Under the pieces are notes generated by a model, which had not been told where the DNA came from, made no database searches, and worked only from the letters and a program-made list of their open reading frames with translations. Of a stretch of 38,339 nt of DNA, positions 1 through 38,339 are shown piece by piece. The stretch comes from a virus, in IMG/VR virus record IMGVR_UViG_3300042549_002303, positions 1-38,339 of that record. One strand, 5' to 3'. The position numbers and the translations under genes are program-made. Position 1 is the first letter of the stretch. Every line of letters begins with the position of its first letter.

Positions 1-7
1 AAATGAC

Positions 8-196
8 ATGGACACCATGGCCCCCGAAGACTTGGAAACCCTAGCGCACCTGTATGCCAACAAGGACGTGCGCCCATTCACACCTGAGTACATCAAGGCC
101 TGTGCATACCTTGGCGGCAAGTACCCCATCCATGTAGATGGTGGGCAAGATGTATGGCAGGCCGCAATCAAAGCAGTCAAAGAGAGGACGCAGTGA
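8..196 (+). CDS. Small hypothetical phage protein
   Basis: A 62-aa protein of unknown function; no family recognised. A TGA stop at 4-6, just before this ATG, is probably the end of an upstream gene, so the window opens inside a tightly packed operon. A second in-frame ATG at 17 (MAPEDLE...) is an equally possible start. The stop overlaps the next start as TGATG. The protein is mixed charged/aromatic with no membrane segment or Cys motif. Confidence 0.6.
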   Translation: MDTMAPEDLETLAHLYANKDVRPFTPEYIKACAYLGGKYPIHVDGGQDVWQAAIKAVKERTQ

Positions 197-384
197 TGGA
201 CAACGACAAAACATATACGGTGGAAATCCGTGACGTGTATGGCAAGCAAACCATATACCCAGTGTGCGACACGGCACACACGTTCGCAGCACTCACCGGC
301 TGCAAGACCCTGACTGACCTCGCCCTGATGCGTATCAACTCATTGGGGTACAGGATGGTGATTAAGCAGAGGACACTGCCATGA
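196..384 (+). CDS. Small hypothetical phage protein
   Basis: A 62-aa protein, beginning MDNDKTYTVEIRD, of unknown function. The start at 196 is chosen over an upstream in-frame ATG at 154 because it gives the TGATG coupling with the previous gene and avoids a 43-base overlap. The N-terminus looks like a beta-hairpin (YTVEIRDVYG, QTIYPV) followed by a helical segment, the general shape of many phage early proteins. Its stop is coupled to the next gene by ATGA. Confidence 0.6.
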   Translation: MDNDKTYTVEIRDVYGKQTIYPVCDTAHTFAALTGCKTLTDLALMRINSLGYRMVIKQRTLP

Positions 385-719
385 AAACAAGCGAAGTATT
401 CAAGCAGGCCAAGCAACACTTGGCCGAGGACTACGACGAAACGTGCAACAGCCCAACCAAGGAGAAGTTCATCTGCATTGCCATCAACACTGCGGCGGCG
501 TACACCAAACGCATGACCAGTGGAGACATTGAGCGATGCATCGGCATCGTTGAGTCGCGGCTTGAGTACGCAACAACGCTGGAGGGCTGGCTTGCCAAAC
601 GGGGTTGTGTAGCTCACGACGACTACCCAATTAGCCGCACCACACAGGACCGCATCCAAGAACATAGACACGCATGGGTAGACATGCTGATCGCAGAGTT
701 TGAAGCGAAGGGAGACTGA
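381..719 (+). CDS. Hypothetical helical phage protein
   Basis: A 112-aa, mostly helical, soluble protein that I do not recognise. It starts in an ATGA overlap with the preceding stop. Visible blocks are an N-terminal amphipathic helix (KTSEVFKQAKQHLAED), an alanine-rich middle and an acidic C-terminal helix (WVDMLIAEFEAKGD). The last codons contain GAAGGGAG, which serves as ribosome binding site for the next gene at 721. Confidence 0.65.
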   Translation: MKTSEVFKQAKQHLAEDYDETCNSPTKEKFICIAINTAAAYTKRMTSGDIERCIGIVESRLEYATTLEGWLAKRGCVAHDDYPISRTTQDRIQEHRHAWVDMLIAEFEAKGD

Positions 720-720
720 C

Positions 721-942
721 ATGACAACCATAACCGTTGATGTAGACGTTGACCTGTCCGAGTTCGACGACGATGACATTGAGGCTGAGTACAACAGCCG
801 AGGGCTTGGCGACCAGCCCAGCGAGTCAGAAGACCGTGAAGAGCTCATGGCCATACGCCAGCTCGTACTGACCAAGAAATCCAAGGAGGCATACAAGCGC
901 ATGTACGAGTACATCCGCAACAGACTGGGGACTGCGATATGA
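721..942 (+). CDS. Small acidic hypothetical protein
   Basis: A 73-aa protein of unknown function. The start at 721 is preferred over an ATG at 700 because GGGAG lies about 8 bases upstream and the overlap with the previous gene disappears. The first half is very acidic (a DVDVDLSEFDDDD-like stretch at residues 7-20), the second half basic and helical (TKKSKEAYKRMYEYIRNRL). Such a split charge pattern can fit a nucleic-acid-mimicking or protein-binding early protein, but that is inference only. Confidence 0.6.
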   Translation: MTTITVDVDVDLSEFDDDDIEAEYNSRGLGDQPSESEDREELMAIRQLVLTKKSKEAYKRMYEYIRNRLGTAI

Positions 943-1226
943 AAACGCCAGAGCCGACCAAGATGGATGCGGACTACTACCCGCGCATCAAGCACAACAG
1001 ACGCTGGTATCTCATCGTGCCGGAAATCAGTTTCCACGAGGGCTGTGCGTTCGAGTGCCCAGATATCGAGAGCGACTGCAAGCTCATCAAGATCGGTGAT
1101 GCAGAGGCTGTACCCCTGTTCAAGCGCCATAACTGCGGGGACCAAGGCACCATCTTCGTCACACCGGCCAAGTTCCCTGAGTACCGAGCACACCTCGTAG
1201 CCGAGAAACTGGAGGGTAAGACATGA
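939..1226 (+). CDS. Small hypothetical protein ending in KLEGKT
   Basis: A 95-aa protein coupled to the gene before by ATGA. It has an N-terminal aromatic beta region (RRWYLIVPEI), four Cys (in FECPD, SDCK, HNCGD and GCAF contexts) and a C-terminal helix ending AEKLEGKT. The C-terminal eight residues are nearly identical to those of the next gene, partly because the codons CTG GAG GGT hold the Shine-Dalgarno sequence of that gene. It is a possible distant member of the paralogue array seen from 1223 to 4701. Function unknown. Confidence 0.65.
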   Translation: MKTPEPTKMDADYYPRIKHNRRWYLIVPEISFHEGCAFECPDIESDCKLIKIGDAEAVPLFKRHNCGDQGTIFVTPAKFPEYRAHLVAEKLEGKT

Positions 1227-1474
1227 ACGGTGGCAAGGTTGAATGGCGACTCAACAAGAGCTTGGACCATACATCGTTGGAGTTCACGGACCTGTTCATC
1301 GACGATGCGTATCAGTCCATATGGCTGGAGCGTGACCGAGAGCATGACACATGGCAGTTCGTGGCGTTCCGTCACGGCAGGTCGTACCGCTCCCCCATCG
1401 AGGCCACCATGGAAGCGGCCAAGGAGCACGTCACCACATGGATGGTCATCAACAAACTGGAGGGTAAGACATGA
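1223..1474 (+). CDS. Paralogue-array small protein (member 1)
   Basis: An 83-aa protein of unknown function, with ATGA overlaps at both ends. The pattern is beta strands with tryptophans (VEWRLNK, SIWLERD, TWQFVAF), then a helix with 'MEAAKEHVTTWMVINKLEGKT'. The same order, aromatic strands followed by a helix of the form LxxAKxxVxxxxxxKLEG, recurs in the genes at 1954, 2190, 2399, 4130 and 4411, so these look like diverged tandem duplicates. The final CTGGAGGG is the ribosome binding site of the next gene. Confidence 0.7.
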   Translation: MNGGKVEWRLNKSLDHTSLEFTDLFIDDAYQSIWLERDREHDTWQFVAFRHGRSYRSPIEATMEAAKEHVTTWMVINKLEGKT

Positions 1475-1749
1475 AGCAGCACCCAAGATTCCCCGACCAT
1501 ATAGCGGTCAACCATCAGACACTGCCTAGCGCAGAAGAACGCGTTGCCCTGACAGGTGAAGCAGCTTGGCGTCATGGTGTATGCGTCGAGTGCCCTGAGA
1601 GATTGTGCGCCCGTTCAGAAGATGACTTGCAGTATGCGCACTGCCTGCTGTCGTCACCAAATGACAACAAGTCCATGGGCGTATGGATGACGCAGACCAC
1701 GTACGCCATATTCAAACTACACGACGGAGAAGTGAAGGCGCTCAAATGA
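1471..1749 (+). CDS. Small Cys-containing hypothetical protein
   Basis: A 92-aa protein that I do not recognise. The central segment contains four cysteines (GVCVECPERLC and HCLL), which could bind a metal, although the spacing does not match a standard zinc ribbon. The C-terminus (MTQTTYAIFKLHDGEVKALK) looks like two beta strands. The start is set by GGAGG 7 bases upstream and by the ATGA overlap; the end is again coupled by ATGA to the gene at 1746. Confidence 0.6.
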   Translation: MKQHPRFPDHIAVNHQTLPSAEERVALTGEAAWRHGVCVECPERLCARSEDDLQYAHCLLSSPNDNKSMGVWMTQTTYAIFKLHDGEVKALK

Positions 1750-1871
1750 CCAGACACACATCACATGGCAGCATCCCGTCCGTATGGCAGGACGACGGGT
1801 TCGGAACACTGCACCGCATCAGCTTCGCAGCACTCATTGCTCGCGTTCAATCAGGATGGAGGGAACTATGA
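1746..1871 (+). CDS. Tiny hypothetical protein (41 aa)
   Basis: A 41-aa ORF starting in an ATGA overlap with the preceding stop and ending in an ATGA overlap with the next start; the chain of overlaps is the main evidence that it is translated. The ribosome binding site would be GGAGAAG at 1726-1732 inside the previous gene. The C-terminus (ISFAALIARVQSGWREL) is an amphipathic helix. Function unknown. Confidence 0.5.
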   Translation: MTRHTSHGSIPSVWQDDGFGTLHRISFAALIARVQSGWREL

Positions 1872-1957
1872 TTACACACCGAGCCGTACGCATCGCCGTA
1901 CTGGTATTCCTCATTGGCGTCCTGCTCATGGACTTGCTGGTGTGGAGACCGGGATGA
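1868..1957 (+). CDS. Single-span membrane mini-protein (29 aa)
   Basis: A 29-codon ORF, too short for most gene callers, that bridges two ATGA overlaps exactly. It encodes a short basic N-terminus (MITHRAVRIA), one hydrophobic span (VLVFLIGVLLMDLLVW) and a RPG tail. A good ribosome binding site, GGATGGAGGG, lies just upstream of its ATG. It resembles other phage membrane mini-proteins in shape only. Role unknown; an envelope-directed early function is one possibility. Confidence 0.55.
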   Translation: MITHRAVRIAVLVFLIGVLLMDLLVWRPG

Positions 1958-2193
1958 AATGGGACGACACATACAAAGGCTCAAGAGGGTGCTACGAATG
2001 GCACGACCTGCTGGCTGGCGATGGCACTGACAAGGACGAGCTGCTTGGGTATGTAAGACACACCATAGAAAACGGTGAGTTCATGGCGATCATCAACGAC
2101 ATGCGTACTGACACCAAGAAGTTCGACAACCTCGAAGATGCCAAGGCACACATCGTCACCTACTACGTCACACAGAAGCTGGAGGGCACATGA
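1954..2193 (+). CDS. Paralogue-array small protein (member 2)
   Basis: A 79-aa protein beginning MKWDDTYKG. The start at 1954 (ATGA overlap with the mini-protein) is preferred over the long upstream extension. Its C-terminal half, 'FDNLEDAKAHIVTYYVTQKLEGT', has the same LxxAKxxV...KLEG helix as the gene at 1223 and its other neighbours; the N-terminal part is strand-rich with a Trp near the start. Function unknown. The last codons, CTG GAG GGC, are also the ribosome binding site of the next gene. Confidence 0.65.
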   Translation: MKWDDTYKGSRGCYEWHDLLAGDGTDKDELLGYVRHTIENGEFMAIINDMRTDTKKFDNLEDAKAHIVTYYVTQKLEGT

Positions 2194-2402
2194 GATGGAC
2201 ACCACTTGATACCGGCGTAAGCTGGTGGTTAGAGAACGACGAAGGCAGAACGCAAGGCTACGTCGTAAAAGTCGAAGGCAAGTACCTGCCATGCCTCATG
2301 CACAACACAAATACTGATCTTCTTCTGCGCATGGACACGCTTGAGGCAGCACAAGAGCATGTCTTGGTCTGGCTGACTGAGAAGAAACTGGAGGGCACAT
2401 GA
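2190..2402 (+). CDS. Paralogue-array small protein (member 3)
   Basis: A 70-aa protein with ATGA overlaps on both sides. It begins MRWTPLDTGVSWWLEND, continues with a GYVVKVEGKYLPC hairpin and ends in 'MDTLEAAQEHVLVWLTEKKLEGT', matching the family helix. The N-terminal MxW start is shared with the gene at 1954. Strand-strand-helix proteins with a 'tLeeAkawv' helix are common among phage early genes of unknown function; a role in host takeover is only inference. Confidence 0.65.
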   Translation: MRWTPLDTGVSWWLENDEGRTQGYVVKVEGKYLPCLMHNTNTDLLLRMDTLEAAQEHVLVWLTEKKLEGT

Positions 2403-2695
2403 ACTTCATATGGGAGCCGGGCTCAATGGTGCAGATAACGCACTACCACCGATGCCACTTGGCCAATTCCATACGAGTCCACATGAAGGGCTGGAATGGC
2501 AGCAAGCAGTCCGTAGTAGTCAACCAAGTGGGCTACATCAAAGTCACAGAACATGGCACCTTCCATGCAAACGTGTATGGCAGCATATCCAAACAACCAC
2601 CAGCATCGTTCACATCATTGGACGAGGCCAAGCAGTACGTAGAAGCCCACGCCACCACAGGGCTGGTGCTCAAGAAGTTACACGCTGACGTGTGA
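2399..2695 (+). CDS. Paralogue-array small protein (member 4)
   Basis: A 98-aa protein, last of the first overlapping run. It shows aromatic beta strands and the family helix 'FTSLDEAKQYVEAHATTGLVLKKL', but its end (HADV) lacks the LEG tail. That fits the idea that LEG is kept where a coupled downstream gene needs its ribosome binding site: here a 127-base gap follows. That gap (2696-2822) holds no gene and no convincing promoter or terminator that I can see. Confidence 0.65.
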   Translation: MNFIWEPGSMVQITHYHRCHLANSIRVHMKGWNGSKQSVVVNQVGYIKVTEHGTFHANVYGSISKQPPASFTSLDEAKQYVEAHATTGLVLKKLHADV

Positions 2696-2822
2696 CTATG
2701 TAAGGTTTGTGTAAGACGACCTACATACATTCAAGAATTCGGCTACCCCATCGTTCAAGCGTCACGCATGGGGGCAGGCATCCAGACGCTGCATAACTAT
2801 CTCAACACACAAGGAAATCATC

Positions 2823-3827
2823 ATGCGTTACAGCAATATCAAAACATCTGTTCTCGAACAGTTCCGTGTCGATGGCGGCAATGCCGTCGTGCCATTCATC
2901 CTCGGCGCTCCCGGTGGTGGCAAGTCAGCATGTGCTCGTGAGGTTATCTCTGAGCTTGGCATCGAGTCCGACAAGATCGTAGAGTTCACTGCATCCCTGC
3001 GTGACCCTGTTGACGTGCTCGGCGTACCTGACAACACTGGCGAGTACACACGCTGGGTTCCACCCCAAGAGTTCTACAACCTGCGCCAAGGTGTCGGACG
3101 TGCAGCACTCATTCTGGAGGAGCTGTCCGATGCGCCTGTGCCCATGCAGAACGCACTGTGCGGTGTTATCTACGACCGTCGTGCTGGCAACCTCATGCTG
3201 TCTGACGAGTTGTTCATCATCGCCACTGGCAACCGTACCGAGGACAAGTCTGGTGCCAATCGCATCACATCCAAGCTGGCCAACCGTACACGGCGCTTCG
3301 ACTTCCAAGAGACTATCGAGGACTGGACTGCATGGGCGCTCGACAAAGATATCGACCCTGTGTTGATTCAGTTCCTGCGCTTCCGTCCCGGTCTGCTGTC
3401 TGACTTCGATGCCAACCGCTTCGCCAATCCGACGCCTCGTTCATGGGAGCGTGTCAACCTCATCCCTGACAGCCTCGACAAGGGCCTGTTCTTCGACAAC
3501 TGCGCCGGTGAGGTGGGCGAGGGCGCTGCTGCTGAGTACACTGGCTTCAAGCGTATCTACGAGTCACTGCCTGATATCGACGGTATCTTGCTTGACCCTG
3601 CGGGCTCTGACGTACCCCAAGACCCTGCGACTCTGTACGCCCTGACCGGTGCGCTGGCTCGTAAGTCAACGAAGGACAACTTCGACCGCGTGTCTAAGTA
3701 CCTGTCCCGCCTGTCTCCTGAGTTCAACGTCATGTGTACCAAGGACGCGATCAAGCTGCAGCCTACGATCAAGCACACACGTAGCTTCGTCGAGTGGGCG
3801 TCCAAGAACGCAGAAGTCTTGATGTAA
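2823..3827 (+). CDS. MoxR/CobS-like AAA+ ATPase
   Basis: A 334-aa AAA+ ATPase of the MoxR/CobS type, which remodels protein complexes together with a vWA-domain partner. Visible motifs are Walker A GAPGGGKS at residues 28-35, Walker B ALILEE at 95-100, sensor 1 IIATGNR at 132-138 and an arginine-rich NRTRRFDF at 154-161. The start has AAGGAAA about 8 bases upstream. The probable partner is the vWA protein at 6788, with a DUF3150-like gene between. In bacteria such pairs include RavA-ViaA and the CobS-CobT chelatase; phage versions have no settled function. ATPase assignment is firm, the biological role is not. Confidence 0.9.
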   Translation: MRYSNIKTSVLEQFRVDGGNAVVPFILGAPGGGKSACAREVISELGIESDKIVEFTASLRDPVDVLGVPDNTGEYTRWVPPQEFYNLRQGVGRAALILEELSDAPVPMQNALCGVIYDRRAGNLMLSDELFIIATGNRTEDKSGANRITSKLANRTRRFDFQETIEDWTAWALDKDIDPVLIQFLRFRPGLLSDFDANRFANPTPRSWERVNLIPDSLDKGLFFDNCAGEVGEGAAAEYTGFKRIYESLPDIDGILLDPAGSDVPQDPATLYALTGALARKSTKDNFDRVSKYLSRLSPEFNVMCTKDAIKLQPTIKHTRSFVEWASKNAEVLM

Positions 3828-3830
3828 TCC

Positions 3831-4133
3831 ATGGCCTTGACCTTCACCAACTACCGTTGGGAGAAACCCGGTCGCAAGGGTGACCGGTACTACTACAAGC
3901 GCGACAGAGTGATTCGGTTCTACAACAGCACCGAGGAACGACGTGAAGAGCAGCTAGTAGCTACCGTCACCTACGACGACAACCACAAGTCGCCGCACTG
4001 GGGCAAGTGGCACATCAACATCCACCCCCTGAGTCCTGAGCTCAACGCCCTGCGCGTGTCGGATATACCCAAGTTCAGCAGCAAGGACGATGCGATTGCT
4101 TGGACAACAGCAATGGTAAGGCTAAGCCTATGA
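3831..4133 (+). CDS. Paralogue-array small protein (member 5)
   Basis: A 100-aa protein, 3 bases after the MoxR-like gene. Aromatic beta strands (YYYKRDRVIRFY, HWGKWHINIHP) are followed by the short helix 'FSSKDDAIAWTTAMVRLSL', a degenerate form of the array helix. No strong Shine-Dalgarno is visible, so translation may depend on coupling to the ATPase gene. It may act with the ATPase, judging only from position. Confidence 0.6.
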   Translation: MALTFTNYRWEKPGRKGDRYYYKRDRVIRFYNSTEERREEQLVATVTYDDNHKSPHWGKWHINIHPLSPELNALRVSDIPKFSSKDDAIAWTTAMVRLSL

Positions 4134-4414
4134 AGATCGTCAACCTCGACTGGCGGACCAGCGACGACGGTGAGACGTGGGTGTTGGGCGGACTTGTAAC
4201 CGACCCCGGCAACAGCGGCTTGCTGGACATACGGCGCAAGCTGTTTCAAATCCAGTACCTTGGGCGCACGCAAGTCGCCTTCGGTGGGGGCCACATGCGG
4301 TGGAAGGTATACGACCGCCGCTACTGGGTTGACGACCCGCAAGACATACCAGAGTTCCTCGACCTCGATGAGGCCAAGGCTTGGGTAGAGGCTGTAGTTA
4401 GGTTAGACCCATGA
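4130..4414 (+). CDS. Paralogue-array small protein (member 6)
   Basis: A 94-aa protein beginning MKIVNLDWRTS. The start at 4130 (ATGA overlap) is chosen over an in-frame ATG at 4100. It has glycine-rich beta strands (GGLVTDPGNSG, VAFGGGHMRWKVY) and ends 'FLDLDEAKAWVEAVVRLDP', the clearest form of the LxxAKxWV helix in this array. Coupled by ATGA to the next gene. Function unknown. Confidence 0.65.
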   Translation: MKIVNLDWRTSDDGETWVLGGLVTDPGNSGLLDIRRKLFQIQYLGRTQVAFGGGHMRWKVYDRRYWVDDPQDIPEFLDLDEAKAWVEAVVRLDP

Positions 4415-4701
4415 GACTCGAATGGGAACTCGACGTTGACGTCTTCAACTTGCTGCCATCAGGGCACGGCCCACTGCACTCCGCGTGGCACCTCAAGAAG
4501 GTCTGGGACAAGGACCCATTGGAGGGACAGTTCGCCATACCACGGCGCGGCCAATGGAAAGTGTCGGTTGCTTGGGTGAACAAAGTCAGCGACCGCAAGT
4601 ACCACCTACGCTTCGCCAAAGGCGACTGCGATGCCAAGACCTTCAGGTCTCTAAAAGCAGCCAAGGCATACGCCGTGGCAATCATCACACTGGAGAACTA
4701 A
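4411..4701 (+). CDS. Paralogue-array small protein (member 7)
   Basis: A 96-aa protein beginning MRLEWELDVD, with the MxxxW start seen in other members. Strands such as GQWKVSVAWVN precede the helix 'FRSLKAAKAYAVAIITLEN'. The final codons, CTG GAG AAC, provide GGAG as ribosome binding site for the gene at 4705. Function unknown. Confidence 0.65.
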   Translation: MRLEWELDVDVFNLLPSGHGPLHSAWHLKKVWDKDPLEGQFAIPRRGQWKVSVAWVNKVSDRKYHLRFAKGDCDAKTFRSLKAAKAYAVAIITLEN

Positions 4702-4704
4702 TCA

Positions 4705-4956
4705 ATGAAACGAATCAGCATAGCAATCACCCTGCCAGACAACGGCGGCATCTCGTTCTTCGGGCCACTCAGCTCCGCAGCGGCGGCCAGCAAGTCGTAC
4801 CCAACCAGCTCAAGCCAGCAACGCATGTACATCAGTGCCAACCAAGACCCGCTCGAAGTCGGCAAGACCCTCATGGCCATGCTCGCTGACCTGCAAATGT
4901 CAGACACCCCCATCAAGCCCGGTATCGCACCGGAAGAAATCGACGTCTCGTTCTAA
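4705..4956 (+). CDS. Small hypothetical protein
   Basis: An 83-aa protein that I do not recognise. It starts 3 bases after the previous stop with GGAGA about 10 bases upstream. It has a strand (RISIAITLPD), a serine/alanine-rich central part and a helix (EVGKTLMAMLADLQM), ending in an acidic tail EEIDVSF. Position between the ATPase and the DUF3150-like gene makes it a possible accessory of that module. Confidence 0.6.
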   Translation: MKRISIAITLPDNGGISFFGPLSSAAAASKSYPTSSSQQRMYISANQDPLEVGKTLMAMLADLQMSDTPIKPGIAPEEIDVSF

Positions 4957-4958
4957 CC

Positions 4959-5183
4959 ATGAACGCCAAGCAGCGCCGCCGCCTAGTGCGGCAGTACAAG
5001 GAGAAGATCGAGCTCGACCGTGTCGTGAGGCGACTCGAGGGTACTGGCCAATCATGGTTTGACGCAACCGACTCGAACAACTTGCACAGATACAAATACG
5101 ACGGCGAACTTATTGTTGAAACAGTAGCCCGCTTGAACTTCTACTACGCCCTTCACATCATAGATCAGGAGAAATCAACATGA
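4959..5183 (+). CDS. Small basic hypothetical protein
   Basis: A 74-aa protein with a strongly basic N-terminal helix (MNAKQRRRLVRQYKEKI) that could contact nucleic acid, and a helical C-terminus. There is no clear ribosome binding site before the start; it lies 2 bases after the previous stop and may be coupled. The end carries CAGGAG, the ribosome binding site for the gene at 5180. Function unknown. Confidence 0.6.
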   Translation: MNAKQRRRLVRQYKEKIELDRVVRRLEGTGQSWFDATDSNNLHRYKYDGELIVETVARLNFYYALHIIDQEKST

Positions 5184-6052
5184 CACCCACAAAACTCTCG
5201 GACAAGGTAGTTCTTGTCAAACTGACTATTCGTCGCGCAGCACTCACCAAGCGTGACGCTGTGCTTACGGCTAACTTACAAGCGCAGGAGAAAGACAACA
5301 GCCTCACTGTGCTGACCAAGCTGTTCAAGGACAAGGACTCAGCCATCAACCAGATCATGGCCAAGTATGGCGAGGTCTACCAGTACCACAAGAAGCACAC
5401 GCTGCCTTACATGGACGCTGGCCCACGTATCCTGCCAAACGATATGTACATGGAGTACACGCAGGAGATGAAGCATCGCATCGCTCAGGTGGACAACCTG
5501 CTCGACACCTACATGCCCATGTATGACCAGCTAGTGTTGGACGATGTGATGTACCGCAACAGCGGCCATGCAGCCGGACGTGCCAACGTGTCCGAGTATC
5601 CCAACGCCGAAGACTTCAGGCTGTCCATGTCTGCCGAGTTGCGCTTCCAGCCCATGCCTGACGCCTCGCACTTCCTGTTCGACCTCAGTGAAGACGACGT
5701 TGCATCGTTCAAACGTGCCGAGGAAGAAGCCGCGCAAGCTGCCAACGCTGACACCATACAGCGCATGCTCAAGCCCATACAAGCACTGGTGACTAAGCTG
5801 GGCGAGTACCAAGGCCTCAAGGGTGAACGCTTCCACAACAGCCTTGTCGAGAACGTCATCGACGGATGCACACTGGCTCGCAAGCTGGCAATCAACCCGA
5901 CACCTGAGCTGCTGGCAGATATCGCTGAGTTGGAAGATGCAGTGCAGGGCTACCTCAAGGATGTGGAGATGATCAAGGGCTCCGCCAACAAGCGTGTCGA
6001 GGCTAAGAAGAAGCTGCAAGACGTGGCGTCAAAGATGGCGATGTTCTCATGA
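5180..6052 (+). CDS. DUF3150-like protein of the MoxR/vWA module
   Basis: A 290-aa helical protein. From memory of the family, it follows the DUF3150 pattern: 'YHKKHTLPYMDAGPRILP' at about residues 69-86, 'YMEYTQEMKHR' just after, 'YPNAEDFRLSMS' and 'FQPMPDA' in the middle, then long coiled helices. DUF3150 genes commonly sit between CobS/MoxR-like ATPases and CobT/vWA proteins on plasmids and phages, which matches its place here. Molecular role unknown; a scaffold or adaptor for the ATPase-vWA pair is a reasonable guess. ATGA overlaps join it to both neighbours. Confidence 0.65.
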   Translation: MTPTKLSDKVVLVKLTIRRAALTKRDAVLTANLQAQEKDNSLTVLTKLFKDKDSAINQIMAKYGEVYQYHKKHTLPYMDAGPRILPNDMYMEYTQEMKHRIAQVDNLLDTYMPMYDQLVLDDVMYRNSGHAAGRANVSEYPNAEDFRLSMSAELRFQPMPDASHFLFDLSEDDVASFKRAEEEAAQAANADTIQRMLKPIQALVTKLGEYQGLKGERFHNSLVENVIDGCTLARKLAINPTPELLADIAELEDAVQGYLKDVEMIKGSANKRVEAKKKLQDVASKMAMFS

Positions 6053-6246
6053 ACTTCACTGACCTCGAGTACATCCTGATGGTCGCAGTAGCAGTGCTGC
6101 TGTGGCGTAACGCAGACACCAAGCGGTGGGCTGAGCATGAAGAACGCAGAGCCAACAAGTATTCACGCTGGCTGATAGGCGTGTATGAAAAGAAAGGAAA
6201 GATTGTGCAGAAAGACGATGGATACTTTTTTGAGGAGATCAAATGA
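6049..6246 (+). CDS. Single-pass membrane protein
   Basis: A 65-aa protein with one hydrophobic segment near the N-terminus (YILMVAVAVLLW, residues 8-19) followed by a charged, basic cytoplasm-like region (RNADTKRWAEHEERRANKY) and an acidic end. The charge pattern suggests N-out, C-in by the positive-inside rule. Coupled by ATGA to the DUF3150-like gene; it might tether the module to the membrane, but no direct evidence shows this. Confidence 0.6.
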   Translation: MNFTDLEYILMVAVAVLLWRNADTKRWAEHEERRANKYSRWLIGVYEKKGKIVQKDDGYFFEEIK

Positions 6247-6785
6247 GCATTATGAACAACAATGATCGAGGGCGTATCACGGGTATGCCCGGTACAGAGA
6301 CAACAGTGAAGCTGTACCCACAACGACTGGGTGTGAGGATGCGTAACAACATCATCCGGCAGCTGGAGAGCCGCGCCCTCACTGGCGGCTGGTCGTCCAA
6401 GTCAAGGCAGATAGCGCAAGCACTGGCCGTCAAGAACGGACTTCAGCTCAGCAGCAACAACTGGAACGGCATACGCGTGCTAGGCCTAACCCCACAAGCA
6501 GCACCACTGATAAAGGAGGTCGTCCATGCAGACTGGACAGCATGGATGCTGGAGCAACCGACGTACCGTACTGGGTATTACAGAGATCAGTTCGACAAGG
6601 CGATGGTGGCTATCGCTGCGCACGACCAGAACTTCTACATCACCATGCACGACAAAGAGTCAATCCGTAAGGTTATAGCAATCTTGGCAGAACATACTAC
6701 ACAGGAGCTCATAGACAAAGCAAAGCAAGTAGCCGACATGCTCAGAGGCACTGAGCCAATCGAAATCATCACTTTCAAGGAGTAA
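6243..6785 (+). CDS. Hypothetical protein in MoxR/vWA module
   Basis: A 180-aa soluble protein of unknown family. The N-terminal half is basic (KLYPQRLGVRMRNNIIRQLES), the C-terminal half helical (IRKVIAILAEHTTQELIDKAKQVADML). Start supported by GAGGAG about 7 bases upstream and an ATGA overlap. Its last codons (AAG GAG TAA) give AAGGAG, the ribosome binding site of the vWA gene, so the two are probably made together. Confidence 0.6.
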   Translation: MSIMNNNDRGRITGMPGTETTVKLYPQRLGVRMRNNIIRQLESRALTGGWSSKSRQIAQALAVKNGLQLSSNNWNGIRVLGLTPQAAPLIKEVVHADWTAWMLEQPTYRTGYYRDQFDKAMVAIAAHDQNFYITMHDKESIRKVIAILAEHTTQELIDKAKQVADMLRGTEPIEIITFKE

Positions 6786-6787
6786 TC

Positions 6788-7903
6788 ATGGCAGTCACCA
6801 CACTCGATCGCGCTAAGGTATCAATCGTTACCCAGCATCCATTCTTTGCATCCATCCTCATGAAGCGCAAGCTCATCGAGGACAACACCATCCCCACCGC
6901 AGCTGTCGATCAGCGCGGCCAGATTTACTACAACAAGGCCTTCGTCGAGAAGCTGTCTGTTGACGAGCTTGTGTTCCTGCTGTGTCACGAGGTCGGCCAT
7001 GTCATCGGTCAGCATGCACTGCGCCGTGGTGCGCGTAACGCCAAGAAGTGGAACGTCGCTGGCGACGCATGGATCAACGACATGCTCAAGGACGCAGGCA
7101 TCGGCTCCTTCATCGAGGGCGGTGTCAACATGCCCGGCTCCAAGGACGAGACAGTAGACGTCATCTACAACAAGCTGCCCGACCAGCCGCCCGGTGGTGG
7201 CGGTGGCCCCGGTGGTATCGGTGACGACCTGATCGAGCGTGGCACACCAATGACTCAGGATGAGGCTGACCGCATCGACGCTGAGACTCGTGTCGAGATT
7301 GCCCAAGCAGCTCAAGCAGCCAAAGCTCAGGGCAAGATGCCCGGTGGTCTGGCCAAGATCGTCGCTGACCTCATCGACGTGCAGACTCCATGGCACGATA
7401 TCCTCGAGCGTTACATGACCTCGTTCACTCGCGGTGACTACACATGGTCACGCCCCAACCGCCGCTTCGCCAACTGCTACCTGCCAAGCACAGGCAAGAC
7501 TGCCGAGATGGGCGAGGTTGTCATCCAAGTCGACGTGTCCGGCTCCATCAGCAAGGTCGAGCTTGACCATTACAACGGCCACTTGCAGCGCATCGTGTCG
7601 CAGTGCAACCCATCCCGTGTCCATGTCTTGTATGTCGACACTGCGGTAGCCAAGCACGAGGTGTTCGAGCAGGGCGAGGAAGTGTCCCTCACGTTCTACT
7701 GTGGCGGCGGCACTGACATGGAAGAGGGCTTCAACTACATCGCCAAGGAAGGTATCAACCCCGAGGTGTTCGTGTGCTTGACCGACGGTTACACCGACTT
7801 CAACGAGGCCAACGCGCCTGACTACCCAGTCGTGTGGTGTATCTCTAGTGACATTCGTGCCCCGTACGGCGACAATATCCCTTTTACCTTGGAGCAACCA
7901 TGA
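6788..7903 (+). CDS. vWA-domain protein with HExxH metallopeptidase-like motif (DUF2201-like)
   Basis: A 371-aa protein with two parts. The N-terminal domain carries HEVGH at residues 67-71 with a further His at 76, the pattern of the DUF2201 putative metallopeptidase domain. A Gly/Pro-rich hinge (134-145) leads to a C-terminal von Willebrand A domain with MIDAS residues: DVSGS at 249-253, T309 in GGGTD and D333 in LTDG. It is the expected partner of the MoxR-like ATPase at 2823, as CobT/ViaA-type proteins are for their ATPases. Whether the HExxH site cuts protein is unknown. Strong AAGGAG precedes the start. Confidence 0.88.
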   Translation: MAVTTLDRAKVSIVTQHPFFASILMKRKLIEDNTIPTAAVDQRGQIYYNKAFVEKLSVDELVFLLCHEVGHVIGQHALRRGARNAKKWNVAGDAWINDMLKDAGIGSFIEGGVNMPGSKDETVDVIYNKLPDQPPGGGGGPGGIGDDLIERGTPMTQDEADRIDAETRVEIAQAAQAAKAQGKMPGGLAKIVADLIDVQTPWHDILERYMTSFTRGDYTWSRPNRRFANCYLPSTGKTAEMGEVVIQVDVSGSISKVELDHYNGHLQRIVSQCNPSRVHVLYVDTAVAKHEVFEQGEEVSLTFYCGGGTDMEEGFNYIAKEGINPEVFVCLTDGYTDFNEANAPDYPVVWCISSDIRAPYGDNIPFTLEQP

Positions 7904-8058
7904 ACGCCAAAGACCAACTCGACTCTCTTATCGACGCATACAACGACATCTTCAAGCAGTGCTACGACGCACTAGCTGCCGATGCACCACAAGAAACACG
8001 CGATGCTCTCAGAACAGCAATCCAAGAGTTCCTCGGAACATCCGATACAGAAGAGTGA
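7900..8058 (+). CDS. Small hypothetical protein (52 aa)
   Basis: A 52-aa ORF starting by ATGA overlap with the vWA gene; GGAGCAACC just upstream is its ribosome binding site. It is an acidic all-helical protein (DQLDSLIDAYNDIFKQCYD, ETRDALRTAIQEFLG). The coupling to the vWA gene is the best clue to function: it could be a small partner of that protein. It overlaps the next ORF in another frame by about 56 bases. Confidence 0.55.
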   Translation: MNAKDQLDSLIDAYNDIFKQCYDALAADAPQETRDALRTAIQEFLGTSDTEE

Positions 8059-8245
8059 ACGCATCCGCGTAGAGCGGAGCAACACCGTTGGCGTGCAGGT
8101 AGTGCGCAACCAGCAAGGCTGGCACGTCAACGTATCCATCAACAAGGTGCCGCATACACACCACGGCCCTTTCAAAGAACCAATAACGCTCACAGAAGCA
8201 ATGGTCTACGTCTCAACACTAATCAAACTTGAAGAAGGAATCTAA
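8003..8245 (+). CDS. Small protein, possible paralogue-array member
   Basis: An 80-aa protein if started at 8003, 87 aa from an ATG at 7982; neither has a good ribosome binding site, so the start is uncertain. The useful region is strands GVQVVRNQQGWHVNVSIN followed by 'ITLTEAMVYVSTLIKLEEGI', the same strand-plus-LxxAxxxV helix plan as the array at 1223-4701. The end holds GAAGAAGGAA, ribosome binding site of the next gene. Function unknown. Confidence 0.5.
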   Translation: MLSEQQSKSSSEHPIQKSERIRVERSNTVGVQVVRNQQGWHVNVSINKVPHTHHGPFKEPITLTEAMVYVSTLIKLEEGI

Positions 8246-8247
8246 TC

Positions 8248-8919
8248 ATGGCAACAGTTGGCATCACCAAAGAGCTTATCAGTCGCGTCAAGACTAAGAT
8301 CGACGGCATGCGCAAGGCAGAGCGAGCAAACGACCTGCCGGACATTGACAAGAACTACAGCATCGACGCAAGCAAGCTTTACAACATCGGCTGCTGGGGC
8401 GCAGACCACGTCCACCTTCTCGAGTCTATCCCCAAGGATTGGCTGACCAAGTCTCCCGATGCAGACATCACCATCCATGGCTGGACTGACGAAGGCAGAT
8501 CGCTCAAGACTAGCGTGCGCTTCAACAACATGGCGTTCGCATACCAGCGTCCAAAGGACAACTACTACAACAGGCCTGACTCCGAGCTGACGGTCGATCA
8601 GGTGCATGCGTTCCCCGAGGAGACTCCGGGCCGCGCCGAGCTGCTGCAACGCTGGGACGACGCCCTCGTTGAGATGGCCATCAACGCACGGTGGGCTAAG
8701 GTAGAGGCAGACATTACAGAGTTCCTCAACAAGTGCAAGACACTTAACGAGGCGGTCAAGCTGTTTCCCGGTGTGCGTATGTACATCCACTACGAAGACA
8801 TCGAGCGCCTTGATCGCAAGCTCGAGCGCCCCACACAGCGTGCCAAGATCGTTGAAGACATGGACACCGAGGGACTTACAGCTGCAGCCATTGCAGCTAA
8901 GTTGGCAGCGGCATCATGA
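8248..8919 (+). CDS. Hypothetical phage protein
   Basis: A 223-aa soluble protein with AAGGAA 8-10 bases before its start. The N-terminal helix and a central beta region (ITIHGWTDE, LKTSVRFNN) are followed by helices including 'CKTLNEAVKLFPGV'. That last segment resembles the 'TxxxLxExWPEa' segment of phage proteins annotated as Nmad5 or capsid-adjacent hypotheticals, a weak likeness I would not name it by. Coupled by ATGA to the coiled-coil gene at 8916. Confidence 0.6.
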   Translation: MATVGITKELISRVKTKIDGMRKAERANDLPDIDKNYSIDASKLYNIGCWGADHVHLLESIPKDWLTKSPDADITIHGWTDEGRSLKTSVRFNNMAFAYQRPKDNYYNRPDSELTVDQVHAFPEETPGRAELLQRWDDALVEMAINARWAKVEADITEFLNKCKTLNEAVKLFPGVRMYIHYEDIERLDRKLERPTQRAKIVEDMDTEGLTAAAIAAKLAAAS

Positions 8920-9140
8920 GCCTGTCCGACCAGATAGCCGAGCTCGAAGAAGAGCTCTACGACTACCAGAACAGAGCCAGCCAGTTAAGCAACGACCTGA
9001 ACGAAGCCGAACACAGAATCTCTGACCTCGAGTATGACTGTGAGGAAATGGGCAAGTTCATAGAGTACGTCGACGCCACCCACCCTGAGCTTCGTGTCGC
9101 GTACGAAGCAGCCATGATTTTGAAAGGAGACACACCATGA
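8916..9140 (+). CDS. Coiled-coil protein
   Basis: A 74-aa acidic protein whose first 45 residues form a clear heptad coiled coil (DQIAELEEELYDYQNRASQL and beyond), followed by a short helical end. Probably a small dimer or trimer. ATGA overlaps on both sides; AAAGGAG near its 3' end is the ribosome binding site of the next gene. Function unknown. Confidence 0.6.
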   Translation: MSLSDQIAELEEELYDYQNRASQLSNDLNEAEHRISDLEYDCEEMGKFIEYVDATHPELRVAYEAAMILKGDTP

Positions 9141-9322
9141 AGAAGACACTACCAACCATTCCCGTGGGCCACCCCGACTACAAGTGGACGTCAGGCGCTG
9201 ACGTGCAGGCTACATGGAGACGCTTCGGCTGGACGCCGCCATTCGGCAACAAGTACGAGCCCATACCACCCAAGGAGGTAGAGGTTGTGCAAGCCACACG
9301 TAAGTATTGGAGAGTCAAATGA
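9137..9322 (+). CDS. Small hypothetical protein
   Basis: A 61-aa protein with several Trp and Pro residues (YKWTSG, WRRFGWTPPFGN, KYWRVK). Residues 21-35 (ATWRRFGWTPPFGNK) are reminiscent of short segments in phage proteins of unknown function. The end encodes TTGGAGAG, used as ribosome binding site by the next gene. No family recognised. Confidence 0.55.
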   Translation: MKKTLPTIPVGHPDYKWTSGADVQATWRRFGWTPPFGNKYEPIPPKEVEVVQATRKYWRVK

Positions 9323-9966
9323 CACCCATGGAAAGATTCAAGGCACTGACCGCAAGACAGCGCGACGAGATACTCGACAAGCATCGCCATTGGAACGTCG
9401 ATCACATCGAATGGTGGGACGCAGTCTACGACGACTTCAAAGCTGACATGGGCGCTATCGGTATCGACGTTGACAGGATGTACTTCAGCGGCTTCTCATC
9501 GCAAGGTGACGGTGCATGCTTCGAGGGTAATGTCGACGACTGGCCCAAGTTCTTAGAGTCGGTGGGGTACACGTGCCCAGCACTCACTGCACTGGCGGCA
9601 GAGTCGTGGGGTTTGAGCGTCGTCCACCGAGGCCACTACTACCACGAGAACTGCACGCACTTCACGTCTGACATGGTGAGCCCAGATGACTACAGCGAGT
9701 CCGAGATGGATGAGTTCGTGTACGCCCATAGTCCATACAAAACAGACATTCAGAACGCAGCGTTCGTGGCCATCCTCAAAGGATACAACTTCGGCGCACT
9801 GGAAGACGAGTTCGAGGAAGCCTTCAAGAGCCACATGCGTGACCTGTACAACAGACTCGAAGTTGAGTACGACGCGCTGACCTCAGATGAGTCCGTACTA
9901 GAAGCCCTGCATGCCAACGACATGCTTGATGAAATCATTGATGAACTGGAGAACGAATATGCCTGA
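9319..9966 (+). CDS. Conserved phage protein with SGFxSQGDGACF motif
   Basis: A 215-aa acidic protein. The start at 9319 (ATGA overlap, GGAGAG upstream) is preferred to the ATG at 9307. Residues about 54-66 read YFSGFSSQGDGACF, a motif I associate with a family of phage hypothetical proteins carrying 'SGFxSQGDGAsF'. A His-rich patch (VVHRGHYYHENCTHF) at about 97-113 could bind metal. The C-terminus is a long acidic helix. Function not established. Confidence 0.65.
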   Translation: MTPMERFKALTARQRDEILDKHRHWNVDHIEWWDAVYDDFKADMGAIGIDVDRMYFSGFSSQGDGACFEGNVDDWPKFLESVGYTCPALTALAAESWGLSVVHRGHYYHENCTHFTSDMVSPDDYSESEMDEFVYAHSPYKTDIQNAAFVAILKGYNFGALEDEFEEAFKSHMRDLYNRLEVEYDALTSDESVLEALHANDMLDEIIDELENEYA

Positions 9967-10438
9967 CTTGAAATCCGAACTGCAAAAGCTTGCGGACATT
10001 AGATTTGACGACGATGGAGACACCATGACAGAAACAACAGCGCCCAGCTTGGGCGTATCAGAGACGTTCTTCAACATCATCAGGGACAACCCCGGCAGTA
10101 CAAGAGCAGTGTTGGTTACGCTCGCACGCAATGCTGGTATCAAAGACGCATCGTCGTCATCGCTGGTTGTGCAGTTCACCAAACGTGGCATCATCAGAGT
10201 CGAGAAGAATGGCAGTGTGTCGACCTACAAAACTGTAGGCAATCACTACGTAAAAGGGTACGTAGCCAGAGACAAAGCTAAAAAGGCCAAGCCTGTTGCA
10301 AAGGTGACACCTAAGCCAGCACCAGCGCCCGATAATCCTGTACGTGTCATAGGGACTGTGCCTGAGCTGCTGAACGCGCTGTCCATCGTGCAAGCCCGTG
10401 AGCTGTACGACGCACTCAAGAAAATCTTCGGAGCCTGA
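9959..10438 (+). CDS. Winged-helix-like DNA-binding protein
   Basis: A 159-aa protein. The start at 9959 overlaps the previous stop by 8 bases and has GGAGAA upstream; a second ATG at 10025 would give a 137-aa form. Residues about 38-85 look like a winged helix (FFNIIRDNPGSTRAVLVTLA, SSLVVQFTKRGIIRVEKNG), then a Lys/Pro/Ala linker (about 105-125) and a C-terminal helix pair (VPELLNALSIVQARELYDAL). This suits a transcription or replication regulator; the target is unknown. Confidence 0.65.
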   Translation: MPDLKSELQKLADIRFDDDGDTMTETTAPSLGVSETFFNIIRDNPGSTRAVLVTLARNAGIKDASSSSLVVQFTKRGIIRVEKNGSVSTYKTVGNHYVKGYVARDKAKKAKPVAKVTPKPAPAPDNPVRVIGTVPELLNALSIVQARELYDALKKIFGA

Positions 10439-10440
10439 GC

Positions 10441-10752
10441 ATGCACCTGTCACCCCTACCTCAACCGGTTGAACAAGCTTACAACGGCGGCGACTCGTTT
10501 ACACCACGTCGACTGCAAGAAGCAATAAACACGGCCAACGGCAACTTCAGCGTGATTCAGGGCGAACTCAACGTAATGAGAATAGAGTTGTCCACGGCCA
10601 ATCAGACCAACAAACAACTCACCCAGCTCCTCAACTGGATCGCAGTCACCAACCCACAAATCCTCGATGAATTCCAAACAACCGCCCATGCCTTTGACAA
10701 GCTCGTTCCAAGAGAGCCCGGCGAGTTCGCGGGCCCGCAGTCAGCCGCTTAA
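10441..10752 (+). CDS. Small helical hypothetical protein
   Basis: A 103-aa protein with GGAG 9 bases upstream of its start. The central region (INTANGNFSVIQGELNVMRI) is helical with polar heptads, the C-terminus Pro/Gly-rich. Its 3' end overlaps the next ORF in another frame by up to 86 bases. Function unknown. Confidence 0.55.
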   Translation: MHLSPLPQPVEQAYNGGDSFTPRRLQEAINTANGNFSVIQGELNVMRIELSTANQTNKQLTQLLNWIAVTNPQILDEFQTTAHAFDKLVPREPGEFAGPQSAA

Positions 10753-10858
10753 ACACTGTGACAAGTGTGGCAGCGACTCTGAACCTCTAGGCGGTGTGCA
10801 GATGCGGGACAAGTGGTATTGCTCTAAGTGCTGGATTAAATTCTCGAATCGGAAGTGA
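10667..10858 (+). CDS. Zinc-ribbon mini-protein
   Basis: A 63-aa protein (56 aa if started at the ATG at 10688). The C-terminal half has CDKCG and, 17 residues on, CSKCW: a CxxC...CxxC zinc ribbon. The N-terminus is Ser/Pro-rich and lies entirely over the end of the previous gene, so the true start may be later or non-standard; no ribosome binding site is clear. The zinc ribbon is well supported by the four cysteines. Partner unknown. Confidence 0.55.
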   Translation: MNSKQPPMPLTSSFQESPASSRARSQPLKHCDKCGSDSEPLGGVQMRDKWYCSKCWIKFSNRK

Positions 10859-10859
10859 C

Positions 10860-11330
10860 ATGCGTAAACGCAGTAAATACAAACCAAGACCTGTGCTGCT
10901 TAACCCAGTGGGGTATGTCATGGAAGGCTTGTCGCCAGTGCGCTCGCACGTGTCGTTCATGGTTGACCTGAAGATCAAGAATCATGCAGCACTGGACTCA
11001 CTGACCAAGGGCGTAGCAACACGCACTGACATAGACACGCTGATTGCCATGGGCAACATCACAGAAGCCTTCGCACGTATGGGGTTCGGCAAGGACTACA
11101 GCGATGTGGTCAAGCAAGGGCTGTTGGCTATTCGTGCTGTCGGTGCGCGTGGCATTGGGTCTGGTCGGTTCATCCTGAAGGCTGCTGAGATGACTGCGCT
11201 CAACGAGTTCATGGAACTGCATGACGCACAGATGGAGGTGGTGACTCTGAGAGATATGGACGAAGCCATTGCGCTCGTCAGCGAAGAGTTCCGCTTAAAG
11301 AAAATGACACCTATCTTGGAGAAGACATGA
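10860..11330 (+). CDS. Hypothetical helical phage protein
   Basis: A 156-aa protein. The start at 10860, one base after the previous stop with GGAAG upstream, is preferred to the ATG at 10794. The N-terminus is basic (MRKRSKYKPRP), the rest alpha-helical (ITEAFARMGFGKDYSDVVKQ, GSGRFILKAAEMTALNEFM). I do not recognise the family. Coupled by ATGA to the mini zinc-ribbon gene that follows. Confidence 0.6.
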   Translation: MRKRSKYKPRPVLLNPVGYVMEGLSPVRSHVSFMVDLKIKNHAALDSLTKGVATRTDIDTLIAMGNITEAFARMGFGKDYSDVVKQGLLAIRAVGARGIGSGRFILKAAEMTALNEFMELHDAQMEVVTLRDMDEAIALVSEEFRLKKMTPILEKT

Positions 11331-11419
11331 CTGATTGCAAACACAAATGGGAAGAAGTTCCCAGCCAACCCATTTACAAGTGCGCCCGGTGCGGCGCGTT
11401 CATGAGGATCATCAAATGA
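11327..11419 (+). CDS. Zinc-ribbon mini-protein (30 aa)
   Basis: A 30-codon ORF joined by ATGA overlaps to both neighbours. It encodes MTDCKHKWEEV...YKCARCGAFMRIIK, with Cys4, His6 and the CxxC at 19-22 forming a minimal zinc-binding knuckle. 'CxHxW.....yxCxxCG' mini-proteins occur in many phage early regions. GGAGAAG precedes the start. Its role is unknown. Confidence 0.6.
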   Translation: MTDCKHKWEEVPSQPIYKCARCGAFMRIIK

Positions 11420-11640
11420 GCAACACAAACACAGGTGGGCCAGCGTTTCCCCATCATTTTCAGGCAGGGCGTGACATGGTGCATGAATGTGAGGGCATGA
11501 CCCTGCGCGACTACTTTGCAGCCAAGGCGATGCAGGGTTACGCAAGCAGTGCTGATTGGCGCATTGATATGGGGCCAGAAGAGACGGCATTTGCTGCATA
11601 CAAGCAAGCCGATGCCATGCTGAAAGCGAGGGAAGCATGA
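11416..11640 (+). CDS. Conserved phage/prophage protein 'GGPAFP...GMTLRDYFAAKAMQG'
   Basis: A 74-aa protein. The start at 11416 (ATGA overlap) gives the typical N-terminus, with TGGPAFPHHF followed by GMTLRDYFAAKAMQG. I recall this pattern as widespread in small early genes of phages and prophages of Proteobacteria, without known function. The long upstream extension in this frame overlaps the mini-protein and is unlikely. Confidence 0.7.
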   Translation: MSNTNTGGPAFPHHFQAGRDMVHECEGMTLRDYFAAKAMQGYASSADWRIDMGPEETAFAAYKQADAMLKAREA

Positions 11641-11837
11641 CCATACCACCCGAACTGCGAGACCGCCTGATCGAGGTTTTGCGCATAGCGCACGACAACG
11701 CTTTGGAGGCACACCAAGATGCGCAAGTCCGTTACAAGGGATACAAGCAGCATCGCATTGACGCGCTTGGAGCCGAAGCATTAGAGACCGAATTGGTATT
11801 GGGAGAAGTTCTGATGCTGAAAGGGAATCAAGCATGA
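11637..11837 (+). CDS. Small helical hypothetical protein
   Basis: A 66-aa all-helical protein (PPELRDRLIEVLRIAHDNALEA...), coupled by ATGA at both ends. No recognisable family. The ribosome binding site is GAGGGAAG in the end of the previous gene. Confidence 0.55.
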   Translation: MTIPPELRDRLIEVLRIAHDNALEAHQDAQVRYKGYKQHRIDALGAEALETELVLGEVLMLKGNQA

Positions 11838-11944
11838 ACGAAGACGAAGACAAGCCCACCCCGGCTGACGGGCAATTGATCTGGATACTGTGGGCCTTCA
11901 TCACGTTGATGCTGGGCCTGTTGACATTGAGGAGTTGTTTATGA
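11834..11944 (+). CDS. Single-span membrane mini-protein (36 aa)
   Basis: A 36-aa ORF in an ATGA chain, too short for most gene callers. It has an acidic N-terminus (MNEDEDKPTPADG) and one hydrophobic span (LIWILWAFITLMLGLLTL), ending RSCL. AAAGGGAA lies upstream of the start. It is followed directly by another small membrane protein gene, so the two may work together. A holin-like or host-membrane role cannot be decided. Confidence 0.55.
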   Translation: MNEDEDKPTPADGQLIWILWAFITLMLGLLTLRSCL

Positions 11945-12072
11945 AGGATTCCGATCTTGCTTTTCTCTTGGCCAACATATTTTTGGCCTCGTACATAGGT
12001 CGAAGGTGGGCAATGCTTGCATGGGGTGTCTACATGGCTATCTTTGGAATCTTTTTCTATTTGGGGAGGTGA
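11941..12072 (+). CDS. Two-span membrane mini-protein (43 aa)
   Basis: A 43-aa protein with two predicted spans: LAFLLANIFLASYIG (residues 6-20) and WAMLAWGVYMAIFGIFFYLG (23-42), joined by a short RR turn, which points to a hairpin with the loop in the cytoplasm. The start at 11941 overlaps the previous stop by ATGA; TGAGGAG lies just upstream. Together with the preceding gene it could be a holin/antiholin-like pair, but no endolysin lies nearby. Confidence 0.55.
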   Translation: MKDSDLAFLLANIFLASYIGRRWAMLAWGVYMAIFGIFFYLGR

Positions 12073-12076
12073 AACA

Positions 12077-12415
12077 ATGACCGAAGACGAAGAATTGAAA
12101 CAACTGATCGAAGACCTTATCAGCGCGATGGAGTATCACGTTGAACAGACAAGGCCAATCCATAGCACAACGGTTGCGCTTCAAGCCGCGAGGGAGGCGC
12201 TCAAGGCAATGCCAGCACCCGTGCAGCCTGTGGCGTTTGAAGTCGGCCTTGTCGAATGGGTCGGCAACAAGCTGATGGCTACACCCAAAACCACAACCAC
12301 AGCACCAGCATCATGGATGGAGATGGTCACAGCAAACCTTGTACGCGAAGGCGTTACCAAGCACAAGGCCCGTGAACTGGCAGAGCACTTTTACAGCCTC
12401 AAGGAGAAGCCATGA
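12077..12415 (+). CDS. Small hypothetical protein
   Basis: A 112-aa protein. The start at 12077 has GGGGAGG 8 bases upstream. An acidic N-terminal helix (EDEELKQLIEDLISAM) is followed by a Thr/Pro-rich linker and a C-terminal helical domain (VREGVTKHKARELAEHFYSL). Function unknown. Its end supplies AAGGAG for the next gene. Confidence 0.6.
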   Translation: MTEDEELKQLIEDLISAMEYHVEQTRPIHSTTVALQAAREALKAMPAPVQPVAFEVGLVEWVGNKLMATPKTTTTAPASWMEMVTANLVREGVTKHKARELAEHFYSLKEKP

Positions 12416-12753
12416 ACATAGAAGACGCAGTGCAAGTATTCAAAGCACTGTTGCAAGGCCCCCACAGTAGGCTTGATTTGGCGCAAAAAGCACAGTGCAA
12501 CCCCAAGGTTGTTGGTAAGCTTCTTGCCGAGATGAAAGCCCAAGAGCTGATCTACGTCGTTGACTACTCGAACAACATTGATGGGCGCAACCGCGTCAAG
12601 ATTTACGCGCTTGGTCAGGGTGAAGACGCACAGCCAAAGAGTACGCAATCACAGCAAGAGCGTAGCCGCAGGAGCTACGTGCGCAAGGTTACGGCAGCAA
12701 AGCAAACAACCATCAAGACCACATTCGCTGGCGGCAAAGGACTATGGCAATGA
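12412..12753 (+). CDS. Winged-helix DNA-binding protein
   Basis: A 113-aa protein. Residues about 1-70 fit a MarR/ArsR-like winged helix: helix (DAVQVFKALLQG), helix-turn-helix (SRLDLAQKAQCNPKVVGKLL), then a two-strand wing (ELIYVVDYSN, RNRVKIYALG). The C-terminal tail is basic (RSRRSYVRKVTAAKQT) and ends in GGKG, likely DNA-contacting. A phage transcription regulator is a fair inference; the target is unknown. Confidence 0.65.
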   Translation: MNIEDAVQVFKALLQGPHSRLDLAQKAQCNPKVVGKLLAEMKAQELIYVVDYSNNIDGRNRVKIYALGQGEDAQPKSTQSQQERSRRSYVRKVTAAKQTTIKTTFAGGKGLWQ

Positions 12754-12953
12754 CCGAGCACAAACTAACGCACGACCGCTTCGCTGTGGTCGATGTCAAC
12801 AACCACTGGCTTGATGCCAAAGAATATCCACCGCCGCTGAGTGCGAAGATGCTGATGATCGACAAAAGCTTAGGCGTTGCAGTGCTTGGTACATGGCGCG
12901 ACTCTGATGGCTGGACACACTGGGCACCACTGCCTACGTTTAAAAGGCCATGA
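12750..12953 (+). CDS. DUF551-like small protein
   Basis: A 67-aa protein. The start at 12750 (MTEHKL, ATGA overlap, AAAGGA upstream) is preferred to the ATG at 12744. It ends 'TWRDSDGWTHWAPLPTFKRP' and has 'YPPPLSAKMLMID' earlier, the pattern of DUF551-type phage proteins (erlPp...vLv...WmPLP). These are common in phage early regions with no known function. Confidence 0.6.
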   Translation: MTEHKLTHDRFAVVDVNNHWLDAKEYPPPLSAKMLMIDKSLGVAVLGTWRDSDGWTHWAPLPTFKRP

Positions 12954-13126
12954 AGTGCCCTGTGTGCGGCACATACACCGAAGTCATCGACAGTCGCATG
13001 AGGCCCGACGGAACCCGGCGAAGGCGCTACCAGTGCGCCAACGAACACAGATTCACCACCAACGAAATAGTTATCTCAACCCAACCGAAGGAAAAACATG
13101 ACAAACCCATTAGACGAACAAATTGA
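12950..13126 (+). CDS. NrdR-like zinc-ribbon mini-protein
   Basis: A 58-aa protein in an ATGA overlap with the gene before. It begins MKCPVCG and continues EVIDSRMRPDGTRRRRYQC, then EHRFTTNE. This matches the N-terminal zinc ribbon of NrdR, the repressor of ribonucleotide reductase genes (CPxCG...VxDSR...G...RRRRxC..C..RFTTxE), except that the last ligand is His in place of Cys (CANEH). The ATP-cone domain of NrdR is absent, so nucleotide sensing is lost. It may bind NrdR-box DNA or act as a decoy, which is inference. It overlaps the next gene by 29 bases. Confidence 0.65.
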   Translation: MKCPVCGTYTEVIDSRMRPDGTRRRRYQCANEHRFTTNEIVISTQPKEKHDKPIRRTN

Positions 13127-13313
13127 CGGCAACCACTACAAGCAGATGAAGATTCAGCCAGTCGAGTTCATCCATGCCAACGGCATCCCATACCTCGAGG
13201 GCAACGTCATCAAGTACGTCAGTCGCTGGCGCAGCAAGAACGGCGTAGCCGACCTCAAGAAGGCCAAGCACTACATCGAACTGTTGATCGAGCTGGAGGG
13301 TCGCAATGTTTAA
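13098..13313 (+). CDS. DUF3310 phage protein
   Basis: A 71-aa protein matching the DUF3310 pattern: DGNHYKQMKIQPVEFI, GNVIKYVSRWRSKNG, DLKKAKHYIELLI. The family is common in phages of many hosts and is sometimes called a nucleotide kinase-like protein, without biochemical proof. GAAGGAAAAA lies 3-12 bases before the start. The end encodes CTG GAG GGT, ribosome binding site for the next gene. Confidence 0.8.
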   Translation: MTNPLDEQIDGNHYKQMKIQPVEFIHANGIPYLEGNVIKYVSRWRSKNGVADLKKAKHYIELLIELEGRNV

Positions 13314-13614
13314 AGACCTGATGCACAACATACTTGGCAGCAGTGGGCAGGCCGCTATGGGCGCTGCCATGATGACCACTGGGTACCCCAGCATTGCAAA
13401 CCAATACAACGCAATGATCAAGCAAGAACAAGTGCCAAAATCCAGAAAGCTATTTCATGGCACTGTCGAAGTGCTGCAAGTGGCCAACGGCTACATCGTC
13501 AACATCGGACGCAAAGAAGGCTACGAGTACGAGACGTACATAGCCGAGACCATCACTGACGTGAACGAGCGCATCGCCGCCGCCATCGTCGCGTTCCAAC
13601 TGGAGGGAAAATGA
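13306..13614 (+). CDS. Small protein, possible paralogue-array member
   Basis: A 102-aa protein overlapping DUF3310 by 8 bases. The N-terminal third is Gly/Ala/Met-rich; then come strands (VEVLQVANGYIVNIGRKEG) and a C-terminal helix 'VNERIAAAIVAFQLEGK'. The next gene shares the same strand-turn-helix plan (FSVIKAANGRIIKVSTYK ... VIARIMAIKALES), so these two look like duplicates. LEG at the end again encodes the ribosome binding site for the next gene. Function unknown. Confidence 0.6.
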   Translation: MFKDLMHNILGSSGQAAMGAAMMTTGYPSIANQYNAMIKQEQVPKSRKLFHGTVEVLQVANGYIVNIGRKEGYEYETYIAETITDVNERIAAAIVAFQLEGK

Positions 13615-13913
13615 GCGTCAAACAATGGCTGCGTAACTGGCTTATGTCAGACGAACGTAAGGTAAATCAAATAGGATACCCAGACCAACCTCTAGCTGTC
13701 AGCGCCAGCAGACTAGACCCCATAGGTGATGAGACGGCACAGTCAACCTTCTCTGTCATCAAAGCCGCGAACGGTCGCATCATCAAGGTGTCGACGTACA
13801 AGCCGCAAAGTCGCGGCCCTGACTGGGCGCACGAACTCTACATCGTCAAGGATGATGAGAAAATCCCGGACGTGATTGCAAGAATCATGGCTATCAAAGC
13901 ATTGGAGAGTTAA
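13611..13913 (+). CDS. Small protein, duplicate of preceding gene
   Basis: A 100-aa protein, ATGA-coupled. The N-terminal part differs from the previous gene, but the second half aligns with it by eye: xVIxAANGxIIxVS..., acidic turn, then a helix rich in Ile/Ala ending KALES. Function unknown. TTGGAGAG at its end serves the MazG-like gene. Confidence 0.6.
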   Translation: MSVKQWLRNWLMSDERKVNQIGYPDQPLAVSASRLDPIGDETAQSTFSVIKAANGRIIKVSTYKPQSRGPDWAHELYIVKDDEKIPDVIARIMAIKALES

Positions 13914-14357
13914 ATGAGCACAGATCAGATCGAGCTGTGGCACAGACGTGCCAGACCTAAGCCAACAGAAGCAGACTTCAACGTGCAGCTTGGCTGTCAC
14001 CTCGAGGAGGTGGTTGAAATGTTTGACACGTTGGACTTCACCAACGAAGAGGGCATAGAGTACGAAGTGCGTGCTACGCGTGTGGCGCTTAACGCGCTGG
14101 CACGCATGCTTAAAAACGGAGAACTGCTGGCCAACATCACAGACCGCAAAGAGTTCCTTGACTCACTGGCCGATCAGGTCGTTACAGCCGTTGGCGTTGG
14201 GTACTGCGCTGGCATGAAGACAGCCTCAGCTATTACCGCCGTGAACCGCAGCAACTACAGCAAGTTCGACAAGAACGGCTACCCCATCTTCAACAAGCAG
14301 GGCAAGATCGCCAAGGGGCCTGACTACGCACCACCAAACTTGGAAGGTCTGTACTGA
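13914..14357 (+). CDS. MazG-like nucleotide pyrophosphohydrolase
   Basis: A 147-aa protein of the all-alpha NTP pyrophosphohydrolase (MazG/PRA-PH-like) group. Visible are LGCHLEEVVEMFD at about 27-39 (the ExxE metal-binding helix), DSLADQVVTAVGVGY at about 83-97 (the DxxxD-type helix) and the C-terminal block NRSNYSKFDKNGYPIF...GKIAKGPDY, typical of phage members. Such enzymes hydrolyse NTPs or dNTPs to NMP and PPi; phage ones may clean the nucleotide pool or affect alarmones. It sits directly upstream of the replication genes, which fits nucleotide metabolism. Confidence 0.78.
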   Translation: MSTDQIELWHRRARPKPTEADFNVQLGCHLEEVVEMFDTLDFTNEEGIEYEVRATRVALNALARMLKNGELLANITDRKEFLDSLADQVVTAVGVGYCAGMKTASAITAVNRSNYSKFDKNGYPIFNKQGKIAKGPDYAPPNLEGLY

Positions 14358-14614
14358 TGTCCAACAGCATTTTCTTCAGCAACAACACCCAACCCGCTAT
14401 GACGTTGTCAGCCAACGGCAACCTTGGCATTGGCACAACTAGCCCATCCGGCACGATCACGCTTAACGACGGCATCGAGTCCGCCACCTTGACTGCCACC
14501 ATGATCAAAAGCTTGCAAGAATTCAAAGGCTTTCTCGATTACGCAGAGAGCTGCGACTCAGAAGTTGGCACCCTGTGGCGGGCGTACAAGATCGCAAACA
14601 AACTGGAAAACTGA
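14357..14614 (+). CDS. Small protein with tail-fibre-like repeat motif
   Basis: An 85-aa protein. The first half contains AMTLSANGNLGIGTTSPSG, a sequence style found in phage tail fibres and other trimeric beta-structured proteins ('NGNVGIGTTSPS'). The second half is helical (IKSLQEFKGFLDYAES, TLWRAYKIANKLEN). It lies between the MazG-like and polymerase genes, far from the tail module, with a good ribosome binding site (GGAAGG). The motif could come from a fibre gene or have arisen independently. Function unknown. Confidence 0.6.
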   Translation: MSNSIFFSNNTQPAMTLSANGNLGIGTTSPSGTITLNDGIESATLTATMIKSLQEFKGFLDYAESCDSEVGTLWRAYKIANKLEN

Positions 14615-16569
14615 TGACCCCCATCTACATTGACTTTGAGTCGTTCTGGAGCACTGAGCACACGCTCAGCCGCATGTCTCCAACCGAGTACGTGATGCAC
14701 CCCGACACTGAGATCATCTCTGTGGCCATCAAGGTGGGCGGCGCTGAAACATATGTGCTGTTCGGTGAGCAGAAGATCAGAGAGCACCTGCAGTCGCTTG
14801 ACTGGTCTGATGCTATGGCTATCGGCCACAACATGTCCAACTTCGATGCGATGATCCTCGCATGGCGCATGGGTGTGAATCCCAAGATGTACGGCTGCAC
14901 TGCTGCTATGGCACGGCCCAAGTACTCCAAGACCAGCGCGTTCGTAAACGGCAAATCATTGACTGGTGTATCGCTCAAGAAGCTGGCTGTTGAGCTGGGT
15001 GTCGGCGCTAAGCTGGACCTCGAGGCTACCAACACCAAGGGCAAACACCTGTGTGACTTCAGCGAAGATGAGCTGGCTCAGATGGAGGAGTACAACAAGG
15101 TGGACACCGACTTGTGTGCGGCTATCTTCAAGAAGCTCGCCCCGCCATTCCCCAAGCAGGAGCTGCTGCAGATCGACATGACTACTCGCATGCTGGTCGA
15201 GCCAAAGTTCTTGCTCAACTACTCCATGGTGGATAAGGCCTTGGAAGATGTGAAAGAAGAAAAGCGTCGCTCCCTGATTGAGCTGGCCCACACCCTTGGC
15301 ATCGAACAGTTCGTGGCTGAGCGCCTTGACAGTGGTACAGATATCGAGGAGCAGGTTCGTGCTGAGCTGGCCTCGGCTGCCAAGTTCTCTGCACTGCTGG
15401 AGCGCCTTGGTGTTGAAGCCCCCATGAAGCAGTCGCCGACCAACCCTGAGAAGCGTGTGCCTGCGCTGGCCAAAACAGACAATGCGTTCATCGCACTGCA
15501 GAACCATGAGAACCCTGTGGTGGCCGCTGCTGCACGTGCCAGACTCGAGGTCAAGTCCACGCTGCTGGAGACACGACTGCAAGCGTTCCTCAGAGCCGCT
15601 GACGCCTGTGATGGCAGACTGCCTGTGCCGCTGAAATACTGTGGCGCGGATACAACAGGTCGCTGGTCTGGTGAGCAGTACAACATGCAGAACCTACCGC
15701 GCATCGACCCCAAGAATCCCAAGCCGTCCGACGCCCTGCGTATGTCGCTCAAGGCACCCAAGGGGCACAAGATCATCGTGGCCGACCTTTCTGGCATCGA
15801 GTTGCGGGTCAATATGTTTCTGTGGAAAGTCCCGTACGCCATGGAGCTGTTTGCGTCGAGCCCCGACAAGGCCGACCTGTACCGATACTTTGCAGCGCAT
15901 GACCTGTACAACATCACCGAAGATGAGGTCACGAAGAACCAGCGTCAAGTGGGCAAGGTGGCTCACTTGGGTCTAGGCTTTGGCGCTGGCGGCGCTACGT
16001 TCCAGAAGGTAGCCAAGCTGATGGGCGGCATCGACCTGACGCTGGAGGAGGCCACTGATGTGGTGAACAAGTACCGCGATGCTCATGGTGAGATCGTCAA
16101 CGGCTGGAAGCAGTTTCAGAACAACCTGACCAACGTCCGCCAAGGCATCGAGGCATCCATCGACCCGTGGGGCATGTGCCAAGTGGAGCACGAGGCTGTG
16201 CGCTTGCCGTCTGGCCGTCGCATCTACTACCCGTCACTGGTCAAACAGAACGAGAACGGTAAGCACGAATGGTGGTACGGCAACGGCAGGTCTAAGGCTC
16301 GCATCTACGCCGGGAAGGGCGTTGAGAACTTGGTGCAGGCACTGGCCCGTGATGTCATCGCTGAGCATGCTGTGCGGTTCTACAAGGACACTGGCTTGCG
16401 CCCATCGCTGGCAGTCCATGACGAGCTTGTGTTTGCAGTTCCAGAGAAAGGTGCGCAGCAGCACCTCGATCATTTGCAGGGCATCATGCGCCAAGGTGTG
16501 TCGTGGTGGCCAGAGCTTGTGACGTGGTCTGAAGGTGACATTGCGGATTGCTACGGCGAGGCAAAATAA
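14614..16569 (+). CDS. polA: Family A DNA polymerase with 3'-5' exonuclease
   Basis: A 651-aa replicative DNA polymerase of the Pol I family, without the 5' nuclease domain, as usual for phages. Exonuclease motifs: D7-F-E9, N73xxxFD78 and Y160xxxD164 (DEDDy, proofreading complete). Polymerase motif A DLSGIELR starts at D391; motif B has R444, K448, L452 and F456; motif C is H602-D603-E604. L452 aligns with E. coli Phe762, making this a Leu762-type enzyme. The start at 14614 overlaps the previous stop by one base and removes 13 N-terminal residues of the longer ORF. It should copy the phage genome with the primase-helicase at 21169. Confidence 0.95.
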   Translation: MTPIYIDFESFWSTEHTLSRMSPTEYVMHPDTEIISVAIKVGGAETYVLFGEQKIREHLQSLDWSDAMAIGHNMSNFDAMILAWRMGVNPKMYGCTAAMARPKYSKTSAFVNGKSLTGVSLKKLAVELGVGAKLDLEATNTKGKHLCDFSEDELAQMEEYNKVDTDLCAAIFKKLAPPFPKQELLQIDMTTRMLVEPKFLLNYSMVDKALEDVKEEKRRSLIELAHTLGIEQFVAERLDSGTDIEEQVRAELASAAKFSALLERLGVEAPMKQSPTNPEKRVPALAKTDNAFIALQNHENPVVAAAARARLEVKSTLLETRLQAFLRAADACDGRLPVPLKYCGADTTGRWSGEQYNMQNLPRIDPKNPKPSDALRMSLKAPKGHKIIVADLSGIELRVNMFLWKVPYAMELFASSPDKADLYRYFAAHDLYNITEDEVTKNQRQVGKVAHLGLGFGAGGATFQKVAKLMGGIDLTLEEATDVVNKYRDAHGEIVNGWKQFQNNLTNVRQGIEASIDPWGMCQVEHEAVRLPSGRRIYYPSLVKQNENGKHEWWYGNGRSKARIYAGKGVENLVQALARDVIAEHAVRFYKDTGLRPSLAVHDELVFAVPEKGAQQHLDHLQGIMRQGVSWWPELVTWSEGDIADCYGEAK

Positions 16570-16571
16570 TG

Positions 16572-16599
16572 TTGACAGCACTCACCATGCTGCTACCAT
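16572..16599 (+). promoter_or_regulatory. Sigma70-type promoter, extended -10
   Basis: TTGACA (perfect -35) at 16572-16577, a 16-base spacer, then TGC-TACCAT at 16591-16599, an extended -10 element (TGn) with 4 of 6 matches to TATAAT. It lies in a 95-base gap after the polymerase gene, the largest gap in the replication module, and would drive the nuclease-helicase-SSB genes. Host polymerase recognition is implied. Transcription start would be near 16606. Confidence 0.65.
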
Positions 16600-16611
16600 A
16601 GAGCATCGAAC

Positions 16612-16645
16612 AAAAAGCCCCAACCGTCGAATGACGCATTGGGGC
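16612..16645 (-). terminator. Hairpin; minus-strand intrinsic terminator or 5'-UTR structure
   Basis: GCCCCAA (16617-16623) pairs with TTGGGGC (16639-16645), and inside it CGTC (16625-16628) pairs with GACG (16633-16636) around GAAT. On the minus strand the stem is followed by TTTTTG (16616-16611), an intrinsic terminator shape that would stop antisense transcription. On the plus strand no T-run follows; there it would be a hairpin in the leader of the transcript from the promoter at 16572. Confidence 0.5.
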
Positions 16646-16664
16646 ACAACCGCATTGGAACAAC

Positions 16665-17321
16665 ATGACAAACCCGGCTTGGACGTACAGCCAGCTCGAC
16701 ACATTCGAGACGTGCCCACGTAAGTTCTACCACCTCAAGGTCAAGCGCGATATCGTTGAGCCGCCTACCGTACACACTGAGTGGGGTACACGAGTTCACA
16801 CCGCGTTCGAGGACTTCATCAAGGACGGCGTCATGCTGCCCGAAGGTATGGAGCAGTGGCAGACGCTGGCATTCAAGCTGGCCAAACTGCCCGGTGCAAA
16901 GCTGTGCGAACAGGCATACGCACTGGACCGGAACTTCCAGCCGACAGCATGGAAAGGCGCATGGACTCGCGGCATCGCTGACTTGGTTGTGCTTCATGGC
17001 GACAAGGCCATCGTCGCAGATTACAAGACCGGAAAGCGCAAGCCCACAGAGCAGCTCGACCTGTATGCCAACTACGTGTTTGCCCATCACCCAGAGATCA
17101 ACAAAGTTACCACGGGCTTTATCTGGCTCAAGGAAAAGAAGATCGACTGGACGCCACGCGAACGCTCTGAGGTGCCCATCATTTGGCAGAACTTTGTACC
17201 CCGTGTGAACAAGCTGGAGTCTGCGTACGAAAGAGACAGGTGGCCAGCTAAGACATCGGGACTTTGCAAATCTTGGTGCCCCATATTGAGCTGCGAGTTC
17301 AACGGGAGAAAGAATGGCTAG
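16665..17321 (+). CDS. Cas4/RecB-like PD-(D/E)XK nuclease with Fe-S cysteines
   Basis: A 218-aa nuclease. H45, D106 (GIADLVV) and D119-Y-K121 (DYKTGK), with Q130xxxY134, make up the RecB/Cas4-type PD-(D/E)XK active site. C17 (TCPRKF) together with C201, C205 and C210 forms the four-cysteine Fe-S cluster set typical of Cas4, AddB and Dna2. Cas4-like enzymes cut single-stranded DNA from an end. Here it sits with polymerase, VRR-NUC and helicase genes and no CRISPR array, so phage recombination or end processing is likely. It overlaps the next gene by 8 bases. Confidence 0.87.
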   Translation: MTNPAWTYSQLDTFETCPRKFYHLKVKRDIVEPPTVHTEWGTRVHTAFEDFIKDGVMLPEGMEQWQTLAFKLAKLPGAKLCEQAYALDRNFQPTAWKGAWTRGIADLVVLHGDKAIVADYKTGKRKPTEQLDLYANYVFAHHPEINKVTTGFIWLKEKKIDWTPRERSEVPIIWQNFVPRVNKLESAYERDRWPAKTSGLCKSWCPILSCEFNGRKNG

Positions 17322-17688
17322 TACACCCGAAGGCAAGGTCAAAGACGCTTGCAAGAAATACCTCAAGTCCATCGGCGCTTGGTTCTTTATGCCCGTGTCC
17401 AATGGCATGGGGCAGGTTGGCATCCCGGACATCATCTGCTGCTACAAGGGCATCTTCGTAGCTGTCGAAACCAAAGCACCGGGTAAGCGAGGGAGCACTA
17501 CAGCCAATCAAGACCGAGTGATACAAGAGATTCAAAATGCTGACGGCTGGGCCATCGTCGTGGACAATGTAGACCAGCTACGCGAGTTCTTCGTAGTCAT
17601 CAACGCTTACCACATCTTGGAGAATCGAAATGCCCAAATCAACACCCCGCAAACTGGAGTACCAAAAGTCCTACAACGCTCGCCCTGA
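17314..17688 (+). CDS. VRR-NUC domain nuclease
   Basis: A 124-aa protein of the VRR-NUC (PD-(D/E)XK-type) family. It has the N-terminal helix with E6, then GQVGIPDI at 33-40 (catalytic D39), VETKAPGKRG with E52 and K54, and Q66 in the following helix. The fold is that of Holliday-junction resolvase-like nucleases; stand-alone phage VRR-NUC proteins are thought to resolve branched DNA. GGGAGAAAG precedes the start. The last 59 bases overlap the next gene, so its C-terminal tail is probably dispensable. Confidence 0.85.
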   Translation: MASTPEGKVKDACKKYLKSIGAWFFMPVSNGMGQVGIPDIICCYKGIFVAVETKAPGKRGSTTANQDRVIQEIQNADGWAIVVDNVDQLREFFVVINAYHILENRNAQINTPQTGVPKVLQRSP

Positions 17689-17896
17689 AGAAGTGGCCAA
17701 GCGTGTGAAGAACAACGCTGCACGGCGCGAAGCCATCAAAGATGGCAAGGCCAAGGTCGGCGATGGTAAGGACGTAGCGCACAAGAAGTCACTCGAGAAC
17801 GGCGGCGGCAACCACAAGGCCAACACAGCAGTTCAAGACCGATCAACCAACCGTGGATGGAGGAAAGGCAGTGGCTCTTACAACCCTGACAAATAA
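17630..17896 (+). CDS. Small HNH-like basic phage protein
   Basis: An 88-aa basic protein. The block 'GDGKDVAHKKSLENGG' followed by 'NHKANTAVQDRSTNRG' resembles the HNH nuclease core (DxDHxxPLxxGGxxxxxNL...xxxN), with a His at the catalytic place but no flanking zinc cysteines. I recall a phage family of this exact type, of uncertain activity. The start overlaps VRR-NUC by 59 bases but has TTGGAGA 5-11 bases upstream. It probably binds DNA within the replication or packaging pathway. Confidence 0.7.
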   Translation: MPKSTPRKLEYQKSYNARPEEVAKRVKNNAARREAIKDGKAKVGDGKDVAHKKSLENGGGNHKANTAVQDRSTNRGWRKGSGSYNPDK

Positions 17897-19468
17897 ATGC
17901 TAATTCACAAAGAAAAAAAGGCTGTCGTACTCAAGCTCCGCAACCCATCACGAGTAACGACAGTCATACCAACCGCGAAGTTGGTAGAACACAAAGGATC
18001 GACACTGGTTGCGATACCGCACAGGCCCGACGAAACTCGGGTGCTGCGTAACTTGGGCTTTGAGGTTCCTGAACCCATGCCCATTCACTACGACTGGCCC
18101 AAGGTCAGCGGCAGACATGCGCCGTTCTCTGCACAGCTTGACACAGCATCGTTCTTATCCATGAACAGCCGTGCGTTCTGTCTCAACGGCATGGGCACTG
18201 GCAAGACCAACAGCGCACTGTGGGCGTATGACTATCTGCGTCGCACCAAGACCGTGAACAAGGTGCTTGTGGTGTGCCCTCTGTCTACCATGGAGCGCAC
18301 ATGGGCGGACTCAGCATTTCAGACGTTCCCGCATCTGGACTGTGTTGTACTGCACGGCACACGGGAGCGCCGCAACAAACTGCTTGCACAAGACGTGGAC
18401 ATCTACGTCATCAACATCGACGGGCTATCTACCATCAAGGATGCGCTGGCCAAGCGGCCTGACATCGACCTGATCGTTGTTGACGAGCTTGCGCTTGCAC
18501 GTAACTCAGGCACCGACCGCTGGAAGATTCTCAACACCATCTGCAACAAGCAGGCTCCTCGCCGTGTGTGGGGCATGACAGGATCGCCAACGCCCAACGC
18601 ACCTACCGACGCATGGGCTCAGTGCAAACTGGTGACTCCTGACAACCCGACCATGCCCAAGTACTTCAGTGCGTTCCGTGACCGCGTGATGCGTCAGATC
18701 ACTCCGTTCAAATGGGCGGCGCGGCAGGACGCCAACGAAGCTGTGTATCAGATGATGCAGCCAGCTATCCGATTCTCGCTGGATGACTGTGTGGACCTGC
18801 CAGAGCAGACGTTCATCACCCGTGATGTTGCGCTCACACCTGAGCAGAACAAAGCCTACAAGGACATGCTGAACAAGCTGTCCACCGAGTATGCAGGCGG
18901 TCAGATTCTGGCGGTCAACGAGGCTGTGAAGGCCAACAAGCTCATCCAAATTGCGTGTGGTGTCGCCTACGGGACAGATGGTGAACACGTCGTCATCCCA
19001 TCCAAGCCGCGCATGGACGTACTCAAGGAAGTCATCGAGGAATCTGAGGGCAAGGTCATCGTCTTCGTGCCACTGACTGGAGCCCTTGAGAGCGTAGCGT
19101 CAGAACTGCGTAAGGATTTCACGGTAGAAACGGTGCATGGCGGCACCAGTAAGACTGAGCGTGATCGTATTTTTAGTGAGTTCCAACGAGGGCTGGACCC
19201 AAGGGTTTTGGTGGCTAACGCCTCAACCATGAGCCATGGCCTGACACTGACGGCAGCAACCACCATCGTGTGGTACGCCCCGGTTCACTCGAATGAGACT
19301 TACGAACAGGCTTGTGCGCGTGTAAGACGCCCGGGCCAGACAAGAACCACAGTGATCGTTCACATCGCAGGTACGGATGTTGAGCGGCGTGTGTATAAGA
19401 GGCTGCAAGACAAACAGTCTATGCAGGGTGTGTTACTCGACATGATGAAGGAACGGATAGACCAATGA
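17897..19468 (+). CDS. SNF2/DEAD-like helicase
   Basis: A 523-aa superfamily 2 ATPase of the SNF2 type. Walker A is GMGTGKT at residues 98-104; motif II is VVDELALARN with D196-E197; motif III MTGSPTPN is at 227-234; motif VI is ARVRRPGQT at 474-482. The N-terminal 70 residues have no known motif. Compact phage SNF2-like enzymes of this size are thought to translocate on double-stranded DNA or move replication forks. The start follows the previous stop directly. It lies between nuclease genes and the SSB candidate, supporting a recombination/replication role. Confidence 0.9.
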   Translation: MLIHKEKKAVVLKLRNPSRVTTVIPTAKLVEHKGSTLVAIPHRPDETRVLRNLGFEVPEPMPIHYDWPKVSGRHAPFSAQLDTASFLSMNSRAFCLNGMGTGKTNSALWAYDYLRRTKTVNKVLVVCPLSTMERTWADSAFQTFPHLDCVVLHGTRERRNKLLAQDVDIYVINIDGLSTIKDALAKRPDIDLIVVDELALARNSGTDRWKILNTICNKQAPRRVWGMTGSPTPNAPTDAWAQCKLVTPDNPTMPKYFSAFRDRVMRQITPFKWAARQDANEAVYQMMQPAIRFSLDDCVDLPEQTFITRDVALTPEQNKAYKDMLNKLSTEYAGGQILAVNEAVKANKLIQIACGVAYGTDGEHVVIPSKPRMDVLKEVIEESEGKVIVFVPLTGALESVASELRKDFTVETVHGGTSKTERDRIFSEFQRGLDPRVLVANASTMSHGLTLTAATTIVWYAPVHSNETYEQACARVRRPGQTRTTVIVHIAGTDVERRVYKRLQDKQSMQGVLLDMMKERIDQ

Positions 19469-19851
19469 AATTATCAGAAGCAGTGAGCCTGTACATACAG
19501 CTCCGTGACAAGAAGGCAGAGATGAAGGCTGACTTTGACGCCAGCATCGCGCCGCTCAATGACAAGATGGACAGGCTAGAAGCCAAGCTTCTTGACGTGT
19601 TCAACAAGACCGGCATGGACTCAGTCAAGACTGAGAACGGCACGGCTTATACCGCTGTGCGTACAACCGCCAGCATCGCAGATCGTGAGGCTTTCATGGA
19701 GTTCGTGAAGGCCAACGAAGAATGGAGCTTGCTTGAAGTGCGTGCATCAAAGACCGCCATCGAGCAGTTCCGTGACTCCAACAACGACGAACTGCCACCG
19801 GGTGTAAATATCCGGTCGGAACGCGTTGTAAACATCCGCCGCTCGGCATAA
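19465..19851 (+). CDS. Conserved phage replication-module protein
   Basis: A 128-aa protein. The N-terminal half is a coiled coil (LRDKKAEMKADFDAS, NDKMDRLEAKLLDVF). The C-terminal half has 'VKTENGTAYTAVRTTASIADREAFMEF' and ends 'PPGVNIRSERVVNIRRS', a pattern I recall in small phage proteins next to SSB genes. It resembles Gam-like or recombination-accessory proteins in layout only. Function unknown. ATGA-coupled to the helicase gene. Confidence 0.65.
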   Translation: MKLSEAVSLYIQLRDKKAEMKADFDASIAPLNDKMDRLEAKLLDVFNKTGMDSVKTENGTAYTAVRTTASIADREAFMEFVKANEEWSLLEVRASKTAIEQFRDSNNDELPPGVNIRSERVVNIRRSA

Positions 19852-19878
19852 ACTCTCAATCCCAACCAACCGAAGATC

Positions 19879-20820
19879 ATGAACATCATTCCATTTGACT
19901 CCGGCAGCAAACTGCCAGCATTCCTGAAACAAGTCGACGTTGCGGCTTTGAACTCTGACCTGACTGCCCACGCTGGCAGCGGCTTCCCTGTGATCTCCAT
20001 CAAGGGTAAGGTCTTTGCAGTCGTCCGTGATGGCGACCGTGAGATTCAGATGAACCCCAAAGACCCAGACAGCGCGGCCACCAGCCTGAACGTGGTGTTG
20101 TTAAAAGCCAACAAGGGCACCAGCAAGGTGTTCTACATCAAGGGCTACGACAAGGACACCAGTGAAGGCCAGAAGCCTGACTGCTACTCCAACGACGGTG
20201 TTGAGCCAGCGGCTGACTCTCAGAACAAGCAGGCCAAGAAGTGCGCTACATGCCCTCACAACCAGTGGGGCTCGCGTGTCTCCGAGAAGGGCGCTACCAA
20301 GGGCAAGGCTTGCGCTGACGCTGTTCGTATGGCCGTGGCTCCTGCTGGTCAGATCAATGACGCTATGCTGCTGCGTGTGCCCCCTGCGTCTATCAAGGCT
20401 CTGGGTGAGTACGGCCAGATGCTGGCCAAGCGCGGTGTCGGCTACAACATGGTCGTGACCAAGGTCGGCTTCGACGTGGAAGCTGAGTCTCCCAAGCTGA
20501 CGTTCTCCGCTGTCGGCCTGCTGGACGACGACGGCTTTGCTGAGGTGCAAGAAATCGCGGCATCCGATATGGTGTCCAACATCCTCGGCTCCTCTGTCAT
20601 GGCTGCTGTTGCCGCTGAAGCTGCTGCGCCTGCAGAAGAAACTGCTGAAGAGCCCGCACCAAAACCTGTGGCCAAGCCCAAGCCTGCGGCCAAGCCAGTG
20701 GCGGAAGAACCAGAAGCTGAAGCCCCGGCACCCAAGCCAGCGGCCAAGCCCAAGGCCAAGCCAGCCCCTGTTGTTGACGACATGGACCTCGACCTCGATG
20801 GCATTAGCTTCGACGACTGA
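19879..20820 (+). CDS. Candidate single-stranded DNA-binding protein
   Basis: A 313-aa protein of three parts. The N-terminal ~230 residues are strand-rich with an insertion carrying four Cys (C102, C122, C125, C145; KCATCPHNQ) that could bind zinc, as in T4 gp32. A Pro/Ala/Lys linker spans about 245-295. The last 16 residues are an acidic tail with alternating hydrophobics, ending ISFDD. Acidic tails of this sort recruit partner proteins in phage and bacterial SSBs. Position in the replication module fits. The OB fold itself is not visible by eye. Confidence 0.6.
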   Translation: MNIIPFDSGSKLPAFLKQVDVAALNSDLTAHAGSGFPVISIKGKVFAVVRDGDREIQMNPKDPDSAATSLNVVLLKANKGTSKVFYIKGYDKDTSEGQKPDCYSNDGVEPAADSQNKQAKKCATCPHNQWGSRVSEKGATKGKACADAVRMAVAPAGQINDAMLLRVPPASIKALGEYGQMLAKRGVGYNMVVTKVGFDVEAESPKLTFSAVGLLDDDGFAEVQEIAASDMVSNILGSSVMAAVAAEAAAPAEETAEEPAPKPVAKPKPAAKPVAEEPEAEAPAPKPAAKPKAKPAPVVDDMDLDLDGISFDD

Positions 20821-20828
20821 TTAAACTA

Positions 20829-20844
20829 GGGGGCTTCGGCCCCC
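20829..20844 (+). other. Perfect GC hairpin with TTCG tetraloop
   Basis: GGGGGC (20829-20834), TTCG, GCCCCC (20839-20844): a very stable six-base-pair stem with a UUCG tetraloop, 8 bases after the SSB-candidate stop. No T-run follows (GCAAAAAC), so it does not look like a full intrinsic terminator. It could stabilise the 3' end of the SSB message or cause partial termination. Confidence 0.6.
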
Positions 20845-20864
20845 GCAAAAACTGAAAGAACATC

Positions 20865-21074
20865 ATGCAATACCAGATCAAACTCGACATGAACATGGAC
20901 GCCAACTCCCTCAACACCCTGCTGGGTGCGCTGGGTAGTGGCCCACACAACTTTGTTCGTCCCATCATTGACACCATCCTGCAGCAAGCCAAGGAGCAGG
21001 AAGAAGCTGCCCGCGAAGCACAGCCAGCAGACGAGAGCGCGGAAAAGCCAGCAGACGCCGGACTCACAGACTGA
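20865..21074 (+). CDS. Small hypothetical protein before terminator
   Basis: A 69-aa protein. The N-terminal half is a short strand and helix (YQIKLDMNMDANSLNTLLGAL), the C-terminal half an acidic, Ala-rich helix (QAKEQEEAAREAQPADESA). Weak ribosome binding site (GAAAGAA). It is the last gene before a strong terminator. Function unknown. Confidence 0.6.
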   Translation: MQYQIKLDMNMDANSLNTLLGALGSGPHNFVRPIIDTILQQAKEQEEAAREAQPADESAEKPADAGLTD

Positions 21075-21094
21075 TCTGAGGGTTTACCCCAAGG

Positions 21095-21122
21095 AGCCCG
21101 CTTGCGGGCTTTTTCCTTTTTT
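21095..21122 (+). terminator. Intrinsic terminator
   Basis: AGCCCG (21095-21100), loop CTTG, CGGGCT (21105-21110), then TTTTTCCTTTTTT to 21122. This is a textbook intrinsic terminator on the plus strand, separating the SSB operon from the primase-helicase gene. Confidence 0.85.
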
Positions 21123-21168
21123 GGAGTCGTCATGAGTTGCATAAATACAACAGTTAGTGGGGTGTGCC

Positions 21169-24100
21169 GTGAACACCCTTGAGTTTCTCAAAGCAATCCT
21201 GCCCGAACATGGCATCCATTACTTGGCCCTGTTCAAAGAGGGCTACAAATTTCCAGCTCACAAGGTTTACGCGGACCTTGAGACTATGGCTGATGCCATT
21301 GAAGGTATGGCTGGCAGCAAGCAGTTGTCGGTGTACCACGCGTGTGCCTCGTACCAGAAGGCCGTCATCGAGTTGGACGAGCTGGACAAGAACGGCAACA
21401 ACAAGCGCAAGTACCGAGTCCCGGAGAACTGGGACAAGGCCAAATCATTCTGGGTGGACGTTGACTGCGGCCAAGAGAAGTTCGACAAGGGGCAGGGCTA
21501 CCTGACCAAGAAGGACGCTGTTGTTGCCATGGCCAAGTTCGCCAAGGATGTGGGCGTTCCAAGGCCGCTGATGGTTGACTCCGGTAATGGCATCCATGCC
21601 TACTGGCCACTGACCAAAGACATCGGGCCGGAGTTATGGCGCAAGATAGCCGTTGTCCTCAAGTCCACGTTGGCCCACTGCAAGGTTATTGCAGACCCGA
21701 CACGCACGGCAGACTTCAGCTCCATCCTCAGACCCGTGGGCTCCACCAACCGCAAGAACGGTGATGCCAAGACCGTCAAGGTGCTGGCCACTTGTGAGGC
21801 CATCGAGCCCAAAGAATTTGCCGAGCCACTGTTTGCATACGCCAAAGAGCACAGCGTCAAGCTGATCCGCGAAGCGCCCAAGAAACAGTATCAGCCGACT
21901 GATCTTAATTCCGATCTGACTGGCCACCTCCATCAATACCCAGAGCTGCCAGTGGATGCCGATCTGATGGCCAGCAAATGCCTTCAGGCGGGCGCTATGC
22001 GCGACAGCAAGGGTGACGTGGACTACGAGACTTGGCGCGGTGTAATCGGCCTTCTGACGCACTGCGAGAGCGGTCGTGAGTTTGCCCGTGACTGGAGTGC
22101 CGAGCGTGAGGCCACCGGCCATGGCCAGATCGACTGGGACATCCGCTACGACACATGGGGTGCTGGCCCAACGACATGCGAGTTCTTCAGCAAGTGCAAC
22201 CCCAACGGCTGCACCGGGTGCCAGTTCAAGGACAAGATCAAGACGCCGCTGGTGCTAGGTCGCGTGGCCCCTGAGCCCGAAGAGACTGTTGAGGAGGTCG
22301 TGACTGAGGCGGGTACTGTCGAGCAGACTACGGTCCCTGCTGTGCCTAGGGGCTACCAGTGGGATAGCCATCTGTTGAGCAGGATGATCCCTGACAAAGA
22401 GGGCGTCATGCAGGCGTTCCCCTTCTGTGAGAACTTGTTTTACCCCATCACGCGCATACGCGGCGAAGACGGCACGTTCCGTTATGGCATCCGGTTCCAC
22501 TTGCCGGACAAGCGCATCCGTGAATTTGAAATCCCCGGTGAGTCAGTGGCATCACCAACCGACATGCTGCGGGCCTTGGCCCGGTACGAACTCACCAAGA
22601 GCAACCACAAAAATGCAGGAGAGCACATGGCCGCATACCTGTTGGACCAGCTTCAATCCCTCAAGCGCAACATCTCTGAGACCAACACCCTGACCTCGTT
22701 CGGCTGGAAGGAAGACCACAAGGCGTTCCTGCTTGGCGAAACCCTCCATTCTGCTGACGGCTCTGAGCGCCCGGTGCTGGTGGGCGGCAACGCCAAAGAG
22801 CGTGTGGCCACGTTCCGCAACAACCGTGGCAGTCTCAAGGGCTACGCCGACGCCCTGAACTTCATGTACAACCGCCCCGAAGCTGTCCATTGGCAGTACA
22901 CCGTGTGCGCTGGATGGGGCTCACTGCTGTCGCACCACTGCGAAGACCTGTACAAGGGCTTGATTCTGGCCCTGCAAGGCGGCAAGTCTGGTCGCGGTAA
23001 GACCACTGCATGCCACGCTGCGCTGGCTGCGTTCGGCAACCCTGAGCGCATGACCCTCAACTCCAAAGAGGGCTTCACCACCAACGCGCTGTGGGCTACG
23101 CTGGGTGTGTTCAACAACATCCCTGTGCTGGCTGACGAGCTGACCAACATGGACGCCCCAGTGTTCAGTGACGTGGCCTACGGTGTGTCCAACGGCCAAG
23201 ACCGTATCCGCATGACCTCCAAGGGTGGCACTGTGGTGTTCGCCAAGTCATCCGAGTGGCGTCTGAACGTGTACGTGACTGGCAATCGGGACTTCTATGG
23301 ACTGCTTGCGGCCAACCAAGCCAACTCACAGGCTGAGGCTGTGCGCCTGATTCAGCTCAACGTGGATCGCTACGACCCGCTGATGCTGGTGGACCGGGCT
23401 GAGTTCCCCAACACAGACGACGGTGAGGACGCATGGAGGTCAGCTTCTGCCATGGTAGCTGCGGAGAACATCAAGCAGATGACGGTCAACTCAGGACACG
23501 CTGGTGCTGCCATGGTCAAGTACATCTTGGCCAACGAAGCTGAAGTTCACAAGGACATGCAGACCATGCTGTCCAAGTTTACCGACGTGCTGTCCAACCC
23601 CAAGTTCAGGTTTTACAGGGCACACAGCGCATGCACAATCGTGATTGCCAAGATCGCCAAGAAGCTGGGCATTGTGGATTTCGATATCCGTGAGATGTAC
23701 AAGTTCACCGTGGGCCTGCTGCACGAGCTGGCTGAGTCCGTGGAAGAGAACAACACGGTTACGTCCGAAGATGCCTTCCAGCGCATGGTTGGCCAGCTAA
23801 GCCCCCGCATCATCGTAACCACCGAATGCCGTGATGGGCGTGACGCCCGTGGGCCTGAGACTCCACGCAACCGCGTCAACGGGTCAATTGCAGGACGGTA
23901 CATCCTTGGCACCGTGAACCACAAAGAGTTTGCTGGCCGCTTGATCTTGAGTCAGAAGGAAGTGCGGGAGTGGTGTATGGCCAACCGCATGGACTACCAG
24001 TCGATGGTGTCCAGCTTGAAAGAAGCCAAGGCTCTGGTCACCCATGGTGAGAAGTTTCTCATCACCCGTGGGACTGACTGCACGTCTCAGCAGACACGTT

Positions 24101-24201
24101 GCATTGTGGTGGACACCAAGCGCCTGAACGCTGAGTCAACTGCGCCTGTGTTGACCTTGGTTAGCAACAGACTTGACGGGGACGCAGCCAGCGATATATG
24201 A
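21169..24201 (+). CDS. AEP primase-helicase (DUF927-type)
   Basis: A 1010-aa protein starting at GTG 21169 (MNTLEF); a GTG at 21157 is also possible. The N-terminal archaeo-eukaryotic primase domain shows D97-x-D99 (FWVDVDCG), SGNGIH at 138-143 and the block ILRPVGSTNRKNG at 186-198. A cysteine cluster C337, C343, C348, C351 probably binds zinc. The C-terminal half is a DUF927-type helicase with Walker A GKSGRGKT at 605-612 and a following TTNALWATLGVF/LADELTN region. It should prime and unwind DNA for the polymerase at 14614. Lying after a terminator, it needs its own promoter, which I cannot place convincingly. Confidence 0.88.
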   Translation: MNTLEFLKAILPEHGIHYLALFKEGYKFPAHKVYADLETMADAIEGMAGSKQLSVYHACASYQKAVIELDELDKNGNNKRKYRVPENWDKAKSFWVDVDCGQEKFDKGQGYLTKKDAVVAMAKFAKDVGVPRPLMVDSGNGIHAYWPLTKDIGPELWRKIAVVLKSTLAHCKVIADPTRTADFSSILRPVGSTNRKNGDAKTVKVLATCEAIEPKEFAEPLFAYAKEHSVKLIREAPKKQYQPTDLNSDLTGHLHQYPELPVDADLMASKCLQAGAMRDSKGDVDYETWRGVIGLLTHCESGREFARDWSAEREATGHGQIDWDIRYDTWGAGPTTCEFFSKCNPNGCTGCQFKDKIKTPLVLGRVAPEPEETVEEVVTEAGTVEQTTVPAVPRGYQWDSHLLSRMIPDKEGVMQAFPFCENLFYPITRIRGEDGTFRYGIRFHLPDKRIREFEIPGESVASPTDMLRALARYELTKSNHKNAGEHMAAYLLDQLQSLKRNISETNTLTSFGWKEDHKAFLLGETLHSADGSERPVLVGGNAKERVATFRNNRGSLKGYADALNFMYNRPEAVHWQYTVCAGWGSLLSHHCEDLYKGLILALQGGKSGRGKTTACHAALAAFGNPERMTLNSKEGFTTNALWATLGVFNNIPVLADELTNMDAPVFSDVAYGVSNGQDRIRMTSKGGTVVFAKSSEWRLNVYVTGNRDFYGLLAANQANSQAEAVRLIQLNVDRYDPLMLVDRAEFPNTDDGEDAWRSASAMVAAENIKQMTVNSGHAGAAMVKYILANEAEVHKDMQTMLSKFTDVLSNPKFRFYRAHSACTIVIAKIAKKLGIVDFDIREMYKFTVGLLHELAESVEENNTVTSEDAFQRMVGQLSPRIIVTTECRDGRDARGPETPRNRVNGSIAGRYILGTVNHKEFAGRLILSQKEVREWCMANRMDYQSMVSSLKEAKALVTHGEKFLITRGTDCTSQQTRCIVVDTKRLNAESTAPVLTLVSNRLDGDAASDI

Positions 24202-24209
24202 TCCGCCCG

Positions 24210-24225
24210 CCGACTGTCATGTCGG
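24210..24225 (+). other. Small hairpin after primase-helicase gene
   Basis: CCGAC (24210-24214), loop TGTCAT, GTCGG (24221-24225), 9 bases after the stop. Followed by a T/C-rich stretch but no true T-run. It may be part of the mRNA 3' end along with the terminator 25 bases further on. Confidence 0.35.
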
Positions 24226-24250
24226 TTCCTCTTGTGTTGAGAAACTTTGA

Positions 24251-24282
24251 CCCCCGAGCTGAAAGGCCCGGGGGCTTTTTTT
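24251..24282 (+). terminator. Intrinsic terminator closing the plus-strand module
   Basis: CCCCCG (24251-24256) pairs with CGGGGG (24269-24274), with two more inner pairs after one mismatch; C and then TTTTTTT (24276-24282) follow. It ends plus-strand transcription right at the point where the minus-strand genes finish, so it prevents read-through into the virion module. On the minus strand there is no T-run after the stem. Confidence 0.85.
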
Positions 24283-24284
24283 CG

Positions 24285-24425
24285 TCACTTGGACTTGGCC
24301 TTCAGCATGCAAGCGCCCATCTTGGCGCACTTGGCTGGGTTGGGGCACTTGGCACATGGCTTGAAGGGGGCAGCTTTTTTGCCTGCGGGGGCCTTGGCCA
24401 TCATCATCTTTTTACCGTACATCAT
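24285..24425 (-). CDS. Small Lys/Cys-rich protein (46 aa)
   Basis: A 46-aa ORF on the minus strand, below usual size cut-offs. It begins MMYGKKMMMAK and has four cysteines in CAKCPNPAKCAKMGAC (residues 24-39) within a Lys-rich context, ending KAKSK. GGAG lies 6 bases before the start. It follows three other small basic protein genes and is the last of the minus-strand module. The Cys set could bind zinc. Function unknown; a virion-associated DNA-binding role is possible. Confidence 0.6.
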   Translation of the reverse strand: MMYGKKMMMAKAPAGKKAAPFKPCAKCPNPAKCAKMGACMLKAKSK

Positions 24426-24444
24426 GGGAATCTCCAGTTGGGGG

Positions 24445-24678
24445 TTAGCGGTACTTCGCGGTTTTTGCAGCTATCTTTTTGGGTTGAGCTACAAACTGTT
24501 TCCCCGCAGCTTTGCCAGCGCGTTTCGCACGCGTTGTCGCAGCATATTCAGCAGGGCTAAGACTTTTAATCGCAGACTCAGGTAGATACCTTTCGCCCGT
24601 GTCAGATGATCGTTTTCCACTTTTGGTCTTCCATTTTTGGTCGGTCCAATCCTTCAGGGATTTCTGAGGGGCTTTCAC
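24445..24678 (-). CDS. DUF5872-like small basic protein
   Basis: A 77-aa protein starting at GTG, with a GTGA overlap to the stop of the gene upstream. It contains SLKDWTDQKWKTKSGKRSS, TGERYLPESAIKSLSPAEYA and ATTRAKRAGKAAGKQF, a pattern I recall as DUF5872, found in cyanophages and other phages as well as large algal viruses. It is strongly basic. Function unknown; close to virion genes, it may be packaged. Confidence 0.7.
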   Translation of the reverse strand: MKAPQKSLKDWTDQKWKTKSGKRSSDTGERYLPESAIKSLSPAEYAATTRAKRAGKAAGKQFVAQPKKIAAKTAKYR

Positions 24679-24869
24679 GAAGTGTACCCTCCACCAGCGG
24701 CCTTATATTTCTTGGCCACGAGCTGGGCTTTTCTGGCTGACCATTGGCCTGCACCCGTGCCTTGGGTAGCTGCGGCTTTCACCTGAGACACGATCCGCTT
24801 GCGCATCTCCGGCTTGGTGTAGTTGCCAGCAGCATTGACTGTGGATTTGGATTTAGGTTTCGCAGCCAT
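24675..24869 (-). CDS. Small basic phage protein ('TKPxMRKR...GQWSARKAQ')
   Basis: A 64-aa Lys/Arg-rich protein. The pattern NYTKPEMRKRIVSQVKAA followed by GQWSARKAQLVAKKYKAAGGGY is one I have seen in many environmental phages, usually beside DUF5872/DUF6321-like genes. No biochemical function is known to me. GGAA precedes the ATG; its stop overlaps the next gene. Confidence 0.7.
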   Translation of the reverse strand: MAAKPKSKSTVNAAGNYTKPEMRKRIVSQVKAAATQGTGAGQWSARKAQLVAKKYKAAGGGYTS

Positions 24870-24870
24870 G

Positions 24871-25131
24871 TCAGCAGTTCCATGCTTTGAGCGACAGCGC
24901 CTTGCGTGTTGGGCGTCCTTTGTCGTCTTTCATAGGGCCGGGCATACCGCCCATCCGAGCGCAAAAACTGTCTCGACGCGCCTCATCCTTGGCGTTCTTG
25001 GGGTTAGGTGCTGGCGGCTTGAGCCCCGGCTTGCCGGGGTTCGCCTTGTTGTAGGAGGCACGCCCTTTGGCATTAAGCCCACCTTTGGGGTCTTTGCCTT
25101 CTTTGCGTGTCCACGCAGGTGTCTTAGCCAT
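24871..25131 (-). CDS. DUF6321-like small basic protein
   Basis: An 86-aa protein. PAWTRKEGKDPKGGLNAKGR at the start, SFCARMGGMPGPMKD in the middle and RKALSLKAWNC at the end fit the family I know as DUF6321, common in environmental phages and some giant viruses. It is basic with a conserved Cys pair. AAGGAG, 7 bases before its ATG, lies across the stop of the 2542-aa gene upstream. Function unknown. Confidence 0.75.
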   Translation of the reverse strand: MAKTPAWTRKEGKDPKGGLNAKGRASYNKANPGKPGLKPPAPNPKNAKDEARRDSFCARMGGMPGPMKDDKGRPTRKALSLKAWNC

Positions 25132-25142
25132 GGTGTTTCTCC

Positions 25143-28100
25143 TTAGTTGGCTGTTACGTCTTCAGCCAGTTTACGCTGGCCTTCGCGGTACTGTACTCCA
25201 CCAACCGTGCGCTTCTCACGCTGCGCTTGTTCCTGTGGAGCCTTGAGCAAGTTAGACACCGGCTGTGGGGTGAGGCCGTTGCGCTGACGTGCTTGCTGCA
25301 GTTTAGTCCATGCCTCACGAGCATCCTGCATGGCAGCAGTGTCCTTCTGGCGAACCGCTTGGGCGTAGTCGTTCTTGATACGCGTAGTGCGATCTTGGAA
25401 GTTTTTCGTCAAGTCGCGCATCCGGTTCTGGCGCTCGTAGGTCACTGTCTGTTGGACCGATGGCACACCAAGACCTGTCAGCACAGTTTCCACTGCACCG
25501 ATTTCGCTTTCAGGAAGAACCACGTCGCCGTTGCGGCGGGTCATACCCTCAGTGGCTTGACGGCCAGCCTTGAGCGCATCAGACACACCCTTGGGCATCA
25601 CACGCTCCAGACCCTTGTAGTAGTCACCCTTGGACATTAGGATCAAGCCGTCGGCTACACGCGAGGTCATACCCAACACGGCACCGCCCAACAACGTACC
25701 AAGCGCCTCGGCTTGGCCAGCAGTAGTGCTCAAGTCAGCGTCACTGAATGGCATGATGGACAGCATGTTGCCTGCACCGATCTTGCCGGACAAGTCCATA
25801 CCAACAATGGTCGGAGCGCCGCGCATAATCATGTCAGCCCACTCAGGGCCAAGCGCCTTGCGCATCTCAGCGGTCAGGTCGTACGGCTCGTCTTCGTCAC
25901 CAAATGCACCCAAGATGGCAGAGATGGCTGCGTAGCCGGGCAAGCCCATCAGGCCCGCAAACACACCAGTGTGACCCAACGAGTAGGCCAGTGTCTTCAT
26001 GGCAGCAGCACGCTCATCAGGCTTGGTAAACGCATCACGAATCAGCTTGGCGTAGAACGTGATCTGAATCAACTGGAACTTGCGGAACTGCAGCGCCACC
26101 TTACCCAACTGGCTGTTGAACGCACGAGGAGCGTTGAGCGCGGTGTAGTCACCATGGGTCTCGGCCAGAATATCAGCGGCGTACTGCGTTGCCTTGGCGG
26201 CGTCCTTGGTCTTGGCATACTCCAGACGGTAGGCAGCAATGGCAGTAGACAGTCGGTTGACCGCCTCGACCTTTTGCACGGCCATACGCATACCCTTGTT
26301 CAGGCGCTGCGCAAACTGGCTGAGTTTTCCATCAGCGTCAACCTTGTACTCGTTGATTTCAGTGGCCAGACCGATGTCGATCTTGCCTTGGTTGACCAGC
26401 TCGTTGATCGCAGTGCGTACGTCGGCAGGCACCTTGGAGAAGTCAAACTGCTGGTCGAACAGCTTCACGTCCTTGAACAGTGGACCCAACTCGGTGTAGG
26501 CCTTGGCCATCTCGGCAGCGGCCTTGGTGTAGTCATGGCGACCTGCCATGGCGGGCAGCGACATCATGAACGGCTGTGTCAAGTTCTGCAGGTAGTACGC
26601 AGGGCTGGAAGCCAAGAAGAACTTGGACGCCATGTTGGTCAAGCCGTTTACCCACGAGTTAACCTTCACGTCCAGCGAACCGGCGTAACGCTGTGTCAAC
26701 TCATTGAAGATTTCCGACTTGCGTTCGCGGTCACCCGAGCGAGACTCATTGCGCATGTTCTGCAGTTGGTCTTGTACCAGCGGCTCGAACTGTACGTTGG
26801 CCATAAAGTTGGCGTCGGCTCGGCCTTGCTGGGTAAACGACTGGAGCATGTCCACTTCACCGGCCACACCACGACGGCGCATCTCAGACTTGCGAGCACT
26901 ACCCTCAGCCAAAGCCTCCAAGTACAACTGGTTGATGATGTTGAGCATCTTGCCAGCGGTCGGGTCTTTTTTGCCGTTGGTGTCTGTAGCGCGTTTGTCC
27001 ACAGCGGCTCGCATTTTGGTGAGCGCTGGCAGGAGAGCTTCACCGCTGAACGCTTCCTCAAATGCCTGTGAACGGGTAACGATGTCCAGTTCAGTGAACA
27101 CGCCTTGCTCGGCCAGCTTGTCCTTCAGGGTACGGGCTTCCCACTTGCTGTCCACAAAGCTGACATGGTAGTGGTCAGGATCAGACTCGAGCTGCTTGAC
27201 GCGCTTGGTGTCCTTGGCTGCAACAGCGGCTTTGTATTCATCAGACTTGCCGATGACAACCTGAGTACCGTTACGCTTGATGGGCGCGTATGGCAGACCC
27301 TCGCGGATACGGAACAGTGTCTGGAAGCGCTTGAGTGAAGCAGCTTTCTCGGCCTTGAGGGAAGCCTCAGCCTTGGTGTCGTTGGCGTCCTGCGCCGCCT
27401 TAATCATGGCGTCGTACTCAGACGTTGCAGCGTCCAAAACAATTTTCTTCTTGTCAGACAGCATCTTGTCGCCATGGGCAAACACGTCCTTGACGAACTT
27501 CTGAGCTTTGGGGCCCAGCTTGTCGAACTCAGCGCCCATCTTGGCATCGCGGTATTTGCCATAGCCCCACTTGCCGGTGCGTGTGGACTCAAACAAGAAG
27601 TCGTTGACGCTGCCGCGACCCGAACCCTTGAACTCAGGCTCAATGTCGGCGTAGCCGTCTGCGATCTTTTCAATCTCACGCTCGAGCTCACTGACGCGAG
27701 CAGCGCGGCGGGCCAGCACATCAGCAAACTTCTGAGCCGATGGCATACCAGCGGCCACGGCACGATTGACCAAGTCGCTGGTAAACACCACATAGTCCAG
27801 ACCCTTACCTGCCAGATCGCTCAAGGCACCGACGGTGTTACGGACTGGCTGCTGCGCCTGCTTGGGCAGCTTAGCGATGTTGCGGTCGATCAGGCCTTGT
27901 CTTTGGCGGCTGGCTCGAGAAATTGCGCCAGCAGGCTGCGCCCCTTGCTGTCCAGCTTGAACTTGTCCTGACTGAGCACCTTGCTGGGCACCTTGGGCGG
28001 CTGCGTAGTTGGTTGCTTTAACTTGTTCATGCACCTTCTCCATAAAAGCGTGTGTGGTTGGCAGGTTATCACGGAGGAAGTCCATGCCGCCGTTCATGTT

Positions 28101-31100
28101 GGAAAAAGCCCACACCTGAGCAAAAACTTCCTCGCGGAGCTCTTGAGCTGACAGTGAGCGGTTCAGCTTGTCAGACATATCCAGCGGATAGTTGAGCATG
28201 TAGCCCAGCGCCGTAGTATCGCTGTTGTCCTCAAAGTAGTTCAGGATTTCGTCCGCAACGGTGCCGGGGCGCAGCGCCATAGGCTCGCCATTCACCTTGG
28301 ACATCTTAAACTCACGGTCGCCAGAGAACTTGCCCAAGCCACCTTGCACTTCGTCGATGCCGTGACCGACTTCATGGAGCGTAGCAATGGTAGACAGCTC
28401 TTTGTCCTTGAGGATCAAGCCGTTGTAAATGATCGTGCGCTTGCCGTCCACGATGGTGTAAATAGCATCCCATGACACGGGCGAAAATGTCACCATCCAA
28501 GAGTCGATGGCGTCAACAGCGTTGCCCATGCCAGAGTTGCGCAAGCTGCGGATACCAGCGGCAATGCCTTCAGAGTAGCCGGACAAGTCGTCCAGCGAAG
28601 CTTCCACAGACTCAAAGGCAACACCATCTTGGTCGGTAGTGCGTACACTGCGACGCGACATGCGAGTAGTGCCCAGCGCAGCTTTGAGTGCGTTAGCCGT
28701 TCTGTTTGAATCGCGGCTAGACATGACGTCCGACGGTTTAACATATTCTCGCCGTATAGTTACCCGCTCTCCGTTACGGTCGTACCCACTAAACACGGAC
28801 TGATCCTGACTGGTAAACCCGTCAAGTCTAGTACCGTCGGACAAAGTCACCGGGTTGCGAATTTCGCGTCCATACTGCGGTTGGCCAGAAATATTTTCTT
28901 TGCCAAGATACAGGTCGGTAGCAAACAGGCGCGATGTTTGGCGTGACTTGCGAAGAAACAGTTCTTCCTCTTTGGCAGCCACGGTGCGGTCAACGCCAGC
29001 AGTCTTGGTAGCTGACTTCACTGGAGTGGTAGTGGTCTTGGTGACTGGCTGTACGCCTTCGCGCACGAGGCGGTCGTTGGCCACGTTGCCGGTGATGAAG
29101 TCGTTGACTGTGCTCTGCACGTCTGGAACCACGAACAGCTTGGAGCCGTCCATGTTGGCGCTGTATTTGCCGACCATGTCCTTGAACGTCTCTTTGTCCA
29201 CGTTAATGCAGCCAAACGAGTAGCGCGAGTCAGCAGCGGAATCGTTCTTGAGGGCAGCAGCACGCTTGGCAGCATCCGACTCTTTGAGCCAGACAGAGTG
29301 CATAAACGTCACCGTGGCATCTGGGTCGTCCAGCGCAAACACCTTGCCGAAGTCGTAGTCACCGGCAGTCGTAGCAGCAGCTCCACCCTTGGCAGCATCG
29401 ACCACATTGATACCAAACAGGCCAGCGGGAGTCACACGGTTCTGCTTGAGGTCGTTGTTGCCCTTGTACAGATCACCCTTGGCCAAACCAAACAAGGCTT
29501 TTTGCTGCAGCACCAGATCGCCATTGGCTTTGAACACAAAGATGCGACCGCTTGGCTTGTCAGCGATGGTGACGAACTTGTCGCCAATCTTGCCCTTGAG
29601 GGCAGGGATCAGTGTGGCGTAGGCTTGCTTGCCTGCCTCGGACATACCCTTTACTTCGGCTGGCAGTTCTGCCAAAACTTGCGTTGTCGTAGTCCGGGTC
29701 TCCTGTGGGATTACCACGAAGGCTTCGATCTGCGACACGGCAGTTGGGTTGAAGATCATGGCCACCGACAGAACACCAGCGTGGATGGACTTGATGATGT
29801 CACGGATGGCACCAGCAACTGCCTCGGCACCCTTGGTAGCGTACAGAACAACATCGGCCTTGACCTTGGCCATGAACTCAGGTGTGTCCCGCTTAACGTT
29901 GTAGTGATTCTCCAGTCGTGTGACTTGAGGCGCAGGCAGCTTAGCCACTTGAGGGGCTACGGTTTCTTCGACGACTCGGGCTTCCACGTCGATAGTGACA
30001 GGCTCATTGGTCAGCTTCTTAGGCGCAGCAGCGCGGGCCAGCTTGGTCAGCTCAAGCTCAACGTCACCACGCTCCCAGTTGCCGGGGCCGAACTCAATGA
30101 AGTCTTGCTGCTGAGCCTTGGTCAGCTCAGCGAACTTGGGAGCCTGCGGGAAGTCAGCAGCGACTACATCCCACGCTTGGGCGGCTTGCTCGGCTTCGGT
30201 GAGGACGACGGCTGGGACTTGGGCTTTGCCTTCTGTGGCAGGCTTTTTGGCACTCCGTACTTGTCGGCCCACTCCTTCGCCAGCTTCGGCTTCTGGCTGA
30301 ACAGATACCCCTGCTGGGCTTTCGACTTGAACGGCATCAGGTTCTCCTAGTTCTTTGGGTTGTTCGGCTTTAGCGGCGGTTTCCTCCGCAGCGTCTTTTT
30401 CAGACTTGCGGCCAGCAAGAGCTCGGACTTCTGCCTGAGCTTGCTTTTCAACTGCCTTGACCTTTTCAATCTGCGCGGCCAGAGTGGCGTTCAGTTGTGC
30501 CAGTACGGCTTCGTCGGTCTCTATGGCCAGCGCCTCAAGCGTGGCGTCAATTTCTTTTTGCAGCTTGGTGAAGCCTTCAACAGCAGACGTACTAGCGCCT
30601 GCAGTCTTGACAATGTTACCCAGACCAGCTTCGATGGCTTCGTTCTCGTCCATGCGGTCTTGACTCTGGGTAAAGACTTCGCTGGCTATCTGACCTTCCG
30701 TGCTATCTGGCGCAACTGTGTTGAACGCATCAGCAATTTGAGCGTCAGTCAAGTTAAATTTAGCCTTGGCGTCTGCAATGAGCGCTGGCCACTCCTTCTG
30801 ACCAGTAGCACCAGCAATCTTCTGAATGGTCGGACGGCTAAGACCGTACTTGGTAGCAGCTTCCTGCTCAGACATTCCCATGCCAATCACGTCAAAAATA
30901 ATGTCGCCGTTACGCGTACCAAAGATTTGCTGGAGTATTGCTTGGCGTTCGTCTACGACTGGTCCTGCGGCGGCAGGTGTCTCTTGTCCTTGCGTTTCTG
31001 CTTGCTGGGCTTGAGCGGCTTTAGCGGCATTTGCGGCTTCCAAAACTGTCATTGGTCGAGGGGCACGACGGAAACGAGTATCCGGCGCGGGGGCGGCTGT

Positions 31101-32771
31101 TGGGGCAGTCGTAGTTACAGGGGTAGATGGTTGCCCGGCTGTGCTTGGAAGAAGGCCAGTTTGTTGAAGTGGGGCTCCAGCTGCTGGGGCACTTCCGACC
31201 ACCGTTCCTGCGACAGGAGCAGCGCGTCCTGCATCTCCCACAGCTCCTTGAACGACAGGGCTCCCGACTCCCAAGCCTCCTGCAGGCTGCTGTACAGTAG
31301 AAACTCCTGTGCTGGCATCTGGTACTCCCGCAGTAGAAACGCTCAAGCCACTAATGATGTTTTGCGCAGCAGCGCTCTTGATTACTTTTTCTGCCTGCTT
31401 GTATTTGTTCTGCGCAAGCAGCGTACGAACTCGGTCTAACTGCTCTTCCGTCAGATTAGCTTCCATCAGCTTTGGCAGTATTTCCAATGTTCTGCCAGAC
31501 GGGTTAATACCAAACGAAAGAAGTTTTTGCTCGTCGGCGTTAAAGATTTTGGAAGCTGCAGGTGCGGCAGTTGTAGCTGCGGGCGCAGTCAGGTCCGTCT
31601 CTTGATTAAGAATGGCCGGAGTCACCAGAGGAATACCGGCGTAGGTTCCGCCAAGCGGGTTAGCCGCTGCGTATGGGCTACCCATCAAGGCTGCAGTGTC
31701 CAGTCCAGTGCGCGGCACGGGCGTAATTTCCGCAACAGTTGGCGTTTCTGCACCTGTACCTGCATCCGGCTGAGTCAGGTCGCGCTCCTGCATGGGAGCT
31801 CGGTAACCTTCACTGCGGCCAAAGCCTGTAGCGCCACCAATAGTACCGCCGAGCAATGCGCCACCGATGGCGGATTCTTTGTAACGACCTAGCGCAGCAT
31901 CGGACAGGAACGCTTCATTTGGGTCAACAGCCATGCGACCAAGCTGGCTGGTCATTTCCTGCAGAGTCTCGGTGCCGCCTTCTATACCAGCGGTACGTAC
32001 GCCAGAAGCTCCAGCACGAGCAAGACCGCCGCGCAGGCCTTGAATGTTATCCAAGGCGGTAATGCCAGAACGAATGCCTTGCTGGCGGGCCAGCGCACCT
32101 TCAATGCCCAAAGCGTTGAGCGCCGAGTACGGCACGCCGAGCGCTGCTGCAGCGCCCAAGTCAATCTGACCATCGGCCTGCTCTCGCTGTGCTTGCAGGA
32201 TGTCGCCAACTGCGGACGGATAACCGGCAGCTACGCCACCAACAGTCTGGCCAGCACGCAACGCTCGAGTGGCTTGAGCAGCAGCACCAACGTCACCAGC
32301 GGCCCGGGCAGTACCCAGAGCGGCACGAGTGCCAGACATCAACCCGCGAGCAGCCAAACCGCCGCCAAGGGCTTCAGCCATGTAGGGGGCAGAGCCAATG
32401 GCCAGACCGCCGACATAGCTTGGCAGGTCAGAAATACCTTGGACGTCTTCAAAGCTCTCAATTGCGCCTTGAGCGCGAGCACGTTCAGATGCTACGTTGG
32501 CTTCAAACTCATTGGCTTCGCGACCGCGACGAAAGAAGTTAGCCCCGGTAACAGCCTCACCCAGCCCATACAAACCTGCCTGATAGCGGTCAATGGCAGC
32601 ACCAGTGCGAAGTCCAGCAACGCCAGATTCTGTTGGTTTGTAGCCATACTCAGAAGCAATACGGCCCGGGGAAACCCCCGCCGCAGTGGAAGCTAGTTGC
32701 AGAAGCTGCTCATCGCTTTTGTCGTTGGCAAACGCCCCGAGGGCGGATCGCAGGTCTGCAATAGACGGCAT
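25143..32771 (-). CDS. Giant polyvalent internal virion protein (2542 aa)
   Basis: A 2542-aa protein, probably ejected with the DNA like other phage large polyvalent proteins. Layout: Ala/Gly-rich, membrane-like N-terminal region (about 1-330); Pro/Ala/Gln-rich linkers (to about 1000); an L,D-transpeptidase (YkuD)-like domain about 1070-1200 with RVTPAGLFGI, H1158 (FMHSVW) and C1188 (YSFGCIN); a zincin-like domain with HEVGH at 1466-1470 and a candidate third ligand near E1547; long helical regions; and a C-terminal LPD-like region with hydrophobic segments and 'ALQFRKFQ'. AAAGGTG precedes the start. Domain enzymatic activity is inferred, not shown. Confidence 0.85.
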   Translation of the reverse strand: MPSIADLRSALGAFANDKSDEQLLQLASTAAGVSPGRIASEYGYKPTESGVAGLRTGAAIDRYQAGLYGLGEAVTGANFFRRGREANEFEANVASERARAQGAIESFEDVQGISDLPSYVGGLAIGSAPYMAEALGGGLAARGLMSGTRAALGTARAAGDVGAAAQATRALRAGQTVGGVAAGYPSAVGDILQAQREQADGQIDLGAAAALGVPYSALNALGIEGALARQQGIRSGITALDNIQGLRGGLARAGASGVRTAGIEGGTETLQEMTSQLGRMAVDPNEAFLSDAALGRYKESAIGGALLGGTIGGATGFGRSEGYRAPMQERDLTQPDAGTGAETPTVAEITPVPRTGLDTAALMGSPYAAANPLGGTYAGIPLVTPAILNQETDLTAPAATTAAPAASKIFNADEQKLLSFGINPSGRTLEILPKLMEANLTEEQLDRVRTLLAQNKYKQAEKVIKSAAAQNIISGLSVSTAGVPDASTGVSTVQQPAGGLGVGSPVVQGAVGDAGRAAPVAGTVVGSAPAAGAPLQQTGLLPSTAGQPSTPVTTTAPTAAPAPDTRFRRAPRPMTVLEAANAAKAAQAQQAETQGQETPAAAGPVVDERQAILQQIFGTRNGDIIFDVIGMGMSEQEAATKYGLSRPTIQKIAGATGQKEWPALIADAKAKFNLTDAQIADAFNTVAPDSTEGQIASEVFTQSQDRMDENEAIEAGLGNIVKTAGASTSAVEGFTKLQKEIDATLEALAIETDEAVLAQLNATLAAQIEKVKAVEKQAQAEVRALAGRKSEKDAAEETAAKAEQPKELGEPDAVQVESPAGVSVQPEAEAGEGVGRQVRSAKKPATEGKAQVPAVVLTEAEQAAQAWDVVAADFPQAPKFAELTKAQQQDFIEFGPGNWERGDVELELTKLARAAAPKKLTNEPVTIDVEARVVEETVAPQVAKLPAPQVTRLENHYNVKRDTPEFMAKVKADVVLYATKGAEAVAGAIRDIIKSIHAGVLSVAMIFNPTAVSQIEAFVVIPQETRTTTTQVLAELPAEVKGMSEAGKQAYATLIPALKGKIGDKFVTIADKPSGRIFVFKANGDLVLQQKALFGLAKGDLYKGNNDLKQNRVTPAGLFGINVVDAAKGGAAATTAGDYDFGKVFALDDPDATVTFMHSVWLKESDAAKRAAALKNDSAADSRYSFGCINVDKETFKDMVGKYSANMDGSKLFVVPDVQSTVNDFITGNVANDRLVREGVQPVTKTTTTPVKSATKTAGVDRTVAAKEEELFLRKSRQTSRLFATDLYLGKENISGQPQYGREIRNPVTLSDGTRLDGFTSQDQSVFSGYDRNGERVTIRREYVKPSDVMSSRDSNRTANALKAALGTTRMSRRSVRTTDQDGVAFESVEASLDDLSGYSEGIAAGIRSLRNSGMGNAVDAIDSWMVTFSPVSWDAIYTIVDGKRTIIYNGLILKDKELSTIATLHEVGHGIDEVQGGLGKFSGDREFKMSKVNGEPMALRPGTVADEILNYFEDNSDTTALGYMLNYPLDMSDKLNRSLSAQELREEVFAQVWAFSNMNGGMDFLRDNLPTTHAFMEKVHEQVKATNYAAAQGAQQGAQSGQVQAGQQGAQPAGAISRASRQRQGLIDRNIAKLPKQAQQPVRNTVGALSDLAGKGLDYVVFTSDLVNRAVAAGMPSAQKFADVLARRAARVSELEREIEKIADGYADIEPEFKGSGRGSVNDFLFESTRTGKWGYGKYRDAKMGAEFDKLGPKAQKFVKDVFAHGDKMLSDKKKIVLDAATSEYDAMIKAAQDANDTKAEASLKAEKAASLKRFQTLFRIREGLPYAPIKRNGTQVVIGKSDEYKAAVAAKDTKRVKQLESDPDHYHVSFVDSKWEARTLKDKLAEQGVFTELDIVTRSQAFEEAFSGEALLPALTKMRAAVDKRATDTNGKKDPTAGKMLNIINQLYLEALAEGSARKSEMRRRGVAGEVDMLQSFTQQGRADANFMANVQFEPLVQDQLQNMRNESRSGDRERKSEIFNELTQRYAGSLDVKVNSWVNGLTNMASKFFLASSPAYYLQNLTQPFMMSLPAMAGRHDYTKAAAEMAKAYTELGPLFKDVKLFDQQFDFSKVPADVRTAINELVNQGKIDIGLATEINEYKVDADGKLSQFAQRLNKGMRMAVQKVEAVNRLSTAIAAYRLEYAKTKDAAKATQYAADILAETHGDYTALNAPRAFNSQLGKVALQFRKFQLIQITFYAKLIRDAFTKPDERAAAMKTLAYSLGHTGVFAGLMGLPGYAAISAILGAFGDEDEPYDLTAEMRKALGPEWADMIMRGAPTIVGMDLSGKIGAGNMLSIMPFSDADLSTTAGQAEALGTLLGGAVLGMTSRVADGLILMSKGDYYKGLERVMPKGVSDALKAGRQATEGMTRRNGDVVLPESEIGAVETVLTGLGVPSVQQTVTYERQNRMRDLTKNFQDRTTRIKNDYAQAVRQKDTAAMQDAREAWTKLQQARQRNGLTPQPVSNLLKAPQEQAQREKRTVGGVQYREGQRKLAEDVTAN

Positions 32772-32815
32772 GGAGGCACCTTTAATTCAGCTGGTCACAT
32801 TTTACTGCGACGCAA

Positions 32816-34540
32816 TCAAAAACCGTATCGTTGTTGGCGCAAATCAGCAAGTTCTTTAGTGAGTTCCGCAGTTTTGCGCGGATCACCACTTCGCATATTA
32901 GCTAGTTGTACACGCAACGCTTTGAGGTCGGGGTCATTTGCAGCACGCTGTTCGCGGTCACGCATGGCTCTATCAGCTCGCGCATTTTCTTCAAACCTAG
33001 CGTCTCGAGCAGTTACTGCAGCACTAGGACTTTGTTGGTTAATAGACAACCCAACCGGAGTAGGAGCTGCTGGAGTAGCGGCAGCTGGTTGTTGCCCAGC
33101 CAAAATCTTTGCTGCCAATCCTTTTGGATCGAGGTCAGCCGCAGGACCGCCATTACCCAAGTACTGGTTAAAAATCTGGTCTGTAACAGCTTGCCGCGCC
33201 GTTTGGAACGTGTGCTGCGGACCCTTTTTGTTTGTAGGGTCTACTGGGGTGCCGACCAACTGCTCAGCAGCTTTTGTGATTTTTTCAGGGTCCAACGCAG
33301 ATGCAGGAACTACGTTTCGCTCCAATGGTACTTGCACGCTTTCCAGCTCGCCACTGCGTTTGTTAAAACGCAAAGCAGTCATGACTTGAATAGGATTGCC
33401 TTTTTCGTCGCGGGCGTAACCAACCTGCACGCCAGACAGCTGATTGGCAGCGGACCCGCCCTCTTGCGCAGCCTTCTTTGCCAGCGCGTTGTAGTAGCCA
33501 ATCTGCGCAGTTTTTGTCTGCTCATCTTGACGGAACTTGGCCAGCTCAAAAGCGCCACCTTCTTTGATCCTAGAGTCCACACCAAGGGCAAACTCCTCAG
33601 CAGTTTTTGCTGATAGGAACGGAACACGCGAGCCATCACTGTTGACCTGCGTCACGTTGAAGCCATCAATCTCCAGCTTGAAACTGTCATTCAAGTCGTC
33701 AATGGCTTTGAGCGCTGCGGCTGGTCCTTTGAGGCGAGCTTGCTTGATTGTCTGGTCAAACTTCAAACCATCTTTTACAACTTTCTCACGTTCTATGGCG
33801 CTGTAATTTTTTTGCAAATCAGCTTTGGCTTCCGGACCTTTAAATCGCTCGACCGCAGCTAAAACTGCGGCCTCCCGGTCTTCTGGCTTTTCATATTTGG
33901 TTTCGTTGATCTGAGTTATTGCAGAATCAAATCCTGTTTCTCTAGTCGCAGTACGTTTAGCAGTGTCAATCTGCAAACCTGTGAGTTCGCGCTGCTGCCC
34001 CTGCCCAGTAATCTGACCCTGCAGGCTTTGCAGCTCCAGTGGGCGGCGTTGGGCTTGGTACGCTCGATCCTCGGCTCTGGCAGTAAAGTCTTCGGCTTGC
34101 GCCTCTAGGGCTGCAGCACCACGAACATCGCCGCTGGCACCCAGAACACGGGCAGCTTCACGCATCTGCAAGCCGCGCAACTGCGCAGGGTCGAACTGAC
34201 CTGCAACTGTCTGACCGCCGTAGCGCTGTACGCGCTGAGGTGCAACTTCAATGGGTGCTTCTGGCTGGCCCATATCGTCGTAGTACATAGACCCCGGTCT
34301 GGCACTGTAACGAAGCGTTGGGGCTTGGCCTTCAGCACCCGGAACAGCTTGGACGTCATAGCCGCCAGCAGCCTGAAGACCTTGAATTTGTCTCTGCTGC
34401 TCTGGGGTGTAGTCCACAAACTCTTCAGGCTTAGCGTAGGCCTGAGCCAGCTCGTCTTCCATGCGGCGTTTGCGGATAGCTTGCCCAAACTGAAGGCCGG
34501 TTTGCATGCCACCGGCGAGGCCTTTGAAGAAATCTGCCAT
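32816..34540 (-). CDS. Probable internal virion protein
   Basis: A 574-aa protein rich in Ala, Gln, Arg and Glu, almost entirely helical. The N-terminus MADFFKGLAGGMQTGLQFGQ is of a kind I know from phage internal virion or ejection proteins. Residues about 130-210 and 480-574 are long charged helices; a Pro/Ala linker lies around 475-500. It sits between the Gln-rich protein at 34551 and the giant protein at 25143, the usual place for podovirus ejection proteins. No enzymatic motif seen. Confidence 0.7.
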   Translation of the reverse strand: MADFFKGLAGGMQTGLQFGQAIRKRRMEDELAQAYAKPEEFVDYTPEQQRQIQGLQAAGGYDVQAVPGAEGQAPTLRYSARPGSMYYDDMGQPEAPIEVAPQRVQRYGGQTVAGQFDPAQLRGLQMREAARVLGASGDVRGAAALEAQAEDFTARAEDRAYQAQRRPLELQSLQGQITGQGQQRELTGLQIDTAKRTATRETGFDSAITQINETKYEKPEDREAAVLAAVERFKGPEAKADLQKNYSAIEREKVVKDGLKFDQTIKQARLKGPAAALKAIDDLNDSFKLEIDGFNVTQVNSDGSRVPFLSAKTAEEFALGVDSRIKEGGAFELAKFRQDEQTKTAQIGYYNALAKKAAQEGGSAANQLSGVQVGYARDEKGNPIQVMTALRFNKRSGELESVQVPLERNVVPASALDPEKITKAAEQLVGTPVDPTNKKGPQHTFQTARQAVTDQIFNQYLGNGGPAADLDPKGLAAKILAGQQPAAATPAAPTPVGLSINQQSPSAAVTARDARFEENARADRAMRDREQRAANDPDLKALRVQLANMRSGDPRKTAELTKELADLRQQRYGF

Positions 34541-34550
34541 GGTCTACCTC

Positions 34551-35291
34551 TTATTTAAAACCGCCGCCAGCATAAACGCCAAGGGCTGTACCGGCAACAG
34601 TTGCAAGTGGATCGGCTTGCGCCATACCTGCGTTGTACGCGGAAGTCTGTGAGTTGAGGATGCCGCCGTAAGTCTGGCCAGCCTGACCAAGACCTTGCAT
34701 GTACTGACCGCCCGGGGCCATGGCTGTGTTCATGCCTGCGGAACCTGCGCTGGTAGCGCCGCCGTAAGCTGCTGTCGAAGCGCCTGCGAGACCACGGCCA
34801 AGACCTGTGACATCCATCCGGCGAGCAAAGCCGAGCTGTTCAGCTTGAGTGCGTGCGCCTGTCATAGCGTTGGCACGTTGTGCGGCAAGACCCAGATTGC
34901 CCTGAGACTGCAAAGCCATCGCAGCACCGGAGTTAGGGTTTACCCCACGAGAGGCCATGGCCCGCTGACCCATCTCCTGCTGAACTCCAAAGGCGCGACC
35001 GGCTGCAGCGGCGGCTTGGCCAGCCAACTGCTCGCGGTATCCCTCAGTGTTGAAGCGTTCGGCGTCTCGGACAAGACCTTGCTCCACCGGGCGGAACGTC
35101 TGCTGCTGGTAGTCAAAGTAGTTCTGCGCTTGGTTCATTTGCTGACGCTGCGCATCCATCTGCTGGCCATAGACCTGCTGGGCCAGAGGCATCATCTCGG
35201 CATACTGCCGCTTGGAAAACGCCAACTGCTCCCTGCCGAGAGCTTCCATGCCAGAATAGTCTGGTGGTGGAGGACTAGATTTACCGCCCAT
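34551..35291 (-). CDS. Gln/Ala/Gly-rich virion protein (internal virion protein-like)
   Basis: A 246-aa protein. It starts MGGKSSPPPPDYSGMEALGR, followed by a Gln-rich helical region (QMDAQRQQMNQAQNYFDYQQ), an Ala/Gly-rich middle and a Gly-rich end (AGGGFK). The short PPPPDYS N-terminus and Gln-rich helix recur in virion proteins of podovirus-like phages. The AAGGAG ribosome binding site overlaps the last codons (AAG GAG TAA) of the GNAT gene. Likely ejected or a particle-internal component. Confidence 0.7.
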   Translation of the reverse strand: MGGKSSPPPPDYSGMEALGREQLAFSKRQYAEMMPLAQQVYGQQMDAQRQQMNQAQNYFDYQQQTFRPVEQGLVRDAERFNTEGYREQLAGQAAAAAGRAFGVQQEMGQRAMASRGVNPNSGAAMALQSQGNLGLAAQRANAMTGARTQAEQLGFARRMDVTGLGRGLAGASTAAYGGATSAGSAGMNTAMAPGGQYMQGLGQAGQTYGGILNSQTSAYNAGMAQADPLATVAGTALGVYAGGGFK

Positions 35292-35294
35292 GAT

Positions 35295-35708
35295 TTACTC
35301 CTTCAGCCATCGACATGTGTCGGGCCACATTACCAAAACGTGCATGTCGGCACCCGGTGCGCCGTCCTTCATCACGAACTCTTCCTCGAACCCGAGGTGC
35401 TTGTCGAACGCTATGATGTGCGGCTCGTTGGATGGTACCATCCCTGTCAGGCGCTTCAGCTTTGCGTAGTTGAACGCGTAGTCGCACACCGCACGGAACA
35501 ACGGAATGATCTTCTTGGTCTGCTTGGCGATAGCTATGTGGCATGTCGCGTTGGCTCCGTTGAAGTTGTTGATGACCACCCCGGCAAGCACCTCGTCACC
35601 ACTCACAACACCCAGTGCATAGAAGCTACCCCAGTCAGCACCTTGGCCAACCTGCTGGGCAACCCACGCACCGATGCGATCTGCTTGGTCATAGACGAGT
35701 TCTGCCAT
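35295..35708 (-). CDS. GNAT-fold acetyltransferase-like virion-module protein
   Basis: A 137-aa protein with GNAT layout: strands LAGVVINNF and CHIAIA (41-61), helix KKIIPLFRAVCDYAF (65-79), LKRLTGMVPS strand (84-93), helix HIIAFDKHLGFEEEF (97-111). This matches the family of GNAT proteins commonly found among tail and internal virion genes of phages. The usual acetyl-CoA loop (Q/RxxGxG/A) is degenerate here (KQTKKI), so catalysis is doubtful. Its role in virions is unknown. Confidence 0.7.
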   Translation of the reverse strand: MAELVYDQADRIGAWVAQQVGQGADWGSFYALGVVSGDEVLAGVVINNFNGANATCHIAIAKQTKKIIPLFRAVCDYAFNYAKLKRLTGMVPSNEPHIIAFDKHLGFEEEFVMKDGAPGADMHVLVMWPDTCRWLKE

Positions 35709-35723
35709 GGTGCGTATTATGGC

Positions 35724-36143
35724 TTATTGGGGTGGAGTTGGCCATACCACGTTAAAGGGGTCAGGCTGAGTTGTGATGTCACGCAGCGCTTGGCGGTATG
35801 GTTCCCAGAGGGTTTTTGTTTCCGTAGGGATGTCGGACAGCTGGGTCCAGTCGGTAGCTTGCAAGCGTTGATTGCGATCGGCACGTACGATGGGCCACTG
35901 GGTTTCAGGAGTGCGGGGGTCTACCCACTGCTTAGCGGGGTAGTCAAAAACGTGGTAGCTGGTTGGTTTTTCTGGCATTTGTTTTAAGCCAGTTCCATCA
36001 AAGTACATGTTCTCCGTGGCGAGCTCGCTGACTTGGCAATATCCTGCACCGCGTAATCGCTCCTTTGCGGCTTCAATTTCCGATGAAATGCATCCGACCA
36101 TGGCCATAATTTTGCCGTTGGTGTCGTATATTACATAGTTCAT
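35724..36143 (-). CDS. Phage tail assembly chaperone-like protein
   Basis: A 139-aa protein. The C-terminal part 'RADRNQRLQATDWTQLSDIP' followed by 'LWEPYRQALRDITTQ' and 'VVWPTPP' is the signature of the phage tail assembly chaperone family (Phage_tail_APC-type), with Arg-Leu-x-x-(T/S)DW and YRQxLRD. The N-terminus reads like a short beta domain (MNYVIYDTNGKIMAMV). It lies right after the tail fibre gene, where such chaperones assist fibre folding or assembly. Confidence 0.75.
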   Translation of the reverse strand: MNYVIYDTNGKIMAMVGCISSEIEAAKERLRGAGYCQVSELATENMYFDGTGLKQMPEKPTSYHVFDYPAKQWVDPRTPETQWPIVRADRNQRLQATDWTQLSDIPTETKTLWEPYRQALRDITTQPDPFNVVWPTPPQ

Positions 36144-36148
36144 GTCGG

Positions 36149-38170
36149 TTACCTCAAAGTCACCAAGGCGTAAATGCTGGCCCGTAGAGCTGTCGTATCA
36201 GTGTTCCACACCCGGATTGTGTGTAAACCTACAGATAGCTCTGCAGAAAACATAAGGGCTGGCACACTACCTTGAATCAATGATTCAGTTCTGACGGTTG
36301 CCCCGTCAATCGAGAGACTCTGCACATAGCCGCCATTTGGAACAATAACCGAAGCAAGAATAAAAATCCGTTTAGCCGCTTCCGTAACCGTAATATCCAG
36401 CGATGCGTCATATGCGCTTGGGGCATATATAAATCTTGGTATGGTTACCGCTTCACCAGCAATGTTAATCGTGTTGACTGCATTGATGGCGCTTGCCGTA
36501 AGCGTGCCAGAAAAAGTTCCAGTTGCAGCAGACAACGACCCCGCAAATGAACCAGTGGCAGCAGACAACGTACCGGCAAAACTTGCATCGCCGTTGTTGC
36601 CGTTCAGCACAAAAGTTGCTGCCCCAGCAGAGTTATAAGCCACAAGCCCGTTAGCAGTAAGCCCAACGCCAGACCCACTTGTGCGCACACCAGACGAGTT
36701 CCAATTTAGCGTTCCAGTGGCCAGACCCCCGGGGCCAGACAGTACGTTGCGGGCGTCATTGTCGAGCTTAGTTGTCAATTCACCGACGGCAAAGTCGGCT
36801 GTGCCCTGAGCCGTAGATGCTGCGGAAGACGCCGAGTTGGCTGTGGACAACGCCGTATTTGCTGTATTTACAAGCGTGGAACCAGCAGTCCCAGCAACGG
36901 AACCTGTAAAGTCACCCGTGCCAGCGTTCAAGATGACGTTGCCAGAGGTATCACGAATACTCAGACCATTTGTGTTGATCTGTGCAGCAACCAACTGACC
37001 GCGAATGGAAGCAGCAGCAAACTCAGCAACGCCGTTACCGTGGATGCGCCAGCCTTGAGACCCGCTGATGAACCCGGAAGACTGGATGTAGTTGCCAACA
37101 CTGATCTCACCTGCGGTGATCTTGGCCGCAGTCAAGCTGACAATTTTGGCGTCGTCGATCTGTGCATTGCCGATCTTGGCGGTTGTGATCGTGCCGTTCT
37201 GAATAAACGCGCCGTTGATGTACACGCCAACTGGTACCGACACTCCATTGATTGTCTGGGGTGTCGTGGTGACGATGAAGGGGATGACTGGCGTAATGCC
37301 CGGACCTGATGGACTAGCTACGGAAAAGCGGTCTGCTCGAATGATGAAATCACTGAACGGCGTCGCGTTGTTGGCGGTAGACGCCAAGCCAAAGCCCGAC
37401 ACATACCCGTTGGTGTCAATCTTTACCGTGTACTGAGCAAACAGCGAATTGTCAGCGTTAACCCGAGCAGTGGCTTCAGTTTGAATGGCAGCGGTGTTTG
37501 TTGCCGTAGTAGCTGACAGCGTCGTAATTTGGCTACTAAGCGCAGAATCAGCCGTAGTACGGTTTGTAGTTTCCGTAGCGATACGGGCATTGACACTACC
37601 GGCCCCTGAGCCGTCAATCAAGTTAATGCGCGTGTTAAGGCTTGTAAACAGCTGCGTCTCTGTAATAGCCCCAGTCAGGGTAGATAGCAAATAGGCCACA
37701 TCAGAACCAGTCTGGCCAAGCACACCCGAAACAGCATTGAACGCGCCAACAACCCCTAGCACGTTGACGAACCGCACCCAGTAGTACCGATTGACACTGG
37801 GGCCAACAGCATCGACAAAGATCGCGCCGGGGGTCATACCGATCTTCACGGCAGCTCCCAGATCATTAGTCGAAGAGCCCCACACCTCAGCATGCGAGTG
37901 GCCGTTGTATAGCGGGTCATCCCACGTGACGATGATGTTCTGGATTGCGCCGGAAGCCTGCACGTTTCTAGGCGTTGCTGGGGCTCCCACTAAGCCGGGA
38001 GGTGGCAGTACGGTGTTACCCGGCCCGGGTACAACCACACCGCTGCTGACAAGATCATTAACTGATAGCAGCCTGTCTCCATTGCGCCCGTCAATCGCCT
38101 CACGCACTTGGTTAATAAATGCCTTGAGGTCTTGGGGTAGCGACGATACAACGCTTGGTAGCTTAGCCAT
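36149..38170 (-). CDS. Tail tip/fibre protein with FN3 and DUF1983-like domain
   Basis: A 673-aa protein; the start at 38170 (MAKLPSVV) is used because the upstream extension overlaps another reading frame in real coding sequence. Domains: N-terminal helix (LPQDLKAFINQVREAI), a fibronectin III-like domain at about 65-145 (PRNVQAS...IIVTWDDP...YYWVRFVN), a coiled coil about 180-240, then a DUF1983-like region about 240-360 (QYTVKIDTNGYVSGFGL...TITTAKIGNAQIDD...LTAAKITAGEISV), the C-terminal part of J-like tail proteins. Repeats SAATGSFAGSL/SAATGTFSGTL and a beta C-terminus suit receptor binding. Confidence 0.82.
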   Translation of the reverse strand: MAKLPSVVSSLPQDLKAFINQVREAIDGRNGDRLLSVNDLVSSGVVVPGPGNTVLPPPGLVGAPATPRNVQASGAIQNIIVTWDDPLYNGHSHAEVWGSSTNDLGAAVKIGMTPGAIFVDAVGPSVNRYYWVRFVNVLGVVGAFNAVSGVLGQTGSDVAYLLSTLTGAITETQLFTSLNTRINLIDGSGAGSVNARIATETTNRTTADSALSSQITTLSATTATNTAAIQTEATARVNADNSLFAQYTVKIDTNGYVSGFGLASTANNATPFSDFIIRADRFSVASPSGPGITPVIPFIVTTTPQTINGVSVPVGVYINGAFIQNGTITTAKIGNAQIDDAKIVSLTAAKITAGEISVGNYIQSSGFISGSQGWRIHGNGVAEFAAASIRGQLVAAQINTNGLSIRDTSGNVILNAGTGDFTGSVAGTAGSTLVNTANTALSTANSASSAASTAQGTADFAVGELTTKLDNDARNVLSGPGGLATGTLNWNSSGVRTSGSGVGLTANGLVAYNSAGAATFVLNGNNGDASFAGTLSAATGSFAGSLSAATGTFSGTLTASAINAVNTINIAGEAVTIPRFIYAPSAYDASLDITVTEAAKRIFILASVIVPNGGYVQSLSIDGATVRTESLIQGSVPALMFSAELSVGLHTIRVWNTDTTALRASIYALVTLR

Positions 38171-38339
38171 TGGCCAGTTCCTCCATCGACTGCGCGGCGA
38201 GCACAGCAAACACTTCGGTGTTGCCTTCGATCTGGAACTCCCAGTCACGGCCCGGGGCCACTGGCAGACGGAACGGCGTGCGGCTGGCCACTGTCTGGGT
38301 ATGCACCAGCGTGCCATCCGAGTAAATCTTGGCTGTCAC
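38163..38339 (-). CDS. Tail-module protein, partial (C-terminus only)
   Basis: Only the last 58 codons are inside the window; the gene continues beyond the right edge. The readable end (from ...AKIYSDGTLVHTQTV to EELANG) is beta-rich, then a short helix (AVLAAQSMEELA). Its stop overlaps the fibre gene start by 8 bases. It is probably a tail tip or structural protein; family not recognised. Confidence 0.6.
   Translation of the reverse strand: MTAKIYSDGTLVHTQTVASRTPFRLPVAPGRDWEFQIEGNTEVFAVLAAQSMEELANG

Follow-up and report, generated by a model that had tools for sequence, protein, structure and literature searches.

A MoxR-like ATPase, a DUF3150-like protein and a DUF2201 vWA protein are encoded as a conserved gene trio in a phage operon and on plasmids

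Introduction

In N4-like phages, an ATPase and a metallopeptidase-vWA protein form a core pair, gp24/gp25 (PMC4193335, PMC2784036), and a chaperone pair of MoxR and vWA proteins that includes an N-terminal metallopeptidase has been described in jumbo phages, with virion assembly proposed as its role (PMC7824862). In MoxR-vWA pairs, the MIDAS of the vWA protein holds a target peptide, and the ATPase ring drives a conformational change (PMC7159879). In the literature that we searched, no functional test of the pair in bacterial phages was found, and the main texts of PMC11879866 and PMC12571901 hold no essentiality data for N4 gp24/gp25. The ATPase and vWA pair is widespread in phages (the proteins studied here match 665 phage records for the ATPase and 531 for the vWA protein). 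While the pair is already known, what is new here is a third partner, a DUF3150-like protein, and the sharing of the set with plasmids.

Results

The window, by which we mean the whole stretch of DNA that was analysed, is an IMG/VR virus record of 38,339 bases. Its forward genes are packed closely from position 381 to at least 14 kb, and in the ORF listing many of them share 4-bp stop/start overlaps. The ATPase (2823-3827), DUF3150-like (5180-6052) and DUF2201 vWA (6788-7903) genes, here called the trio, lie within one tightly coupled forward operon, with the following features:

2823..3827, + strand: MoxR-like AAA+ ATPase, 334 aa (PHROG 1297, motifs and profile match)
3831..5183, + strand: five small genes between the ATPase and DUF3150-like genes (3831, 4130, 4411, 4705, 4959), variable and partly paralogous
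5180..6052, + strand: DUF3150-like third protein, 290 aa, mostly helical (profile and fold comparisons)
6049..6246, + strand: single-pass membrane protein, 65 aa, accessory, with an apparent N-terminal transmembrane segment as read by eye
6243..6785, + strand: orphan protein of no known family, 180 aa, common yet dispensable (aligned family)
6788..7903, + strand: DUF2201 protein, 371 aa, N-terminal HExxH metallopeptidase-like domain and C-terminal vWA domain with MIDAS (Pfam, PHROG 1314 and motifs)
7900..8058, + strand: 52-aa protein directly 3' of the vWA gene, with which it has a 4-bp overlap
8248..8919, + strand: orphan protein, 223 aa, downstream of the module and kept in the phage family only

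Start/stop overlaps of the 4-bp ATGA type are found at 4130, 4411, 5180, 6049, 6243 and 7900, and an AAGGAAA stretch resembling a ribosome-binding site precedes 2823. The coupled operon proposed in the first-pass annotation is thus borne out, with the genes in place and their starts and stops overlapping. According to the ORF lists, the module lies upstream of the DNA polymerase gene, with the late-type genes on the opposite strand and the structural genes distant. A scan for sigma-70 promoters and terminators returned fewer sites than in shuffled sequences, and the promoter signal was not above chance. A nucleotide search against phage records gave no match.

The 2823 protein matches PHROG 1297 ('ATPase') at E 6e-64, while its matches to the Pfam families AAA_3/AAA_5 fall below the cut-off and CbbQ_C is not matched in Pfam. 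Its Walker A motif is GAPGGGKS (residues 28-35); the Walker B motif, LILEE, has Glu where Asp is usual, a replacement common to its phage family. The catalytic Glu100, the sensor-1 Asn137, Arg155 and Arg206 are invariant among 16 diverse homologues, and the best match of the family profile in the PDB is the AAA region of midasin (E 1e-20). The 6788 protein matches DUF2201_N (PF13203, E 1e-48) and DUF2201 (PF09967, E 1.5e-19) in Pfam, as well as PHROG 1314 (E 2e-89). The name of that PHROG, 'HNH endonuclease', is a mislabel that stands on many phage records. Both an HExxHxxxxH motif (H67/E68/H71/H76) and a full MIDAS of the form DxSxS...T...D (D249/S251/S253, T309, D333) are invariant among 19 diverse proteins, and the fold matches are the vWA domain of CLCA1, the MIDAS domain of midasin, and NorD. 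An AAA+ ATPase with Walker A at residues 28-35 and a DUF2201-type vWA protein with both MIDAS and HExxH had been recognised in the first reading of the sequence, and these motifs and family matches confirm both. The motifs of the two proteins are intact in all members of the phage family. In five plasmid-type vWA homologues, HExxH is lost but MIDAS is intact, which suggests that proteolysis is not essential everywhere and that the function kept more constantly is target capture.

Direct Pfam and NCBIfam scans gave no match to PF11348 (DUF3150) in the 5180 protein or in 20 of its relatives. Over 95% of its length, the protein nevertheless shares 26% identity with a cyanophage protein that is annotated as DUF3150; its identity is 22-26% to DUF3150-annotated proteins and about 20-26% to plasmid proteins. 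Two of these plasmid proteins are named DUF3150, and one of the two, from Cupriavidus, scores 21.8 bits against PF11348, compared to a cut-off of 24.9. The phage and plasmid families align to each other with hhalign at prob 98.4 (E 6e-15); the alignment of the combined family with bona fide DUF3150 gives prob 88% (E 2.9e-6, 210 columns), while the plasmid set alone reaches no more than prob 22. The AF2 model of the protein, of moderate confidence (pLDDT 71), matches a viral model named DUF3150 (E 4.9e-11, TM 0.66), and a comparison with the PDB gave nothing significant. The DUF3150 assignment that we set out from therefore stands on profile and fold comparisons but not on Pfam; since the Pfam miss goes together with this support, we use the label 'DUF3150-like' for what several lines of evidence support as a distant DUF3150 member. 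Gp94 of Mycobacterium phage Dylan, a weak fold match (E 7e-3), was rejected because the neighbouring ATPase is of the classical AAA type, a search for a MIDAS motif was negative, and it does not match the family profile. We found no paper on DUF3150 among open-licence papers.

Viral-contig scans yielded 30 loci with the DUF3150-like query and, separately, 45 loci with the vWA query. Every related locus that reaches far enough keeps the order ATPase, DUF3150-like, vWA on one strand, which places the arrangement far beyond chance. As an independent approach, unbiased by the module, contigs were recruited by their DNA polymerase; 19 contigs of at least 45 kb were searched, of which 18 were informative. 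The remaining one, a 50.5-kb contig (G312) in which all three genes are missing, stops ~2 kb past the polymerase gene and was therefore left out as uninformative. The ATPase and vWA genes were present in 18/18 informative contigs and the DUF3150-like gene also in 17 of these, so that the scattering of the genes in related phages, for which we looked, is not what is seen: the trio is together in those 17. In the exception, a close relative (G315, read as L226), small genes take the place of the DUF3150-like gene, although this contig may be incomplete. In trees, the trios do not form one clade, with weak deep branches, and a single origin of the trio is unsupported; this, like the lack of a promoter signal above chance, counts against the main reading given below.

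The other genes of the module are less constant. The 6049 membrane gene occurs only in closer relatives and L060, and was not detected in L059, L061-L073, L075 or L081. The 6243 family (20-63% identity in the alignment) is absent from a minimal-trio clade (L069-L072, L081), where the three genes are directly adjacent and the 6049 gene is missing as well. The 7900 gene is present in nearly all loci of the phage family (not detected in L059, L062-L064), and the 8248 gene, whose protein has no match in phage records or PHROGs, is the steadiest companion of the trio in this family. Several of the small genes belong to a variable array of paralogues. The membrane protein and the small proteins had been put forward as candidate new subunits; as the trio is contiguous without the 6049 and 6243 genes in the minimal-trio clade, and without the membrane gene and most small genes both there and on plasmids, they are accessory at most and do not qualify as core subunits.

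The three genes, with their motifs, are co-localised in a conserved manner on plasmids as well as in phages. Plasmids of Cupriavidus, Paraburkholderia, Burkholderia and Rhodovastum carry them directly side by side, some plasmids with the trio being conjugative or mobilizable; in Simplicispira, the ATPase-type gene lies farther upstream of the other two. T4SS genes adjoin the plasmid trio in Burkholderia and Paraburkholderia (L084, L087), and PRTRC genes are found near it in L082 and L087. In Burkholderiaceae genome loci the trio is adjacent in 33/33, as far as the sequence in view reaches. On an Acinetobacter plasmid that carries the vWA gene, no DUF3150-like protein was seen. A first scan of bacterial genomes with the phage alignment found nothing, and an alignment of mixed vWA proteins proved too heterogeneous to serve as a scan query. 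Three of the five bacterial DUF3150 loci that we examined hold a parallel set, composed of a CbbQ-type or CobS-like ATPase, a true DUF3150 protein and a CobT-like or plain vWA protein, the latter with its own HExxH and MIDAS; one such set (L135) lies near a YqaJ nuclease gene. In a fourth locus, the vWA gene is present and the ATPase is not in view.

Discussion

We favour, with moderate confidence, the reading that the trio encodes an ATP-driven remodelling and clipping machine that acts early and is directed at a host or nucleoprotein target, not at the virion. The first-pass interpretation, a MoxR-type ATPase/vWA machine with a DUF3150-like partner, is retained here, without the accessory genes as core subunits. 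We infer that the proteins would assemble into a physical complex, in which a MoxR-type AAA+ ring (2823) would drive ATP-powered protein remodelling with its DUF2201 partner (6788). The vWA MIDAS of the latter would capture the target protein, and its N-terminal HExxH domain, when intact, may act as a protease and clip what has been captured. The DUF3150-like protein (5180) may be a third subunit that is specific to the lineage, its most likely role being that of an adaptor joining target, ring and vWA partner. It was not seen in N4, Roseobacter CRP-7, Thermus phiFa, Paride, phage G or pVa5; the pair without it in the first five of these and in L226 means that it is not always needed, and its absence from N4-type pairs and one close relative marks it as an add-on, most simply an adaptor. 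Expression of the module would be early and precede that of the replication genes, and it would probably act on a host or nucleoprotein target required by both phages and conjugative plasmids, for replication or establishment or for the defeat of a host system. We speculate further, and in this full form the proposal is doubtful, that the machine is an ATP-dependent remodelling protease of three subunits, in which DUF3150 picks the target, and that phages and conjugative plasmids have it in common as a tool to disarm or rebuild one host protein soon after their DNA has entered.

The occurrence on plasmids bears on the idea that the machine is a chaperone-protease that folds and clips structural proteins during virion assembly. 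This role was proposed explicitly for the jumbo-phage pairs of MoxR and metallopeptidase-vWA proteins (PMC7824862), and PMC7824862 and PMC7911831 cite as a precedent p618/p892, an ATPase/vWA pair of Acidianus two-tailed virus for which such a role was reported. In N4-like roseophages, moreover, the pair lies near structural genes, close to a second structural module (PMC4193335), and this counts against a non-virion target. However, the trio is also carried by virion-free plasmids, some of them conjugative or mobilizable, and in the window the module sits in an early-type region, distant from the structural genes, which are encoded on the opposite strand. As the trio serves plasmids that build no particle, it is unlikely that this version acts on virions alone; the virion-maturation option raised in the first reading is weakened for the same reason, and we regard virion assembly in general as unlikely.

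A second alternative is counter-defence, in which the machine would dismantle or cleave a host immune protein picked by the DUF3150-like subunit: the trio is common to phages and plasmids, which both face host defence, the location is early-type, and small paralogous genes form a variable array around the module. Defence and anti-defence models were not matched, however, and the pair is part of the core set in N4-like phages (PMC4193335), which would be unusual for a specific anti-defence gene; we consider this explanation quite improbable. As to metal chelation or cofactor insertion in the manner of CobS-CobT or Mg-chelatase, the sets with true DUF3150 do have CbbQ-type ATPases and CobT-like vWA proteins. 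In the window, by contrast, the vWA protein is DUF2201 and not CobT, the ATPase lacks a CbbQ_C match, no large chelatase subunit (CobN) is recognisable by eye in the ORF lists, and the plasmid neighbours listed are not cofactor genes. A chelatase is accordingly very unlikely. The trio on particle-free plasmids shifts the likely role of our preferred machine away from virion assembly, and also makes that role testable in a simple conjugation assay.

Among described machines, RavA-ViaA, NorQ-NorD and midasin resemble the window in that a vWA protein with MIDAS partners a MoxR-clade ATPase. To our knowledge, these have neither a metallopeptidase domain nor a DUF3150 component, and the window proteins gave no Pfam match to RavA- or ViaA-specific domains. 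As regards MoxR-vWA ternary defence systems (VMAP, iSTAND), the module has no PADLOC match, and the third gene here is DUF3150-like. The CbbQ-type sets (L135, L137, L139) share the three-part logic and a vWA protein with HExxH and MIDAS, but differ in the CbbQ_C domain on the ATPase (shown for L135 and L137), a CobT-like vWA protein with an acidic linker, and intervening genes; the window protein is placed by Pfam in DUF2201 rather than with CobT-type vWA proteins.

Closer to the window are the plasmid trios of Burkholderiaceae and Rhodovastum, with three homologous genes in identical order and 21-26% identity between the DUF3150-like proteins; unlike the phage trio, they are contiguous without small genes, some have T4SS or PRTRC neighbours, and in some HExxH has decayed. 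The set of cyanophage MinM2 / Pag-Yong1 likewise encodes MoxR, DUF3150 and VWA-like proteins in this order with small genes between, although at about 25-28% identity and with other small genes. N4 gp24/gp25 and the jumbo-phage pairs share with the window the PHROG 1297 ATPase with its motifs, the PHROG 1314 DUF2201 metallopeptidase-vWA fusion with HExxH, and gene order and strand, the same-strand neighbours being kept across relatives. To this known pair, the phage family of the window adds the DUF3150-like protein and the orphan genes 6243 and 8248.

Relatives and plasmid surroundings of the three genes

In one relative found through its DNA polymerase (G309, locus L154; 61578 bases), the MoxR-like AAA+ ATPase gene is divided between both contig ends; because the gene spans the two ends, the contig probably represents the whole genome of this relative, a closed circle of about 61 kb. 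A distant relative, judged by the same polymerase, is Rhizobium phage RHph_TM3_14A (L227), in which the ATPase and vWA pair adjoins the polymerase gene; a DUF3150-like protein was looked for alongside this pair and is absent. On two Burkholderiaceae plasmids that carry all three genes (L082 and L087), PRTRC cassette genes lie within about 6 kb of the trio, and a functional link between trio and cassette is possible.

Five plasmid-type homologues of the vWA protein (L084, L098, L113, L114 and L115) have HExxH decayed to LKVMQ or HDVLH, with MIDAS intact. Where LKVMQ occupies this position, the WN..D..IN motif is also gone, and this joint loss hints that WN..D..IN is part of the active site. The members of PHROG 1314 seen here are metallopeptidase-vWA proteins (in the window, 6788-7903), yet the family is labelled 'HNH endonuclease', a name carried by many phage records.

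Small-protein array and large minus-strand protein

Small, apparently paralogous proteins form an array (939-2695, 3831-4701, 7982-8245 and 13306-13913), whose gene content differs among relatives. Many end in an AxxxV...KLE-type tail. Independent similarity links join 1223, 2190 and 1765 (E about 1e-4) and 3831 and 4100 (E 0.005); the wider paralogue grouping depends on a profile made from the array proteins themselves.

25143-32771, minus strand: 2542-aa protein, no match in a Pfam search

Read by eye, the protein shows two features in which it resembles polyvalent injected proteins: the stretch SFGCINV, which is L,D-transpeptidase-like, and the motif HEVGH.
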